Of a stretch of 64,000 nt of DNA, positions 1 through 64,000 are shown one piece after another. A program made the translations under genes and the position numbers. The DNA comes from Neoscytalidium dimidiatum (Eukaryota > Ascomycota > Dothideomycetes > Botryosphaeriales > Botryosphaeriaceae). The stretch is taken from positions 2,790,001 to 2,854,000 of the forward strand of contig CM074703.1 of the NCBI GenBank assembly GCA_037367355.1, given 5' to 3'. Below the pieces are notes generated by a model. It had not been told where the DNA came from. It searched no databases and saw nothing but the letters and a program-made list of their open reading frames with translations. The first letter of the stretch is position 1, and each line of letters begins with the position of its first letter.

Positions 1-511
1 GGCTATGGGCAGTCTTACGGGCAATCTTCCTGCCTGCTGCTGTGCTGCCGTTGTTTTGCTTCTTGCCGCGTCCCCCAGATCCCTTGCCTTTTGTCGCAGC
101 CCCAGTAGTTCCGGTAGCATCGCTCGCTTGTGCTCCCTGCCCTTGCGCGGCACTCTTCTCCTCTTTCGGCTTCATTTGAATAATCTTCCGCAGCCGTGTT
201 GGGGGTGGGGGGAGGTTGTAGTCGTCCTGCGTGACAACCGCGCCGTTGGCTGAGCGTTTCCTCGAGCTGGATGGAGAAGTCTGGGCAATAGAGACGGCAG
301 GTTGCCTGGACGGTACCGGAGAAGAAGGGTGGTAGGAGGAGTCGGAGGCATTGCAGGAGGCGACACTGGAAGAGCTCACGCTTCCTCTGCCACGATCGCT
401 CAGAGCAGCCGGTGGCAACACCCATGAGGGATCGTGTGCGACGCCAGAATCTGCCTTGCCGGAGATATCGGTCGAGGCCGCAGGTGTGGGCGGCAGAGTC
501 GGGCGAGGCAT
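1..511 (-). CDS. bHLH transcription factor, N-terminal part (runs off the left edge)
   Basis: An open minus-strand frame starts at ATG 511-509 (MPRPTLPPTPAA...) and stays open to the window edge, giving about 170 residues. It is preceded by an in-frame stop at 595-593. The N-terminus is Ser/Pro-rich and disordered. A basic stretch follows (PPPPTRLRKIIQMKP), then Gly/Lys-rich linker sequence. The visible end, AAGRKIARKTAHS, matches how I remember the start of the basic region of a fungal bHLH factor family; the helix-loop-helix itself would lie beyond base 1. Expected role: a nuclear DNA-binding regulator that dimerises on E-box-like sites. Its targets cannot be read from this fragment. The next gene inward, ERB1, is on the same strand with its 3' end at 1016. 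Assignment to bHLH rests on the junction peptide, so it is moderately sure; the reading frame itself is clear. Confidence 0.66.
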   Translation of the reverse strand, partial: MPRPTLPPTPAASTDISGKADSGVAHDPSWVLPPAALSDRGRGSVSSSSVASCNASDSSYHPSSPVPSRQPAVSIAQTSPSSSRKRSANGAVVTQDDYNLPPPPTRLRKIIQMKPKEEKSAAQGQGAQASDATGTTGAATKGKGSGGRGKKQNNGSTAAGRKIARKTAHS

Positions 512-1015
512 TATAGGCAGAGGAGTGTAGCTCAACGAGAGAGGCAGCGAGGCAGGCAGCTGGGCGGCAAACAAGGCGTCAAAGGGATGGATTCACTGCG
601 GGCAAAGCTAACATATGAATGCGGCAGAACCGCTACGGACGGCATATCGACACTCATGTTAAAACTGGTCGCGTGCTCCTAATGATTGGATTGAGAGCGC
701 GCGCAAGCTGCTGGTCTTCACCCCGAACCCAGACCCTGGCACCCTGAGGCACGGATGGAGAACGTGAGCGCTATGCGGACGATCATTGGCTGCTTGCCGC
801 GAGGTAAGCTTCCGCTACGCCAGAGCCGACCGGTCGCGCGAGGGCCGCACGAATCACCACCACTTCAGGCAGCCCCTATGAGATGCTGCCCTACACGCTC
901 GTGCTTCGACAATCAACCAAGGACCCTTCTTGATAGATACGAAAATGGTTCGGGTGTCGAAAAAATTAGTGCTGATAGGTAGATAACAGGCGCGTAATGC
1001 GCCAGATGTTGCTGT
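512..1015. other. Intergenic, bHLH 5' flank and ERB1 3' flank
   Basis: About 500 bases between two minus-strand genes. It must hold the promoter of the bHLH gene and the ERB1 terminator. Short ORFs here show no family features. I see no RNA gene or repeat. Confidence 0.5.
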
Positions 1016-3421
1016 CTAATTCCACAGTCTGCATGTCCCGTCTGCTCCTGCACTGATGCACCACGGCTGCCGCGGGTGCCAGTCCACATCCAACACTCCC
1101 AATTCTTTCTTGACCTGATGACCCCGGAGAACTTTAAGCGGAACTATGGTCGCGTTCTCCATCAAGTCGCCCACCACCTTTCCATGGAAGATCTGTAAGC
1201 TACCGTCGTCGCTAGCATCCGCAAACAGTGGCAGTCCACCTTGATGGAAGCGCACTGCGCGAATCGCCTTCTTATGGTATCGCAAAGTTTTGTAAGGCTT
1301 GTTGGACAAGTCCAGATCGTGCCAGAGCAGGCGCTTGTCATATGATCCCACGATGAGGTTGTCGCCACCAGGATGCACGTCGAAGGACGAAATCCATCGC
1401 GCGCCAGGTTGCAGAATCTTGAGAAGTTCCTGCTTTGCGAGATCGTAGCTACGAATCGTCCGCTGCGTGGCGACGAAGAAGATTGGCTTCGAGGGATGAA
1501 ATTGAGCCGTTTGAGCCAATCCCTTCAGCTTGCGGAACGGCAGCTGCGTCAGGTGTTTCGAGAGCGTATGGATTGCCACTGCACTGCTTTGACCTTGCGG
1601 GGAAACAGTTGCGAAATATTCTCCTCTCCTGTGCCAGTTGATCACCTTTACTGTTGATCGAACAGTAGCTTGAACAAGCACCCCCTGCTCTTGCAGTCGG
1701 GATCCGGGCCGACTCCACTTAGCAGGTGGTGCTTTCGGTGCGCCATCTGCAGTAGTGTGCTTTGAGGGATTTGACGCAGCGTATCCCCAGCCCATGTCGA
1801 GCAGCTCGCGACTGGCTTGTTCGACATCCGGGGTAACAATGGACAACCCGTAAGGCACCATCAGAAAGACGCTCTCACCAGCAGCAGCAGCAAGAATTAC
1901 AGCATCTTGTCCAGGACGCCACCTGACAACATTGACAGCCTCTTCATCTGAAATTTTCGCACTCCATTCTTGTCTTCCAGTGAGGATGTGCCAGATCTTT
2001 ACGCAGCCATCATCCCCTCCACTTGCAACAAAACGCCCGCTTGGATCCACAGCTAGACTACGCACGCGACCCTCGTGCCCGCGGAAGACTGTGGCGCAAG
2101 TCGTAGGGAAAGGTCTGAGTTCGTCCGGACTGGGCAGTTTCGGCAGTAATGACTCAGGATCAATGTTGAGTTTACTCCTCCTAACACGAGGCGCAAGATA
2201 CAAATCGAGGCATCGTTCAAACTTCTCTTTGACGAAGCGGTCGTATCCAGGAACCTTCCGAAGCGCACCGTAGTCATTTGGTAAATACTCTCGCTCCCTG
2301 TCCTCTTCATCCTGTGCTTCCCAAGCTTCTTTCTCTTTCCTGTCCGGCAGATACTCAGGCGGTGGATGGTAACTCTCCTCATGAACTGGCGGGGGAAGTT
2401 TGGGTGCAGGAACATGCATTGAGTTGCTTGGGCGCGGTGTCTCGTTTGCCCAGAGATCATATCTCTTGATCGTTGGATCCTCCTCTTCCTGTTCCTCCGG
2501 CGGTCTGTAAGGCTGTATCCGTCCTTCCTTGATGGCCTTGACAATTTTCATGACACGCTTAGCCTCATGCTTAGACGGAATGAAGCGCCTCTTAGGCTCA
2601 GGTGCTGCACTCAAAGGCATAATTTCTTCCTTGCCTGTAAAGTACTCGATCATCTCCGGATAAGGGTCATAACCGTCTGCCGGCGCTTCGTTGCGTGTGA
2701 CCTGTTTTAGGACCTCCAATTCCTCTTGGCTAAGCTGGAGAGGCTTGCCAGTCGCGGGATCAGTCAGGCCGGTCCATCCCTTTGGTATCTCTATGCTGTC
2801 AAGCAGTGCGTCCAATGCTTCGCCCTTCGCGGGGCGCATAATCTTCTTGCCATTGATATCGTAGCCAATATGAGGATATGAGTCGTAGAACGATAGTGGA
2901 ATATCGCCGATTGTGTTCTTCTGTCCTGCTGGCGCGTCGGAGTCGTCCGAATCGTAGCCTGCCTCAATCTCCTGGTAGATGTAGCGGGGGTTACCGTTCG
3001 CGTCGGTCGTGACTCTGTAGTTTTTTTCGAGCTTTTCAAAGCCGTATTCGGGCCCGTCCGGAGAGGCTGATCGCATGCGAGCATCTTCATCCTCATCTTT
3101 CTTCGCGGGATGGCTGCTGAGCTGGCCTGCTGTGCTCTTCAGATTTCTTATTTGACTCCGAATGTCTGCTTCGTCTTCAGACGAGGGTATCTCGTCGCTG
3201 TCAATCTCTTCGTCGTCTTCCCCTTCCCCTTCCTCGTCCTCGTATTCCTCTTCACTGTCATCCTCCTCTTCGCTCACATTATCGTCAGAGTCGTCTTCGC
3301 TTTGGGAGAGTATTCCCTCGAGCTTGCCGCCTTCGAGCTCGTCGCTCGAAACCGCATCATCAGGCGGAGAGACATCGCGGGTGGCAGCTTTGCGCTTTCT
3401 GCTTTGTGTAACCGAGGGCAT
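1016..3421 (-). CDS. ERB1: Ribosome biogenesis protein Erb1 (BOP1 homologue)
   Basis: Single-exon gene of 801 residues, starting at ATG 3421-3419 ([13 protein letters not shown]). The frame is open further upstream to 3718, but that part is poor protein and would add about 99 residues not expected in the family. After a basic start comes a long acidic Asp/Glu/Ser tract (about residues 25-85), then the BOP1 N-terminal domain (with GYDIDGKKI-like [12 protein letters not shown]), then a C-terminal WD40 propeller. The repeats include [17 protein letters not shown] and a last blade ending [10 protein letters not shown] at the stop. Erb1 forms the PeBoW/Nop7 complex with Nop7 and Ytm1 in the nucleolus and is needed for 27S pre-rRNA processing and 60S assembly. 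It lies head to head with PRP5 across 382 bases. Length and order match the family well. Confidence 0.95.
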
Positions 3422-3803
3422 GATTTCAGGTGCGCGTTTTGCGAACGAGCAAACGGAAGAACAGCGCGGAAAGATCAGGCGTTGAGCTGCGCATCGACAA
3501 GCAGCAACTTTTTTGCGGCGCCAAAAGCTTATCGGCTTATCACCGGAAGAACACTTGTGCCGCTGCCGCTCCAGGCCTACGAGAAGCTGATTCGCTAGTG
3601 CGCCGCGGCGACGGTGTTCCTCACATCTTCTTGCACCCGCGTCACTTGGCCTGCCAGCTGCCGCAATCTGCAAGCTCTCTTCTTCCGACCACCCCTCCTC
3701 TCGCGGTCGCCGCGACAACCACGCAACTCACCACTGTCGTGCCCGCTGCTCATATCAATTGCACAGCACCCGTACGGCTCACAGCGCCTCCGGGCTCGTT
3801 GCC
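3422..3803. promoter_or_regulatory. Shared divergent promoter of ERB1 and PRP5
   Basis: 382 bases separate the two start codons, so both 5' UTRs and both promoters must lie here. I do not see a clear TATA box. ORFs crossing this region are extensions of the flanking frames. Confidence 0.5.
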
Positions 3804-6800
3804 ATGGCTCGGCCGTCAACTCGCTCACCAACTCCCGTAGGTTCGCACAAGTACCGCCGCCACGACGATCGGTACTCGAGCAGAGGCGACTCATACCGCG
3901 ATCGTCGTCGCTCACGCAGCCCTGTTGTAAGGACCCACACACAACCCACCCAACTTTGCATGCTTGCTGACCTCGACCATCAGAGGCGCGACCGCGAACG
4001 CGACCGCGACTACTACGACCCCCCGCGTCGTGACCGTTCCCGCGACCGCTCGCGAGACCGTCGCTATGGCGGCCGCGATGACCGTAGCTACCGTCCTCAC
4101 CGTGATCGCTCCCGCGATCGGAAGCGATCGCGCGACCGCTCTCCCCCTCGCGAACACCGCCGCCGTGACGACTCCCGAGACCGGGTGAGGAGACGTCGGG
4201 ATGACTCCGCAGACTCGAGGCGCAACACCAGGCGCGACCCTAGCCCGGTCAGGCCTAGAGAGGCTGCCAAAACTTCTGATGTGAGTTCTCTCTCTACCAT
4301 TAACTATGAGTTAAGTCATACTGAATTTATAGGTCCCTCCGCCGTCCGCCACCACCGATACTCAAGCCGTAGACGCAGAGAACGCCGAGGAACGCAAGAA
4401 GGCCGAACGTCTGAAGAGGGCTCAGGCCTGGAAGGCAAAGGTTGAGGCGCAGAAGAAAGAACAAGAGCTGAAGGGCGGTGCGCGCGAGATCTTGGAGGCT
4501 ATGGATAAGAAGACCGTGGCGTCGCCAACTGCTGTTGCTTCCCCTCAGTCGCCTATGCCTGCTACAGATAGCAGTACCGCATCCCCCAAACAGTCATATA
4601 CTGGAAAGTTCGACCCCAAGGCTATCGTAAAGAAGGCCTCTCAGAACACTAATGGTGCTAATGCCCTTGGAGGAGATGTTGCAATTCCCTCCGTGAAGCC
4701 TCCTACCACCCGTATCGATGGAACCCAGAGCAAATCCGGATCCATGCTGAAGGCAAAGGGCAATGTCAGTGGCTTTGGGTTTGGGTCACGCGCCATTGAT
4801 TCTGAGAAGACTGGAACAAAGAGAGCCCTGGATTTGGAGGATGAGCAGTCAACGCGGAAGAAGCTCGAGAAACTCCCAACCCCTGATGCGGATGATGTTG
4901 TTGATCAGAGCAATGGCAATCAGCAAAACGATGGCGCCGATGATTCTGCCGACGACGATACAGGTATGGCCGAGGGTGGAACTGAAGAGGAGCAAGCTGC
5001 CGCTGCTCGCGCAGCTGCGGAGAAGCGCGAGGAACGTATGCAGCTTGCAGCCGCCACCGATGCAGATACTCAAATGACCGATGCACCTCAGGCGACTCAG
5101 GACGTTGCTGCGCCACAGGAAGAAGCCGAGGATATTGACCCATTAGATGCTTTCATGTCCGGCCTGGATGCCATGGCTGCTCCCAAGAAAGCCCCGAAAA
5201 CTTTGTCAAAGACAGGTCAAAAGGAGCCGATGGCCCTGTATAACGATGACGATGATTTGAGAGAAGCTGCAGCTGACTCTGATCCGGAAGACGTCCTCGC
5301 GATGGCGGCCAAGAAGAAAGCGAAGACAACTATTGGCCAAGTGGATCACAGCAAGATGCACTACCAAGATGTTCGATTTAATTTCTACACGGAGCCGACC
5401 GAGCTAGCCAGCATGGATGAGGAAACAGTATCAAGTTTGCGCTTCGAGATGGACGGCATCAAAGTCTTGGGTCGTGACGTACCGAAGCCAGTTTCAGCCT
5501 TTGCTCAATGTGGACTTGGCCTGAAGACATTGGATGTTCTCAGGACTCTAGAGTTCAACGCGCCGACTCACATTCAGGCTCAGGCCATCCCCGCGATCAT
5601 GTCTGGTAGAGACATGATTGCTGTTGCGAAGACTGGTTCCGGCAAGACGCTCGCTTTCCTTCTGCCTATGTTTCGCCATATCATGGACCAAGATCCGCTC
5701 AAACCTCTCGATGGTCCCATTGCTGTGATCATGGCTCCTACACGTGAGCTAGCTACTCAGATTCTTAAGGAAGCCAAGCCGTTCGCAAAAGCGTTGGGTA
5801 TCCGTGCAGTCGTCTGTGGTGGAGGCGCTCCAATCAAGGACCAGATCGCGGAACTGAAGAAGGGTGCCGAGATAATCATAGCAACCCCCGGTCGTCTGAT
5901 TGAACTCCTAGGCGCCAATGGCGGTCGTGTCACTAACTTAGCCCGCGTTACTTACGTTGTTCTTGATGAGGCAGACCGCATGTTCGATTTGGGCTTCAAG
6001 CCTCAGATCACCAGGATCTTGCAGAACGTGCGTCCGAAGCGGCAAACCGTTCTGTTTAGTGCAACGTTCCCGGCGGCAATGGAAACCATGGCAAAGGATT
6101 ACCTCAACGATCCGGTCACTGTCACGGTTGGTGGAAGGTCCAGTGTGCCGCCTGAGGTCACGCAAATCATCGAGGTCGTCGAAGAAGACGAGAAATTCAA
6201 TCTCCTACTTCGTATTCTTGGCGACTTCTACAACAAGGAAGATGATGCACGGTGCGTACCAGTCCAAGCCCCTTCTCGATTTGAGCGCTGCTGACGGTCA
6301 ATAGGACTCTGATTTTCGTGAAGACCCAGCAGATAGCCGAGCAACTTCTCGATCAACTTCTGAAAAGATACTATAGCTGCGACTCCATCCACGGCGCGAA
6401 GGACCAGAACGATCGCGATTCGGCTCTCTCCGATTTCAAGAGAGGAGCGATTCCTATCCTGATCGCAACTAGTGTCGCCGCTCGTGGACTTGATGTGAAG
6501 CAGCTTAAGCTTGTAATTAATTATGATGCTCCTGATCACGTTGAGGATTACGTCCACCGCGCGGGCCGGACAGGCCGCGCTGGAAATAAGGGTACGGCAA
6601 TTACCTTCATACGCCCCCGTCAAGGCTTGGTTGCACGAGAAATTTGCAAAGCTTTCAATTACGCCGGCGTACCGATTCCCGACCATCTTCAGGCCATCGC
6701 GGACAGAGCGAAGAGTAGGTCGAACATGAGCAGGCATGGTTACATGGGTAGATCCATCGAACATTACGATGAACAGCACGAGGCGGCAAGGAAGGCGATG

Positions 6801-7436
6801 AAGAGCAAGTACAAGATTGATGACGACGCCGATGAAGACGAGGCAGAGGAAACGGAGGCCGCAGCTCCTGTTGTGCAGGCTAAAGCCGAAACGTCAAATG
6901 AGCCTGCTGCGGTACCGGCGGAGCCTAAGTCAGCTGCAAGTACCAAGGGCTTCAACTTCCCCACGAACTTCAAGGTCTACAAGACGGAACAGCCCGATGC
7001 AAACGCTTCGAAGGGGAAGGCCGGTGATCCCCTGGAACGTGTGCGGGCAGCGGCGAGCAAGATCGATGGCAGACTTACCCAGCGCAACCAGCTCCGTCCT
7101 GGTCAGCCAATCGATAACAAGGGTCCCGATGCTGGTGCTTACCATGCGACTTTGGAGATCAACGATTACCCTCAGAAGGCGCGGTGGGCCGTCACCAACC
7201 GCACGAACGTCGCGAAGATCTTGGAAAATACGGGCACTTCGATCACCACAAAGGGTACCTACTACGCCAAGGACCAGCCGGTCAAGGAGAACAACCCGAA
7301 GCTCTACATTTTGGTGGAGGGCGACACGGAAATTCAGGTGCAAAATGCGATGAGGGAGTTGACGCGCTTACTCAAGGAAGCCACGCTCAATGCTCCGGAC
7401 ACGGAGTCACGTGGGCCTGGGAAGTACGTCGTTTAG
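3804..7436 (+). CDS. PRP5: DEAD-box RNA helicase Prp5 (pre-mRNA splicing)
   Basis: Model: join(3804..3926, 3984..4280, 4333..6251, 6305..7436), 1156 residues. The first intron is 57 nt (GTAAGG...CAG with a GCTGAC branch) and keeps the frame; the second is 52 nt and the third 53 nt. The N-terminus (residues 1-130) is Arg/Asp/Ser-rich, RS-like. A DPLD motif characteristic of Prp5 sits near residue 409 (DPLDAFM). The helicase core follows: AKTGSGKT near 572 (motif I), PTRELA, TPGR, DEAD at 685-688, SAT, then ARGLD and HRAGRTGR in the second RecA domain. The C-terminal part resembles the KH-like tail of this family. Prp5 uses ATP to remodel U2 snRNP at prespliceosome assembly, in the nucleus. All catalytic motifs are intact. 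Confidence 0.95.
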
Positions 7437-8284
7437 AAGAGGTAATGCAGTAGACTAATCCCCAATTTGAAGAGATTATTTACTACTATCAGACTACTGC
7501 GCTGACTTCTAAGCTTCTCAAAGGTCTTACAAGTGATGTCGAGGCCTACGGAAATGGAAGAAGGCTCACTGACAACACGAAGATTCCAAGTCCACTGACA
7601 TTCTGGCCTGCACATTTGCCACGATATCTTCAACCGAACGGTGTACCATAGTTCAATATCCAGAGCAACTCACGAGACATTTGAAACGCCGCCTCTGGAC
7701 AGAAGAGGAGAAAACCAAGGAGAAAACGGATCAGGATGCGTGCAAATCATCATATGGCAGTCAGCATGCACCTACCGTGGCATGATTTTGTTCTGGGGAT
7801 CGCGTAGATAGTTTGCAGGTAGTGGAACAATACACACAAAGATTCCCTGGTATGGTCTACTTACTATATTGAGGGCGCAGCGATAGGAGTTCTTGAGATT
7901 AGATCCATCACAAGGCGTATGAAGAGTTCACACGGCTGTGCACAGGTACGCTTTCAAAAAAAGACTTCTTCGCGTCCCAATTGCCATGGGCGTGATATTG
8001 CAGGGCATCTATCTTTCTACGCCTCCAGCAACTTTTAGTGAGGTTTGACTCAATTATTTTTTACTATCAAGAGCGGGAAATATAAGACTGATGGAATCCC
8101 ACTTCTCCTGGACGGCACCGGTTGCAAGTAAAGGGTATAAAAATGCTCCCTGAGCACCACGATCTGGACACTCTACACTGAGCCATCCAATGCTTCCCCG
8201 GTTGTATGATCGGGACGGCACTAAAATCTTCCTCCAAGGCTGCCCGAACTCAGCCAGCACCATTGACTTGCTTATGATATCCGC
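7437..8284. other. Intergenic, no gene seen
   Basis: The 3' flanks of two convergent genes (PRP5 and the myristoylated protein gene). Moderately AT-rich, with only short ORFs that lack family features. Nothing else supported. Confidence 0.5.
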
Positions 8285-8717
8285 TCAATTCCAGGCCCTC
8301 GCATTTGCCATTTCATCGGCGTCTCGTGCTCTGCGCTCTGCGTAGCTAGCTTCTTCCAGAGCTGCACGGTTGGTGAGTTTTTGGTTCTTGGTCGTCTTCG
8401 CCTTATTACTTGCGGCTCGCTCCTGCTCACAATACAGATCAGCCTTGACCGAATCTCGGAAATGGGGGGCCAGCCGAGGATTGACGCGGGAAGGAAGGGG
8501 GCAGGCGCACCTCTGCGGCTTTCGCGGCCGCACTGCGAGGGTCGTCTCCGCTTTGCCCGGATCCGCCCAAAGTCCTGCCGTTACCTTGCAGCGGGCTCTT
8601 CTTCGCGGCGGGTATGGATGCGCGAGCGGTGTCCGAGGGCGGGGGAGCGGAACCCAGGGTGCGGCCGGGGCCGGCGAAATTATCGGTCTTCGATTCCTTT
8701 CCGCAAAGGTTTCCCAT
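8285..8717 (-). CDS. Small N-myristoylated fungal protein of unknown function
   Basis: Model: complement(join(8285..8422, 8511..8717)), 114 residues. No single frame shows it; exon 1 (69 residues) and exon 2 (45 residues) are in different frames. The 88-nt intron has an AG|GTGCGC donor, a GCTGAT branch site and a TGAGCAG acceptor. The protein begins MGNLCGKES: Gly2 for myristoylation and Cys5 for palmitoylation, so it should sit on membranes. Two copies of a GRTLG motif follow (PGRTLGSAP and NGRTLGGSG), then an Ala/Arg/Glu-rich helix ending in RRARDADEMANARAWN. I recall proteins of this layout (MGN-C, GRTLG repeats, RRARDAD tail) as conserved hypotheticals across Pezizomycotina, with no known function. 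It is head to head with the downstream C2H2 gene. Confidence 0.82.
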
Positions 8718-9340
8718 CGTGCGCAGACAGAGGGATGGAGCGGAGAGTGGGGGACGTTGCGAGAGTCGTTGGGAGGCACCGTCAGCAAGCAGGGCTGCTC
8801 GCGGTGAAGTACAGTGGCGAGCCGCGATTGCTGCGCCTCAGGGCGGCTTCCTTGGCTGCGGCGCTGGTTCGCTGGGCAGCGATCGTCGGGAATGACGACG
8901 TGCAGGCGACAGCACGCGGGGCAGACGGAAGAGGTCGTGGCCGGGCTGGGCGTGCGCGCGCGTGAGGTGAGGTGGGGGCGGGCACGCCTTCTCTGGCGCC
9001 TGCTGAGTAAAGATTCGCTATGGATTCGCTGGTTCCTGCGCCTCGCAAACCACCATCACGCTCGCTCACAGCTCTCTGCCTCAGGCGCCCGCACTTGGCG
9101 CACAACGCGTGCCGTTCTCCCGGTGGGTTTTAAATACGTCCAGCACTCAGTGCCATATGTTCTCCGGCTCCGGGCTGCGGAAAAAGGGCGGCAGCGCGCA
9201 GTGGTAAGGTAAGTTTTCCGAAATTCGCATTCTCGACACCTTGATGGCCTAGGTCCGCTCTACTCTTTACGGACCCCTCCACCACACGACATCATAGCCC
9301 TGCAAAACAACACTTCAGGCGCCGTCGGCCCCGTGCTAAC
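8718..9340. promoter_or_regulatory. GC-rich divergent promoter region
   Basis: 623 bases between the divergent starts of the myristoylated protein (8717) and the C2H2 factor (9341). GC-rich with many CpG steps, especially 8440-8990, which produces long spurious ORFs on both strands. No RNA gene seen. Confidence 0.45.
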
Positions 9341-11471
9341 ATGGCTGCAGAACAGAGATTGCTCCCGTACGTCAGGACGCCTTTGGACGCCATGCGCTCG
9401 CCGTCGCCTCAGCTGGCCGGCTCAAAGCGCGACTCCAGCGGCGAGGTCCTGGAAGCGAGTGCCTGGAGGCGCCATATGGTTGAAAACTTCGGCTGCGAGA
9501 TCGAGACTGGAGAATGCCACCGGCCTATTTGCGTAAACCCGCAGCACCTTCTTGTCAATGGCGGCACTCACGACGATATCCACCGACACAAGGCTTGTCT
9601 TGTCTCCTCCTCGCAGCTTGCCGGCGTTGCACCAGGTCGGCAACTCCCCCCTATAACGACTGCGGTTACCGATATCTGCAAAGAGAGCACTTGTCATGCG
9701 GGCTCTCCTCACCCAGCGTCAGATATCCGGTGTGAAGGCATGTTCTGGGACCCATGCACCCCCTCTTGCTCCGGTGACGAGGCCTGCCCCATGCCGGACG
9801 CATGTGCGGATCCGAACTGCGATCTGCAAGATGTGTGTTGGAACAACCTTTGCACACAAGTTGACTGCAATGCGCCAACGTGCTCGGATGGCTTGTGCTT
9901 AGTTGATGAAGTCTGCTATAAGGAGCCGTGCCCTAGAGCCAGTTCCTGCGAGCAAAGCCAGCACTGCCCGCCGCACCTTGGAAACCACATTGAGCACGAC
10001 ATATACAACCAAGGTTTTGGGACAACATGTCACAACACGAGCAGCCAACACTTATGTCGAGAACTGGAGAACTGGATCGCCGCTAACGGGGGGCCGGGCC
10101 CGAACGCTGGCCAACCTTTCCCACACTGCTACAGTACTCATGGCCATGGAGCCTACCACTGCCACTTGCCGCAATTTCAATCAAATGACCACTGCAACCA
10201 TGGAAGTTCGTCAAGCTATCCTCAAACTGATTCGATCCGTCAGCACGGATCGTCAAGTCTTGATGAGCTGAGTCGGTTAGCGCAGCTAAACGAGCACATG
10301 CTTGGCGGCACATTTCCGCAGCATGCCACAGGGTGCTCCCAAAGTACTTCAACGCGCACAGTTGGTAACTCTTCTATCGATCATGGCAGTCTCTCTGGGA
10401 GCGTCGTTTCCTCCCCTGATCCACACCTCCCTTTCCGCCCTCATCAGCAACAGAGCCTATCCGATTTCTTCCATTCCTCGGAGCTCGCCGATATGGGATT
10501 CAAATCGTTCGATGCATACCCCGAGCCACCATCCAAAAAATTTCGAGAAACAACCACCTCAGAAAATGCTGGAAGTGCACTCTTTGGATCAAGTGATGCT
10601 CTCTTGGACATTTCAACTAGCTTTGGAGTTGCTGAGTCGGTTGAGGAAAGCGAGCACATCTGCCTCTGGGAAATGAGCTCCAAGCAAGATAGCAACAAGC
10701 CAACGCTTTGTAACAAGAGGTTCACGTCCGCCAAAGATCTCGCAGAGCACATGAAGGAAGATCATACTGAGGGTGCAAACGGCAAGTACTGTTGTCAGTG
10801 GCATGGATGTACTTCGACCACGGATTTCAAACAGTCTGGCAAGCTGGCTAGGCACTTTGCCATCCATTCGAAGTGTAAGTTTTCACTGAGCCCACATTGG
10901 TAGGAAGTGATTATATCATTGACAGAAAGTAGACAAGAGATTCCAGTGCAAATACTGCGACAAAAGCTTCAACACGGCGCAAACATTAGAAAATCACCAT
11001 AATACGCATACCGGCGAGCGTCCCCATGCATGCCACTACGAAGGTTGCACGTATGCTGCTGCCACAGCAACCCAGCTCAAGGGCCACATCCAGGGTACTC
11101 ACCTGAAGGAAAAGAGGTTTCAGTGCAAGCTATGCGACTTTTGCTGCACGGACTCATCGAACCTTACGAAGCATGAGAATGGTGTTCACGGTCGCAAGGA
11201 GTACAGGTGCCCCCATCCTGGCTGCACTGCACCAGTCACGAGTGAATGGGGCGTCATTCGCAAGCATTTCAAAGAGTCGGGCCACTGCCCGGAGCTGTTG
11301 GAGAGTAACTCCCAAGCGCAAAAGAAATACAAGAAGACGGCTGTTGTCAAGGACCAGTCGGGAATCATGGCTAACGGCCGAAGAGCACCAATCTCAAGGA
11401 ACAGAACCAAACGCAGTGAGACGGAGGAACAAAAGGTGAAAAGTGAGTCGGTCGAACCCTTCGCTATGTAA
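9341..11471 (+). CDS. C2H2 zinc-finger transcription factor with a Cys-rich centre, Zap1-like finger block
   Basis: Model: join(9341..10874, 10933..11471), 690 residues. The 58-nt intron has a TGTAAGT donor and a GTAG acceptor; the TAG acceptor gives the linker HSKYKRFQC, the finger-to-finger spacing seen in Zap1-type proteins. Central residues about 125-205 hold some twenty cysteines in closely spaced pairs (for example CTPSCSGDEACPMPDAC). The C-terminal half has about six fingers: CLWEM...H...H, CCQWHGC...H...H, FQCKYC, HACHYEGC, FQCKLC and YRCPHPGC. It should be a nuclear DNA-binding regulator. Yeast Zap1 and Aspergillus ZafA control zinc uptake and also combine Cys/His-rich sensor regions with a tandem finger block. 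That link is my inference; other C2H2 families remain possible. Confidence 0.8.
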
Positions 11472-11761
11472 TATGGTCAGCAAAAGTTATGGGCATGGTA
11501 ATGAGGCTCAGCGGCGACATGGCGAGAGTGTAGCATTGCTATTTGTTCAAAGGGGCCTTGGCAGGGAAACTGCCATCCACTGCATTTTGAGTTGGGAGAG
11601 GATTTCTCAGCTCACGAACACCTTGACGACCGCGGTCTGTTTTGACAGACCGATTGCTAAAGGCAGAGAGAAAAATCACGAGAACATGAAATACTCCTTT
11701 CTTAATTAGACTACTTATACCCTAACACAAATGGAGAAAAGAGAAATTAATTCTCGATAAC

Positions 11762-12253
11762 TTAAGGGCAATAATTTTCGCTTTGACCAACTTTGGGGTC
11801 GAATTGCTCGGTGCAAGAGAAGGTGGGGTCAGTGTGCAGGCAGTAGTAGAAGCCCGGCCTTGACGGATCCGATGCGTATGCGATGGCGATGGCAACGCCG
11901 CCTTCTCCGACATCCTCCTGCCCGGGTATTTGAACGTCAGAGCTCGGCTCAGTTTGCTGAATGATTCGTGTCGGGAAATAATAAAAGCGAGGCCAGGAAC
12001 TTACGACGTAGTACGGCAGGTCAATATTAGAGCAAAACCCGGATGCAATGTTGGAGGCGCTCTTTTCGTAAACCTCCCCTTTGATGGCGTGGCGGGCGGC
12101 CTTTTCGAGGTGGTCCTGCGGAATCACAACTTTGCCCGGGCAGGTGATGCTGCTGGGGAACTTGCAGTAGAAATACGCAGAGGCCGGGGCAGCCAGCCAG
12201 GTGGTGGTGAGGCTGAGGAGGGAAAAGAGACTCGAGTGCGTGAGAGACTTCAT
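11762..12253 (-). CDS. Small secreted cysteine-rich protein, effector candidate
   Basis: Model: complement(join(11762..11956, 12005..12253)), 147 residues. The 48-nt intron (GTAAGT donor, TTCAG acceptor) keeps the frame, so an unspliced reading of 163 residues is also open. The N-terminus is a clear signal peptide: basic start, a Leu/Ser/Thr core, and a probable cleavage after APASA. The mature chain starts YFYCKF and has six cysteines, enough for three disulfides, with the last at the extreme C-terminus (ENYCP). No transmembrane segment or anchor signal follows, so it should be secreted. I do not recognise the family. An aromatic-x-Cys motif right after the signal peptide plus a terminal Cys recalls RNase-like effector candidates of powdery mildews, but the likeness is only general. 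Confidence 0.7.
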   Translation of the reverse strand: MKSLTHSSLFSLLSLTTTWLAAPASAYFYCKFPSSITCPGKVVIPQDHLEKAARHAIKGEVYEKSASNIASGFCSNIDLPYYVVSSWPRFYYFPTRIIQQTEPSSDVQIPGQEDVGEGGVAIAIAYASDPSRPGFYYCLHTDPTFSCTEQFDPKVGQSENYCP

Positions 12254-13111
12254 TGTGAATTGCGGGCTTTACACCTCAAGTGTGTGTGAAAATCAAATTT
12301 TCAGATGAGAGTAGGAGAAAGGAGCTGACTGCGGAATAAAGACTTGATTGAAGCGAACGCTGAATTTATACTACCGTCTTGCAGAGCTACAGCCTTATTT
12401 CCCTCACAGCCACCCTGAAATTCCGTCGGCAATTCGAACGGCATCGCCTCGATAATCAAATTGCCGAGCTGCAAAATATCGTATTTCTGGGGTATAGGCT
12501 CTCGCGGGGAAAGAAGTGTCTAGCTCATTGGACGGCTGGATCTCGTGAAAGGCATGGTACTCGTGAAGTTTAACCTTGACCTGGGCCAGGCTCGCTATAG
12601 ATAGACACGGACGATCCATCGTGAGAAGGGAGACGCTCTTTCTCGGCTCGAGGCGGAAGTCAGTGCACCATCCCAATGGGCCTACAGACCCAAGATCTCG
12701 TAAGGGGTTGAAGTTGATCTGAGATGGATGAGCGATCAAAAAGTTGTTGCCGGTCGAGTCCAGGCCTACGCGTCAGAGCACGTGACTGCTTTTCAGATGG
12801 CGGTGTTCGCTTGAGGCCCGGGCTGCACCACCAAAAGCCGCCCCGCGCCCGCTATCATCAACCTAACTATCTGCCACAACACCCACACGACACGTCCACC
12901 GACCGCGCCTCCACCCAGTAACAAAAACTCCCGACGCGCGCCCCGCTGCTCCCCGCCCGCGCGATTGATGGCAGCGGCCCCATGACCCGCGTCATCCCGC
13001 ACCGAAGCTGAGCCTGCCCGCCATCTTCTATCGTCAGGCACCGTGCCTGGCCCTATTTCCTTTCTACACCCAACTCCGAACCCTACCGGCCGCTAGCGGT
13101 CTACCTGTGCC
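12254..13111. other. Intergenic promoter region, secreted-protein gene and CKB1
   Basis: 858 bases between divergent starts at 12253 and 13112. The part near CKB1 (12800-13110) is C-rich, as in a fungal 5' UTR. A 111-residue ORF at 12404-12739 on the minus strand has no recognisable features and I do not call it. Confidence 0.45.
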
Positions 13112-14272
13112 ATGTCTTCGTCCTCACAGGTGGCCGAGTCGTGGATAACGTCCTTCTGCAACCTGCTTGGCCACGAATACTTCGCTGAGGTCTCCGAAGA
13201 CTTCATCGAGGATGACTTCAACCTGACAGGCCTGCAGTCACAGGTACCCATGTACAAGGAGGCGCTGGAGATGATCTTGGACGTCGAGCCGGAGGAGGAT
13301 GAGGACGAAGACGAGGACGAAGAGGATGACGACGACGACGATGAAATCCTAGGCGACGAGAAGCCGGTGGGTTACCGCCGCAGCGAACGGCGCCACCTGC
13401 GCATGGCCTCCGACCTCAGCGTGATAGAGAGCAGCGCGGAGCTGCTGTACGGCCTGATACATCAGCGCTACATCACGTCGCGCCCGGGCATCCAGCAGAT
13501 GGCCGAGAAGTACGAACTGCAACACTTCGGCGTCTGTCCGCGCGTGCACTGCAACGGCGCCAAGGTGCTGCCCGTAGGCTGCAGCGACACACCTGGCCAG
13601 GAGACGGTCAAGCTATTCTGTCCCTCGTGCCTGGACGTCTACACGCCCCCGAACTCGCGCTTCCAGACCGTCGACGGCGCCTTCTTCGGCACCACGTTCG
13701 GCTGCCTGTTCTTCATGACCTTCCCGGAGCTCGAGATTGGCGCTCCACGCCTGGATCGCCAGCAGCAGCAGCGTGATGAGCATCATCTCATTCAAGACTC
13801 ATCCAGCCAGACGTCCAAGTCGCGCACCGCCTCGTCTTCATCGATCGCCGCGACCAGCAGCGGCTTGCCCCCGCAGCCCGCCACCATCAACGGCGTTGCG
13901 CCCTCGAACCTCGCGCCCGGTCTCGGCGACGGCAACATCTACGAACCGCGCATCTACGGTTTCCGCGTCAGCGAGCGCTCGCGCAGCGGGCCGCGCATGA
14001 AATGGCTGCGTATGCGGCCGGCCGACGTGAACGAGCTGGACGAGGCGCGCCTGTTCCACGAGAGGCGCAGAACGGTGGAGGATATAGATGAGGAGGACGA
14101 GGAGGGCGTTGAAGATAGCACGATGATGGACGCGGCGGTGGAGGGCGTGCCGGTCTCGACGCCGAGGAAGAAGGCTGTCGCCAGGAGAAGACGGACCGCA
14201 AATGGCAGCGCGGTCGCGGTTGGAGGTAGAGGGAGCCCGATGGATACGAATGGTGTGGGTGAAGGTGGCTGA
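13112..14272 (+). CDS. CKB1: Casein kinase 2 regulatory subunit beta
   Basis: Single exon of 386 residues. The family core is clear: SWITSFCNLLGHEYFAEV at the start, DDFNLTGLQSQVP, then YGLIHQRYITSRPGI, and the zinc-binding site formed by CPRVHC and FCPSC (four Cys), which makes the beta-beta dimer. PRIYGFRVSER follows for alpha-subunit contact. CK2 is a constitutive Ser/Thr kinase of nucleus and cytosol; beta sets stability and substrate choice. Two features lengthen this fungal version over the roughly 215-residue animal form: an unbroken Asp/Glu tract of about 25 residues near position 60, and a Ser/Gln-rich insert of about 60 residues before IYEPRIYGF. The basic C-terminal tail contains KKAVARRRR. 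Confidence 0.95.
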   Translation: MSSSSQVAESWITSFCNLLGHEYFAEVSEDFIEDDFNLTGLQSQVPMYKEALEMILDVEPEEDEDEDEDEEDDDDDDEILGDEKPVGYRRSERRHLRMASDLSVIESSAELLYGLIHQRYITSRPGIQQMAEKYELQHFGVCPRVHCNGAKVLPVGCSDTPGQETVKLFCPSCLDVYTPPNSRFQTVDGAFFGTTFGCLFFMTFPELEIGAPRLDRQQQQRDEHHLIQDSSSQTSKSRTASSSSIAATSSGLPPQPATINGVAPSNLAPGLGDGNIYEPRIYGFRVSERSRSGPRMKWLRMRPADVNELDEARLFHERRRTVEDIDEEDEEGVEDSTMMDAAVEGVPVSTPRKKAVARRRRTANGSAVAVGGRGSPMDTNGVGEGG

Positions 14273-15573
14273 TTGGCTTTTACTGTTTTAGGAGGAACGC
14301 GAACACAATGAGGGATTATATCATTGCACACGGTCACGACGACGATCATCACGGCGGGCGGACGGATGCGCCATCAATGGAGGGATTACCAACGGGTTTT
14401 CAGGGATATCAGGGAATCGATACGGAGCTGGAGAAGTGGGTTCTTCGTCTTTTTGAGTCTTATTTTCTTTCAACATCCTGTTCAGTGAAGGGCAAACTTT
14501 TTCTCTTTCCTCTCCTATTCTGCTCTTGTTTTCTCTCTCCCATCAATGAGGATTCATGTGGAAATGGGAAAACTCTTTCTCCAACGGGGAAAAATGTTAA
14601 CTGACTACTCTGTGTGTCTCCTGTGTTGGAAGAAGCGATTGGAAGGTCTCTTTTTCTTTTTCGTTTTCCTCTCTACCCTGTAAGCATGACGGCTGCATCA
14701 AGGCGTTATCTTCTTCTTCTTCTCCTTCTCTCCCCTTTTTCTCTACTTTCCCGAGTCGCTTGAGCCTGAGAAAACTACACGTCCTGTTGTTGCTTCCGCG
14801 AACACGGCTGACCTACATGCCTATTCAACCGCCCTTTTACACATCCTGCCCACTAGTCCCGTTGAGATTACGCACGGCACAGCTGAGAATAACATGCAAC
14901 TGCTAGGAAATTAGGCCAGATATAAGAGAGAGAAATTATATACCGCTTCAACCTTTACGCTTACGGTACCCCGCGAAAAGATGCCTGATTAGGTTGAGAG
15001 CTCCATTCCCTGGAAACGGATTCTTCCAGGATAGCTGGTAGTTCTCCGTAGTTACTACTGGTGCGGTGACCTCTTCGAAGACCGGCCCTGGTAGTAGGCT
15101 GCGTTTATTGTATGGTCTCATAGAGTATATGAATCACGTTGATCTTTCCGCAATTGGATACCCTCTCCAATTGACGGTTCTCTCGTCAGCCTACTTTAAC
15201 CTTTCGCTGGAGCTTTCTGCCGTGACTGGCATGTTGAATTCGGATTCGTTTTCCCTTAAAACATGATATCATGTCATCTTTTACCTGGGCGATTGATACT
15301 GTATCACACCCTGTTTCACATAGTAGGTGGCAGCTTAAAGTCTTCCGATATATGCTAATTGATAAAAACACATGTAGTAACGAAATAGCCGCAGGCTCGC
15401 CAAATTGCTGGTGCCCAAAATCTTCTCATAGCACTCGCTTGCTAAGATGTTAAGTTCCCTATATTTGACATCCCCGCCGCACTTTAACCGCCCACCATTC
15501 CTCGTTTTCTCAACGTATCATCACCATCATCTGCTTCTTCCAAAACCTGCCGTACAGAAGCCAACTCGTATCA
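14273..15573. other. Intergenic, pyrimidine-rich tract, no gene seen
   Basis: 1.3 kb. A CT-rich run (TTCTTCTTCTTCTCC and similar) lies near 14705-14750. Small ORFs near 15066-15453 have no protein-like features. Nothing further supported. Confidence 0.45.
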
Positions 15574-18200
15574 ATGGGATCAATTCCTTCATTCCTTTCT
15601 CGTATAGGTTCTTGGGATCAGGACAGAAATGGCGGCAGTAGCGCCGACGAGGGGAAATGGGGCTTCAAGGAGCTGATACCGGGTGTCGACCCCGTTGTAG
15701 AGTAAGATTCACTAATCCAGACCTCCATCCATTAAACTGTCTAACAGATGTCAAACACGGCATCATTGCGATCTACGGGCTCAATGGCCACCGCGAAAAG
15801 ACATTCACGGCTGATAATGGCGTCCCGTGGCTCAGAGACCTGCTACCCAAAGAAGTCCCTCATGCAAGGATCTTGACATAAGATTATGACTCGCGGACAC
15901 ATGGCACAAGAGAAGATGAAGTGTCAAAACAGACTCTCAATGAACACGGGATCAAGTTGCTTTAAGCATTATACCTGATACGTGAGAAGACAAAGGTATT
16001 ACGTTCTATGACATACGGTAGTCTCCGAAGTGACATGATCTATAGCCGGCTCACAGACCTATCATATTTGTGGCACATAGCCTTGGCGGGATTATTCTTA
16101 AGACTGTATTTGATCACCTGATCCTATTCGGCGTCTTAGCTAAACTAACTTTCTCCGAGGCTCCCATCCATGCCGCGTTGACCGGCCCTACTCCCAACGA
16201 GATATATCACGGAGTGAAACCATCAACGTACGACATTATTCTTTTAGGAAATCCTCATCAAGGTGCCATTGGGATGAGTCTTGCGAGACTCGCGGCTAAC
16301 ATTGTTTCTATCTACGAAACGATAAACGATGCCGCCATAAAGCATTTGGAGCAGCATTCAGAATGGCTGAACGACCAGCTGGACCACTACAAGGCTATCA
16401 GCAACGATTTCGACACAAAATTCTGTTTCGACGCCTACGAAACTCCTCTGTTTGCTGGCCAATCGATATGGGTAAAGAGGTTGCCATCCCAGGCATGGAT
16501 GTCGTGACTAATGTGCTCTACCAGGTCATGCACCAGTGGTCTGCATGCGTACCAGGTGCAACGAATGTTGAAGTTGTAGAGCTTCAAAAAGATCATCGGA
16601 ACATTGCCCAATCCCGGACATCAGAAGATAACAACTTCATCACGACTGCCGCCTACCTCTCAATTCAAGCAGAACATGCGCCCAATAAGGTTGAGCAGAA
16701 ATGGCGTAGCTACGAACATTCTCTGTGTACATAAGAAACGAGTTAATCATTCATTGTAGCATTCGTCAATTTCCTTAGCTTTCCCACAAAAGGAAATTAG
16801 CAAGCGACCGTCCCAAGACACAATTCAAAATTTGCTCACAAATGAGGCTGGATATTTCATTCGTAGGGAGCGCCGACCCTCTGAAAGCTCTTGATCATAT
16901 ATTGACCTCACAAAAAGCTGCCTTGCATGCCTTCGCTACCATCGTTGAAGCAACGCTCATCAAGAACGAACATGACTAAAAAGAATGAGCAATGGACTCT
17001 TGGGAGGAAGTGCATAACCCGTCTCGTCAAACCCTCGGAATGGATAGTGAAGCTTTCACAAAATCACGAAGAGCTGCGAAAGTATACACCTCTTTGGAAC
17101 AATCGTGCACTCCTTCATCAGGTCCATGGATTGTGTTCAGAGGCGTCTTTGTTTTACGAACGTGCACTTGAAAGCCAGGTGGCCGTCCTTGGTAACGAAG
17201 ATCTGGAGACAGTACGGACCAAGCTCGGGCTTGCGAAATTGCATCGACTGTTGGATCGAAATGACCTTGCAGAGTCCTCTTTACAATGTATGTTTCCGCG
17301 TATTCGCCCTTGAGCTGGGTTCGGATGCCCTGGAGACAACTCAGGCTGTGTCGGGGCTTGGCATCGTGGGGTGGAGGCAAGGCCGTCTCTCGGAAGCCAA
17401 ATCACTGCTAGAGCGCGCGATTCGTGGCTATAGAAGTCATCTAGGACCAGCTCATCCAGAAACGCTCGTGGCTATAGAGGCTCTCGGTCTAGGGTACAAA
17501 GAGCTCGCGGAGTACAACCAGGCTAGGAACCTCATCAAGGAAGCTCTCGATCACGATACGGAGAGATTCGGTCCGGAGCATCCAGCAACCGTGCGTAACA
17601 TGCAAAACTTGGCCCTCTGTCTCATCAAATTGAAACATTTGACTGAGGCCGCGACGGTTCAGCAGAGGGTTCTCCAGATCGGAGAGCGACAGCTGGGCTC
17701 ACTCCATCCAACAATTCTCCGAGCACTGCATAATATGGCGTACATTTACTTTTTGCAAGAAAAGCACGCCGAAGCGCAGCCGCTTTGCAAAGTCGCCATC
17801 ACAAGTCGGGAGAAAATACTGGGGAAAGACAACCTGGAGACCTTCGGATCCGTCGAACTTCTTGCGGCCATCTACTTCAGCCAAGAAAAGAACGATGATA
17901 ATGTGCAAAAACATCCTAAGAAGAGCCATCGAGAGCTTCCGAGCGCAGAATAGCGGATCATCTGTTGGCATACTACAGCTTTTCCGGGCTCTGGATTGGC
18001 TGGCCCAGGTTTGCAAAGCGCGGGGTGATTACACACAGGCTATTAGTCACTTTAAGGAGGCACTGGAAGGGCATCTTCGGATTCTGGGGCCGGCGCATCC
18101 TAAAACGCGAAAGAATCTTCAGTGTTTACAAGAAGTGGTTATAAATTACGGAGATGCAAGAGAGGCGGAAGATTTGAGACCGAGATTTGATGTAGCATGA
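15574..18200 (+). pseudogene. Broken NLR-type gene: hydrolase domain plus TPRs, NB-ARC lost
   Basis: The reading starts at ATG 15574 (MGSIPSFLSRIGSW) and matches the N-terminal alpha/beta-hydrolase module of many fungal NLRs: GIIAIYGLNGHREKTFT, then FVAHSLGGIILK with its GxSxG-like nucleophile, then GNPHQGAIG and KDHRNIA. Two introns look intact (15996-16045 and 16472-16524). Damage is extensive: stops at 15879-15881 (where TYGYDS is expected) and 15963-15965, a lost donor near 15703, more stops around 16735-16985, and frameshifts near 17280 and 17900. No P-loop or other NB-ARC motif is present between 16735 and 16930; the sequence jumps to tetratricopeptide repeats of about 42 residues (17100-18190; for example LGPAHPETLVAIEALG). 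The TPR part is long and little decayed, so inactivation may be recent. Intact relatives sense non-self and trigger cell death. Confidence 0.8.
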
Positions 18201-18586
18201 GGTTTGCCGCATCGAACGCGCTTTGATGTCTACTGATCTTGGTTTTGTCTGATGATTCGTCGACTTCATGTTCAAGCAACGGCCTTCCTCTAATGCGTGT
18301 CGAGTTATAATTCAAGTTCGAGTCATCTATAGTATCATACAGATGAATGCTAGCATTACTGGAGAAAGTAAACGTCGTACTTAATACTCATGTTTCAGGG
18401 GCACCCATCCAAAGGAAAGAAAAATCATTTCCGTAACCAATGAGAAGAGATGGGTGTTTCCTGTCCGTACGTTACAGCGCACTATAGCATCTTCGCCACT
18501 TCTAAACCTGTGACACAAGCTATATATTCAGGAACTGTTATCAAGAAGTAAAATCTTCAAGCCCACAGCCTCATCCAGTCACTCTC
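18201..18586. other. Intergenic, no gene seen
   Basis: 386 bases between the pseudogene end and the 3' end of the ankyrin gene. AT-rich and featureless. Confidence 0.4.
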
Positions 18587-20272
18587 TCAACCAATCAAAA
18601 ACTCCGCCCACCTCCTCGCCTCGTCGCCCCTACCATACTCTAGCAGCAGCTCCTCCACATTCCATCCTACCCACAGCAGATCCTCCCAGCTACCTCCTAC
18701 TCCATCCTCCACGCCGCGCCGCAGCGCTTCCGCGACCGTCGCCCCCATGCCGTTCTTGACACCACAAAAGCTGCCCCGCGCACCAACAAATTTCTCCAAA
18801 ATCACCCTGCCTAATTTATGCAGTATTCCTGCAGAGAGCATATGCAAGCACGTGTCGCCATCGTCGTCCTGCGCGTTGACGTTGTAACCGGAATCAATAA
18901 GGAGCTCGAGGGCGCGGCCAGCCGAGCTGGCGAGCGCCTCGTCGGACTCGTACCGGAGCATCTGGTATTCCTGGACGGTATCGATGGCGCATTGGTGCAG
19001 GATGGTACGGCCGTGCCGGTGGCGCTGGTCCAGGGGGAGTTCGGCGAGGGCGGACTGGATGGTCGGGAGCGTTTTCTGCAAAAAGGGTGTTAGTTGGTCC
19101 GTGATTTGGGAATATCTGGTGGAGGTCGTTGTTCTGGCAACGGGCTTACCCAAAGAGAGCAGTCTGGCTGGCGGAAGATCCAGAACACGGGGTCCGGCCC
19201 GCGGAGCATGGCGTTGCAGAGATCGGCGCCGGCGAACAAGAGCTGGGCCATGATTTCTCTGTCCTCCGGCTGCCATGTGTCCCCGAAGTTCTTGTCCATT
19301 ATGATTGAGAGGGGAGAGGCAAATGGCGCGATGTCTTTGCTGTAGGTGTTGTTCGGCTCCAGGGATTCAAGTTCAGCGCCGCTTTCGATGAGGAATTGGC
19401 ATATTGCTGGCTGAGAATGATATACAGACACCTGGTTTGGGTCAGCGAAGTGCTGTTAGCGAATGGGTAGGTATATCTCACCCCGAGTAGAGAATGTCCT
19501 TCTGGCGTACAGTCTCTAAGCCCTGTAGTACCAGTTTTGATCAAGGACCAGACTGTAGAGATATCGCCATCTCTTATGGCATTGAAGATTCTCGAATCGT
19601 GCGGTAATACCCGGTATATGAATATTGCAGGTGGCAGTCGATTGGGCATCTGGACTTGCAAGATTTGCTGCATCATAGCAACGACTCTCACATGCAATCG
19701 AGCGTCATTTGGAATAAATTGCAGCCACGATAGAAGCGCTATCCCGTCTTTACTTTGCTCTGTTGCCTGGAAGTTCCGGCAAATGGTGGATATTATGACG
19801 TTGCCCTCTTCAATCATAACGCTGTACGTCAAGATCTCCTGAGTGAGCGCTATTGCACGCGCTGCAGTGGCATTATACGGCGCTTGTCGGTCTTTCCGTC
19901 AGCAAACTGGTGTTTTCGATCCACATAATTTCGAGTCTTACCTTTTTGGTTCAAAAAAACGTCGAATGCCCTTTCCATGGCGAACTGGAGCTGATTGATC
20001 AACTGTGGAGTTGTGAGGACCACGTCCTGACAATGACTACCTAGTCTACGTCCACATCCTCTCTTTCGGTGCTGAAGGCGAATGACATTGCGGCTCACTT
20101 CTTGATCCGTGCGCTTTTGGGTCTCGTCCAGTATTCGACAGCACATTTGGACCGCAGTCGCGGCGTCCGTCGAGCACACGTGACCATCTGCCGTGCCGCT
20201 TTGATTTACGAGTTTTGATGTTGCATTGAAAGGTCCGGAAGTTTGCAATGTGTTTGTTGGTTCCATATTCAT
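18587..20272 (-). CDS. Ankyrin-repeat protein
   Basis: Model: complement(join(18587..19075, 19150..19431, 19482..19882, 19942..20272)), 500 residues; introns of 59, 50 and 74 nt with canonical GT and AG ends. Degenerate ankyrin units are visible: DSRIFNAIRDGDISTVWSLI, then a unit ending CQFLIESGAELESLEP, then HGRTILHQCAIDTVQEY and ALELLIDSGYNVNAQDDDGD followed by TCLHMLSAG. The N-terminal third is not recognised; it could be a regulatory domain. Ankyrin stacks mediate protein binding, and no catalytic motif is present. It is next to the broken NLR-type gene, and such proteins often share accessory patches with fungal immune receptors, but that is context only. The start at 20272 is the first Met; a Met two codons later is equally possible. 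Confidence 0.72.
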
Positions 20273-21988
20273 AATTTGTTGGAGGTCGAAGACGAGGGGT
20301 ATCCCTAGTCACCCTCAGGCCTGATGTAGATGATCAAATGAGACTGCTGAGAATTTTGTAATTTGCCGAAGTGGTGAATAGAAGAGGGTTCGCTTTCGGA
20401 TCCTTTGCGTGAAAGATTGGCGGAGTGTTAGGATAATTCATGTTAAATCGTTCGTCCACAGAAATGACTTCACTGAGAATGGCGCGGCATGTATCCCGAA
20501 TAGGTGTGAGATCTCGACGAACGGCGGCTATGCATACAGAAGCTTACATTAGATGGAGGAGGTATGTATGGCATGGTCAAGGCGCATCCACGCTCAGCTG
20601 GCCTCATTTAAAAGATAAAAAATATATGTAGGCGGCGTGCTCATGGTTGCCTATTGTTGCTGAGGTCAGACTGGGCGAGGCTAATGCGCGCTGAGGATTA
20701 AGCCCCGCCGGTCTCGGTATTGAAATGTACGCTTTTCTATTCATGACACTTCATTGGACATTTCATTAAAGAAGCCGAGGTCCGAGAACTTGAGATAAGA
20801 AGGCTGAAACAAATCTGGAAAGGAAAATGGGTGTATTGCTTATGTGCAGAGTCATCGGACGCTCCGTCTGACGTGATTTAAGCTAAGCTCTTTTTGGCTG
20901 TGACGTAAGCCCGGTTTTCTCATACGCCTTGGACCACAGAATCGTAAACTCAAACTTAACAGCCTCATGTCCTTCTAAAGAGATCCGCGTATGTCATCCT
21001 CCGAATCTAGTCAACCAGCCTTGATTATAGGAGTGCAGGAGTATTAAACACTCTAAATAGACTGGTGAGGTACATCCTCTGAGCCTAACTTCACAAACTT
21101 TGACATCTTCGTGAAGTAACGCATCTCGATTAATCATCAGCAGAAGTGTTTCGCTGCTTTACCAAACCTTGCCCGATAATTTAGCATTTACCAAGATACT
21201 ATTCCATATGTATAGCACTAACGTGCTGGAGACACCATCGAAAGGTGTGCTAAGCAAAACTAGCCGTGAAAGAGGAAAGAAAAGAAAAAGAAGTAGAGGA
21301 GCACAAAAAGCACAGTTCAGGATTCCAGCTGGTCTCGTTGCCGAAAGAGCCTTTCCCAGGCACTTTGACAGCAGCAAAAGAATCGGGAACGCTGATGTTT
21401 TATATTCTCCGCAGATGGTATTAGGTGATATAGGCTATCCATACATCGGCGCAGTAAACCCATATGATCCATCTGACGGATAACATGCGATTTTCTGGAC
21501 GCCGGCCCCGATTATTACTGAACCACACACAATGCGTGCGTCATAAGGCATCTGTATTTGATCACATAAAAGTAGATATGTTCACCTAGCAAAGCGTCTG
21601 AGAAGCCGTTCTTACTAAACTCGGAGAACCTGGAACAGATACAGCCACTTGAACGACGCCATTACCTGCTAGAGCGGACCGCACACAGTGAAATAATACC
21701 TTAAGAAATGAGCCCAAGTGAAGCATCATCTAAAACGGACCGTAGCAAAATAGTTGATTCCCAGCCTACCGAAAAAGGACCTGCGTACAGGTCCCCGAAC
21801 CTCCATTCCCAACCATGAATCACTGACGATGCGCGAACTACCTGTCCTCATAACCCCCAACGCCAAAAGAAGCCGCGGCTAAAAAGACGATGTAAGAAGC
21901 GAATTATCCCAAAAACCGGTTGCAAAAAGAAAGAAGAGGGTCGAACACCCATAAACGGTCTATAGTTCCCTCGAATACATAAGGCCCA
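20273..21988. other. Intergenic, 1.7 kb, no gene seen
   Basis: AT-richer than its surroundings, with many short ORFs but none with family features or convincing splice partners. It could hold decayed mobile DNA, but I see no terminal repeats or transposase motifs. Confidence 0.4.
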
Positions 21989-24829
21989 TTATCCTCCAGG
22001 TGTCCCTCTCCTCATCCCCAAATCCAGATTCGCTGTGTCGAGAAACGAGTCCGCCGCATCCATCGCCGAATTCAAATCGACATCATCCAACCCTGGCTGC
22101 CTCTGCGCCGGCTGCTGCGATGAGCGTTGTGATCCCTGACTCTGACTCTGACTCTGACTCTGGCTGCGGCCCTGGGTTTGGCCCCGCGACTGCGCTTGAC
22201 GGAACTCCTGGCGCAGGGCGTGGCTGGGAGCGGCTGCCGGGGCGGACGACAGGGTTTGGCCGAGTTTGGGGAAAGAAGATGTGACTTGGCTCGAAACGCG
22301 GGAAGACGTCATGAAGCGGGAGGGCCGGATTTTTATCGCGGAGGAAAGAGTGGGATTCAGCGAGTGCGGTTTGAGTCCCGATGATGGTCGATCTTGAGCG
22401 AAGCTAGGGAATTTCGGAGTAGGTGGTGTTGTGGATATGTCACCGATCGTGACCTTGGCGACCGTCGTGTCGTATTTCTGTGTGGGGCTAAAGCCTTCTT
22501 CAACAAAGGTATCATCCGCATTATTGTCATCTGCGAATTTCAAAGGTGACGCTGCCAGGCTGACTCTCTTGCGCTTGTTTTTGTTTTTCTTTGCTGTGCT
22601 GAAGGCGAACGGTGATGCGCCATTGAACAACTCCTGGGTGCTCATAGGTGGTGGATCTAGCTTCGGCGGCGCATCTAAGAACAACTTCCCTCTATTAAAA
22701 TCCTTGAATGGTGTTACGGCGGTGTATTCTATAGGTGGCTGAGACGCTGGTGGGGTACTAGTTCTGGTTCTTTGAGAAGGAAGCTCCTTCTCTGGCGAAT
22801 AAGCAGGCTTCTCCTTCGAAGACGGCCAGAATTCTTGCTGAAACTCCTTCTGCGCAAAGAGAATGGCCGCTTGCGTGGAAAGATCGCGAGCTGGACTTGG
22901 CAGGTTGCCCTGGGGCGCCTGCTCGTCACATCCAGTAAGCTGCTTTTCAACGTCCACGGCTTGATCGGCAGCGACTTTATCTACTCCGTCGTTAAGATTT
23001 GAAGGCTCTGGCCCTAAAGGCACTGGATTTTCAACAGGCAACGAGTCAAATGTCATCATGCGGGCCCTCCTCTTGTTCACGACAGGCTGATTGGTTAAAT
23101 ATTTTCTTGGTTGCAGTTTCGGTATACACTCTGTGGGTTTAGCGACTTTACGGTAGGCAAAGCCGGGTGAGTCTGTGGCAAGCGGCGAGGCCTGCAGGGG
23201 GTGGACCCTCTTAAACTTCTTCGACCTCGCTAGCACCGACTTTACACCCTTTTCTGGAGATCGCACGAGAGCGCTACCGAAGTTCTGCTGCTTGCCGTCC
23301 TCTGTTGAAATATTATTCTCTTGCCCTTCAAGATCTTTACCCAGAACATGTAGGGCTTCGTTATCAAAGCGAAGATCTCCTGCAGACATTACTAAAACAC
23401 CCTCGTTTCGTGGATGAGAAGACGGTCGTATCATGTCCGCTGGGTTGACATTATTGGCTGCTGATTTTACTCCTAGGACAGGACGCCCTGCCGGAGTTGT
23501 GCTTACGATGTGCTCATGGGGTTCGCCAGGAGGAGAAGAAAGACGCTGATTTATTGAGGTAAATCCACTGGGGTTCCTTCGATGGCTAGTTGCAGGCGCT
23601 GCTGCTCGGATTCTTTTGTGTAACGCTTGAACGTCCTCTGTAGGGCCCAACTGGCTCGAAGGAGTCGGCTTTGGCAGGGAGTCCTCATTCAGGGTTATAT
23701 TCCGCCCCTTCTCAGATATGTTCGTCGACACGTCAGCATTTCGTCCATTGGATAGAGTCTGCAGCATTGTAGATGCTATTGCCCCATCAACCTCAGGATG
23801 TTCAGCACTGGTCTCCGTGGTCTTTCCGGGGCCTATGTCGTAGTAAGAGCCCGAAGAATCACGGGATAGATTGCCGGCTCTACTGAACTCATGTTTATCT
23901 GATACCGGTGCTGGTGACCCTCGGCGCCGTACTCGAGGTTTTGCATCAAGTCCCAGCTGGTTAGACGGAGCCTGATGACCATGATTAACGCGCTTGGATG
24001 GTCGTCTTGTAGGTGTCATTGCCTCCAGTCGATCAATATTCCCCTCGACACCGGACGGGTGCACAAGGGAAAACTCTGTTGTCTTTGCAGGGTTGGGGGA
24101 ACCTAGGCGACTGAGCCATTCGTCGGTGAAACTGCTACGAATTTCCCTAGCTCCATACTCTCTGCTCCTGACAATGTCATCCTGGTCGTCAATCTCAGGG
24201 AACGTGCCTGCTGGCAGGCTACCAAAGGAAATTTTGACGGGCAAAGCAGCATCCAGACTGTCTGCAGTAAAATCAACCGGCCGGGACGGATCCTTCCCAA
24301 TACCATCTTTCCGCAGGCTAGCAGCCTTTTCCTCCCGTTTCCTCAACTCTTGTCGTCGTTGTTCTCTTCGTTCCGCCTTCGCCTTCCTTCTTTCTCCCTC
24401 AGCACGTTCCGCCTCTGCCCTTGCCCGGCGCTCTTTGTCTCTAGAAGTTGGATCGGCGGTGGGACGTTCGGGATGTGTGGGATGCGCATGAGGCCGCTGA
24501 TCCGATTCTGCATCCAAAGAGAGTTCTCGAGTTGGCTGCCGACGTTGACGCCTGTCAGCGATGGGTGGTGCCGCAGGTCTGGATGAGATATCGTGAGGCC
24601 TAGATTTTCTCTTAGACCAAGGATTTCGCCAGCCGGCATCGAAGGGGCCTCGAAGGGTCGCCGACTGTATGAATGGCACAGTGCCGGTCAAGTATTGATT
24701 TGCGATTATCTCAATGCGGCGCCGCTTTGCGGCACGCTCAGGCAGGTCATGTCCGGATTCTCCGTCGTCAATGTCGTGCGGGTCTACGATCAACGCGGTG
24801 CGAAGTGGACGTGGCAGCATGGATGCCAT
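21989..24829 (-). CDS. Large basic, disordered protein of unknown function
   Basis: Single exon of 946 residues from the Met at 24829 (MASMLPRPLRTALIV). The frame is open back to 25027, but the extra 66 residues look like translated 5' UTR. A conserved-looking N-terminal block (KRRRIEIIANQYLTGTVPF, ATLRGPFDAGWRNPW) resembles hypothetical proteins I recall from other filamentous fungi. Next comes a charged Arg/Glu/Lys helix (about residues 125-170), likely a coiled coil. The rest is Ser/Pro-rich and disordered, with many basic clusters that suggest nuclear location. Near the C-terminus a (Ser-Gln)n run is coded by a TCTGAC-type hexanucleotide repeat (22138-22165). The final segment (DLNSAMDAADSFLDTANLDLGM) is predicted helical. 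No enzyme motif seen. Confidence 0.8.
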   Translation of the reverse strand: MASMLPRPLRTALIVDPHDIDDGESGHDLPERAAKRRRIEIIANQYLTGTVPFIQSATLRGPFDAGWRNPWSKRKSRPHDISSRPAAPPIADRRQRRQPTRELSLDAESDQRPHAHPTHPERPTADPTSRDKERRARAEAERAEGERRKAKAERREQRRQELRKREEKAASLRKDGIGKDPSRPVDFTADSLDAALPVKISFGSLPAGTFPEIDDQDDIVRSREYGAREIRSSFTDEWLSRLGSPNPAKTTEFSLVHPSGVEGNIDRLEAMTPTRRPSKRVNHGHQAPSNQLGLDAKPRVRRRGSPAPVSDKHEFSRAGNLSRDSSGSYYDIGPGKTTETSAEHPEVDGAIASTMLQTLSNGRNADVSTNISEKGRNITLNEDSLPKPTPSSQLGPTEDVQALHKRIRAAAPATSHRRNPSGFTSINQRLSSPPGEPHEHIVSTTPAGRPVLGVKSAANNVNPADMIRPSSHPRNEGVLVMSAGDLRFDNEALHVLGKDLEGQENNISTEDGKQQNFGSALVRSPEKGVKSVLARSKKFKRVHPLQASPLATDSPGFAYRKVAKPTECIPKLQPRKYLTNQPVVNKRRARMMTFDSLPVENPVPLGPEPSNLNDGVDKVAADQAVDVEKQLTGCDEQAPQGNLPSPARDLSTQAAILFAQKEFQQEFWPSSKEKPAYSPEKELPSQRTRTSTPPASQPPIEYTAVTPFKDFNRGKLFLDAPPKLDPPPMSTQELFNGASPFAFSTAKKNKNKRKRVSLAASPLKFADDNNADDTFVEEGFSPTQKYDTTVAKVTIGDISTTPPTPKFPSFAQDRPSSGLKPHSLNPTLSSAIKIRPSRFMTSSRVSSQVTSSFPKLGQTLSSAPAAAPSHALRQEFRQAQSRGQTQGRSQSQSQSQSQGSQRSSQQPAQRQPGLDDVDLNSAMDAADSFLDTANLDLGMRRGTPGG
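22138..22165. repeat. Hexanucleotide microsatellite coding a Ser-Gln run
   Basis: Tandem CTGACT units, about four to five copies, in the coding strand of the 946-residue gene. They encode alternating Ser and Gln on the minus strand. Slippage would add or drop Ser-Gln pairs without a frameshift. Confidence 0.8.
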
Positions 24830-25563
24830 GATGGAGACCGGCGGCAGTAAGCGGTTCGAGACCGCGACATAGTTTGGCTCAAGCAGTCGGAGTGCGGTCC
24901 GAAGGGTGAAGCGGGCGGCAAAGTTACGAGAGACGGGGCTGAAAGACGAGTCGGGCGCCAGTTGTCGGAACAGGCGGCTGGTGCGATGAGGGCGGGGCTC
25001 AACGGACGGACAGAACGGCGCGAGCAAAGCGTGAAGTCAGCTATTCAGGCATTGCGCCATGCGCTGCAGGTGGTGCGGTGGTGCGGGGCGCGGACGAGTC
25101 GGCGTCGTAGCAAACGGTGGGCAGGGCTACGGGCAGTGCAGTGGAGCGTGCGTGAAGGCCGACAGGCCGGGCAGCGCGGTGGTTGGCGGGCTGGGGCGTT
25201 GCTGGGGAAACCGCGCGTCGGCGGCGTCTACTGGCCGCCCTACGCCGTCTTCTCCACGAACGCGCGAGTCTGTGTGCAAGCTTCCCTCCATCCAGCTGAG
25301 GTTTGATCGACGCGCGATCTCGAGGCTCTGTTTCCCTGCGCGACACTCCCGCCCAAGTGCTTATCACCTGCAGCTCCCCACAGCCAGCAGCCAGCAGCCA
25401 GCAGCCCGCAGCGCCTTCTCCAGCTCGCTGCGTCACGCGTCTCACGCCCATCTCCCGCGCCCGTCAATCTCATCAACACAACCCGGCCAAGCAGGAGCCA
25501 CTCTATGCCGCCATCCACGACGTAAGATCGCCATATCCGCAAATTGCAGGCACCATAACAGCC
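24830..25563. promoter_or_regulatory. Divergent promoter between the 946-residue gene and NUD1
   Basis: 734 bases between divergent start codons. GC-rich toward the middle. A CAGCAGC-type imperfect repeat lies at about 25380-25410. A long plus-strand ORF crosses here (25059-26219) but is a shadow of NUD1. Confidence 0.5.
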
Positions 25564-28500
25564 ATGTCGCAACCATGGCTGGAAGACCTCTCCGAGGACT
25601 GGGACGACCGCCCGCCTTTCTCGTCGCCGCCGCCAATCCTCGAGACCCCAAACAAGATTCCCGTCAGTCGCATTCCGCGTCTGCAGAGCTCGCCTGCCCT
25701 TGCAACCGTGCTGAACAGCGCTGTGCCTTCCGTACCGACCGCGAGCAGCCCCAGTCCAACCAGGCCCCTCCCCGGCAAGCGCAAAGACGCCCTCGCCGAG
25801 CGCACAAGCAGCGAAAACAACATCATAAACAACCCCAGTGCTTCGCCGTCGCGCTCTGCCTCCGCTTCGTCATCAGGCTCGGTAGTCCAGCACGGCACTG
25901 TCGAGATAAAACAGCAGAACTCCTCGCCTACGCGCGCGAAGAAGTTGCACGACACGCCCGAGTGGAAGAGAAGGCTGCTTCAGGGCAAGATGGGTTACGG
26001 CGAGCAGAAAGATCTATTCAGCCCCATGGGCCTGGAGAACATGTTTCAGCCTCCCACATTACCGCGCTCTTCGCCCATTACCAAGAGGAAAAATGGTCTA
26101 TCCGCACTCAAGGACAGCTTTGCAATGCCATCGAGTCCGCCTCCGTGGCCGTCGCAGCTCTCCCAAACGCGGAGCTCGCCTGTGAGAAACAGCATGCAAT
26201 ACAACCTGAACAGCACTGAATTCCACGGAAATAACGAGTACGAATCTGCATCAGATGCATCAGCAGACGAGGTGTCGGAAAATGACGACAACGACGCTGT
26301 TTCGGAAACTGGATCTGAAGTGCGTCATTTTCGTCCCGCTGAAGTTGACGCGTCGGAACAACTTCCAGAAGTGCGGCAATCACTGCATGCGAAACACGAC
26401 AGTCAAGATGCTTCGGCCCCTGAAATAAGTGTTCATGAAGACGCGTCTAAACACGGCCCCGAGTCCGAATTCGGGCGTCCCACAGCATTGAACACGTCTT
26501 CAGCTCATAAGTCTCGCGTAGTGAGCGGCCAAACAGAGCTGACTGACGACAGCTTCGGCCCTGTTTATATCACCAAACACAGGACAGAAGATGGCGGCGT
26601 TGAATACGCGGCAGTGGATCTGTCCAAATCAGAGTTGGAGAAGATGCGAAACTCATCGGCTGAAAGTGGACCACCCCGCCCATCGAACTTCGGGGAAAGT
26701 CTCCATAGTTACGGCTCGTTAGGTTCGCAACCATTGCCAGAAGACTTGCCCACTGGAACGCCTGAACAAGTCACCGTTGGCGACTTTGTCAACTTCCGAC
26801 GCGGCGGCTCCTCGCGCGATGACTCTTTCAGACACCGTCCATTGAGCCCTTCACCTCATAGTCGCAAAGACTCCACCTCCACCACGGATGACGCTGCTTT
26901 ACTCAGCAACCCAAGTATGTCAGCACCTACACTCGAGCGCCCACCAAGCCACTTGCGGTACCAGTTCATGCCTCGCCACTCCAGCCCACCGATTTCGCCA
27001 AGCACTCCCGCCCGTCGCCCTAATTCGTCTTTCCTTCACCCTGATCGACCCCAATCTTCGAGTAGTCCTCTGAAGCTCTTTGGCGATCACGACACTTTTA
27101 CTGCCAACAAGCTTCAGCGCAGGATGAGCCAGCTGGAGGACACTCTCTTTCAGGAAGAGCATGCCGCGGAGAGCAGGAGGCAGAGCGGTGGAGGAGCCGC
27201 CAAACGCCTAGACACTCGGCTCCCGTCGGTAGAGGAGGCCAGCTTCCAAAAGCCAGAGACTGCGGAGAATGAAATTGGTTACGATGCAGAAGATGAAGTA
27301 CACCATTCGTTTCGGGAATCTGCTGGCAGCTACTTTGGTCGTGGAGATCTCGACGACTATCCGTTTCCAGACTCTTTCCAAAATTCAACGGATTCTCAAC
27401 AGTCTTCGCAGGATCAGGCTGTAGAGGAAGATGATCGCTCCGGGTCTCCACCTCCAGATTCCGCGCCACGATTCCAGTTCAGTCTTAATGATGGGATGTT
27501 GCAGCAAACTATCCACACCAAGCGCAAGCTCTCCAGGCACACGGTAAAGAGTTGGACCACAACCATGACAAACAAGAACTCGATCAAGCTACCTAAGTCC
27601 CCTAGAATGGGAGCGAGAGATGTACTGGCAGCTCACGACGAAATTGATCAGACTGAAGGCAAGCGTCCACCAACCTCGCCGTTCAAGAATCCCAGCGCAA
27701 AACGACGCCGGACATTGCTTGCAGTAGACTTGGAGGATCGCGATGAGGAGGTGCCTTTCGCGATTGGAGACGACCGTGAAGCAACCCGTGCGGGCTACCG
27801 GAGAAGGAGCCAGGAGAACCGTTTTGAGAGGAAACTACATTCCGCGAATCCGGATCTGCTCGCCAGAAGAAGCTTTCTTCGTCCTCGCAATCCGACGCCA
27901 AGTCAGCGGAGACGTGAACAGATTCAGGCTGATATTCTTGAGGCGACGGAGGCCTACTTGCATAGCTCTCCCAAAGGGCTGCAGGTTATTCAGGAACATC
28001 TAGAAAGCCCTGAGTCTCGCGACCGCTCTTCCTATGCTGAAGATGAGCGGGCAGTTGCAAGCCAAATTGCCGCATTCTCTATCAAGCTGCGTCAAGGCAT
28101 GAAGGACGAGGACCGCAAGCGGTCTGTGACGACTCAAGACTTCCTTGACGAGGCTCGCTTGATCATGGATCACATCCGCGCAAAAGGCAGACCCAACAGC
28201 GCTCTCCAAAGCCTGGCCGAATCCGGTGGAGAGTCTCCGACGCATATGGATTCCAACTTCGACCTACTCACAGTGCCAGATTCCCCGCTTGAACTTTCGA
28301 GACCTCCCAGCCGTGAAGGCTCGAAAGGCGGCTGGAGAAACCCCGGAGCTTCAACGCAGAATCCCCGTGTTGTGAGCCACCTCCGGAAGTTTAGGGAAGA
28401 TGACGGCGAAGACTTCATGGCTTCAAGCTTCCGCTCTTTCAATGTGAAGCAGTTAGAGGAGAGAACCCAGGAAGATAGTGACCTCTTCCACGGCCAGTCT

Positions 28501-31415
28501 CCCGATATTCGCATTCTGACCCATAACTTAACGCAACGTCGACGCGAGCGCGGCCAATCTGACGCTACACGATTTGGGTCAAAGGAGTCTGATGGCCATG
28601 GCGATTCTTATCAGTCCCGTCCGTCAACCATGGAGTCGTCCTTGGGTCGAACAAATCTAACCACCTTTTCTCGTCGGTCTGACAATGTGGCTACGCTGCC
28701 TCCAGAGGCGGTTGCCCACCTAATTCCCCAAGAAATTGCTGGCATGAGTTTTGATCGCGATAAAGGCATCTGGATCAAGAGCAGGAGTGCGGGAGGACCG
28801 TCTTCCTCTGCCGACTTCAGCAACATTACAAGCGAGGATGATCCCCTTCGCAACATCCCGGATCTGACCGTTGATGAGGTCAAGGAGCGCAGACGGATGA
28901 GCCTGTATCCACCGTCACCTGAAAATCTGAAGCATCCTCGGGATGAAGATGATGTTTTCTTTGACAGTTTCGCAACATCAGCAAGCCCATACAAGCCTAT
29001 GGAACCGCTCTCGGATCCTGCCAGACCAAGAACTCGTGAGGGGGCTGAAATTCCACCCTCAGATACCAACAGCGCTCCCTCTAAGTTTTCGAGCCATTTC
29101 TCTTCCAGCGGCACTCAAGCTGAGACTAGGGCGACGTCGTTGAGTGAGAGGCAAGCATATTTCCTCCCGAAGCACATTCGTCGTGAGGACACGATTCCCG
29201 AAATTCCGTCTTCCCATCTGAATGAGGACTATGAGCATGAATTCAAATCATTCAACAATGGGCCCCCCCAGAAGAATGGCAGTTTCTCTTTTGCAACCGA
29301 CAAAGATGCACATGACGACGTGGATGAGGACTTCTCGAAGATGGAATCACCTGCCCCTAACGCTCTTTCGCGCCTGGATGCCTTCGAGGGCGAAGGTCAG
29401 GATGTTCCCACCCCTCTCAAGAGTGACTTCATCACACCAAGGCCCAGATTCAATGGATACCGCCGGGTCACGAAGCAAACCGTCACGGACTTCAGCGCTT
29501 CGCCTTCACCAGCTCGTGACAATGAGCTCTCCATCGTTAAGCACCCGGAATCTGAGCAACGTCGGATGAGATTTCAAGTCAGCGTTTCCCGTCCCGCTGG
29601 ATCTCCGGCGGCTGTTCCTCAATCTCCTGCAAATCCGCACAACAGCAATCCGGCCGGCTTTGCGGATGTGACTTTCGTTCTTAGCGAGCTTCCTCCTTTC
29701 ACTGTCAGCGGAGAGGATGAGCGCGAATTGCCCAACCGCACGCTTGTGAAGCGTGATGGCTCAAACATTATTAGCGTTCTGGAGGATCGGTTTGCTCAAG
29801 GCACCATCGAGTTGGTTAAAGCTCTCCAAGACAATGAGCCAGAGGAGCCATTCTGGGAAGATCTGCGTCGTCTTGACCTGCAACAGAAGGACTTACCAAC
29901 CTTAAATCGGCTTGACGAGCTGTGCTACCGCATTGAGGCATTGGATGTTTCGAACAATCACATTGCGCAGCTGGCTGGAGCTCCGACAAGTATCCGTCGT
30001 CTCAACATAAGCAACAACTGCTTAAACAGCCTGACCAGCTGGGGCCATCTTACCAATCTCCAGTATCTAGATGTGTCTGGTAACGCCATTGACACTTTGA
30101 AAGGATTTTCTATGTTGGTACATCTCAGAGAACTCAAGGTTGATAACAACGAGATCGACAGCCTTGAAGGCATCATGGAGCTGGATGGTCTTCTTAAGCT
30201 GAGCGTCAAGGGCAATAAGATCAAGAAGGTGGACTTCCAGGGAGCATATCTGTGAGTGTCATATTTCCGACGTATAATCGAGCATTACTAATACGTAGCA
30301 GTGAACGTCTGACCGAGATGGACCTATCGGATAACGAGATTAGCAGTGTCCATTCCCTTGATGCGTTGAAATCCTTAGAGAGACTGAACTTGGATGATAA
30401 TGAGCTATCTCAGTTCTCATCCAACCGCATCTCGAAGGTCAAGCATCTCAGCTTAAGTCGGAACAGTCTCGCTAAGCTAGATGTGGCTTCTTTCCCTGCT
30501 CTGGAAACCCTCAATGCGGATTCCAACAACCTCTCTTCCCTCTCGGGTATGTCGAAGCTCCGTCACCTTCACCTTCTGTCGGCTCGTGACCAGCACCCTG
30601 CGTCCGGCGTCTTGGACTCCGCGAGTTTCCTCGCAAACAGCGACATTTACGAACTCTACCTCTCATCCAACACTATCCCCGCCCTATCCTTCCCGCAAGA
30701 CGCAGCGACGCCCTTCCTGAACCTCCAACGCCTCGAACTCGCCTCCTGCGGCTTGCACACCCTTCCCGACCACTTCGGCCTCCTAGCCCCGAATATCCGC
30801 CACCTCAATCTCAACTTCAACGCTCTCAAAGATCTGCGCCCTCTTCTCAACAGCAAGAAGCTCAACCGCCTTGACCTCGCCGGCAACCGACTCAGCCGTC
30901 TGCGTCAGAACATCCTCGTCCTCGGCAAGGTCAAGAGCCTCCGCCGCCTCGATCTCAGGAACAACGCGTTCAACGTCGGCTTCTACCCGCCGCCGATGAC
31001 GGATCGCCGGGTTTCAAGAGCGGGTCTGGGCGAGGAGGATGACCATGAGGTGACTGAGAATTCGCTACTCGAGCATGAGACTGAGACGGTAGGATTACCC
31101 CACGTTTTGCCGGCCGCGGATGGCGATAGGGATCGGTCGTACGTGAGCAGATTGGATGCGGATACGAAGCTTCGGAGGAGGGTTTACGAGATGCTCGTCG
31201 CGAGCGCGTGCAAGGACGTGAAGACGCTGGATGGATTAGTATTTGGACGGGAGGAGGTCATGCGTAGGGATGAAGTTTGGGAGCGGTTGGTCGCGCTGGG
31301 AGTCGTTAGGAAGAAGGGGTCCAGGAGGGGTGAGGGAGAGAGTCTTGTGCTTGAGGAGAGCCCGAGGAAGGGTGGCAAGGTTGAGGTGGGCGTGAGGGAG
31401 GTGGGCGTTGCGTGA
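25564..31415 (+). CDS. NUD1: Septation initiation network scaffold Nud1/Cdc11
   Basis: Model: join(25564..30251, 30302..31415), 1933 residues, starting MSQPWLEDLSEDW. The first 1430 residues are mostly disordered and Ser/Pro-rich, with many possible phosphosites and blocks typical of the family (WKRRLLQGKMGYGEQKDLF). From about residue 1435 to 1790 there is a leucine-rich repeat domain, for example IEALDVSNNHIAQL, LQYLDVSGNAIDTL, LTEMDLSDNEISSV and LNRLDLAGNRLSRL. The C-terminus is charged. Nud1/Cdc11 anchors septation/mitotic-exit signalling at the spindle pole body and recruits its kinases; the Aspergillus counterpart is SnaD. The single intron falls inside the repeats and has a TAGCAG double acceptor, so a one-residue variant (extra Ser) is possible. 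Confidence 0.92.
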
Positions 31416-31945
31416 GGAAGTTTGATTTCTGATGTGTCTGACTTTTGCCTTGATTTTTGATTTGGTGTTTTGTTTGGTTACGGTCAGCGCATCGGGTATA
31501 TGATATCATGGGTATACATATGGGGGCTGGGGAGGGGGCGTCTGGGATTCTTGAATTCTTTTAGGGAGGGATGCATGTGTGGGGATGTGGCACTGGTTGC
31601 TGTATGCATTGGTAATGGAGCGGTATAAATTTTGTCAGTCCGTGTGCTTGTATCTTTGAGGCTTGTCTTGTGATGTCCATGCGTCCTTAGCATCACCCCG
31701 ACGTGTCTTTGATCTCCCAGTTTTCCTCGTACGCAGATATCTCCGTAACTTTGCGGGTGCTTGCAGGGACCCAATGCCCATATGAAGTTCAGCAAAGCAC
31801 CCTAGTGACGAAACTTTCGGCAAAAAGCCCGTAGGCCCGGAATATAACCCACCAAATCATCGGCGGTAGTCATCTCGGGTTAAAACCCATTCGCTTTCAC
31901 TCCTCATTTTGTCTACCTCCTATCACTTCGGATGCGACGCAAAAT
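31416..31945. other. Intergenic, NUD1 3' flank and promoter of the next gene
   Basis: 530 bases. Contains the NUD1 terminator (T-rich near 31430-31470) and the promoter of the zinc-finger factor. A five-codon upstream ORF at 31932-31949 overlaps that factor's start codon as ATGA. Confidence 0.5.
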
Positions 31946-34051
31946 ATGACAAGCACATTTACAGACGTTTCCGGTTTACAATACCGGTGCCTTTTTTGTG
32001 ATAAGCGGTACTCAACAAGCAGCCATCTACGCCGCCATGAAGCAACACGTAGCTCAACCCTAGCTTGTCGATGAAGGCATCTGACTAACAATGCATAGAC
32101 ACCAGTCAACGATTGACGGAATGTCCTTTTTGTCGGAAAACATTCTCAAGAGTGTAAGGTTCTTCTAGTGACGTTGTTCGCCGCCACATCCGTACGTGTC
32201 CACAGGATGACGGGAGCAACATTACCTTACCAGCAGCGAAACGTGGCAAAAAGCGGCGCGCCTGCGACAACTGCACACAGAGTAAGCTGTCATGTGATTC
32301 ACAAACCCCCTGTACCCGTTGCAGCGTTCGAGGAATGGCGTGTTCCTACCGACGCGTTGAGAGTGAAGCCTCTCGGCCTCTTTCAAACTGTGTAGTCGGA
32401 AGTCGGCACAGCTCTTCAGTTGTAAGAGAATACGAACGTCACGCTCGTGCTTCTCAGACTTCTCATGTGGAGTTTCTCTTGAGGTTCACGGACCCGTCTA
32501 CCCGTGATAATGCAGTAGCAATCATTACACATCCGATGGCTCAGGGCAACGATCAGCCAAACAATGAGCACTTGACTCTTCAGCAGAGTTTGGAAGCGGA
32601 CTACGCGACGTCTGAGCCTCACTGGAGTAACGAAGATTGGCTATTCAATGTATTCGACTTCCTCCCGGATGTAGAAGAGGATGTAAAAGCATGCCAGCAA
32701 AATTGCTCAATAGAAGCACCCGGGAAAACCTTCGGACTGGAAGTTCGTATCGGAGAGATGATCTCGCATCTCTCCCGAACCTACTATACTTCATGTAATC
32801 GTGGAGGAAACCCTGGTGATGAGCATTTCGACTGGCAGCTTGCGGAGACTGTCTTCACAACAAAAAATATTCGAGCCTTTGTCGGGGCGTACTTCCATTA
32901 CGTGCAGAAACGAAATCCTGTCATCCACCCCCCTTCATTCAACTGCGAGACGGCCTCTGCGTATCTCTTGCTGGCAGTTTTCCTCTTCGGATCGGTATTT
33001 TCGGCTCCTTCTGACTCGGCCTTGTCAGCGCGTTATTTCTTTGATCTCGCTGAAGAGTACATTTTCAGTCATTCCATCTTTAGTTCCTCCTTCGAATGGA
33101 ACTGCCAAGAAAGAGAGCAAGGACGAATTTCTGCGGCTCACATCGAAGTCTTCCAGGCGGCACAGATCATCCAGACTTTGCAGAATAGCAGGAACGACAC
33201 CAAGATACGTCGTCGAATGCGGATCGAGCGGCACCCGCATTATGTTGCTGCGGTGCGACAGGCAGGTCTATTCAATTCTAGGCATGAAAGCCAGGTCTGT
33301 GACTGGGAGAGATACATTAGAGATGAGACACGTATAAGGTCAGATAAACATTCTCCCCGGGCCCTTCCGAACTGGTTACTTAACAGTATTTGTAGGGTAG
33401 CCACTTGGACCTTTGTGCTCGACCTTTTCCTCGTCGCGTTCTTCAACAACGTTCCCCAAGTAGCGCCTTCCGAACTGCTTTGCCACCTGCCCTGCGACGA
33501 GGATATCTTCGAGGCGGAGACAGCTTGCGACTTTGAACGATTGCGATCAATGGATTCCAAAGGACTGCAGCCGCGACCCCTATCCGATTTCATCTCCTTG
33601 CTTTTCCAAAACGCCTGGACGGGGCCCCAAGATCCGGTGTACAGCTCTGTCAAGCCGACACATATGCTTCTTCTTGTATTCGGTACGTGAACCCTCTATC
33701 TCACTTCCACCCTGGTGATAAAACGAAACACGGCTGAGATGACTTCTTCCAGCGCTGCTCTCGGTAGCCGCGAACCTGCGGACCAGCTGCCTTACCAACG
33801 TGGCCTCGGAGACCATTCTCCGCGCAACCGACCGATGGCAGGATATCTGGGACGCAGTGATGGAAAGATCCCAGATCGAACACGTGCAGCAGATGGGATT
33901 CGCGCAGCACGCGCCGGGGGTGCTGTGGCTAACGCGGACACTCGTGCGCGTTGCGAAATCTGGGCAGCCAACCTGTCGGTTCATGCAGAGCATGGCGACG
34001 GTCTCTCTGGAAGATGTAAATGGGTTCATCCACAAGTATAAGGATTTGTAG
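31946..34051 (+). CDS. C2H2 + Zn2Cys6 transcription factor with a 15-nt in-frame interruption
   Basis: Model: join(31946..32048, 32099..32153, 32169..33338, 33396..33682, 33753..34051), 637 residues. Finger 1 is C-x2-C-x12-H-x3-H (YRCLFCDKRYSTSSHLRRHEATH, completed by the splice). Finger 2 is C-x2-C-x12-H-x3-C, but 15 nt (GTAAGG...CTAG, with a stop at 32155-32157) interrupt it. Removing exactly those 15 nt restores the x12 spacing. A Zn2Cys6 cluster follows in frame (RACDNCTQSKLSCDS and PCTRCSVRGMACSY), then a fungal transcription-factor middle homology region (PVIHPPSFNCETASAYLLLA, and later WTFVLDLFLVAFFNN). It should be a nuclear regulator. Either the 15 nt are a micro-intron or the gene is disabled. 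No Met lies between the stop and the cluster. The 57-nt intron 33339-33395 also keeps the frame. Confidence 0.75.
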
Positions 34052-36942
34052 ATGGACTCTTGCTTGTAAAGCGTAGTGGGGCTCTATCATGTTGAACTCT
34101 GCCTTGTGCGCAGAGTTTGGCTTTTGTTCAACTTAGCTTTCCGGCATGAAGGTGGGGGGAGCTTTGAAATGCGCTAAAAATACTAGAGCATTAGTACCAT
34201 GTCATCGAGTTATTGATCATTCGCCTGTCTCTTTGGGTGTATGAGACAGAATCAAATTTTTTAAGCTTGATCACGGTTAAGTGACGGATCATTTTGAGAC
34301 TTCTTCCCGATGTGCCCGCTGACTTCTATACGTCAAAGCGGAAAAGAGAACACGGAGGATGACGCTGGCACCAATGCTTGAAGTCCACACTCACTAATTA
34401 TGGAACCAGGCCAGACTTACATAAAGGCTCTGCTACACTATACCAGGACCAGATGACACCAGAATAGGACGCATGAATGTAGATATGCGTACGTCTCACA
34501 GTGGAGTAAGAGGTGGATACGGTCAGAGCTGAAGGGCCTACGTAATTTGGTCTTGAAGCTAAAAGAGCTTCACCATGATGTTTGAGAAACGGACGCATTT
34601 TAGGCAAGCTGACCTATTTTGAATAATGGATGAGGAATGTTTCGCCAAGAGTAGTTTTTTTTATACCCGTCGCAGCTCATGAGCTGCGGGCTTGCCAAGA
34701 AGCGTATCTGTTTTCTATAGAGTAGCTGCAGCCCCCGCCTCTGACGTCGACGTAAATGTACATTGTGATGATTGCGTGGCCCAAATGTGTGAGTTTCGGC
34801 ACAACACTTAAGCTGAGATCGCTTGGGTGTGACGAAGTGGAGAGAGGCTGTGATGTGGCTAAGACCTTTCATTGGTGTGGCTTAGGCAGGCCACTATAGG
34901 CGACGCTACGTAGGTTGCCGTATAGCGACCCCGAGCTTTGGTGCTTACGTTGCGCACCAAGGTGTCTGGCAGTCGAGCTGCAGGTTTGAGCTTACGTCAC
35001 TCGGAGATACTGGACAAAGCATGTGCATGTCCGTGACGATGCGATACAGTAGCACGGACTGCGTTCAGCATACAATGCTGTTCACGATCAGATCTGCACA
35101 TCTCTCAAGTTGGCTTGATCGTGAAGGGCGTATTGACGAATGCCAAGCGTGCATGAATCCCGTATTGCGGATGCCCCGCGGCCAGGGCATCGTTGCCGAA
35201 AGGGCCCGATGCATTGACGACACCCGCTTGTGGTCGATCGCGTCAACAGGTGCACGAGCGCGGTAGTCAGGAACAAGCACAAATCGGGTCGTCGTCCCGA
35301 GGGGTAGACACATGTGAAACAGCGGGCCGAGGGCACTGGAGGCTGTGTCAGGGACGTCGCTTGGTGGTGACCGGAGCAGGCCATTACCATATCCGGTTCT
35401 AGTGTACGTTTCGTTGATTCAGAGGCCCAGGCTGAGGTCATCGACATCTCGATAGAAGAGAAAAACCTGATTCCATTTCATGTGCATGACGAGAGTGAAC
35501 TTATCGTGGCATCGTGAGGATAACTCTTCCGGGGACCGAAGCTCACGAAGATGATGTTTACCTTTTACGTTGAAGTTGAGGTTAATATCTGACCGGAAGC
35601 TTGTGAAGTGCTTGTTATGGAAGTAATTTGCACAGCCATTCCCCTCTTCGAAGATGCTTGCTCTTTAGGCGGGTACCTGCGAACTTAGGCTTGGAGGCGG
35701 TGGTGAACGAGTAGCTTGATATGGTTAGCGTAGTTGGAAACGAAAATAGACTTCCCGAACCCCTTGAACTCTCACGCCTCGAGACTCCAGTTTCCTGTCT
35801 GGGCTGCTCTTCGTGGCTGATTGGTAGAATGGACAGAGATGGTCAAGAGATGGTCGAGAGAAGTAGAAACACGGATGATGTCTTGAAACAGATCAAGAAG
35901 TGTTCCCGTTGCTTCTGTCGAACTGAGTGGTTGACCCTCCAAATGCTTGTCAGGTTGCAGCAACACATACCATGATCCCAGGTTGCGCATGAACTGTAAG
36001 CTTGGCATTGTCCCAAAATTCTCGTATCGATTCAGCATCTCGCAAACATTGACGTATAGGAATCAAGCCCCGAACTCTGCAATAGCCACACAGGGATTCT
36101 AAGATTCCTCTGCGTGTCCAGGCTTCTCGACGGCGTGAGGTGCAAAAAGGGCCTTCTCTGGTCCCGGCAACCGTAGTAGTAGTGATTTGGACTGCCCATA
36201 TGCCTCACTCTGGTCACCACTGGAGCAACCTTGCCCACTTGACGCAGCCGTCGCGGGTCCAGGTGGCTCAGTGAGGCCATGTCCAGGCCGCACAGTTCCT
36301 TGACGCAGCCGTGCTCGGGAGGCCGGGACGAGGCGCCCTCTATTTCGGTGATCACGAAGGGGCCTTTGCAAACCTCTGGACCTATTCTGGGTGACGGGAG
36401 GGCCCGATCGGGAAAGGCAAGAGGCCGAGTTTGATGAGGTTGGGGTTCGTGAAACGGGATTAAGGTTGGCCAAGACACGCACCTTTCTGTAAAAGGCAAC
36501 GCGATCGACGGGGCGTGTGGGGGGCGTGGAGCTCCGGCTTGAGACCACCGCACATCATTGCAATACATGAAACGACAAACACAACACCATTCCGTAGCTC
36601 CCAGGACGCTTGGGCGCTGGCCTCCAGCCTGGCCCTGGCTCTACTAGCGTCGGTCATGATGCTCGAGGTGGCATGTTGACAGAATTATCCTGCGTATATC
36701 AAGCTCGTCGACCTCTTCCAACAATGCCTTTCTTTCCTCATCAACCACTCTCACTTTTTTTTCTCTATCCTCCTTACTGGTACCTACAAGTATTCCCCTT
36801 ATTTCTCTTACTATCTTTACTCTACAGCCAGGCAACGCTGTTCCCATTCTCACATCTCCCTGCCCAACCAATTTTTCCTTGTCCATCGCAACACATACAT
36901 TCCTACTTCCCTTAATATCTACTACTACCTCTATTCACCAAA
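34052..36942. other. Large intergenic stretch, no gene seen
   Basis: 2.9 kb. ORFs of up to 178 codons on the minus strand near 36030-36570 look compositionally random. The last 300 bases are CT-rich, as in a fungal promoter and 5' UTR, and belong to the glycine-rich gene at 36943. No transposon or RNA gene seen. Confidence 0.45.
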
Positions 36943-39170
36943 ATGGTTTACTCCAAGAACCTCATCGCCATCGGCCTCGTAGCCTCCACCGCCACAGCCC
37001 TGCCGACCTTCGGCCTCCTCGGCCTCAAAGCCGGCATGCTCAAGAGCCTGGGCCTGGGCCTCGGCGGCCACGGCGGCCTGATGGGCCACGGAGGTCTCGG
37101 TGGAGGCCTCTCAGGCGGCCTCAGTAAGCCAATCCCTCTCCCAAGGAAACTTCAAAGTTTTTTTTTTTACTAACGAGGCGAAGGCGGCGGTCTCTCTGGC
37201 GGCCTGGGAGGCGGCTTGGGCCTGGGCGGCGGCGCGTCCGGGTACGGCGACGGCTCCTGCGACTCGTGCTCGCCCTGCGGCGATGATTCCGGGTGCGGTG
37301 GCGGCGCGGACGGCTACGGAGAGGGCAGTGGCTCCGCGGGTGGTAAATACCCTCTCCCCTTTTTTTTTTTCTTTTGCTCCGGCTTCTGGTCAGGGTGTTT
37401 GCTGACATTTTGTGCAGGCGAAGCTGGAGGCTCGATCGGAGGCGGCATCTCAGGCGGCGCGTCAGGTAGGTTTTCACATTTTTGTGCGGGGTTCTAACGA
37501 ACGTCTGCTGACGCTTTCGAAAGGCTCTGCCGGCGGTTCAGTTGGTGGCGGGCTGTCAGGAGGAGCATCCGGTGAGTTTTATTCGCAGCTCTAATGATGG
37601 GAAAGGTCTGAATAGGCGCTGACAAACAAAGGGGGAGCTGGTGCTGGAGCTGGGGCTGGTGCTAGCGGGAGCATTGGCGGAGGCTTGAGCGGCGGCGCTA
37701 GTGGAGGTGCAAGTGGAGGTGCAAGTGGAGGTGCAAGTGGAGGTGCCAGCGGAGAAGCTGGTGGCTCGATTGGAGGAGGCATCTCAGGTGAGTCTACGGT
37801 TTCCAATCTTACAATCCAATTCTCCCAATAAGCAGGATGAGTCCGTTTCAGAGTTGCTCCTCTGGGGATTAGCTCTAGAACGGATCACATTACCAGAGCA
37901 ACATTGCTAACATTTTCTTACAGGCGGCGCATCCGGTGGTGCCAGTGGATCTGCGAGCGGAGAGACCGGTGGTGAAGCCGGTGGATCAGCAAGCGGAGAA
38001 GCTGGAGGTTCGGCCGGCGGAGAAACTGGTGGGGAGGCTGGTGGATCTGCTGGTGGTGAAGCGGGTGGGTCAGCCGGTGGTGAAGCTAGCGGATCTGCTG
38101 GTGGTGAAGCTGGCGGATCTGCTGGTGGTGAAGCTGGCGGATCAGCTAGCGGGGAAGCCGGTGGCGATGCTGGCGCGGAAGCGGGCGGTTCCGCTGGTGG
38201 AGAGGCGAGCGGCGAGGCTGGAGGAAGCGTCGGCGGGAGTATCGGTGGTAGTATCGGTGGTGAGTTGATTCGAGTTTTCATTAAAAAAGTTTGCTAACCA
38301 GATCATCAAGGTTCAATCGGAGGCGAGGCTGGCGGGTCTGCCTCAGGTGGCGCCGGTGGATCTGCCTCGGGCGGCGCTGAGGCCGGAGCAGGCGGAGAAG
38401 CTGGAGGCAAGTCAGGCGGCGAGGGCGGCTACGCGGCACCCGGAGGTGAGTTTGCCCTTTCAAGTTAAATGCGGACTAAAGTTTGACAAAAGCTAATAGG
38501 TCATTAGAGGGCGAAGGGAGCAGTGGAGGCGAGGGGAGTAGCGAGGGTAGTGCTGAGGGTAAGATATAATTCAAGAACTGCGCTTTGCTTAGATTGCTGA
38601 CAAGATATGAAAGGCGGAGCAGATTCATCTGGCTCTGAAGGCCCGTCCGGCTCTGAGGGCTCATCTGGTTCATCTGACTCGGGTGAAACTGGTTCTTCAG
38701 AAGGTGGAGAGTCTCAGACGACCTTTAGTTCGGCCACGACCGTATCCTTCGCCACATCTTTCGGTACGACCGCGACTGTAGATGGAGGAGCTGGAGGGTC
38801 GGGCGCCACGGCCGGTGCATCTGTGGGTGCGTCTGCGGGTGCGTCTGCGGGTGCGTCTGCGAGTGCGTCGGCTGAGGCATCTGCGAGCGCTTCGGCGAGC
38901 GCAGGCGCTGGTTACGGCTACGCGCCTCCAACCATCCGCGACACGGATGGAGCTCCTCCTGCTCTTGAGGCCGCCGGTACCCCATATGCGTCTCCCACTC
39001 ATTCGGCTGCCTCTACACCGTCCACTTCGATTTCTTACACATCCGCTGCTCACGTCACCCCGACCCCCACTCCTACCCCTGGTTCTGTTCAGTTCGAAGG
39101 AGCTGCCACCAAGGCTACCTTCTCAGGTGCTCTACTTGCCGGCTTTGGCTTGGCTCTTGTTCTGTTTTGA
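36943..39170 (+). CDS. Glycine-rich, GPI-anchored cell-wall protein in nine exons
   Basis: Model: join(36943..37123, 37184..37342, 37418..37465, 37524..37571, 37632..37787, 37924..38259, 38311..38445, 38508..38558, 38614..39170), 556 residues. An N-terminal signal peptide (AIGLVASTATALP) is followed by Gly-Leu-rich sequence and a short Cys cluster (CDSCSPCGDDSGC). Then come long arrays of GGSAGGEA, GGASGGAS and SIGG-type repeats, then Ser/Thr-rich sequence. The C-terminus is a GPI signal: a small-residue region, then a hydrophobic tail ending GFGLALVLF. It should be exported and linked to membrane or wall. All eight introns interrupt a Gly codon after base 1, except the first, which is in Ser; all are phase 1, so every internal exon is a multiple of three. 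Acceptor choice in introns 1 and 7 is less sure. Confidence 0.82.
37692..37762. repeat. Tandem GGTGCAAGTGGA repeat in the glycine-rich gene
   Basis: Near-identical 12-bp units (GGTGCAAGTGGA) encoding Gly-Ala-Ser-Gly, about five copies. Similar longer units (GGTGAAGCTGGCGGATCTGC) occur at about 38050-38150. Confidence 0.8.
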
Positions 39171-40514
39171 TAACGATTAACACTGTGGGAAGATAATTCT
39201 GGAGGATAAAAATCCACGCACGTAAAAAACTGTACAGCGGGCTGCTATTTCTCATTCCTGTCATTCGTTCAAACAAGGCTAATAGTGCTTTTTTGTTTTT
39301 TGCTCATCTTCGGAGTTAAATAACCCAAATCTGTAAATATTCAATAGTCATGACCCTATATGCTTTGGCAGTGAAGACTTCTGTGTCCTTGACGTACGCA
39401 ACCTCAAGTTTTATTACCAGATGGCGTGGCTCATGAAGAGCTCGACTTACCTGCTACCGATACTGAGGTTCTCACTTTCAATTGCTGTTGTGGTAAGTCC
39501 GCTCATTTGTGGAATTTATCTGAAGGAAGAAGGCGTACATATATATGCAGCTTGATTCAGAGGCAGGGAAGAGACCTAAGATGCATCAGTCGTCTGAAGG
39601 TAAGCTTGCAATACTGCTGAGAGAGCTGATCAATTGTTTGCAAGAGAGGTAAAACAGTTGGGGAGAGTGATTGAAATAGAGCATGCACAGTCGAAGCTGG
39701 GGCTGAGCAGAAGACTGAAGGCGGTTATCGAGAAATCGGAGGGCTTGTCGAGATTGAGCAGAATGGGGGACAATACAGTCAAATCTCTCGGAAGGAATTT
39801 GTAGAGGCAGAGAAATTGGGGTGAATGGAATGAGTTTGCGTTGTGATGATGTAATTGCGTGAGCTGTGAATTGGAGAAGCCATACTACTGGAAGGAAGTT
39901 GCGCGACGCCTGCACACAGCGTGCTTCGGCATTAGACCAACGCAGATAACATCATTGGTGAGGGAAGATGAAGAAGCATCCCAAGCGATATCTGTGAGCT
40001 CACACTGTATATTCTGGTCCGGATGGCTATTTTCCTTTCCTTGTGACCCTAATCAAACAAACATGATAAAAATGACGTCGAGATCCGCTGTTAATTAGAT
40101 CTAAATTCAAGTCTCCAAGTCCGACCTACTGATTTAACGTCCATATAGGACAGCTCATCCAGTTCCTTTCAAGAGCAATGGATAATGACTGGCCTACTGG
40201 TCCGTCCCATGAAGAGCAAGGCATTCATGATTGGTATGAGAAAGCCTGCAGGATGCCAAATACAGAAGTTCTGCTCTTCGTAGAAGCTGCACAAGCAACG
40301 CCCGAGTGAGGTCTGTCATTCGAACCCTAGTGATTTGAAGAGTATTTTGGAAGCTGTAAGGCTCAAGCGGCGTTCGTCGAAGAGCTCGTAAAAAGATCTT
40401 CCAAAACAACACTCAACGCACGGGCCCCACATGTGCTCTATATCCACTGCTTACACCTCTTCCTCACCTCTCTTCCTTTCACCTTCACACCCAACACGCA
40501 CTTTCGCCAACACC
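39171..40514. other. Intergenic, 1.3 kb, no gene seen
   Basis: 3' flank of the glycine-rich gene and promoter of the BTB gene. AT-rich, with no supported ORF. The C-rich 40440-40514 part looks like the 5' UTR of the BTB gene. Confidence 0.45.
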
Positions 40515-43095
40515 ATGGCGACAACCTTCGAGCGCGTCGTCCGCGTCCAAGTCGGCCGTGAGGCCGAAATCTTCTCCGTCCACGCTGGCCTTATGGCCAA
40601 ACACTCATTCTACTTCGCGAGCATGCTCGCATCTGCTCCAGACATGGAGCTTTGGAACCTGCCGACCGTGGCGCCTAGGAGCTTTCATCTGCTCCTTGAC
40701 TACATCTACGGTGGCCCACTGACCCTCAGCTGGGCCAACGAGCACGACCGCCAGCAGCTGGTCGATGCATACCTCCTGGGCGCCATGGTCGGCGCGAACA
40801 GGTTCTGCAACACCATCATCGAGGGCATCGCCAACAAGGCGATGCGCCCAGGCCTGCGCAAGATCTTACCCGACAGTAACACCATCGCAAGCCTCTACAT
40901 TGCCGACGCCACTCAACCTGACACTCCCATCCGCCGCCTCTTCGTCGATCTTTACGTCCACTTTGCCGATGTGGACGCCACGAACACCATAATCATGGGC
41001 CAAAACAGGCTTCCTGACTTTTGGAATGAGTTCTGTGAGGTCTCGCGTTCTCGTGACGAGCATGACACCTCCGCTCGCCTGGATGGCAATCCGCTGCTGA
41101 TGTTCGATTCCGAGGACTACTTCATCAACGAGACTCACTTCTTCACGCCGGAGCCCATTCCTGTGTCACGCGCTGGAACCAAAGCTTGGCTTTGCCACTA
41201 CGATGGTGTCAACACCATCATCATTGAGGACGGCAAGCCTCCCATGTACATTCACCGTGAGCTGTCCGAGCTCCGTCAAGACATCCTCCGCAAGTGTCCG
41301 CCCCACGACATCATTTTCCCAGCCGGCTACCGCAACGCCGCAATCATCTTCCTCAAGTGGCTTTACTTTGGCAGTGTAACCGCTCAGTGAGTTCCACACC
41401 ATTTCGCCGTACCCAATCTCTATATCTCCCCATCAGTTCTTCCCATTATCATGACTTCTCAAGAACCCACCGACTTCTAACCACAGAGACACCAGGTGCT
41501 ACGACCTCAAAGACTTCATCCGCGCCTACAACGTCGGCACAACTATGCACAACCCACAGTTCCTGGACGACCTCATCACCGGCATCGTATCCTACTGCAC
41601 ACGCAACCACATCCTCCCCTCCGCCTCCGAAATCGCCCTCACCTACCAAACCACCGCGGCCAACAGCCCGCTCCGCCACTTCATGGTCTCCTGGACCCTC
41701 ACGCACCGCCACACCGCACCCCTCAACCCGTCCTCCCTCCCCATGGATCCCGCCCTCTGCGCCACCTTCGCCGCCGACCTCGAGACCGAACGCGCCAGCC
41801 GCACCGCGAGCATGAACGCCGACATGGCCGAGGCCGCCACGCACCACGAGTACGGCTACGAGCACCCCCGCCCGTACGCCGACGAGCAGTTCGGCGGCGA
41901 CACCCCGCTCGGCGGCACGCAGGGCGCCGCGCCCTACTTCGGCGACGACATCTGCCGCCTGCACGTCGCGCACCCATACGGAGGCTACCGCGCGCCGCTC
42001 GCGAACGCGGACCGGGACGTCAATGGCGGGCTGGCCGGGCCGGCGCTGGACGAGGGCGACGCGGCGCTGCGGATGTTCGGGTTCAGTACGAAGGTGAAGG
42101 AGAGCGAGAGCGCGATGAGGAGCACGGCTGCGACGGGCTGGGTGCATCCGGGAAATGACATCGCGGCGAAGAACGGGGTCAGGAATCCGTGTTACGAGCT
42201 GCTGCGGAAGAGGAACTGCTACGGGGCGCTCGTTGTTGGGTACAGGCCCGTGCCGCTTGAGGAGCTGGAGCTGCAGAGGAAGCTGGAGAGGGTCTTTGGC
42301 CACCGCGGGCGCGGGAGCGGCGGCGCTGCAAAGAATGGCAGCGATGAGGGAAGCCGGAGCGGCATGACCGCGCAGACTTCCGACGTCCAGGACGCTCGGA
42401 GCAGCAGCATCTCAGAGGAGACCGACACCAGCGATGACGCATCCACCATCACTCCTGCTACCTACAAGGGCAAAGGCAAGGCGAAAGCCACAGACGACGA
42501 CCTCGACCCGCTCATCGCCAACGACCCAGACCTGCACACCCTGCACGCCGAAACCGAACAGGCTCACACAGCCCACCTAGCCCAAACCATCGTCACCGCC
42601 CAACAAACCCCCAGAGAACACATCAAACAGCCCATCACGCGCTCTCTACTCACTGCCTTAATCGCCATCAATGAGCACCGCCCTTTCCCGACCAGCGGCC
42701 GCTCCACCCCGTACGAATCGCCTATCTCGTCTTTCTTCACCGCCGGATTCCCGGAGCCGCAGGCCATGTCTGGAACGTTCGGAGGACCGGATGAACCTGT
42801 TGGCTCGGTTGCTGCGTTCAATGCTTTGCGTTTACCGTTCGGCTGGCAGCAAAGGCGCTGTGTAGATGGGCGTGCGTACTTTGTGCGATTTATCCCGGGC
42901 ATGAAGAAGGAGGCGACGTGGGTGGACCCGAGGGGGGAGGTGGTGTGGCGGAGGAGTGATGAGATGGGGTCGATTGACGAGGAGGTAGAGGAGGAGGACG
43001 AACATGAGGACGAGGAGAGTGAGGAGGATTGTTCCGCAGTCGGGACGGTTGAGCTGGGAGAGGGCGTTCGTGGCGGAGAGGAGGTTGGCGACTGA
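40515..43095 (+). CDS. BTB-domain protein with a C-terminal WW-like domain
   Basis: Model: join(40515..41386, 41487..43095), 826 residues. The 100-nt intron (GTGAGT...CCACAG) joins two long ORFs into GSVTAQ-DTRCYDLKDFIRAYNVG. The start is MATTFERVV; an upstream Met at 40431 would only add Ser/Pro-rich sequence. Residues about 8-110 look like a BTB/POZ fold (VHAGLMAKHSFYFASML, then LLLDYIYGGPLTL). A second BTB-like segment follows near 240-290 (YIHRELSELRQDILRKC, FLKWLYFGS). The middle and late parts are disordered. Residues about 740-773 read LPFGWQQRR...DGRAYFV...TWVDPR, a recognisable WW domain with three or four extra residues in the second loop. BTB domains dimerise or recruit Cullin 3; WW domains bind Pro-rich peptides. 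The tail is acidic (EEVEEEDEHEDEESEED). Confidence 0.75.
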
Positions 43096-43545
43096 ATGAA
43101 GGCTGTGCTTGACAACGCCGTCGCCACCTTTTCCCTTGGGATCATTTCTCGCATGGCGGAAGTCCATGGTTGACTTTGAGAATCCATTTACACATATAAT
43201 GCGATCATGGAAGATCTCTCTACAGGTCTAAACCCTCTACCCATCATGAAGCTCTTTCTCTACCGTAGGTGTAATAATTCATCGTTCTGCTTTCTTCGGA
43301 TACGCTAGTCAGAGGACTCCCATTTCCCTTTCTTGTCTAGTCTTTTACTTTACTGAAGCACGTATTCGCAATGGATTACCCTGGGGAAAGACTGCAGGTA
43401 AGGCATTCAGGCAGAAAGGGCTATACTTCTTTTAGACAGCAGCTGATGGATAGGTATGTATAACAACGTTCTGTTAAACTTTGAAAAAGCGACGCCGCCT
43501 TTTGGAAGCGACGTATAGGGCTCTATAATCCAAAACACTCGGGGA
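43096..43545. other. Intergenic between convergent genes
   Basis: 450 bases between the BTB gene stop and the NLR stop. AT-rich 3' flanks; nothing else seen. Confidence 0.45.
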
Positions 43546-46176
43546 TTAACCTCCAGAGGCAACTTCTTTTCTAAAGCAGTCCTTGCTAGTCAACGAAGAG
43601 TCAACGTCCGCAAGGGCATCCCACTTACGTTGAGCCCGAAGAACCTTAATCAGTCTGTTTCTAATCTTTACTGTGCGCTTGTGCCCTTTGCCAAATAGCA
43701 TTTCATATCCTTGTTGTACTTCGTAATATAGGGCCTCCGCGTCCTCGAATCTTCCCACACTTTCGTACGTCCATGCTAGGTTTGCAACCGCTTCGAGTGT
43801 TTCAACGTGCCGGTCCCCCAAAACTTCCTTAAATTCTTCTATAACTTCCTGGAGAAGCAACTGGGACTCTTCCCATTCCTGGCACAAGCCTAAAGCACTT
43901 GCAAGATTAATCATAACCCGGAGAGACGTCGGATGCCTACGGCCAAGTAGTCGGGTGCTGTCCTCTACGACCGCGGAAAGAAGGACTTTTGATTCGTCGC
44001 ACTTGCCTCTTTTCGCTTGCAGGAAAGCCGCAAAATTGCTCCGTATGGCCGCTATTTCAGGCAGGTGGTCATGTCCAAAGTGAGCCTCTGCCAGCTCCAC
44101 AGACTTGCGAAGGAGCTCTTCTGCCTCATCTAGCCTCCCGAGGAACTCAAGGTTAAGACCCGAAAAATGCATGGTCCAAATCACTTCACGGTCTCCTTCG
44201 CCGACTGTCTCTTGTTCATGTTTCATTAGCTCGCGTAGCAAAGGCTCCGCTTCTTCGGATGCCCCGATCGTGCCCAGAATCCAAGACAAAGATCGAATGC
44301 AACCGGAAGCGACTTCATTGTGGAAAAGGCCGCGCCCGTCACGTTTTACAAGGCTCAAAACTTTTCGACTCGCGGTCGCTGCAAGATAAAAATTTCCCTG
44401 ACTATCAGCGTAACAAGCAACCGCCGTCAAGAGCTGGGCCCAGTCTTTGAGAGCTTGTGGAGATTTTGGTGCCTCGTAGTCGACATCTACGTGTGGAAGC
44501 AATGTCTTGCAGAGCCCCCAATATTCATAAGCTGGAGTAGGAGGGAATTCTGCTGCAAGTATGTGCAGGGTGCGATATTTCCATGTTTTTGTGTCATCGT
44601 GGTCAAGCCATTTTTGAGTCGCCAATTGGACGAGAGGATGCATCTGGAAGGTAGATCCGTCAGCATCGAGGGAGATGAGAGAGAAGTTTCGAAGCATCAT
44701 AGCGTCAGCCTCAAACTCTTCTGGATCATTCCATCTTGTGTGATTGCAGGATTTATGATCTTTATAGAGTTCTGAATCTTTCTCTTGTGTTTGGGATGTC
44801 GGGCTATGATTGTTGCGGTGCCGCGAGAAATCCTCCCTCAACACCGGTTCAGCCTTCATCTGCTTCGTCTGAGGACATTGTTCCGCCGCGGCGGGGCCAA
44901 CCGCTTTAATACGTGACAGGCACCATTCTGATTCGCCGTGCTCGTAGACATAAGCATTCCGATGTTTTCGAAGTAAGAAATCGGGTATTCCTTGACAATT
45001 GAAGAAGCTCATCAGGGAAAGTAGCCGAGCAGCACTCGGCCGTGAAACTTTTATATAATCCCAAGATGTCTTCCACGTCGAGAAAATCGAATTTGATGCG
45101 GCTGTGTCGCGGCAGAGGCTTGCAGGGTCGTGCTTAAGAATTGATGGAAGAGCATTCCCACCTGTTTGAAAATGCTCCAGGTAACTAGATATCGTTCTCC
45201 ATGGCTTCCTTTGGTTGATATAAGCCGAAGCTTGCTCTATAGCCAGCGGGACAAAATCCAGAGCTTTGAGGAGCTCCAAGGCGGATTGCTCGTCTTCCGG
45301 AAGTATTTCCATCTTCTTCTGCAGCAGCGCGAGAGCAGTGCCTTGAGTCATTGGCTGCATCTCCTGCATGTCCCGCGCGCGGTGCCCGACAAGTCTGTCC
45401 GCAACTTCTCTGTACCTGGAGGTGATGAGGATTCTACCGTTAGGGGACTGAGGCAAAAATGTTGCGAGCTCCCTCTTTGGAGTCTGTATGCTCGTGCTTC
45501 CCTCTGGTTCATGTGGACGATACTGAGAAAATAAGACGGCTGGATCATCGGCGTTGTCGAGAATCAAAGTCCATCGCCCATTCTTCCCATCGACTAGCCA
45601 ATCATTCACTTGCTGAAGTACGTCCCTCTCCTCAGTGAGGTCTTCCCTCCTTGACAGTTTCAGCTGCACAGCAATATTCTTGTACGACTCTTCGAATCTC
45701 GCGACAGTGCTAGCATGTACCCAGAAGATGAACATATCCGGTGAAACCTCGCGAAGCCGATAGGAGTACTCGATTGCCAACTGTGATTTTCTGTCTCACG
45801 TTAGCCCATCTTTTCCAAACGATCAGGGGGGGGAAAAAGCGTCTCACCCAATACCACCCAAGCCTGTGAGGGCAAAGCGTGCAGCAGGCTCTGCGAGCCT
45901 TTGCTCAATCACGGACAAAAAATCGCCTTGGTTGACAAAATCCGGGTTACGGCGAAACGGGACATTCCAAAACTTCCTGGGGTCCGGTGGCGAATGCGAG
46001 GCTGCTGCACCGAGGGTTAGTAGTCACTTGCACGGTCGAGGGAAGAATGACGGACAAGGTTCTCCTTGATAATAATTGGTCACTGTGCCGCTGTTGTAGC
46101 CTAGCTGGAATCCTTGGTTGCGGCCACCGGGGAAGTCGATTCTCGGCTGCGGAGGGAGCTCTGGTGGGGTTGCCAT
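43546..46176 (-). CDS. NB-ARC-TPR receptor (NLR-like) with an N-terminal amyloid-type motif
   Basis: Model: complement(join(43546..45790, 45848..46004, 46056..46176)), 840 residues. Introns are 57 nt and 51 nt; the latter has a weak GTCCGT donor but a good CTAAC branch. Exon 1 holds a short motif, residues 20-32: NQGFQLGYNSGTV. Next, VPFRRNPDFVNQGDF is the usual lead into fungal NB-ARC domains. The NB-ARC has its P-loop at 88-95 (GLGGIGKS, completed across intron 2), Walker B (WTLILDNADD), GRILITSRY, FVPLAIEQA and an MHPLVQLA element in place of MHD. From about residue 480 the protein is built of TPRs. Such receptors oligomerise on ligand binding; the N-terminal motif would then nucleate amyloid in a partner. 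All key residues are intact. The HeLo gene lies divergently 637 bases away and carries the matching motif. Confidence 0.9.
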
Positions 46177-46813
46177 TTGGATAGGATACTCTCATCGAGC
46201 CGCGACCGCGCAGAAAGTTACAGCCTCATAGTTCAGACGGTAACGAGAGTTGAAATGATGTGTTCTTTATGAAAGGGGAAATGAACATACGTCCACGAGG
46301 CTGTGGGTGGTCGTATATGCAGCCAAGTGGTCTCGCGGATGGAGAAAAGCTGACAGGAATTGAGAGGCGCCAGCGAAGGCGGCAACCACGAATATATCTG
46401 CTGAGCCAAGGCTCTGAGCCAGCATCTAAAGGCTATGCTACGCCAGCAGGGCCGTTAACTGGCAACCTATTGCTCACTCAGCAAGCCCCATGCAGCCAAA
46501 AATAAAACAGGAGCTGTGGCGTTCTCTAACTGGCCAGGAAGCAGGCAATCGAGCCCGGATCTAGTCTTGCACGGGCACTGCCCTGCCTTCGCCTCGTCAA
46601 GATCAAGGTCAAGAGCGCTCAGTGTGGAAAGAACTACCGAGCGATTCGTCGAGGGATGCTTGACAGGCAGCTGACTACTTTTTATCTTGCGAGGCTGAAA
46701 CTCGTTGAGAAGATGGTTTCCGAAGCCTTGCCGAGCGCGACTCTCCCGCCATTAGACCACAGCCTAATCGCTCAAGGGACATAGAGCCCCAGAGAAACAC
46801 CTGAAATCTCATC
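46177..46813. promoter_or_regulatory. Shared divergent promoter of the NLR and HeLo genes
   Basis: 637 bases between the two start codons. Both promoters must lie here, so the pair could be co-regulated. No clear operator-like repeat seen. Confidence 0.55.
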
Positions 46814-47581
46814 ATGGAGCCTGCCAGCCTCGTCATCGGAGCTGCTGGGCTAGCCGCCCTCTTCAACGACGCCCTCGACTGCTTCGAATTCGTCCAGCTG
46901 GGCCGCAAATTCGGCAAAGATTTCGGGACCAGTCAGCTAAAGCTCGACAACGCGCGACTGCGGCTCTCGCGCTGGGGCGAAGCCGTCGCGATCCACAAGA
47001 ATGCCGACGACTTCCCGCCGCGGGAACTCAAGCAGGCCAGAAAGAGCATCGGGCAGATCCTCTACCTCTTCGCCGAGGCTGAAGGCGTCTCGAAGAGAGC
47101 GGCAGGCACCGAGGCGTCGGATGCGGCCTTGACTGTGTACGATCCGGATACCGACATGGGCGCGAAGATGCGGGCGCTGCACGAGCAGATGCGCAGCCTG
47201 GCTCTGGCTAGGCAGAAGCGTGCGGGCTTGTCGCAGAAGACGAAGTGGGCGTTGTACGAGAAGGGCCGGTTCAAGGAGCTCGTCGAGGATATCAATGACC
47301 TGGTGGATGACTTGGAGAAGATATTTCCAGCGAGGCAGGAAGCTCGTCGCAAACTGTGCGAAGACGAGGTCGCAGCCATGGAAGGGAAGGCTGAGCTTCC
47401 GCTCCTGAGGGATGTGGCTGCGGGACAGGACCCTTCTCTACTTGAGGCTGTGAAGAAGGCCTTGGGAGAAAAGGATGACCGATTGCTCAGGGTCGAGTTT
47501 TCGGGGCATAATAACCATGGATTCCAGCTTGGTAACAATTCTGGGACGATTAGCGGGTTTATCTTTGGAGGAAAGAATTAG
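46814..47581 (+). CDS. HET-S-type HeLo-domain protein with a C-terminal amyloid-type motif
   Basis: Single exon of 255 residues. Residues 1 to about 220 match the HeLo domain of HET-S throughout: a hydrophobic start (SLVIGAAGLAALFNDALDCF), FEFVQLGRKFGKDF, ARLRLSRWGEAV, a helix leading to LYLFAEAEGVSKRA, MRALHEQMRSLALARQKRAG, LSQKTKWALYEKGRF and VDDLEKIFPA. In the known system, HeLo inserts its N-terminal helix into membranes when a C-terminal prion domain is templated into amyloid, and the cell dies. Here there is no HET-s-type double repeat. Instead the last 25 residues carry a single motif, residues 233-246: NNHGFQLGNNSGTI, followed by SGFIFGGKN. The same motif is at the N-terminus of the divergently transcribed NLR. 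HeLo assignment is firm; the function of the tail is inference. Confidence 0.92.
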   Translation: MEPASLVIGAAGLAALFNDALDCFEFVQLGRKFGKDFGTSQLKLDNARLRLSRWGEAVAIHKNADDFPPRELKQARKSIGQILYLFAEAEGVSKRAAGTEASDAALTVYDPDTDMGAKMRALHEQMRSLALARQKRAGLSQKTKWALYEKGRFKELVEDINDLVDDLEKIFPARQEARRKLCEDEVAAMEGKAELPLLRDVAAGQDPSLLEAVKKALGEKDDRLLRVEFSGHNNHGFQLGNNSGTISGFIFGGKN

Positions 47582-47895
47582 GTGGACTTCTGCCCAAGGT
47601 GAATTAGGCTCGATGCGGCAAAGTCGGATGAGAAGGTCTATCTCCTGTGAAAGTTTTGATTACTAGTATCCCATCATGAGAATAATGATGATTATGATAT
47701 TCCACAAAGCATCCCTGGCAGCCAAATCCACAGGATCCAACGGCTATGGCATACGTAGTTAAGAATTGAATGAGGATCAAAAACCTGGGACGTAATAAGC
47801 CTGGCTGTATTTGTGTCTACCAATCCGCCTCTTCCTGATCTTTGCTGTATGGCTTGAGTTGCTGCGCAGGTGTTATCCAACGCTCAGAGAACCGT
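47582..47895. other. Intergenic between convergent genes
   Basis: 314 bases, AT-rich, between the HeLo stop and the aldolase stop. Nothing else seen. Confidence 0.4.
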
Positions 47896-48974
47896 CTATC
47901 TTCCGTACGGGCCCGTCACTTTGGATGCTGTCACACTCTCGCCCCTTGCAGTGCTCAAAACGCTGTTGAAGTAGTTCGGAATGGCAAGCATGTCCGCAGC
48001 AACAGAGATCTAAAACAAAGTCAGCACATGTCACATGGATGGCGGGAATAGCTTTACCATGTGAAACCCCTTCTGAGCGTACTCGTAGCTCTGTTCGCCG
48101 GTAGTGCAGTAGATGCCGGTCCGTTTTCCGTTGTCAACAGCAGCCTTGTGGATGCGCTCAATCGCCGCCTTCAGGTTGTCATGCATGGTGCCGTCCAAGA
48201 TAGGATGGCCGATATTGTTGCCGAGATCGAAGGGCCCAATCAGCAGCACATCGATACCCGGAACAGCAGCAATTTCGTTGACCTTATGAAAAAGTCAGAA
48301 GAGGTACTACTAACTTTTTTTCTCGGACTGTCTCATACATTTTCCAATGCCTCCTTAGTCTCAATCTGTGCAATGGTAACTAGTGCGTCATTCGCTTCTA
48401 GTAAATACTCGCTCGTGCTCTGGTTGGAGAACTTGGCCATCGGGAAGGGAGAACCAAAGCCTCGTGTGCCCTGGGGAGGAAATTTGGCCGATGAAACAAG
48501 TTTGCGGGCATCATCAGCGGTGTAGAGGAGAGGAACACAGATGCCATGTGCACCAGCGTCGAGGGCTCCTGTAGTATTGTTAGGGAAAGTAACTGAAGAA
48601 GCAGGAAGAGAGAATCTGACGCTTGACCATCCAGGCCTCGTTGGCGGGGATGCGGACAAGAGGGCTCACTCCACAGCTTGCAATGGCAGCCACACACTCG
48701 TGCATTTGGCCATCTAGATGTCAATTAGAACGGGAAAGAAGACACGGATGCTGATACACCAGACCATCGATGTTGCCATGCTCCATGTCTACACAGATCC
48801 AGTCCATGTTGGCACTAGCAATGGTACGGGAATGATTGGAGCCCGGAAGCATCTAACAACTACTTTAGCGCACTTGCGTCGTGATGAGGTCAGACAATAA
48901 ACATTTACCTGCCATGCCCCGAAGGTAGCTCCGCCCTTCTTAAGGGCCCTCTGGAATCGGTTGGCGGCCTGCAT
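47896..48974 (-). CDS. HpcH/HpaI-type aldolase/citrate lyase family protein
   Basis: Model: complement(join(47896..48009, 48058..48282, 48339..48568, 48621..48713, 48765..48852, 48909..48974)), 271 residues in six exons, with introns of 48-56 nt. Starting at MQAANRFQRALKKGG gives the usual N-terminus; an in-frame Met at 49013 would add 13 residues. Family blocks in order: MDWICVDMEHGNID, VSPLVRIPANEAWMVKRALD, GAHGICVPLLYTADDARKLV, GTRGFGSPFP, TIAQIETKEALENV (metal-ligand Glu) and DVLLIGPFDLGNNIG (metal-ligand Asp), then GFHMISVAAD. These class II aldolases split or form 4-hydroxy-2-oxo acids with a divalent metal and pyruvate, as in aromatic-acid catabolism. The true substrate is not predictable. 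The active-site residues I can place are present, so it should be active in the cytosol. Confidence 0.88.
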
Positions 48975-49209
48975 GTTGGGCAACGTATCTCTCTGGTGGC
49001 AATCGATGGTCACTGTTGAGTAGCAAAGAGAAAGATAGCTGCGAAGAACGAAGATGGGATGACGGATTGTACTGGAGCATCAAGTATCAAGTCACCCCGC
49101 ACTGGATCGGCAAAGGACCCCACGTCTTTCGCTTTAGCATCCTGCCGACGAGCCGGCTGAATGATGCGCATGAGACGGATCAGGCATTTCAAATGCCGTT
49201 TCTGGAGAA

Positions 49210-49599
49210 CTACTCGGTCGGGTCTTTTTCCGCCTCGTCCATCAATGCTTCAACCTGCTCTTCCTTGAAGCGATGCATCAGCTTGCGCGCCGCCGTCGTC
49301 GTCTCCTGGCTGTCCTTTGCCGGCTTCTTCTCTACGTGGATCTGTGCGACGGTGAGCTGTGGCACAACGCAATTGGCTAGTAGTTGAGGGCTGCTTACAA
49401 CAGGCGTGTCAAACTCGTAGACATCCTTCCACTTTTGCTGCCCCGGCGCCATGACGTCGATCTCGGTGTACTCGAACGGCCGCTTATCCCAGACGTTGGA
49501 CAGGACACCCTTCGCGTTGTCGCAGAGCGAGCATCCTTGTCGGGTGAAGAGCGTGATGCGACTAACGCGCTGCAGAAGACGCGCTGTTGGGACGAACAT
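49210..49599 (-). CDS. Glutaredoxin-like small protein
   Basis: Model: complement(join(49210..49341, 49399..49599)), 110 residues. The 57-nt intron (GTAAGC...GCACAG) keeps the frame; I chose the acceptor that yields FDTPVIHVEKK, the conserved TPVIHV turn of the family, over a 42-nt alternative. A CSLC redox pair at residues 23-26 follows the beta strand ITLFTRQG, then the helix leading to EYTEIDVM. The C-terminal helix is MHRFKEEQVEALMDEAE. This fits the glutaredoxin-like DUF836 family of yeast Ydr286c. An N-terminal Arg-containing stretch (MFVPTARLLQRVSR) could target mitochondria. It probably has a thiol-disulfide role, but the substrate is unknown. It lies head to head with the CHORD gene. 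Confidence 0.85.
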   Translation of the reverse strand: MFVPTARLLQRVSRITLFTRQGCSLCDNAKGVLSNVWDKRPFEYTEIDVMAPGQQKWKDVYEFDTPVVSSPQLLANCVVPQLTVAQIHVEKKPAKDSQETTTAARKLMHRFKEEQVEALMDEAEKDPTE

Positions 49600-49977
49600 G
49601 GCTGCTCCTCAATGGGCTTTTCCGGCTGTCGACAGAGCGGAGACGCGGTGGCGGCGTCGGAGCAGGCAGGCGGGCGGGCAGGCGTCAAGGCGCTCAGGCA
49701 CTCGCGCGTCAACCTTCCGCATCCGCAGCGGGCCAGACAGACGCCGAAGGCGGTGAGGCCTTTCCCCAGCCCTACAAGCCCGCCCAGTTCTCGAACTTTC
49801 TCACGTCACTGGCCGCATATCCCGCTGCGTCGCCGCGGAAGTTGTGCACGCTTCTGTATAGCCCCAGAATCCCGTCTCCAGCCCCCTTCCTATCCTTCTC
49901 CACCGTTCTCTCCTCCGTGTCCTCCAATCGCTCGGAAAACCCACCCCTCAACCGCGCCGTCCTCAACACCACCTACA
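49600..49977. promoter_or_regulatory. Divergent promoter, glutaredoxin-like and CHORD genes
   Basis: 378 bases between divergent starts. C-rich toward the CHORD start, as in fungal 5' UTRs. Long ORFs across it are shadows. Confidence 0.45.
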
Positions 49978-51083
49978 ATGGCCAAGAAGTGCGTCCACAA
50001 AGGCTGCGGCAAAGTCTACGACGACGACTCCGAGCCCTGCGTCTACCACCCGGGCCCACCCGTCTTCCACGAGGGGCAGAAAGGTACGCAAAAAACCAAC
50101 CGCCGCTCCTCCCAGTAGACCTACTCCCAACTAACCCACCACGCCCCGCTCCACCAGGCTGGAAATGCTGCAAACCGCGCGTCCTCACCTTCGACGAATT
50201 CCTCTCCATCCCGCCCTGCACGACGGGCACGCACTCAGACGTCGACGACACTCCCGCCGAGGAGCCCAAACCCGCCGCCGACATCCCCGACACCCCCGCG
50301 CCCTCTGACCCCGTTCGCCTGCCCACCACCCAACAAGCGCAAGCGGCGCCCCCACCGGCGAAATCACCCGCGCCGGCGGCGGCGGAGGACGAGGACGACG
50401 ACGACCCGACGCTGCCGATCCCGGACGGCGCGCCGTGCAAGCGCAAGGCCTGCAAGGCGACGTACGACGCCAGCGCGGGCCGGCAGGACGACGAGCGGTG
50501 CGTGCACCACCCGGGCGCGCCCATCTTCCACGAGGGCAGCAAGGGGTACAGCTGCTGCAAGCGGCGGGTGCTCGAGTTCGACGAGTTCATGAAGATCGAG
50601 GGCTGCGCGACCAAGGCGCGGCACCTGTTCGTGGGCAAGAAGAAGGACGAGAGCGCCGAGGATGTCGTCGAGAGCGTGAGGTAACGTCGAGCTTTTCCCA
50701 ACCCGGCGGGCCCTCTTTCTTTTTTGAAAGGCGGAGAGGAAACTGACAATGTGTGTCTGCGGTAATCCAGGTCCGACTTCTATCAGACCCCGACGACGGT
50801 GATCGCGTCGCTTTTCCTGAAGAAGATCGACAAGGCGATCAGCGTGGTGGAGCTGAGCGCGGATCGCATCAAGCTCGATCTGCGCACCTCGGACAAGAAG
50901 CGCTACACCACGGACATGACGCTGTTCGCGCCTATCGACCCCGCCGAGAGCTCGTTCAAGATCATGGGCACCAAGCTGGAGCTGGAGCTGCGGAAGGCGG
51001 ACGGCTCGAGCTGGCCGGTGCTGCGCGCGGACGATCCGAGGACCGGGGAGATCATTCAGGTGGGGAGGGCGGCGAGGGTGTGA
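49978..51083 (+). CDS. CHORD-CS domain co-chaperone
   Basis: Model: join(49978..50083, 50158..50680, 50771..51083), 313 residues; introns of 74 and 90 nt. Two CHORD zinc modules: the first from MAKKCVHKGCGKVY to WKCCKPRVLTFDEFLSIPPC, the second from PCKRKACKATYD to SCCKRRVLEFDEFMKIEGC, each with the Cys/His set intact and the CxYHPG or CVHHPG block. An Ala/Pro/Asp-rich linker joins them. The C-terminal half is a CS (p23-like) domain (DFYQTPTTVIASLFLKKIDK, then TKLELELRKADGSSWPVL). CHORD-CS proteins (animal CHORDC1/Morgana, plant RAR1 without CS, fungal ChpA) bind Hsp90 and partner with Sgt1. Plant RAR1 stabilises NLR receptors, which is suggestive given the NLR nearby, but this protein is a general fungal gene. 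Confidence 0.93.
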
Positions 51084-51964
51084 ATACGAATGGCGTGAGC
51101 GTTGGGGTTGAGCGGTGTATCGCGGAAAAACATGTGCACACACGTGGCGCGCGGAAGGGGGCGGGTCGGAAGTGGCGTGTCGGCGTTGCGGGAGCGAAAG
51201 GCGTGATCGGTGGCGGCGTTGAGGGTTGAGGCATATGGTGAGAGCTGATGGGAGTTGCAAAGGAGATGTCGAATACATGCATGCATTCACGAAGGCGTTT
51301 GGAGGCAGTGAGGCTTGCACCGAGGCTAAAAGTAAGAACTTAAACATCATACTAGATCAAATTAGATTCATTGGCGCATCATTCGAGGCTGGCGTCATGC
51401 GTAATGATGCGTACCAGAGATATGGGGAGTTGAAGCAGTCGTCTGGGCGTAAAGTGTCTTGAAAATATCTTCGGGACATCCGCGTCTAGATGACTACTCC
51501 AACTCCCCATGGATCGCCCGTGATGGCCAGGGCAGTCATCTTGAAACCGGTCCCGTATCTTCCGCTTTACATGCATTGGGAAACGCTTAGATTACTCAAT
51601 GTTTTAAGTATTACTATTTACATGTCGTGACCAACGAGACATAGCTCGCTTTTTGATACTGATAAAATTGGCATATCATACGTATGTACAGCCTTCCTCG
51701 AAAGCGTCCCGTAACAATGAAGCCGATAAAACATAAGAGTCGTCAACGGGGAGCTCCTAAAGCACTGTTCCGGCTATGTCCCTTCCTCCGTTTTTAGATT
51801 CCATTTTCGATAAGGATCCCTGATCGCCGACCAATCTATAATAACGCGCAGCACAGCACACCTGGGTATGAAGCAGCAATAAATCGACTCGCAAACAATA
51901 TTCACACTTGGTTTTTTTTTTTTTTTTCCTTCGTTTTGTTTTTGATTCTCGTCGAGGAAAGGGT
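51084..51964. other. Intergenic between convergent genes
   Basis: 881 bases between the CHORD and MFS stops. Contains a T run at about 51911-51929. No gene seen. Confidence 0.45.
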
Positions 51965-53798
51965 TTACTCCGATCCAAAGGGCTTCGTTGGCGCGAACGC
52001 ACTCCTCTCCCTGATCTTCGCACCCTTGAGGTAGAAAAGAATGGGCACAGGCACAAGAACAGCAGCAACACAGCCGAGCAGGGTGCCGGCCCACTGGACA
52101 CCCATGCCGTCGAACATGTACGTCGCAAAAAGCGGGAAGCCCGCTCCGCAGAGGGAACGCAGGAAGGTATTTGCGGCAATGGCGGAGGCAGCGAACTAAA
52201 TTTTTCCAGTTAGTTCAATTCTCTTCTTTCATGGAAGGATTGTAGCATTCCATACGTACCATTAGGTAAGCGTCGACAAGGTAGTTGAGGCTCTGAAGGA
52301 AGATGGCCATCAACCCGAACCCAGAACACAGCCCGCTCAACGTCGGCACGATCCAGTGGATATCTTTCGTGTAACCGGTCCAGGCAAACCAGAACAGGCC
52401 TACAGCAAATGCTACGCCTCCGATAATTACTTCGGGCAGACGCCATTCGGGAATGGGGATGTTGTTGTTGTTGGCGAGTTTGCGTTGGTAGCCGGGTTGG
52501 CGGATGACGATGAACGTGCCAGCGAGCAACTGCCCCACGATCATGCCGAAGTACGGAAGACCTCCGACACCGAGGTTCATGCCGTGAATCCGTTGGAAAA
52601 CAATGGGATACGCGGTGAGGAAGAGGTACAGGATACCGTAGACGAAGGCCATGTAGACGGACAGCAGCAGGACGATCGGCTCGGTCACCAGCATGCGCAG
52701 CGGCCTGCTGAAGTTCTTCTCGAGCAGCTCGCGGAGGTCGATTTCGACTTCCTCCTGCTTGGCGTGGATGCCCCAGTTCTTGGTGCGGCGGCGGAGCTCT
52801 TCGGCCTTCTGGACGAGGATCACGGGCGGGTAGGTCTCCTGGAGGAAGAGCAGGTTGGCGCCGAAGGCGAGGAAGCCCATGAAGGAGACGATGTATTGCG
52901 TCCAGCGCCAGCCCAGGTGCGACATGGTGATGAAGCCGCCGATGAAGGGGGCGAGCAGGGGGCCGGTGAAGACGGTCATCGAGAACACCGTGATGGCGAT
53001 ACCACGCGTCCGGTTGTCGAACATGTCGGAGAAAACAGCGGCGACAGTGGTCAGGGGGCAGGCACCGAAGAAACCGCTCCAGAAACGGCAGATGAGGACG
53101 GTCTGCAGGTCTTTGGCCGTGGCGCAGGCGATGAAGAAGATGGAGAAGCCGAAGGACGAGATGACCAGGGGCTTCCTGCGTCCGTACAACTCCGAGCCAG
53201 GAGCCCACAAGATGGGGCCGGTAGCGAATCCCAGGACGTACAGAGACACACCCAAGATTCCAACTTCGGAGCTGACGTGGAATTTCTGGGCCACGACGCG
53301 GGTTGCCGAGGAAAAGATGGAACTGCCGAAGGCAGCCACCAAGGTGGTGTATCCCAGCATCACCGCGGTCAAGAGCTTCTTCTTCAATGGCCAGTTCTGG
53401 GCGTGCAATGGATCGTCTGGTCCGTCGAACTCCACGACGTACTCCTCGCGATCAGGAAGTGGCGGGGGATACGGCTTTCCCATGCCAAAGGCGGGCAGCG
53501 GCTTGTTCGACTTCCTGCTCTTGAGACTCGCACCAACGGTTCCGCTGTGCTGACTCCTTGCTGTTTGTATTCTGCTGAGGACGGTGGGGTTGCGCTCCAA
53601 ATCAGCCAAGTTGTCCCTAGCTGTTGGTATCCTGGACATGCCATCGTGGCGGCCTGCGGAAGATGACGAAGAGTCGGAGGAGCCGCTGGAGCTTGTCGAG
53701 GAGGTGTGGGTGCGCTCCAGCGTTTCTGCTTGCTCATGAGACTTGATACGGTTGGCATCCTCCTCGGCCTTCTCGACAAAGCGGTCGGCGGCGTCCAT
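51965..53798 (-). CDS. MFS multidrug/polyamine-type transporter (DHA1)
   Basis: Model: complement(join(51965..52195, 52260..53798)), 589 residues. The 64-nt intron adds a last exon of 76 residues ([14 protein letters not shown] to TKPFGSE) that completes transmembrane segments 11 and 12; without it the protein would be truncated. Residues 1-110 are cytosolic and Ser-rich. The DHA1 signatures are clear: NWPLKKKL before TM1, [10 protein letters not shown] in the loop between TM2 and TM3, [14 protein letters not shown] with NRTRGIAI, and a central loop with [11 protein letters not shown]. It resembles the yeast Tpo/Flr1 and fungal Flu1 proton antiporters that export drugs, polyamines or metabolites across the plasma membrane. 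The substrate cannot be told. No biosynthetic cluster lies beside it. Confidence 0.93.
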
Positions 53799-55811
53799 GG
53801 CTGATGTTGTTGTTCTCGGGATGGGGCCAGGGGGTCGAATGGCCGATGGACCTGTTTATCGACAGAGCAGGCAGAATCCCGAAGAATTGGCGGCCAATTG
53901 CTCAAGGCGCCGGGGGTGTATGTACGTAGCACAGGGAAATGCAGGGCCAAAGGAAAAGAGCCTCAAGGAAAATGAGCGGCGGAGCTCGTATTATAGGATT
54001 GCACAGAGCCGCAGGTTGCAATGGCGTTGGGCGGCTGGCAGCGGCGCTCACAGGGCTCCCCTCGGCACTTGGAGATGGCAAAAGCAATAGGGCGCGCGCC
54101 AGAAGGTAAGTCTCGGCTTCCGTCAGGCACGAAGGACGAATAGCGGCCGTGCGGTTGTGGGTCTGCCGAAGCGGGTCACCAAAAAAAAAGAAGCCGGATG
54201 CTGATCAAGCGTCGGCAAGTAGCGGTGTTGCCAGGAGGTTGTTTGCTGATTTGTTTGCTGCAGGACCTGCTTCCTTTTGTTCTTCCTGCTTCGCCTCTGG
54301 AACAGCTGTGCCGAGAACGGTCTCGAGACTTCGCTGCAAGGATGACGACACGGCCAAGACCAGGCGGGAAACTTTTTTTCCCCCCCCTCGTACTGCAGCA
54401 CCCGCGGCTACACAGCCAGTGCAGACCCGAGTTGCCGAGGGCAAGACCGGCAACACGGCTGTGGCTGATGAAGCGAGAGCGACAAGGAAGGAAGAGGGCG
54501 TCAGGCGTTGGGGGCGTGCGCGGGTACGTCGGGTTTATCGGCTGAAAATCTGGCACCTTTTGGCCACCGCCCAAAACCGTAGATCCGATCAGACCTCTTC
54601 GCCTCCCGTGTCCGTCGCGCGCCCACCGAGCCTTTATATCCACCTCCATTGACCGCCGCGAACGCTAACCTCCCCAATTCCTGCGGCACGCCATCATCCT
54701 GCAACGGCGTACCCCTCATCGCCCGCCGGGAACCACCCTGACGCCCCGATAGTGCTGATTGGCGCTCTGCTGCGCCGGCCTGATGACTCTCCCAACAGGG
54801 GCGCATCCTGCCGTCTTTGTAAGCCACGTCGCTATCGCTCTCATCAAGCTCAGACCAGCGACCCGGACCCGGACTTTAGCATGGAGCGACCGCCTTGGCT
54901 GGGTGCTCGACGACAACACGCGTGCATCTCGTACAGGCGCGCCCGATGGTCTGTGACCGCCGGAGCGAAGAGCACGGCCGCCTTAGCGCCGTCTCGCACG
55001 AGAAACACTTCATTCCGACGTCTTTGTAATGGGACCCGCGCTCAGTCAACCCCTTTGCCCCGGGCCGCCTGCGGCATCCTCACCGCTGCAAAAACGACTC
55101 CAAGAAGATGCTCGCGTCGGTGACGTGCTGATCAGCGTTGACATGCCTGATTCATGAAACTTTTCTCCGCGTCAAAACCACTGAGGTCGTCTTTGCGGCC
55201 CGTTCCGGGATCGATCGGAAAGGCAATTGGAGCCGCAAGACGCATTAAGCGTAAATATAGACCGGGGTTTCTATTTTTTTTTTTTCCCCGGTGCGTAAGT
55301 ATACGTGTTCTCCACATATTGCTTAAATGGAAACATGTGGAAAGTAGATGGGAGCTATAGCAATGCTTGAAGTGCCGAGCCTTGATTTCATGCCGTGATG
55401 CACCATCCAATCTGTGTTGGCCAGCAACAAGTCCGTCTCTTGTTATGGCTCATAATCAGTTGAAGTAGCTGTCTGGACGTGGATTCTAACGGTATTGCTG
55501 ACTTCTAATACAAATTCATCTTCACAATCACCTCAACTGCAAATGCGCCCGTCACTTGTCGGTGGAGGACAGCTGCCTGAGGACAGAGGAATGCTTGTTC
55601 ACGCCGCAGACCGCACTGATTGACTGGTTATAAATAGACGTTCAGCCTAAACTGGAAGGTGGCAGATCATCTTGCTACATTCGTTCTTTTACCCTGCATG
55701 AATCAGGCAAGCAACTTCTCACCGGCCACCAGCACAACCTCGCCACCGTCATCAACACTCAGCAAAAGCGACATAAGTCCACCGTTAACCACAAGTAGCC
55801 CTCCCACTCGA
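53799..55811. other. Intergenic, 2.0 kb, no gene seen
   Basis: Promoter of the MFS gene and 3' flank of MSH5. Contains homopolymer runs (A at 54181-54190, T/C at about 54373-54387, T at 55272-55286). ORFs of up to 167 codons at 54149-54652 overlap on both strands and look random. Confidence 0.45.
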
Positions 55812-58800
55812 TCAATACGGTGTCTCCGGCACGCTCGTCGTATCCGGGTCTGCCGTCAAATAGTCATCCGTTGACGACGCCGTCGTCGCGAGCACGTCAT
55901 CCAGCAAGCTCCGCGGGTCGCCACCCTCGTCCATTTCCCAATCAGCCACGAGGAACGCTCTCGCAATGGCTTCCGCCTCCTCCAGCTCCGCCCGCTCCTG
56001 AGCCGGCATGACCGCACACGCTGCAACGAGGTCCTCTCCCTTGGCCGACATTAGGATTAGCCGCTCCGCGCGTGCAACCACTTCCTTGCTGATGCCGTTC
56101 ATCGCCGCGCAGCAGCTGCCGAAACTCGATATGCTGCGCCCGGGGCGGAAGTTGTACAGGTATACGATCTGTTCGTCGATATCTTTCTTGGCCGCATCGA
56201 CGTGTACCTCCATGTGGCCAAACTGTAGTGCCGGGTGGTGGAGGAGGTAGCCTTCCTCGAAGATCTCGTGGAAATGCGTTGTCCCGAGAACCTTGGGGCA
56301 CTTATCGCCGAGATTCAGAAGGTATTGGAAGATGCCGCAGACAAGGCCGGCACCATCGTTGGAGTCTGTACCCTTTCCGAACTCGTCGATGACGAGTAGG
56401 CTGCGAGGGGTGGCCAGACTGAGCGCCAATGAGATCTGTTGAAGGTCAATCATGAAAGCGCTCTGGATTCGGGAGACGGATTCGCGGGTAGATATGCGCG
56501 TGAGGATCTTGTCGGTTAGGCCGATCCTGGCGCTTTCTGCTGGGACGAAGCTGCCTATGTGCGCCATGTAGACGATCACAGCTACTTGCTTCATGTAGAT
56601 GCTCTTACCCGAGTAGTTTGGTCCCGTCAGGATCAGCATGTTCGGTCCGTCCATAGCTGCGGAACTTGTGGGTGCATTGGAGCGCTCAGTTGTTGGAATC
56701 TCGGATGATCCTTGCTCAACGTCAGGCTTAGGATCAGCAGGGCCGACAATGAGCGTGTCATTTGCGACGAAAGACGGGACTGTGAGTTCTTGCAGAGGGT
56801 GACGGCCGGCTTGAATTTGGATGGTATTGTCCTCAACCATCTTCGGCCTCATGAATTTGTGTATCTTTGCGCCCTGAGCGAGAGCTAGCAATGCGTCGAG
56901 TTCTGCGCAGATATCCGACGCCATGATAAAGAGTTCCTCATACTCCAGGACGTACTGTGCCAAGTTGTGGATAATCTCGATTTCTTTGTCGCAGATCAAC
57001 CCATATAAGTCTCCGAAACGATCGTCCATCTCACGCATGTTATCATTTTTGTAGTATGCGTGCTGTTCAGTGGTGAACATGCGCTCCCACACATCCTGCT
57101 CCGAACCCTCCCAGATGCCGTGACCAGTCTCCGTATCTATCGGAACTGTAATGAGGAATCCAATTTGCGGGAAGAAGATAACATTGATGCTGGCCCCGAG
57201 AATCGCCGGGACTCGACGAGCGATGTTGTTGGCAACACGGGACAGAAGTGATTCGATCCCGTTATACGTTTGCTTGATGTTATCAAGTTCCTGGTCGACT
57301 CCCATCCGGACAACGGTGCGGTGTTGCAGCTCGGCTTGATCGAAGTCGATTATATCATTGATCTTCCTTCCAACTTGCGCCAGACTCTGGAAATCGAGAG
57401 CTTGAAGAATCCGATTTCGTATGAAGAGATTGTCCGCGGCATTCATCTCTTGAAATGCATCCTTGATCTTCAGAACGTGGTAGGCGAAGAAACGAAGCCT
57501 TGCCCAGAGTCCGCTTGTGATACCCTGTTTTCTTCCGGGACCCGCATTCACTCCCTTACGTAGATTGACCATAGTGACTCTCATATTTTTGATTTGCTTT
57601 AGGCTTTGTATAAGACGGTCCATGGGGCTGCAGTTGTCGGGTCGCAGGAAGGTGGTGATGGCGTCCAGTCGCCTGTTGATGACCTCTAGTTCCAGGCTTG
57701 GTCGGAGGAAGTACTGGCGAAGCACATGCCTACCCTGTGGAGTTCTGGCTAGATGATGGAACAAGCCGTATACAGAAAGCCCTTCCTTCGATCCTGCGTT
57801 TGATTTAGTCGGCCCCTGATTGTGGGAGTGAGGATGCGATTCTGACTGGATAATTTGAAGCGACAGCAATGTGTCCATGTTTATGAACCTAATGTCTATG
57901 AGCGTATGAACGGACAACATGGAAATGAATTACCCACATATTATTCCGCAAGGTGAACATCTCAACGGTAGAGACGCGAAACATATCTTTAGCAGCTTGA
58001 TCTCCAGGGAGGAAGGATACAGCCCTGCGCCTTTGTGTATAGGCCAAAACGGCACCGGCGCAACCGACGGTAATCCTATTCTCCAAATTCACCCATCCGG
58101 AAAGTCTGAGGAGATGCTCCTGGCGCCCAATCTCGTCGCGATCGCCATACTCCCTGCCTGACCGAATTTCACCGGGAATGGTGAATGTAATTTTTGGGCC
58201 TTCATCTGAGCCGATCTTCAAATTGACTAGCTTGTTCTTGCCTGACTCATAGTAGAATTCTGGAGTTGGACGGACTTCAAGAATATATGGAAGAGCGAAC
58301 TGGTCCTCTGTTTGTAAAAAAGATATTAGTCGAAATGGATAATGAGCATGGACCACTGGAAGCAGCATACGAGTGTCATTTAGCGAGCTAAGACTCCTTC
58401 GTTCAGGATCAAGCTTATCTATGACCGTGTCGTCGGCCTTGGTGGAGATCAGGATAACCGTAGGGTCAATATAGAGCTTGACTGGCAAAGGATTAGAGAG
58501 CAGAGGGATCGATCGTGCTGTGCACACTCACGGGCCTCAATCATCTCAGCCCCTCCCATCTTCATGTCCTCCATGAGGAAGAGCTTTTCCTCACGCGCCA
58601 CATAGTACGAGCAGCCTACCGTTTCACGGTCTTTGATGTCCACGGCCATGATGGTTTCGTCCGATGCCTCAGGGTCGACTTCAGACACTTCGCTCAAGTG
58701 CTCGAGGCGAGCTGATTCTGTCGCCGTCGCTGTGTCCGAAGACAGAACTGGAGAAGATCGCCATTGCACGACTCTCTGCGACGATCTTAAAGCTGATGGG

Positions 58801-58895
58801 TGCGCGATTGAGACGCTACTTCGCTGAATGTGGCTTGAGATGTTCGATGTCACTGATTCCGCTCGTTGGCGTTTTCGGGGCACCACGGAAGCCAT
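55812..58895 (-). CDS. MSH5: Meiotic MutS homologue Msh5
   Basis: Model: complement(join(55812..57888, 57938..58307, 58371..58481, 58532..58895)), 973 residues; introns of 49, 63 and 50 nt. The N-terminus is short and Ser-rich (MASVVPRKRQR), without the mismatch-reading domain I of Msh2/3/6. Connector and core domains follow (SVYGLFHHLARTPQGRHVL, RRLDAITTFL). The ATPase has Walker A LTGPNYSGKS (near residue 710), Walker B LLVIDEFGKGTDSNDG and the switch THFHEIFEEG. The Lys in FGKGTD (Msh4 and most MutS proteins have Gly-Arg) and the FHE switch point to Msh5 rather than Msh4. Msh4-Msh5 clamps stabilise recombination intermediates for interfering crossovers in meiosis. All catalytic motifs are intact, so a functional sexual cycle is plausible. 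Confidence 0.93.
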
Positions 58896-59230
58896 TTCGC
58901 AGCGGGAAATGTGAGGGATGAGGTATCAAATGTGATGATGGAGGTTTGACGTTCTGTGAGATTCATCTCTAGTCCGTGAGAACAGCCGTTGGACCCTGAT
59001 TGTAGTACTCAGGCACCAGCGCCGTACAGGCAGGAGCGCCATACAGGCAGGAGCGCCATACAGATAGGATCAATAAAATGAATGCTCACAAGATAAACCA
59101 CGCGCCTTCGTGACCGTATACACCAGACTTAATAATTAGCCTCCCATCCCGATTGCGTCCATATTACATCCCAATTAGACAATGCTTTCGTCATACACTT
59201 CGTGGACACCAATAGCTCGCGTCTCTAAAG
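58896..59230. other. Intergenic, TSC10 3' flank and MSH5 promoter
   Basis: 335 bases. A direct repeat CAGGCAGGAGCGCCATACAG appears twice near 59018-59062. Otherwise featureless. Confidence 0.5.
59018..59062. repeat. Short direct repeat in the MSH5 promoter
   Basis: The unit GCAGGAGCGCCATACAG occurs twice in tandem, with a looser first copy (CAGCGCCGTACAG) just before it at about 59010. Confidence 0.7.
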
Positions 59231-60425
59231 TTACTGGGTATCGACAGCCTTATCGTGGCTAGGAGCACCGTGTTGCTTTCCGTACTTCCACACTTTCCCC
59301 TCAAGATCTGGCTGGATGAACAGCCACGCAATGCTTGTTACCCAGCTGAATACCGTGTCCACGAACCAATTATTCCTAGGGCTTCCGCTCAGAGCGCTCG
59401 CCCTCATTGCCTTTGCCAAGAAATTCGTGGCAATCAGATAGTATCCCTTCTCAAGCTCTTTTACAGATGCTGCCGCAACCTCATCCTCGTTTTGCGCTGG
59501 ATCACCTTCTTCCAGGATTTTGGTAATTGGATGCTTCACCTTTTGCTCATCCACGTGGCCAGGACTGGTGATTGTGCCAGGGCAGACAAGATGGATCTTG
59601 ATTTCAGGATTCGGAGAACCAGAGCTGTGGTGCCGGCCTCCATTGTACAGCTGTACTTCCTGGCGCAGAGCATCGGCGAGATTACGTAGAGCAGCCTTAG
59701 CAGGACTGTATGGGGCGTACCCAGCCACACCAACGAAGGCAGCACTGGAGGATGTTATGATAAAATGACGAGGGAGCGGAGAGCGCGTCGTAGAAGATCC
59801 TGAAGGAGCTGCCTTCGTCCAGGCTCTCAAGGTCGACTGAGCCAGGAAAACGTCGCTGAAGTAGTTGATGTCCATTTGTTGCCGCAACTCATGCACAGGT
59901 GCATCCAAGATCAGCCTGGGTATCGATACGCCTGCAACCGCCCAGACCACGTCTGGAGGCTGGTTGTTGTTCCATGCCGTCACTTCTGCAATTATGCGAT
60001 CGTTCTCTTCAGGCTTTGTCACATCTGCGCTGATGTGGTGAAATCGTTGGGAAGATTTTATTTTCGCACCCTGCTCCTGTCAGCAAGTGCCACAGTTGAG
60101 CCAATGATTTGGGAATGTGCGGTAATACCGAAATGTACTCCATGGCCGATTCCAGCTTCTTCCGATCGCGAGCGACAATGACCACGTTGGCACCTTTCTG
60201 AGCGAGCAGCTTTGCGACGCCTCTGCCCATACCCTGGGAACCGCCGGTGACTATGACAGTCTACCAACAAGTCAGTTTGCACAGCGTTTCGAACGGAAAG
60301 ACGCGGATTACCCTGCCGTCCACCTGGAAATAGTTCTTCCTGCTGAACAGTCCCATGATGTCTGCAGCAAGGACGATGAAAAAGACTACTAGGAGTGCAG
60401 ATGCGGCCTGCAAACCGAGGGCCAT
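59231..60425 (-). CDS. TSC10: 3-ketodihydrosphingosine reductase
   Basis: Model: complement(join(59231..60076, 60129..60260, 60312..60425)), 363 residues; introns of 52 and 51 nt. The start [10 protein letters not shown] opens a transmembrane helix (to about residue 25). A short-chain dehydrogenase follows: TGGSQGMG cofactor site at 43-50, [11 protein letters not shown], the Ser of TSSSAAF near 191-193, and Tyr205/Lys209 in YSPAK. A C-terminal hydrophobic segment ([14 protein letters not shown]) should bind membrane. The enzyme reduces 3-ketodihydrosphingosine with NADPH in the ER, step two of sphingolipid synthesis. The [10 protein letters not shown] and [15 protein letters not shown] blocks are typical of fungal Tsc10. 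It lies head to head with SAS10, with only 222 bases between start codons. Confidence 0.93.
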
Positions 60426-60647
60426 GTCTAGGATTGGGGGCGAAGTTGCATCGCCTGAGAAAAGGAAATGTCGGATAGCTTGACGCGTGCTGGCGTTGGA
60501 TAAGCTCCGACCTACACGAAGTTGGCGCTAGCTCACCGCCCATGGGCATGGCGGCAGAAAAAGTGCGAGCAAATCCAATCTCTCGGCGTCGCGGAGGCGA
60601 ACTTGCGCTCAGCACATCCACCTCCAGCCCGCACTCCCACCAACGCT

Positions 60648-62703
60648 ATGGCGAAAAAAAGAAAGGCTTCTGGCCAGTCCAAGTCGAGCAAGGCTGAGGT
60701 GCAAAGCTCGAAGCTCGCCATCAATACCTACGAGGATGTCGCCGATTCCGAGGACGAATTCCACATCAACCGCGATAAGATACTATTAGACGAGGGCCCT
60801 GAGGCTAAGAGACGGCGGAAATGGAAGGAGGAAGGTATGCGCTCACGCCAATGGACAATTCGCTTGATTTGCAATATCTGACAGTCCACCAGACCAGCTA
60901 CTCGAGCCTTCCGACGAAGAAGTTCTCGCCTACTCCGGCCAGTCCGACGATGATGAAGACGAAGACGAAGACGACGAAGAAGATGGCTATGATGAGCCGG
61001 CCGGTAGACGAGGCATGGCGTCCGATGACTCTGGATCAGAAGGTCCTGCAGGCGAGGAGGACGAAGAGGACGAAGAAGCTTGGGGTTCTTCGAAGAAAGA
61101 TTATTACGACGCCGATGCCATAGAAACCGAACAGGATGCGCTGGATGAAGAGAAGGAGGCGTTGCGCCTACAAAAAAAGCATTTGGAGCGCATGACTGAG
61201 GCAGACTTTGGGTTTGATGAATCGGAATGGCTAGATGCGGACAAAGAGGAGGATGTTCAAGAGGCAGATGGCGAAGTGGTTACGGAGGTCCTGCCACAAG
61301 TACAGATCACGGATGACATGAGCCCTGCCGACCGCCTCAAGATCCTCAAGTCGAGATATCCCGAGTTTGAGCCACTTTCGAAGGAGTTTCTGGATCTACA
61401 GCCTTTACACAACGAGCTTGCACTTGCAGCCGCAGCCGCGCAGAAAATGCAGCAACAGCGGGCCGCGAGAATCACAGGTCAGAGCAAGAACTTCAAGACA
61501 CCTACTGCAGTCATTAAGTACAGGGCTCTGGCAGCGTATCTTGCTGCGTTGACCATGTACTTCGCCCTTCTTACGTCGACTTCGTCTGCAACGAGCGATG
61601 GCCAGGTCGTGGCTCTGTCACCTGCAGAGCTGCGCGACCACCCAGTCATGGAGGGGCTGGTTCAATGCCGTACACTATGGAGCAAGGTGAAAGGCCTGTC
61701 GATCGCCAACAAGATTGCAGACAGCGACACTAGCAATGAGCTGGAAGCCATTGAGGAGGAGCCTAACGCGGATGTCTCACCCATGGACATTGAACCCCGC
61801 ACTTCCGAAGGAATCATGGCGCCACCGAAGCTCAAAAAGAAGACTAAAGCACAACGTGCCGCAGAAACCGCCCAAGCCGCAGCCGAAGCTAAGCGAGCTG
61901 AGCGACTACGTAGGACAGAAGAGGAGCTCGCGGCTCTTTCTACTCTTACGGATAAGGATGCTTTGCGTAAAGCTGCGAAGGCCAAGAAGCCCAAGAAGCC
62001 TTCTGCCGTTACTTTTGCAAACGACGAGGACTCCGACTTCGGTGATGAGACGGAACTTACGAAATATGAACTGGATGAGAAACTCAGGAAGAAGAAAAGC
62101 TTACGCTTCTACACTTCTCAGATCGCCCAGAAGCAAAACAAGCGCGGTGCGGCGGGCAAGGATGCGGGTGGGGACGCTGACATTCCGTACCGCGAACGAC
62201 TCAAGGATCGTCAGGCCAGGCTCAACGCTGAGGCGGAGAAGCGTGGTAAAAAGGCATTGGCGCCTGAGCAAGAACTTGGAGGCGACAGTGACGAGGAGGA
62301 CAGACAACAAGCGCGACGAATCAGGGATGAGGCGGCCAGCGAGGATGACGAGTACTACGACATGGTTGCCGCTCACTCGAAACAGAAGAAGACCGACAAG
62401 GCAGCAGCGGCAGCAGCTTATGCACAAGCTGCACGAGAAGGGGCACAGGTCGTGGAGACGGAGGAGATTGGCCCAGATGGCAAACGCAAGATCAGTTACG
62501 CAATCGCGAAGAACAAGGGTCTGACGCCGCACCGCAAGAAGGATGTGCGCAACCCTCGTGTCAAGAAGAAGAAGAAGTATGAGGAAAAGAAGAAGAAGCT
62601 AAGCAGCATCAGGCAAGTCTACAAGGGCGGCGAAGGCCGCGGTGGGTATAAGGGAGAAATGACTGGTATCAAGAAGGGTCTAGTCAAGAGCATAAAGTTG
62701 TAG
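60648..62703 (+). CDS. SAS10: Small-subunit processome protein Sas10/Utp3
   Basis: Model: join(60648..60834, 60893..62703), 665 residues. The 58-nt intron uses the CCACCAG acceptor, which gives KWKEEDQLLEPSDEEV; the earlier ACAG acceptor would lose the frame. After a basic start there is a long Asp/Glu-rich stretch. The Sas10/Utp3/C1D domain lies near residues 200-350 (DRLKILKSRYPEFEPLSKEFLDL). The C-terminal Sas10 domain runs from RKISYAIAKNKGLTPHRKKD through a Lys-rich run to GEMTGIKKGLVKSIKL at the stop. The protein is part of the U3 processome in the nucleolus, needed for 18S rRNA maturation. Together with ERB1 at the other end of the window it is one of two ribosome-biogenesis genes here. 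Confidence 0.94.
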
Positions 62704-64000
62704 ATGCCGGCCGCTATAGCTTTTACTTATTCTGTAATTGCGTGGCCAAGTGCCGGCTTGGCGCCAGGGAGTTTACTGCGTTTGTTCAAAATATCCAGGC
62801 AGTGGTCAGACTGTGAACTCATGCGTGTGTGCATGTACCCTCGTGTGACCATAACTTTCTTCTACGTTTTTCCATGAGATCGGCCCCAAAAGTATTCAAT
62901 CGGTGTGCACGGGCAGTCGAAGCAGCCGTCCAGATGTGAACTGGGAACATTAACGTCCAGACGGCCTGCTCCAAGTCCCTATACACGCTGTTGCAACGAT
63001 CTTGATGCTGACTTTGTTTGCTCCATACTCTCCAATAACGAACCGCGTCAGACACCGATTGGAGCTCGCAGCCCACTCATACCAGCTCCCTCGGTCCCGC
63101 GGCGGCGGGAGCTTGACCGACTCGAAAACTTGGACGCATGCGTTGTTGATCAACCTGCCTCCACCAGAACGATCACAGGCCATCGGGTGTTCCTGCATTG
63201 TTCGTCACTGGTTGCTGTGCAAATCTGCACCGCTTTTCCCTTTGTTCGCCGCGCGTATTTTAGACCCGTAAGTGGCCGCTAAGAGGCATGCATCACCGCA
63301 ACGTCACAATCCCCGCCGCAAATCCCCCAAGTACCAGCATCCATGCTCCGACTGGTCCCATCATGCTTTGCGGCTTGCAGCGCGCGAGCTGTGACCGTCT
63401 TCGCCAAAACGCAACAAAGTTGTGTCTCCTGACTTTTGCACAGCCCGGCTTCCCCGATCAACACCGTCTTCTTCTTGTCCGCTTACTTTCCGGCAAGTAC
63501 CAGCGAATCAATCAAGATCCTGCAACCTTCACCCTTTAATTCCAGAGGAGCGGAATTTCTGTTCCTCCCTATCCTCCTTGCACGACCGGTCACCGCCACG
63601 ACATCCTCGACTCAGTCGAAGCGTGCAGAGCTCAGACCGTGGGCGCCAGCGGGCCAATCACGCAGCCACACGATAAGGGACGCAGCAGCAAGTGCAAGAA
63701 GCACGGCAAGCATAAGCTGTGCAGCCGCGGGCAAGCAGGCGACCAACAGCCGGGAGCATCGAGCCAATTCCTGTGGCAAAGCAACGGCGGGCAGAGTGCG
63801 AGTGCAAGTCCAGAACTAAGAAGAAAAAGCTAGCAGTCCGACGTTGCTCTGACCGCACAGCAGCCGTGACGCACAAACGTACCTTGGCCTCACTACGTGC
63901 ATTTATCCCTCCCTGCCCTCTCTCGATCGAATCGAACCACAAAACCCACCAGAGTCACAGACAGGGCGTTGGCCGCCCCATCTCCACAGATCGAATACAA
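62704..64000. other. Intergenic to right edge, no gene seen
   Basis: 1.3 kb after SAS10. ORFs of up to 127 codons overlap on both strands and carry no family features. The region may include the promoter of a gene beyond the edge; bases 63890-64000 are C-rich like a 5' UTR. Confidence 0.4.

Follow-up and report, generated by a model that had tools for sequence, protein, structure and literature searches.

The divergent gene pair and its products

The window, the whole stretch of 64,000 nucleotides of Neoscytalidium dimidiatum DNA analysed here, carries two genes that start back to back. On the minus strand, at 43546..46176, lies a gene for an NLR of 840 amino acids, in which a PP motif is followed by an NB-ARC domain and TPR repeats; on the plus strand, at 46814..47581, a single exon encodes a protein of 255 amino acids, which its open reading frame, Pfam matches and structure matches mark as a HeLo cell-death executioner. 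The gene coordinates bear out that the two are transcribed divergently across an intergenic region of 637 bases (46177..46813), as a preliminary description of this DNA had it, and this region is a possible shared promoter.

The receptor gene runs from an ATG at 46176 to a stop at 43546, and becomes a single frame once two GT-AG introns, 51 and 57 nt long, are removed, with exons at 46176-46056, 46004-45848 and 45790-43546. The splicing is predicted from the DNA, and both exon junctions keep the pattern seen in homologues, VPFRR.PDFV and GLGG[IV]GKSQLAIE. The nucleotide-binding NB-ARC domain (PF00931) spans amino acids 83-290, is split by intron 2, and lies at 45199..45879 of the minus strand; the protein scan with Pfam gave it an E-value of 1e-5 and 25.3 bits against a cut-off of 23.5. 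Its Walker A sequence, GLGGIGKS at residue 88, and a Walker B-type LILDN at residue 168 are both intact. The sensor region, at about residues 637-818 (43615..44160, minus strand; the window coordinates of both regions were computed from the exon model), is matched by TPR_10 with an E-value of 2.2e-24, by TPR_12, TPR_8 and, below its cut-off, by TPR_NPHP3; DUF7779 was matched in the receptor as well. N-terminally of the NB-ARC domain Pfam places Ses_B alone, without an N-terminal effector domain.

In the executioner the HeLo domain (PF14479, E-value 4.5e-49) comprises residues 6-198, located by a genome profile scan at 46829..47407 of the plus strand (C9:2836829-2837407). The NB-ARC-TPR receptor and the HeLo protein named in the preliminary description both stand. 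The HeLo-like family PF17111 was not among the Pfam matches of this protein up to an E-value of 10; in the genome PF17111 marks six places, three of them above the cut-off. By sequence, the nearest solved structures are the N-terminal domains of HET-S and HET-s (2wvo, E-value 1.7e-44, and 2wvn), and an AlphaFold2 model of the protein, built from 37 sequences with a mean pLDDT of 73 and with low confidence at residues 1-11 and in the motif tail, matches 2wvn, 2wvo and 2wvq with query TM scores of 0.72-0.75 (2wvn 0.75, at 40% identity). A HeLo search of plasmid records returned 0 matches, which is uninformative for a fungal gene.

In a review, HET-s is presented as a HET-S variant that does not kill (PMC5485727), and the HeLo protein of the window could be a similar non-lethal variant, acting mainly as an allorecognition prion rather than as a receptor-driven killer; the fold is common to both, and D22 of the HeLo protein aligns with D23 of HET-s. 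The title of the 2wvq entry refers to a HET-s mutant altered at positions 23 and 33, and in the sequence alignment these positions correspond to D22 and K32. At the position of HET-s P33 the window protein thus has lysine, and proline occurs there in none of the 113 parsed homologues (7 of the 120 listed were not parsed); furthermore, the domain is intact and its N-terminus hydrophobic. The non-lethal variant is therefore regarded as very unlikely, and a HeLo domain predicted to be death-competent is the simpler reading.

A shared PP motif

The receptor and the executioner share a block of 13 residues, and the preliminary description had its place in both proteins and its letters right to the residue. 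The receptor copy, NQGFQLGYNSGTV, occupies residues 20-32 (46081..46119, minus strand), within a match to Ses_B (PF17046) at residues 11-33 that scored 23.1 bits in the protein scan (E-value 6.8e-5), just below the cut-off of 23.2, and 28.2 bits, above the cut-off, in the genome scan. The executioner copy, NHGFQLGNNSGTI, occupies residues 234-246 (47513-47551) within a Ses_B/PP region at residues 229-248 (47498..47557, plus strand; E-value 3.4e-7, 30.4 bits); in the structural model it belongs to the low-confidence tail, flanked by short strands at 226-230 and 243-247. Both copies obey the strict pattern N.G.Q.G.N, as NQGFQLGYN at residues 20-28 of the receptor and NHGFQLGNN at residues 234-242 of the HeLo protein, and a six-frame translation of the window shows the pattern nowhere else.

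The PP motif has been defined as NxGxQxGxN (PMC9815663), with an earlier consensus given as FxGx(x)NxGLQLxGxNxGxL (PMC3321046), and it is reported to be similar to RHIM, a motif of necroptosis in mammals, with partial cross-seeding between the two (PMC7885112). Judged by its sequence, the shared block is this known pseudo-palindromic, RHIM-like amyloid motif, Pfam Ses_B. The comparison with profiles of known motif classes that had been proposed at the outset has in this way identified what the preliminary description left without a name: its statement that the HET-s repeat is replaced holds, as there is Ses_B in its stead, while the replacement is a familiar one. A new motif class was rejected, both copies matching Pfam Ses_B and fitting NxGxQxGxN. 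The HET-s prion-domain family, PF11558 (PMC4986451), is absent from the Pfam matches of both proteins up to an E-value of 10, as far as the library includes it, and the arrangement of the HET-s/HRAM class, two 21-residue repeats in the effector and one in the receptor, was not found. Nor does the pair belong to the sigma-motif class, in which the A and B submotifs GxGxQFNxx and GGTQNINT are three times repeated; each protein here has a single GFQLG core, without three repeats.

A short block of biased composition might resemble another by chance, the more so between two stretches rich in Gly and Asn. The two copies agree at 10 of 13 residues, whereas the next best 13-mer of the window, translated in all six frames, agrees at 5 of 13, and each of 200 shuffled motifs found a best match of 5 to 8; moreover, both copies fit an independent curated profile. 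A chance origin is largely refuted by these figures, and its probability is close to nil. At the DNA level the copies are identical at 27 of 39 positions, and 8 of the 12 differences fall where both copies encode one and the same amino acid, as at a Ser that is AGC in one and TCT in the other, and therefore the motif is not the product of a recent DNA duplication. The pattern argues for conservation or convergence at the protein level rather than for a fresh DNA copy.

In the genome of 43.76 Mb (40 contigs, the window lying on contig C9), the profile scan, which scores its best candidates only, placed Ses_B above the cut-off in the window pair alone, the two places being about 1.4 kb apart. 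No third Ses_B gene above the cut-off was found, the sole other match being a frame of 25 amino acids at 17.4 bits; this stretch and a QFGHNRG pattern on contig C11 were rejected, as neither reads as a PP motif. A third component of the kind known from Chaetomium, a PP lipase, was likewise not found, with no further Ses_B above the cut-off turning up in the genome. Of the features by which PP pairs are recognized, those that can be read from sequence are present, namely a motif at the N-terminus of the receptor, the same motif at the C-terminus of the adjoining effector, and an NLR architecture, and the two genes very probably encode, as far as their sequence tells, an amyloid signalosome of the PP class.

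The receptor protein compared with its own genome found, besides itself, weak relatives at 29, 25, 24, 32, 37 and 24% identity. A search of the genome with the NB-ARC family gave three matches, one above the cut-off, and missed the receptor of the window itself; it is therefore of no use for counting the NLRs of this genome.

Related pairs in other fungi

A search with the HeLo protein found 233 proteins, and the figures given here come from the best 120 of these. PF17046 was matched in 113 of the 120, scoring located a PP core within the last 60 residues in 117, and 106 have the strict pattern; these counts show that HeLo proteins with PP are common among the fungi of the database used. The closest of the listed homologues, at 62% identity, are from the Botryosphaeriaceae (Neofusicoccum, Lasiodiplodia), whereas no receptor named as coming from that family is among the best 120 NLR matches. 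The latter were taken from 839 proteins found with residues 1-400 of the receptor, and PF17046 was matched in 16 of those best 120. A search with residues 1-100 found 15 proteins, 8 of them new, which brought the listed receptors to 128 distinct proteins; in 74 of the 128 scoring located a PP core within the first 90 residues, and the strict pattern occurs in 41.

Twelve fungi, read by hand, are named in both listings. In seven of them, Mytilinidion, Lophium, Clathrospora, Melanomma (15,966 bases), Pyrenochaeta sp. DS3sAY3a, Curvularia clavata and Ophiobolus (66,664 bases), the longest contigs given for a HeLo protein and for an NLR are of equal length, which strongly suggests one and the same contig, adjacency not being implied. 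For the other five, Alternaria alternata, Paraphaeosphaeria sporulosa, Zopfia, Pyrenochaeta sp. MPI-SDFR-AT-0127 and Delitschia, no equally long contigs were listed. Several of the fungi with equally long contigs have additional HeLo or NLR matches on other contigs. In a metagenome ORF, P0105, on a contig of 1,450 bases, TPR repeats run directly into HeLo and PP, which fits either a collinear arrangement of neighbours or a fused gene call.

Greater similarity of motifs within than between pairs has been reported for sigma-type clusters (PMC3321046), and a look for co-varying motifs had been proposed for the present pair too. A test on a small sample did not show them; it covered seven linked pairs, that of the window and six external ones, and from it the external pair Ophiobolus P0096/P0138, with N for the central Q in its HeLo core, was left out. 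The sum of motif identities within pairs was 56 against a permuted mean of 55.7, and 2772 of 5040 permutations were at least as high, so that over these seven linked pairs there is no signal of co-variation. The receptor core of the window scores as well as with its own partner (10/13) with 14 of 117 foreign HeLo cores, and better with none. The central FQL, found in both proteins of the window, occurs in 1 of 41 receptors and in 24 of 106 HeLo tails with the strict pattern, and may be taken as a weak hint of matching between the two sequences.

With the co-variation signal absent, and linkage alone not being function, it could be argued that the PP motifs are real but belong to two proteins without mutual signalling, the receptor driving some other effector or being a relic. 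Yet no other Ses_B above the cut-off was found in the genome, and the equally long contigs recur in 7 of the 12 fungi, which makes two unconnected proteins a very unlikely explanation of the locus, and the signalosome of the PP class the preferred one.

Proposed working and known systems

Most likely, by analogy, the pair works like PNT1/HELLP and NWD2/HET-S. Domains, motifs and linkage are what can be read at the sequence level; from the known systems we infer oligomerisation, amyloid formation, templating, pore formation and the binding of a ligand by the TPR. A ligand would bind the TPR region of the receptor, and the NB-ARC domain would oligomerise with ATP; the PP motifs of the clustered receptors would then nucleate an amyloid, which would template the PP tail of the HeLo protein, and the HeLo domain, by way of its hydrophobic N-terminal segment, would insert into the plasma membrane and kill the cell or compartment. 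PNT1(1-31) and HELLP(214-271) are reported to form prions that co-localise and convert each other, foci leading to the relocation of HELLP and to death (PMC7885112). For NWD2 it has been proposed that the oligomerised receptor templates HET-S and that the HeLo domain of HET-S goes on to make a pore (PMC5485727). Domains, linkage, the likeness of the two motifs and earlier published cases all support the logic of receptor and executioner put forward in the preliminary description.

Its further suggestion, that the combination would be a new variant of the system, does not hold. Daskalov et al. described in 2012, from Arthroderma otae and A. gypseum, HeLo proteins ending in PP whose gene neighbours encode NB-ARC-TPR receptors that begin with PP (PMC3321046); these HeLo-PP/NB-ARC-TPR (STAND) pairs have, by their description, the architecture of the window pair, and they probably come from a different fungus. 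PNT1/HELLP of Podospora anserina and PNT1/HELLP/SBP of Chaetomium globosum (PMC7885112) likewise combine a PP motif, an NB-ARC-TPR receptor and an adjoining executioner, but their executioner is HeLo-like while that of the window is HeLo (PF14479), and Chaetomium adds a PP lipase, whereas no third PP gene above the cut-off was found in the genome studied here. Podospora PNT1 is reported to have a short intron of 54 bp after the motif (ORF nt 95-148, phase 1; PMC7885112), and the receptor of the window has one of 51 bp after ORF nt 121, in phase 1 as well; in either receptor, therefore, the motif is encoded by a small first exon at the 5' end. With NWD2/HET-S of Podospora anserina the window pair shares the HeLo domain and divergent adjoining genes (PMC3321046), but there the receptor is NACHT-WD and the effector has a two-repeat HET-s motif (PMC9815663, PMC5485727), as opposed to NB-ARC-TPR and a single PP. 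The orientation of het-s and nwd2 is divergent, and orientation differs among species (PMC3321046).

The kind of pair is already known. PP signatures have been reported in 98 of 579 HeLo-related proteins (PMC4518210), one count gives 296 receptors with its main PP motif, and 37 neighbours (PMC9815663), and NB-ARC-TPR is named as one of the architectures of receptors bearing such motifs (PMC4986451). The literature search found no publication joining HeLo, NLR, Botryosphaeria and amyloid, and the pair may be unreported in this species. In the literature searched, with subscription papers mostly outside it, no experiment on a HeLo-PP pair was found either; the experiments found on PP pairs concern the HeLo-like HELLP and the lipase SBP.

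The pair leaves the known scheme unchanged, and adds to it a clean PP pair, a single receptor with a single executioner, no further PP gene above the cut-off having been found in the genome. It could offer a simple way to test whether a RHIM-like motif is able to drive a HeLo domain of the HET-S type. That a true HET-S-type HeLo pore-former is switched in this lineage by a RHIM-like PP amyloid appears somewhat the likelier outcome. If true, the pair would allow a direct test of whether two different amyloid folds, the HET-s beta-solenoid and PP/RHIM, can drive one executioner fold.

Extent of the effector motif and its variation

Alignment of the HeLo executioner of the window with its homologues (37 sequences, residues 229–252) indicates that the effector motif extends past the 13-residue core at residues 234–246. 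F229, S230, G231, N234, N242, and G244 are invariant in this alignment, and G248, F251, and G252 are conserved in at least 90% of the sequences; the C-terminal aromatic residue is reminiscent of the aromatic loop following the HET-s repeats. In the HeLo tail of Ophiobolus disseminans (GNTGLNLGHNSG) the central Q is replaced by N, and the same substitution is present in another homologue, P0113. The O. disseminans proteins P0096 and P0138, recovered in the HeLo and receptor searches, each lie on a contig of 66,664 bases. The receptor of this species has the core NQGSQVGHNSG, a core type found in 8 of the 41 receptors with the strict PP pattern, and the pair is possibly decaying or re-tuned.

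Other HeLo and repeat-protein frames

Besides the gene in the window, the sole HeLo match found by a profile scan of the genome is a 726-aa frame on another contig, C2 (about 758.5–762.3 kb; minus strand, 106–2286 of the extracted locus L005), with the HeLo domain at aa 4–261. Its long C-terminal portion gave no Pfam match at E 1e-3, and the Ses_B scan of the genome reported none at this locus. Some stretches of the C-terminal half resemble, by eye, a protein kinase. Within the window, a 282-aa frame matching TPR_12/TPR_10 in Pfam (17105–17953, plus strand) and a 229-aa frame with an ankyrin match (18587–19276, minus strand) lie on opposite strands, 0.6 kb apart; they are possibly a piece of a further NLR-type gene, or else free repeat proteins.

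Receptor architecture and histories

P0121 from Hyaloscypha variabilis is a single protein of 1145 aa in which a stretch of the alpha/beta-hydrolase type and NB-ARC-TPR occur together with a PP motif at an internal position (aa 346–365); the hydrolase and NB-ARC matches are below their respective Pfam cut-offs. It is a putative lipase plus receptor in cis, with the PP motif retained mid-protein. Among the matches listed, those closest to the HeLo protein of the window are from Botryosphaeriaceae, whereas the top match of the receptor is from Hyaloscypha (50%) and no Botryosphaeriaceae names appear among the listed NLR matches; the recent histories of receptor and executioner may differ.
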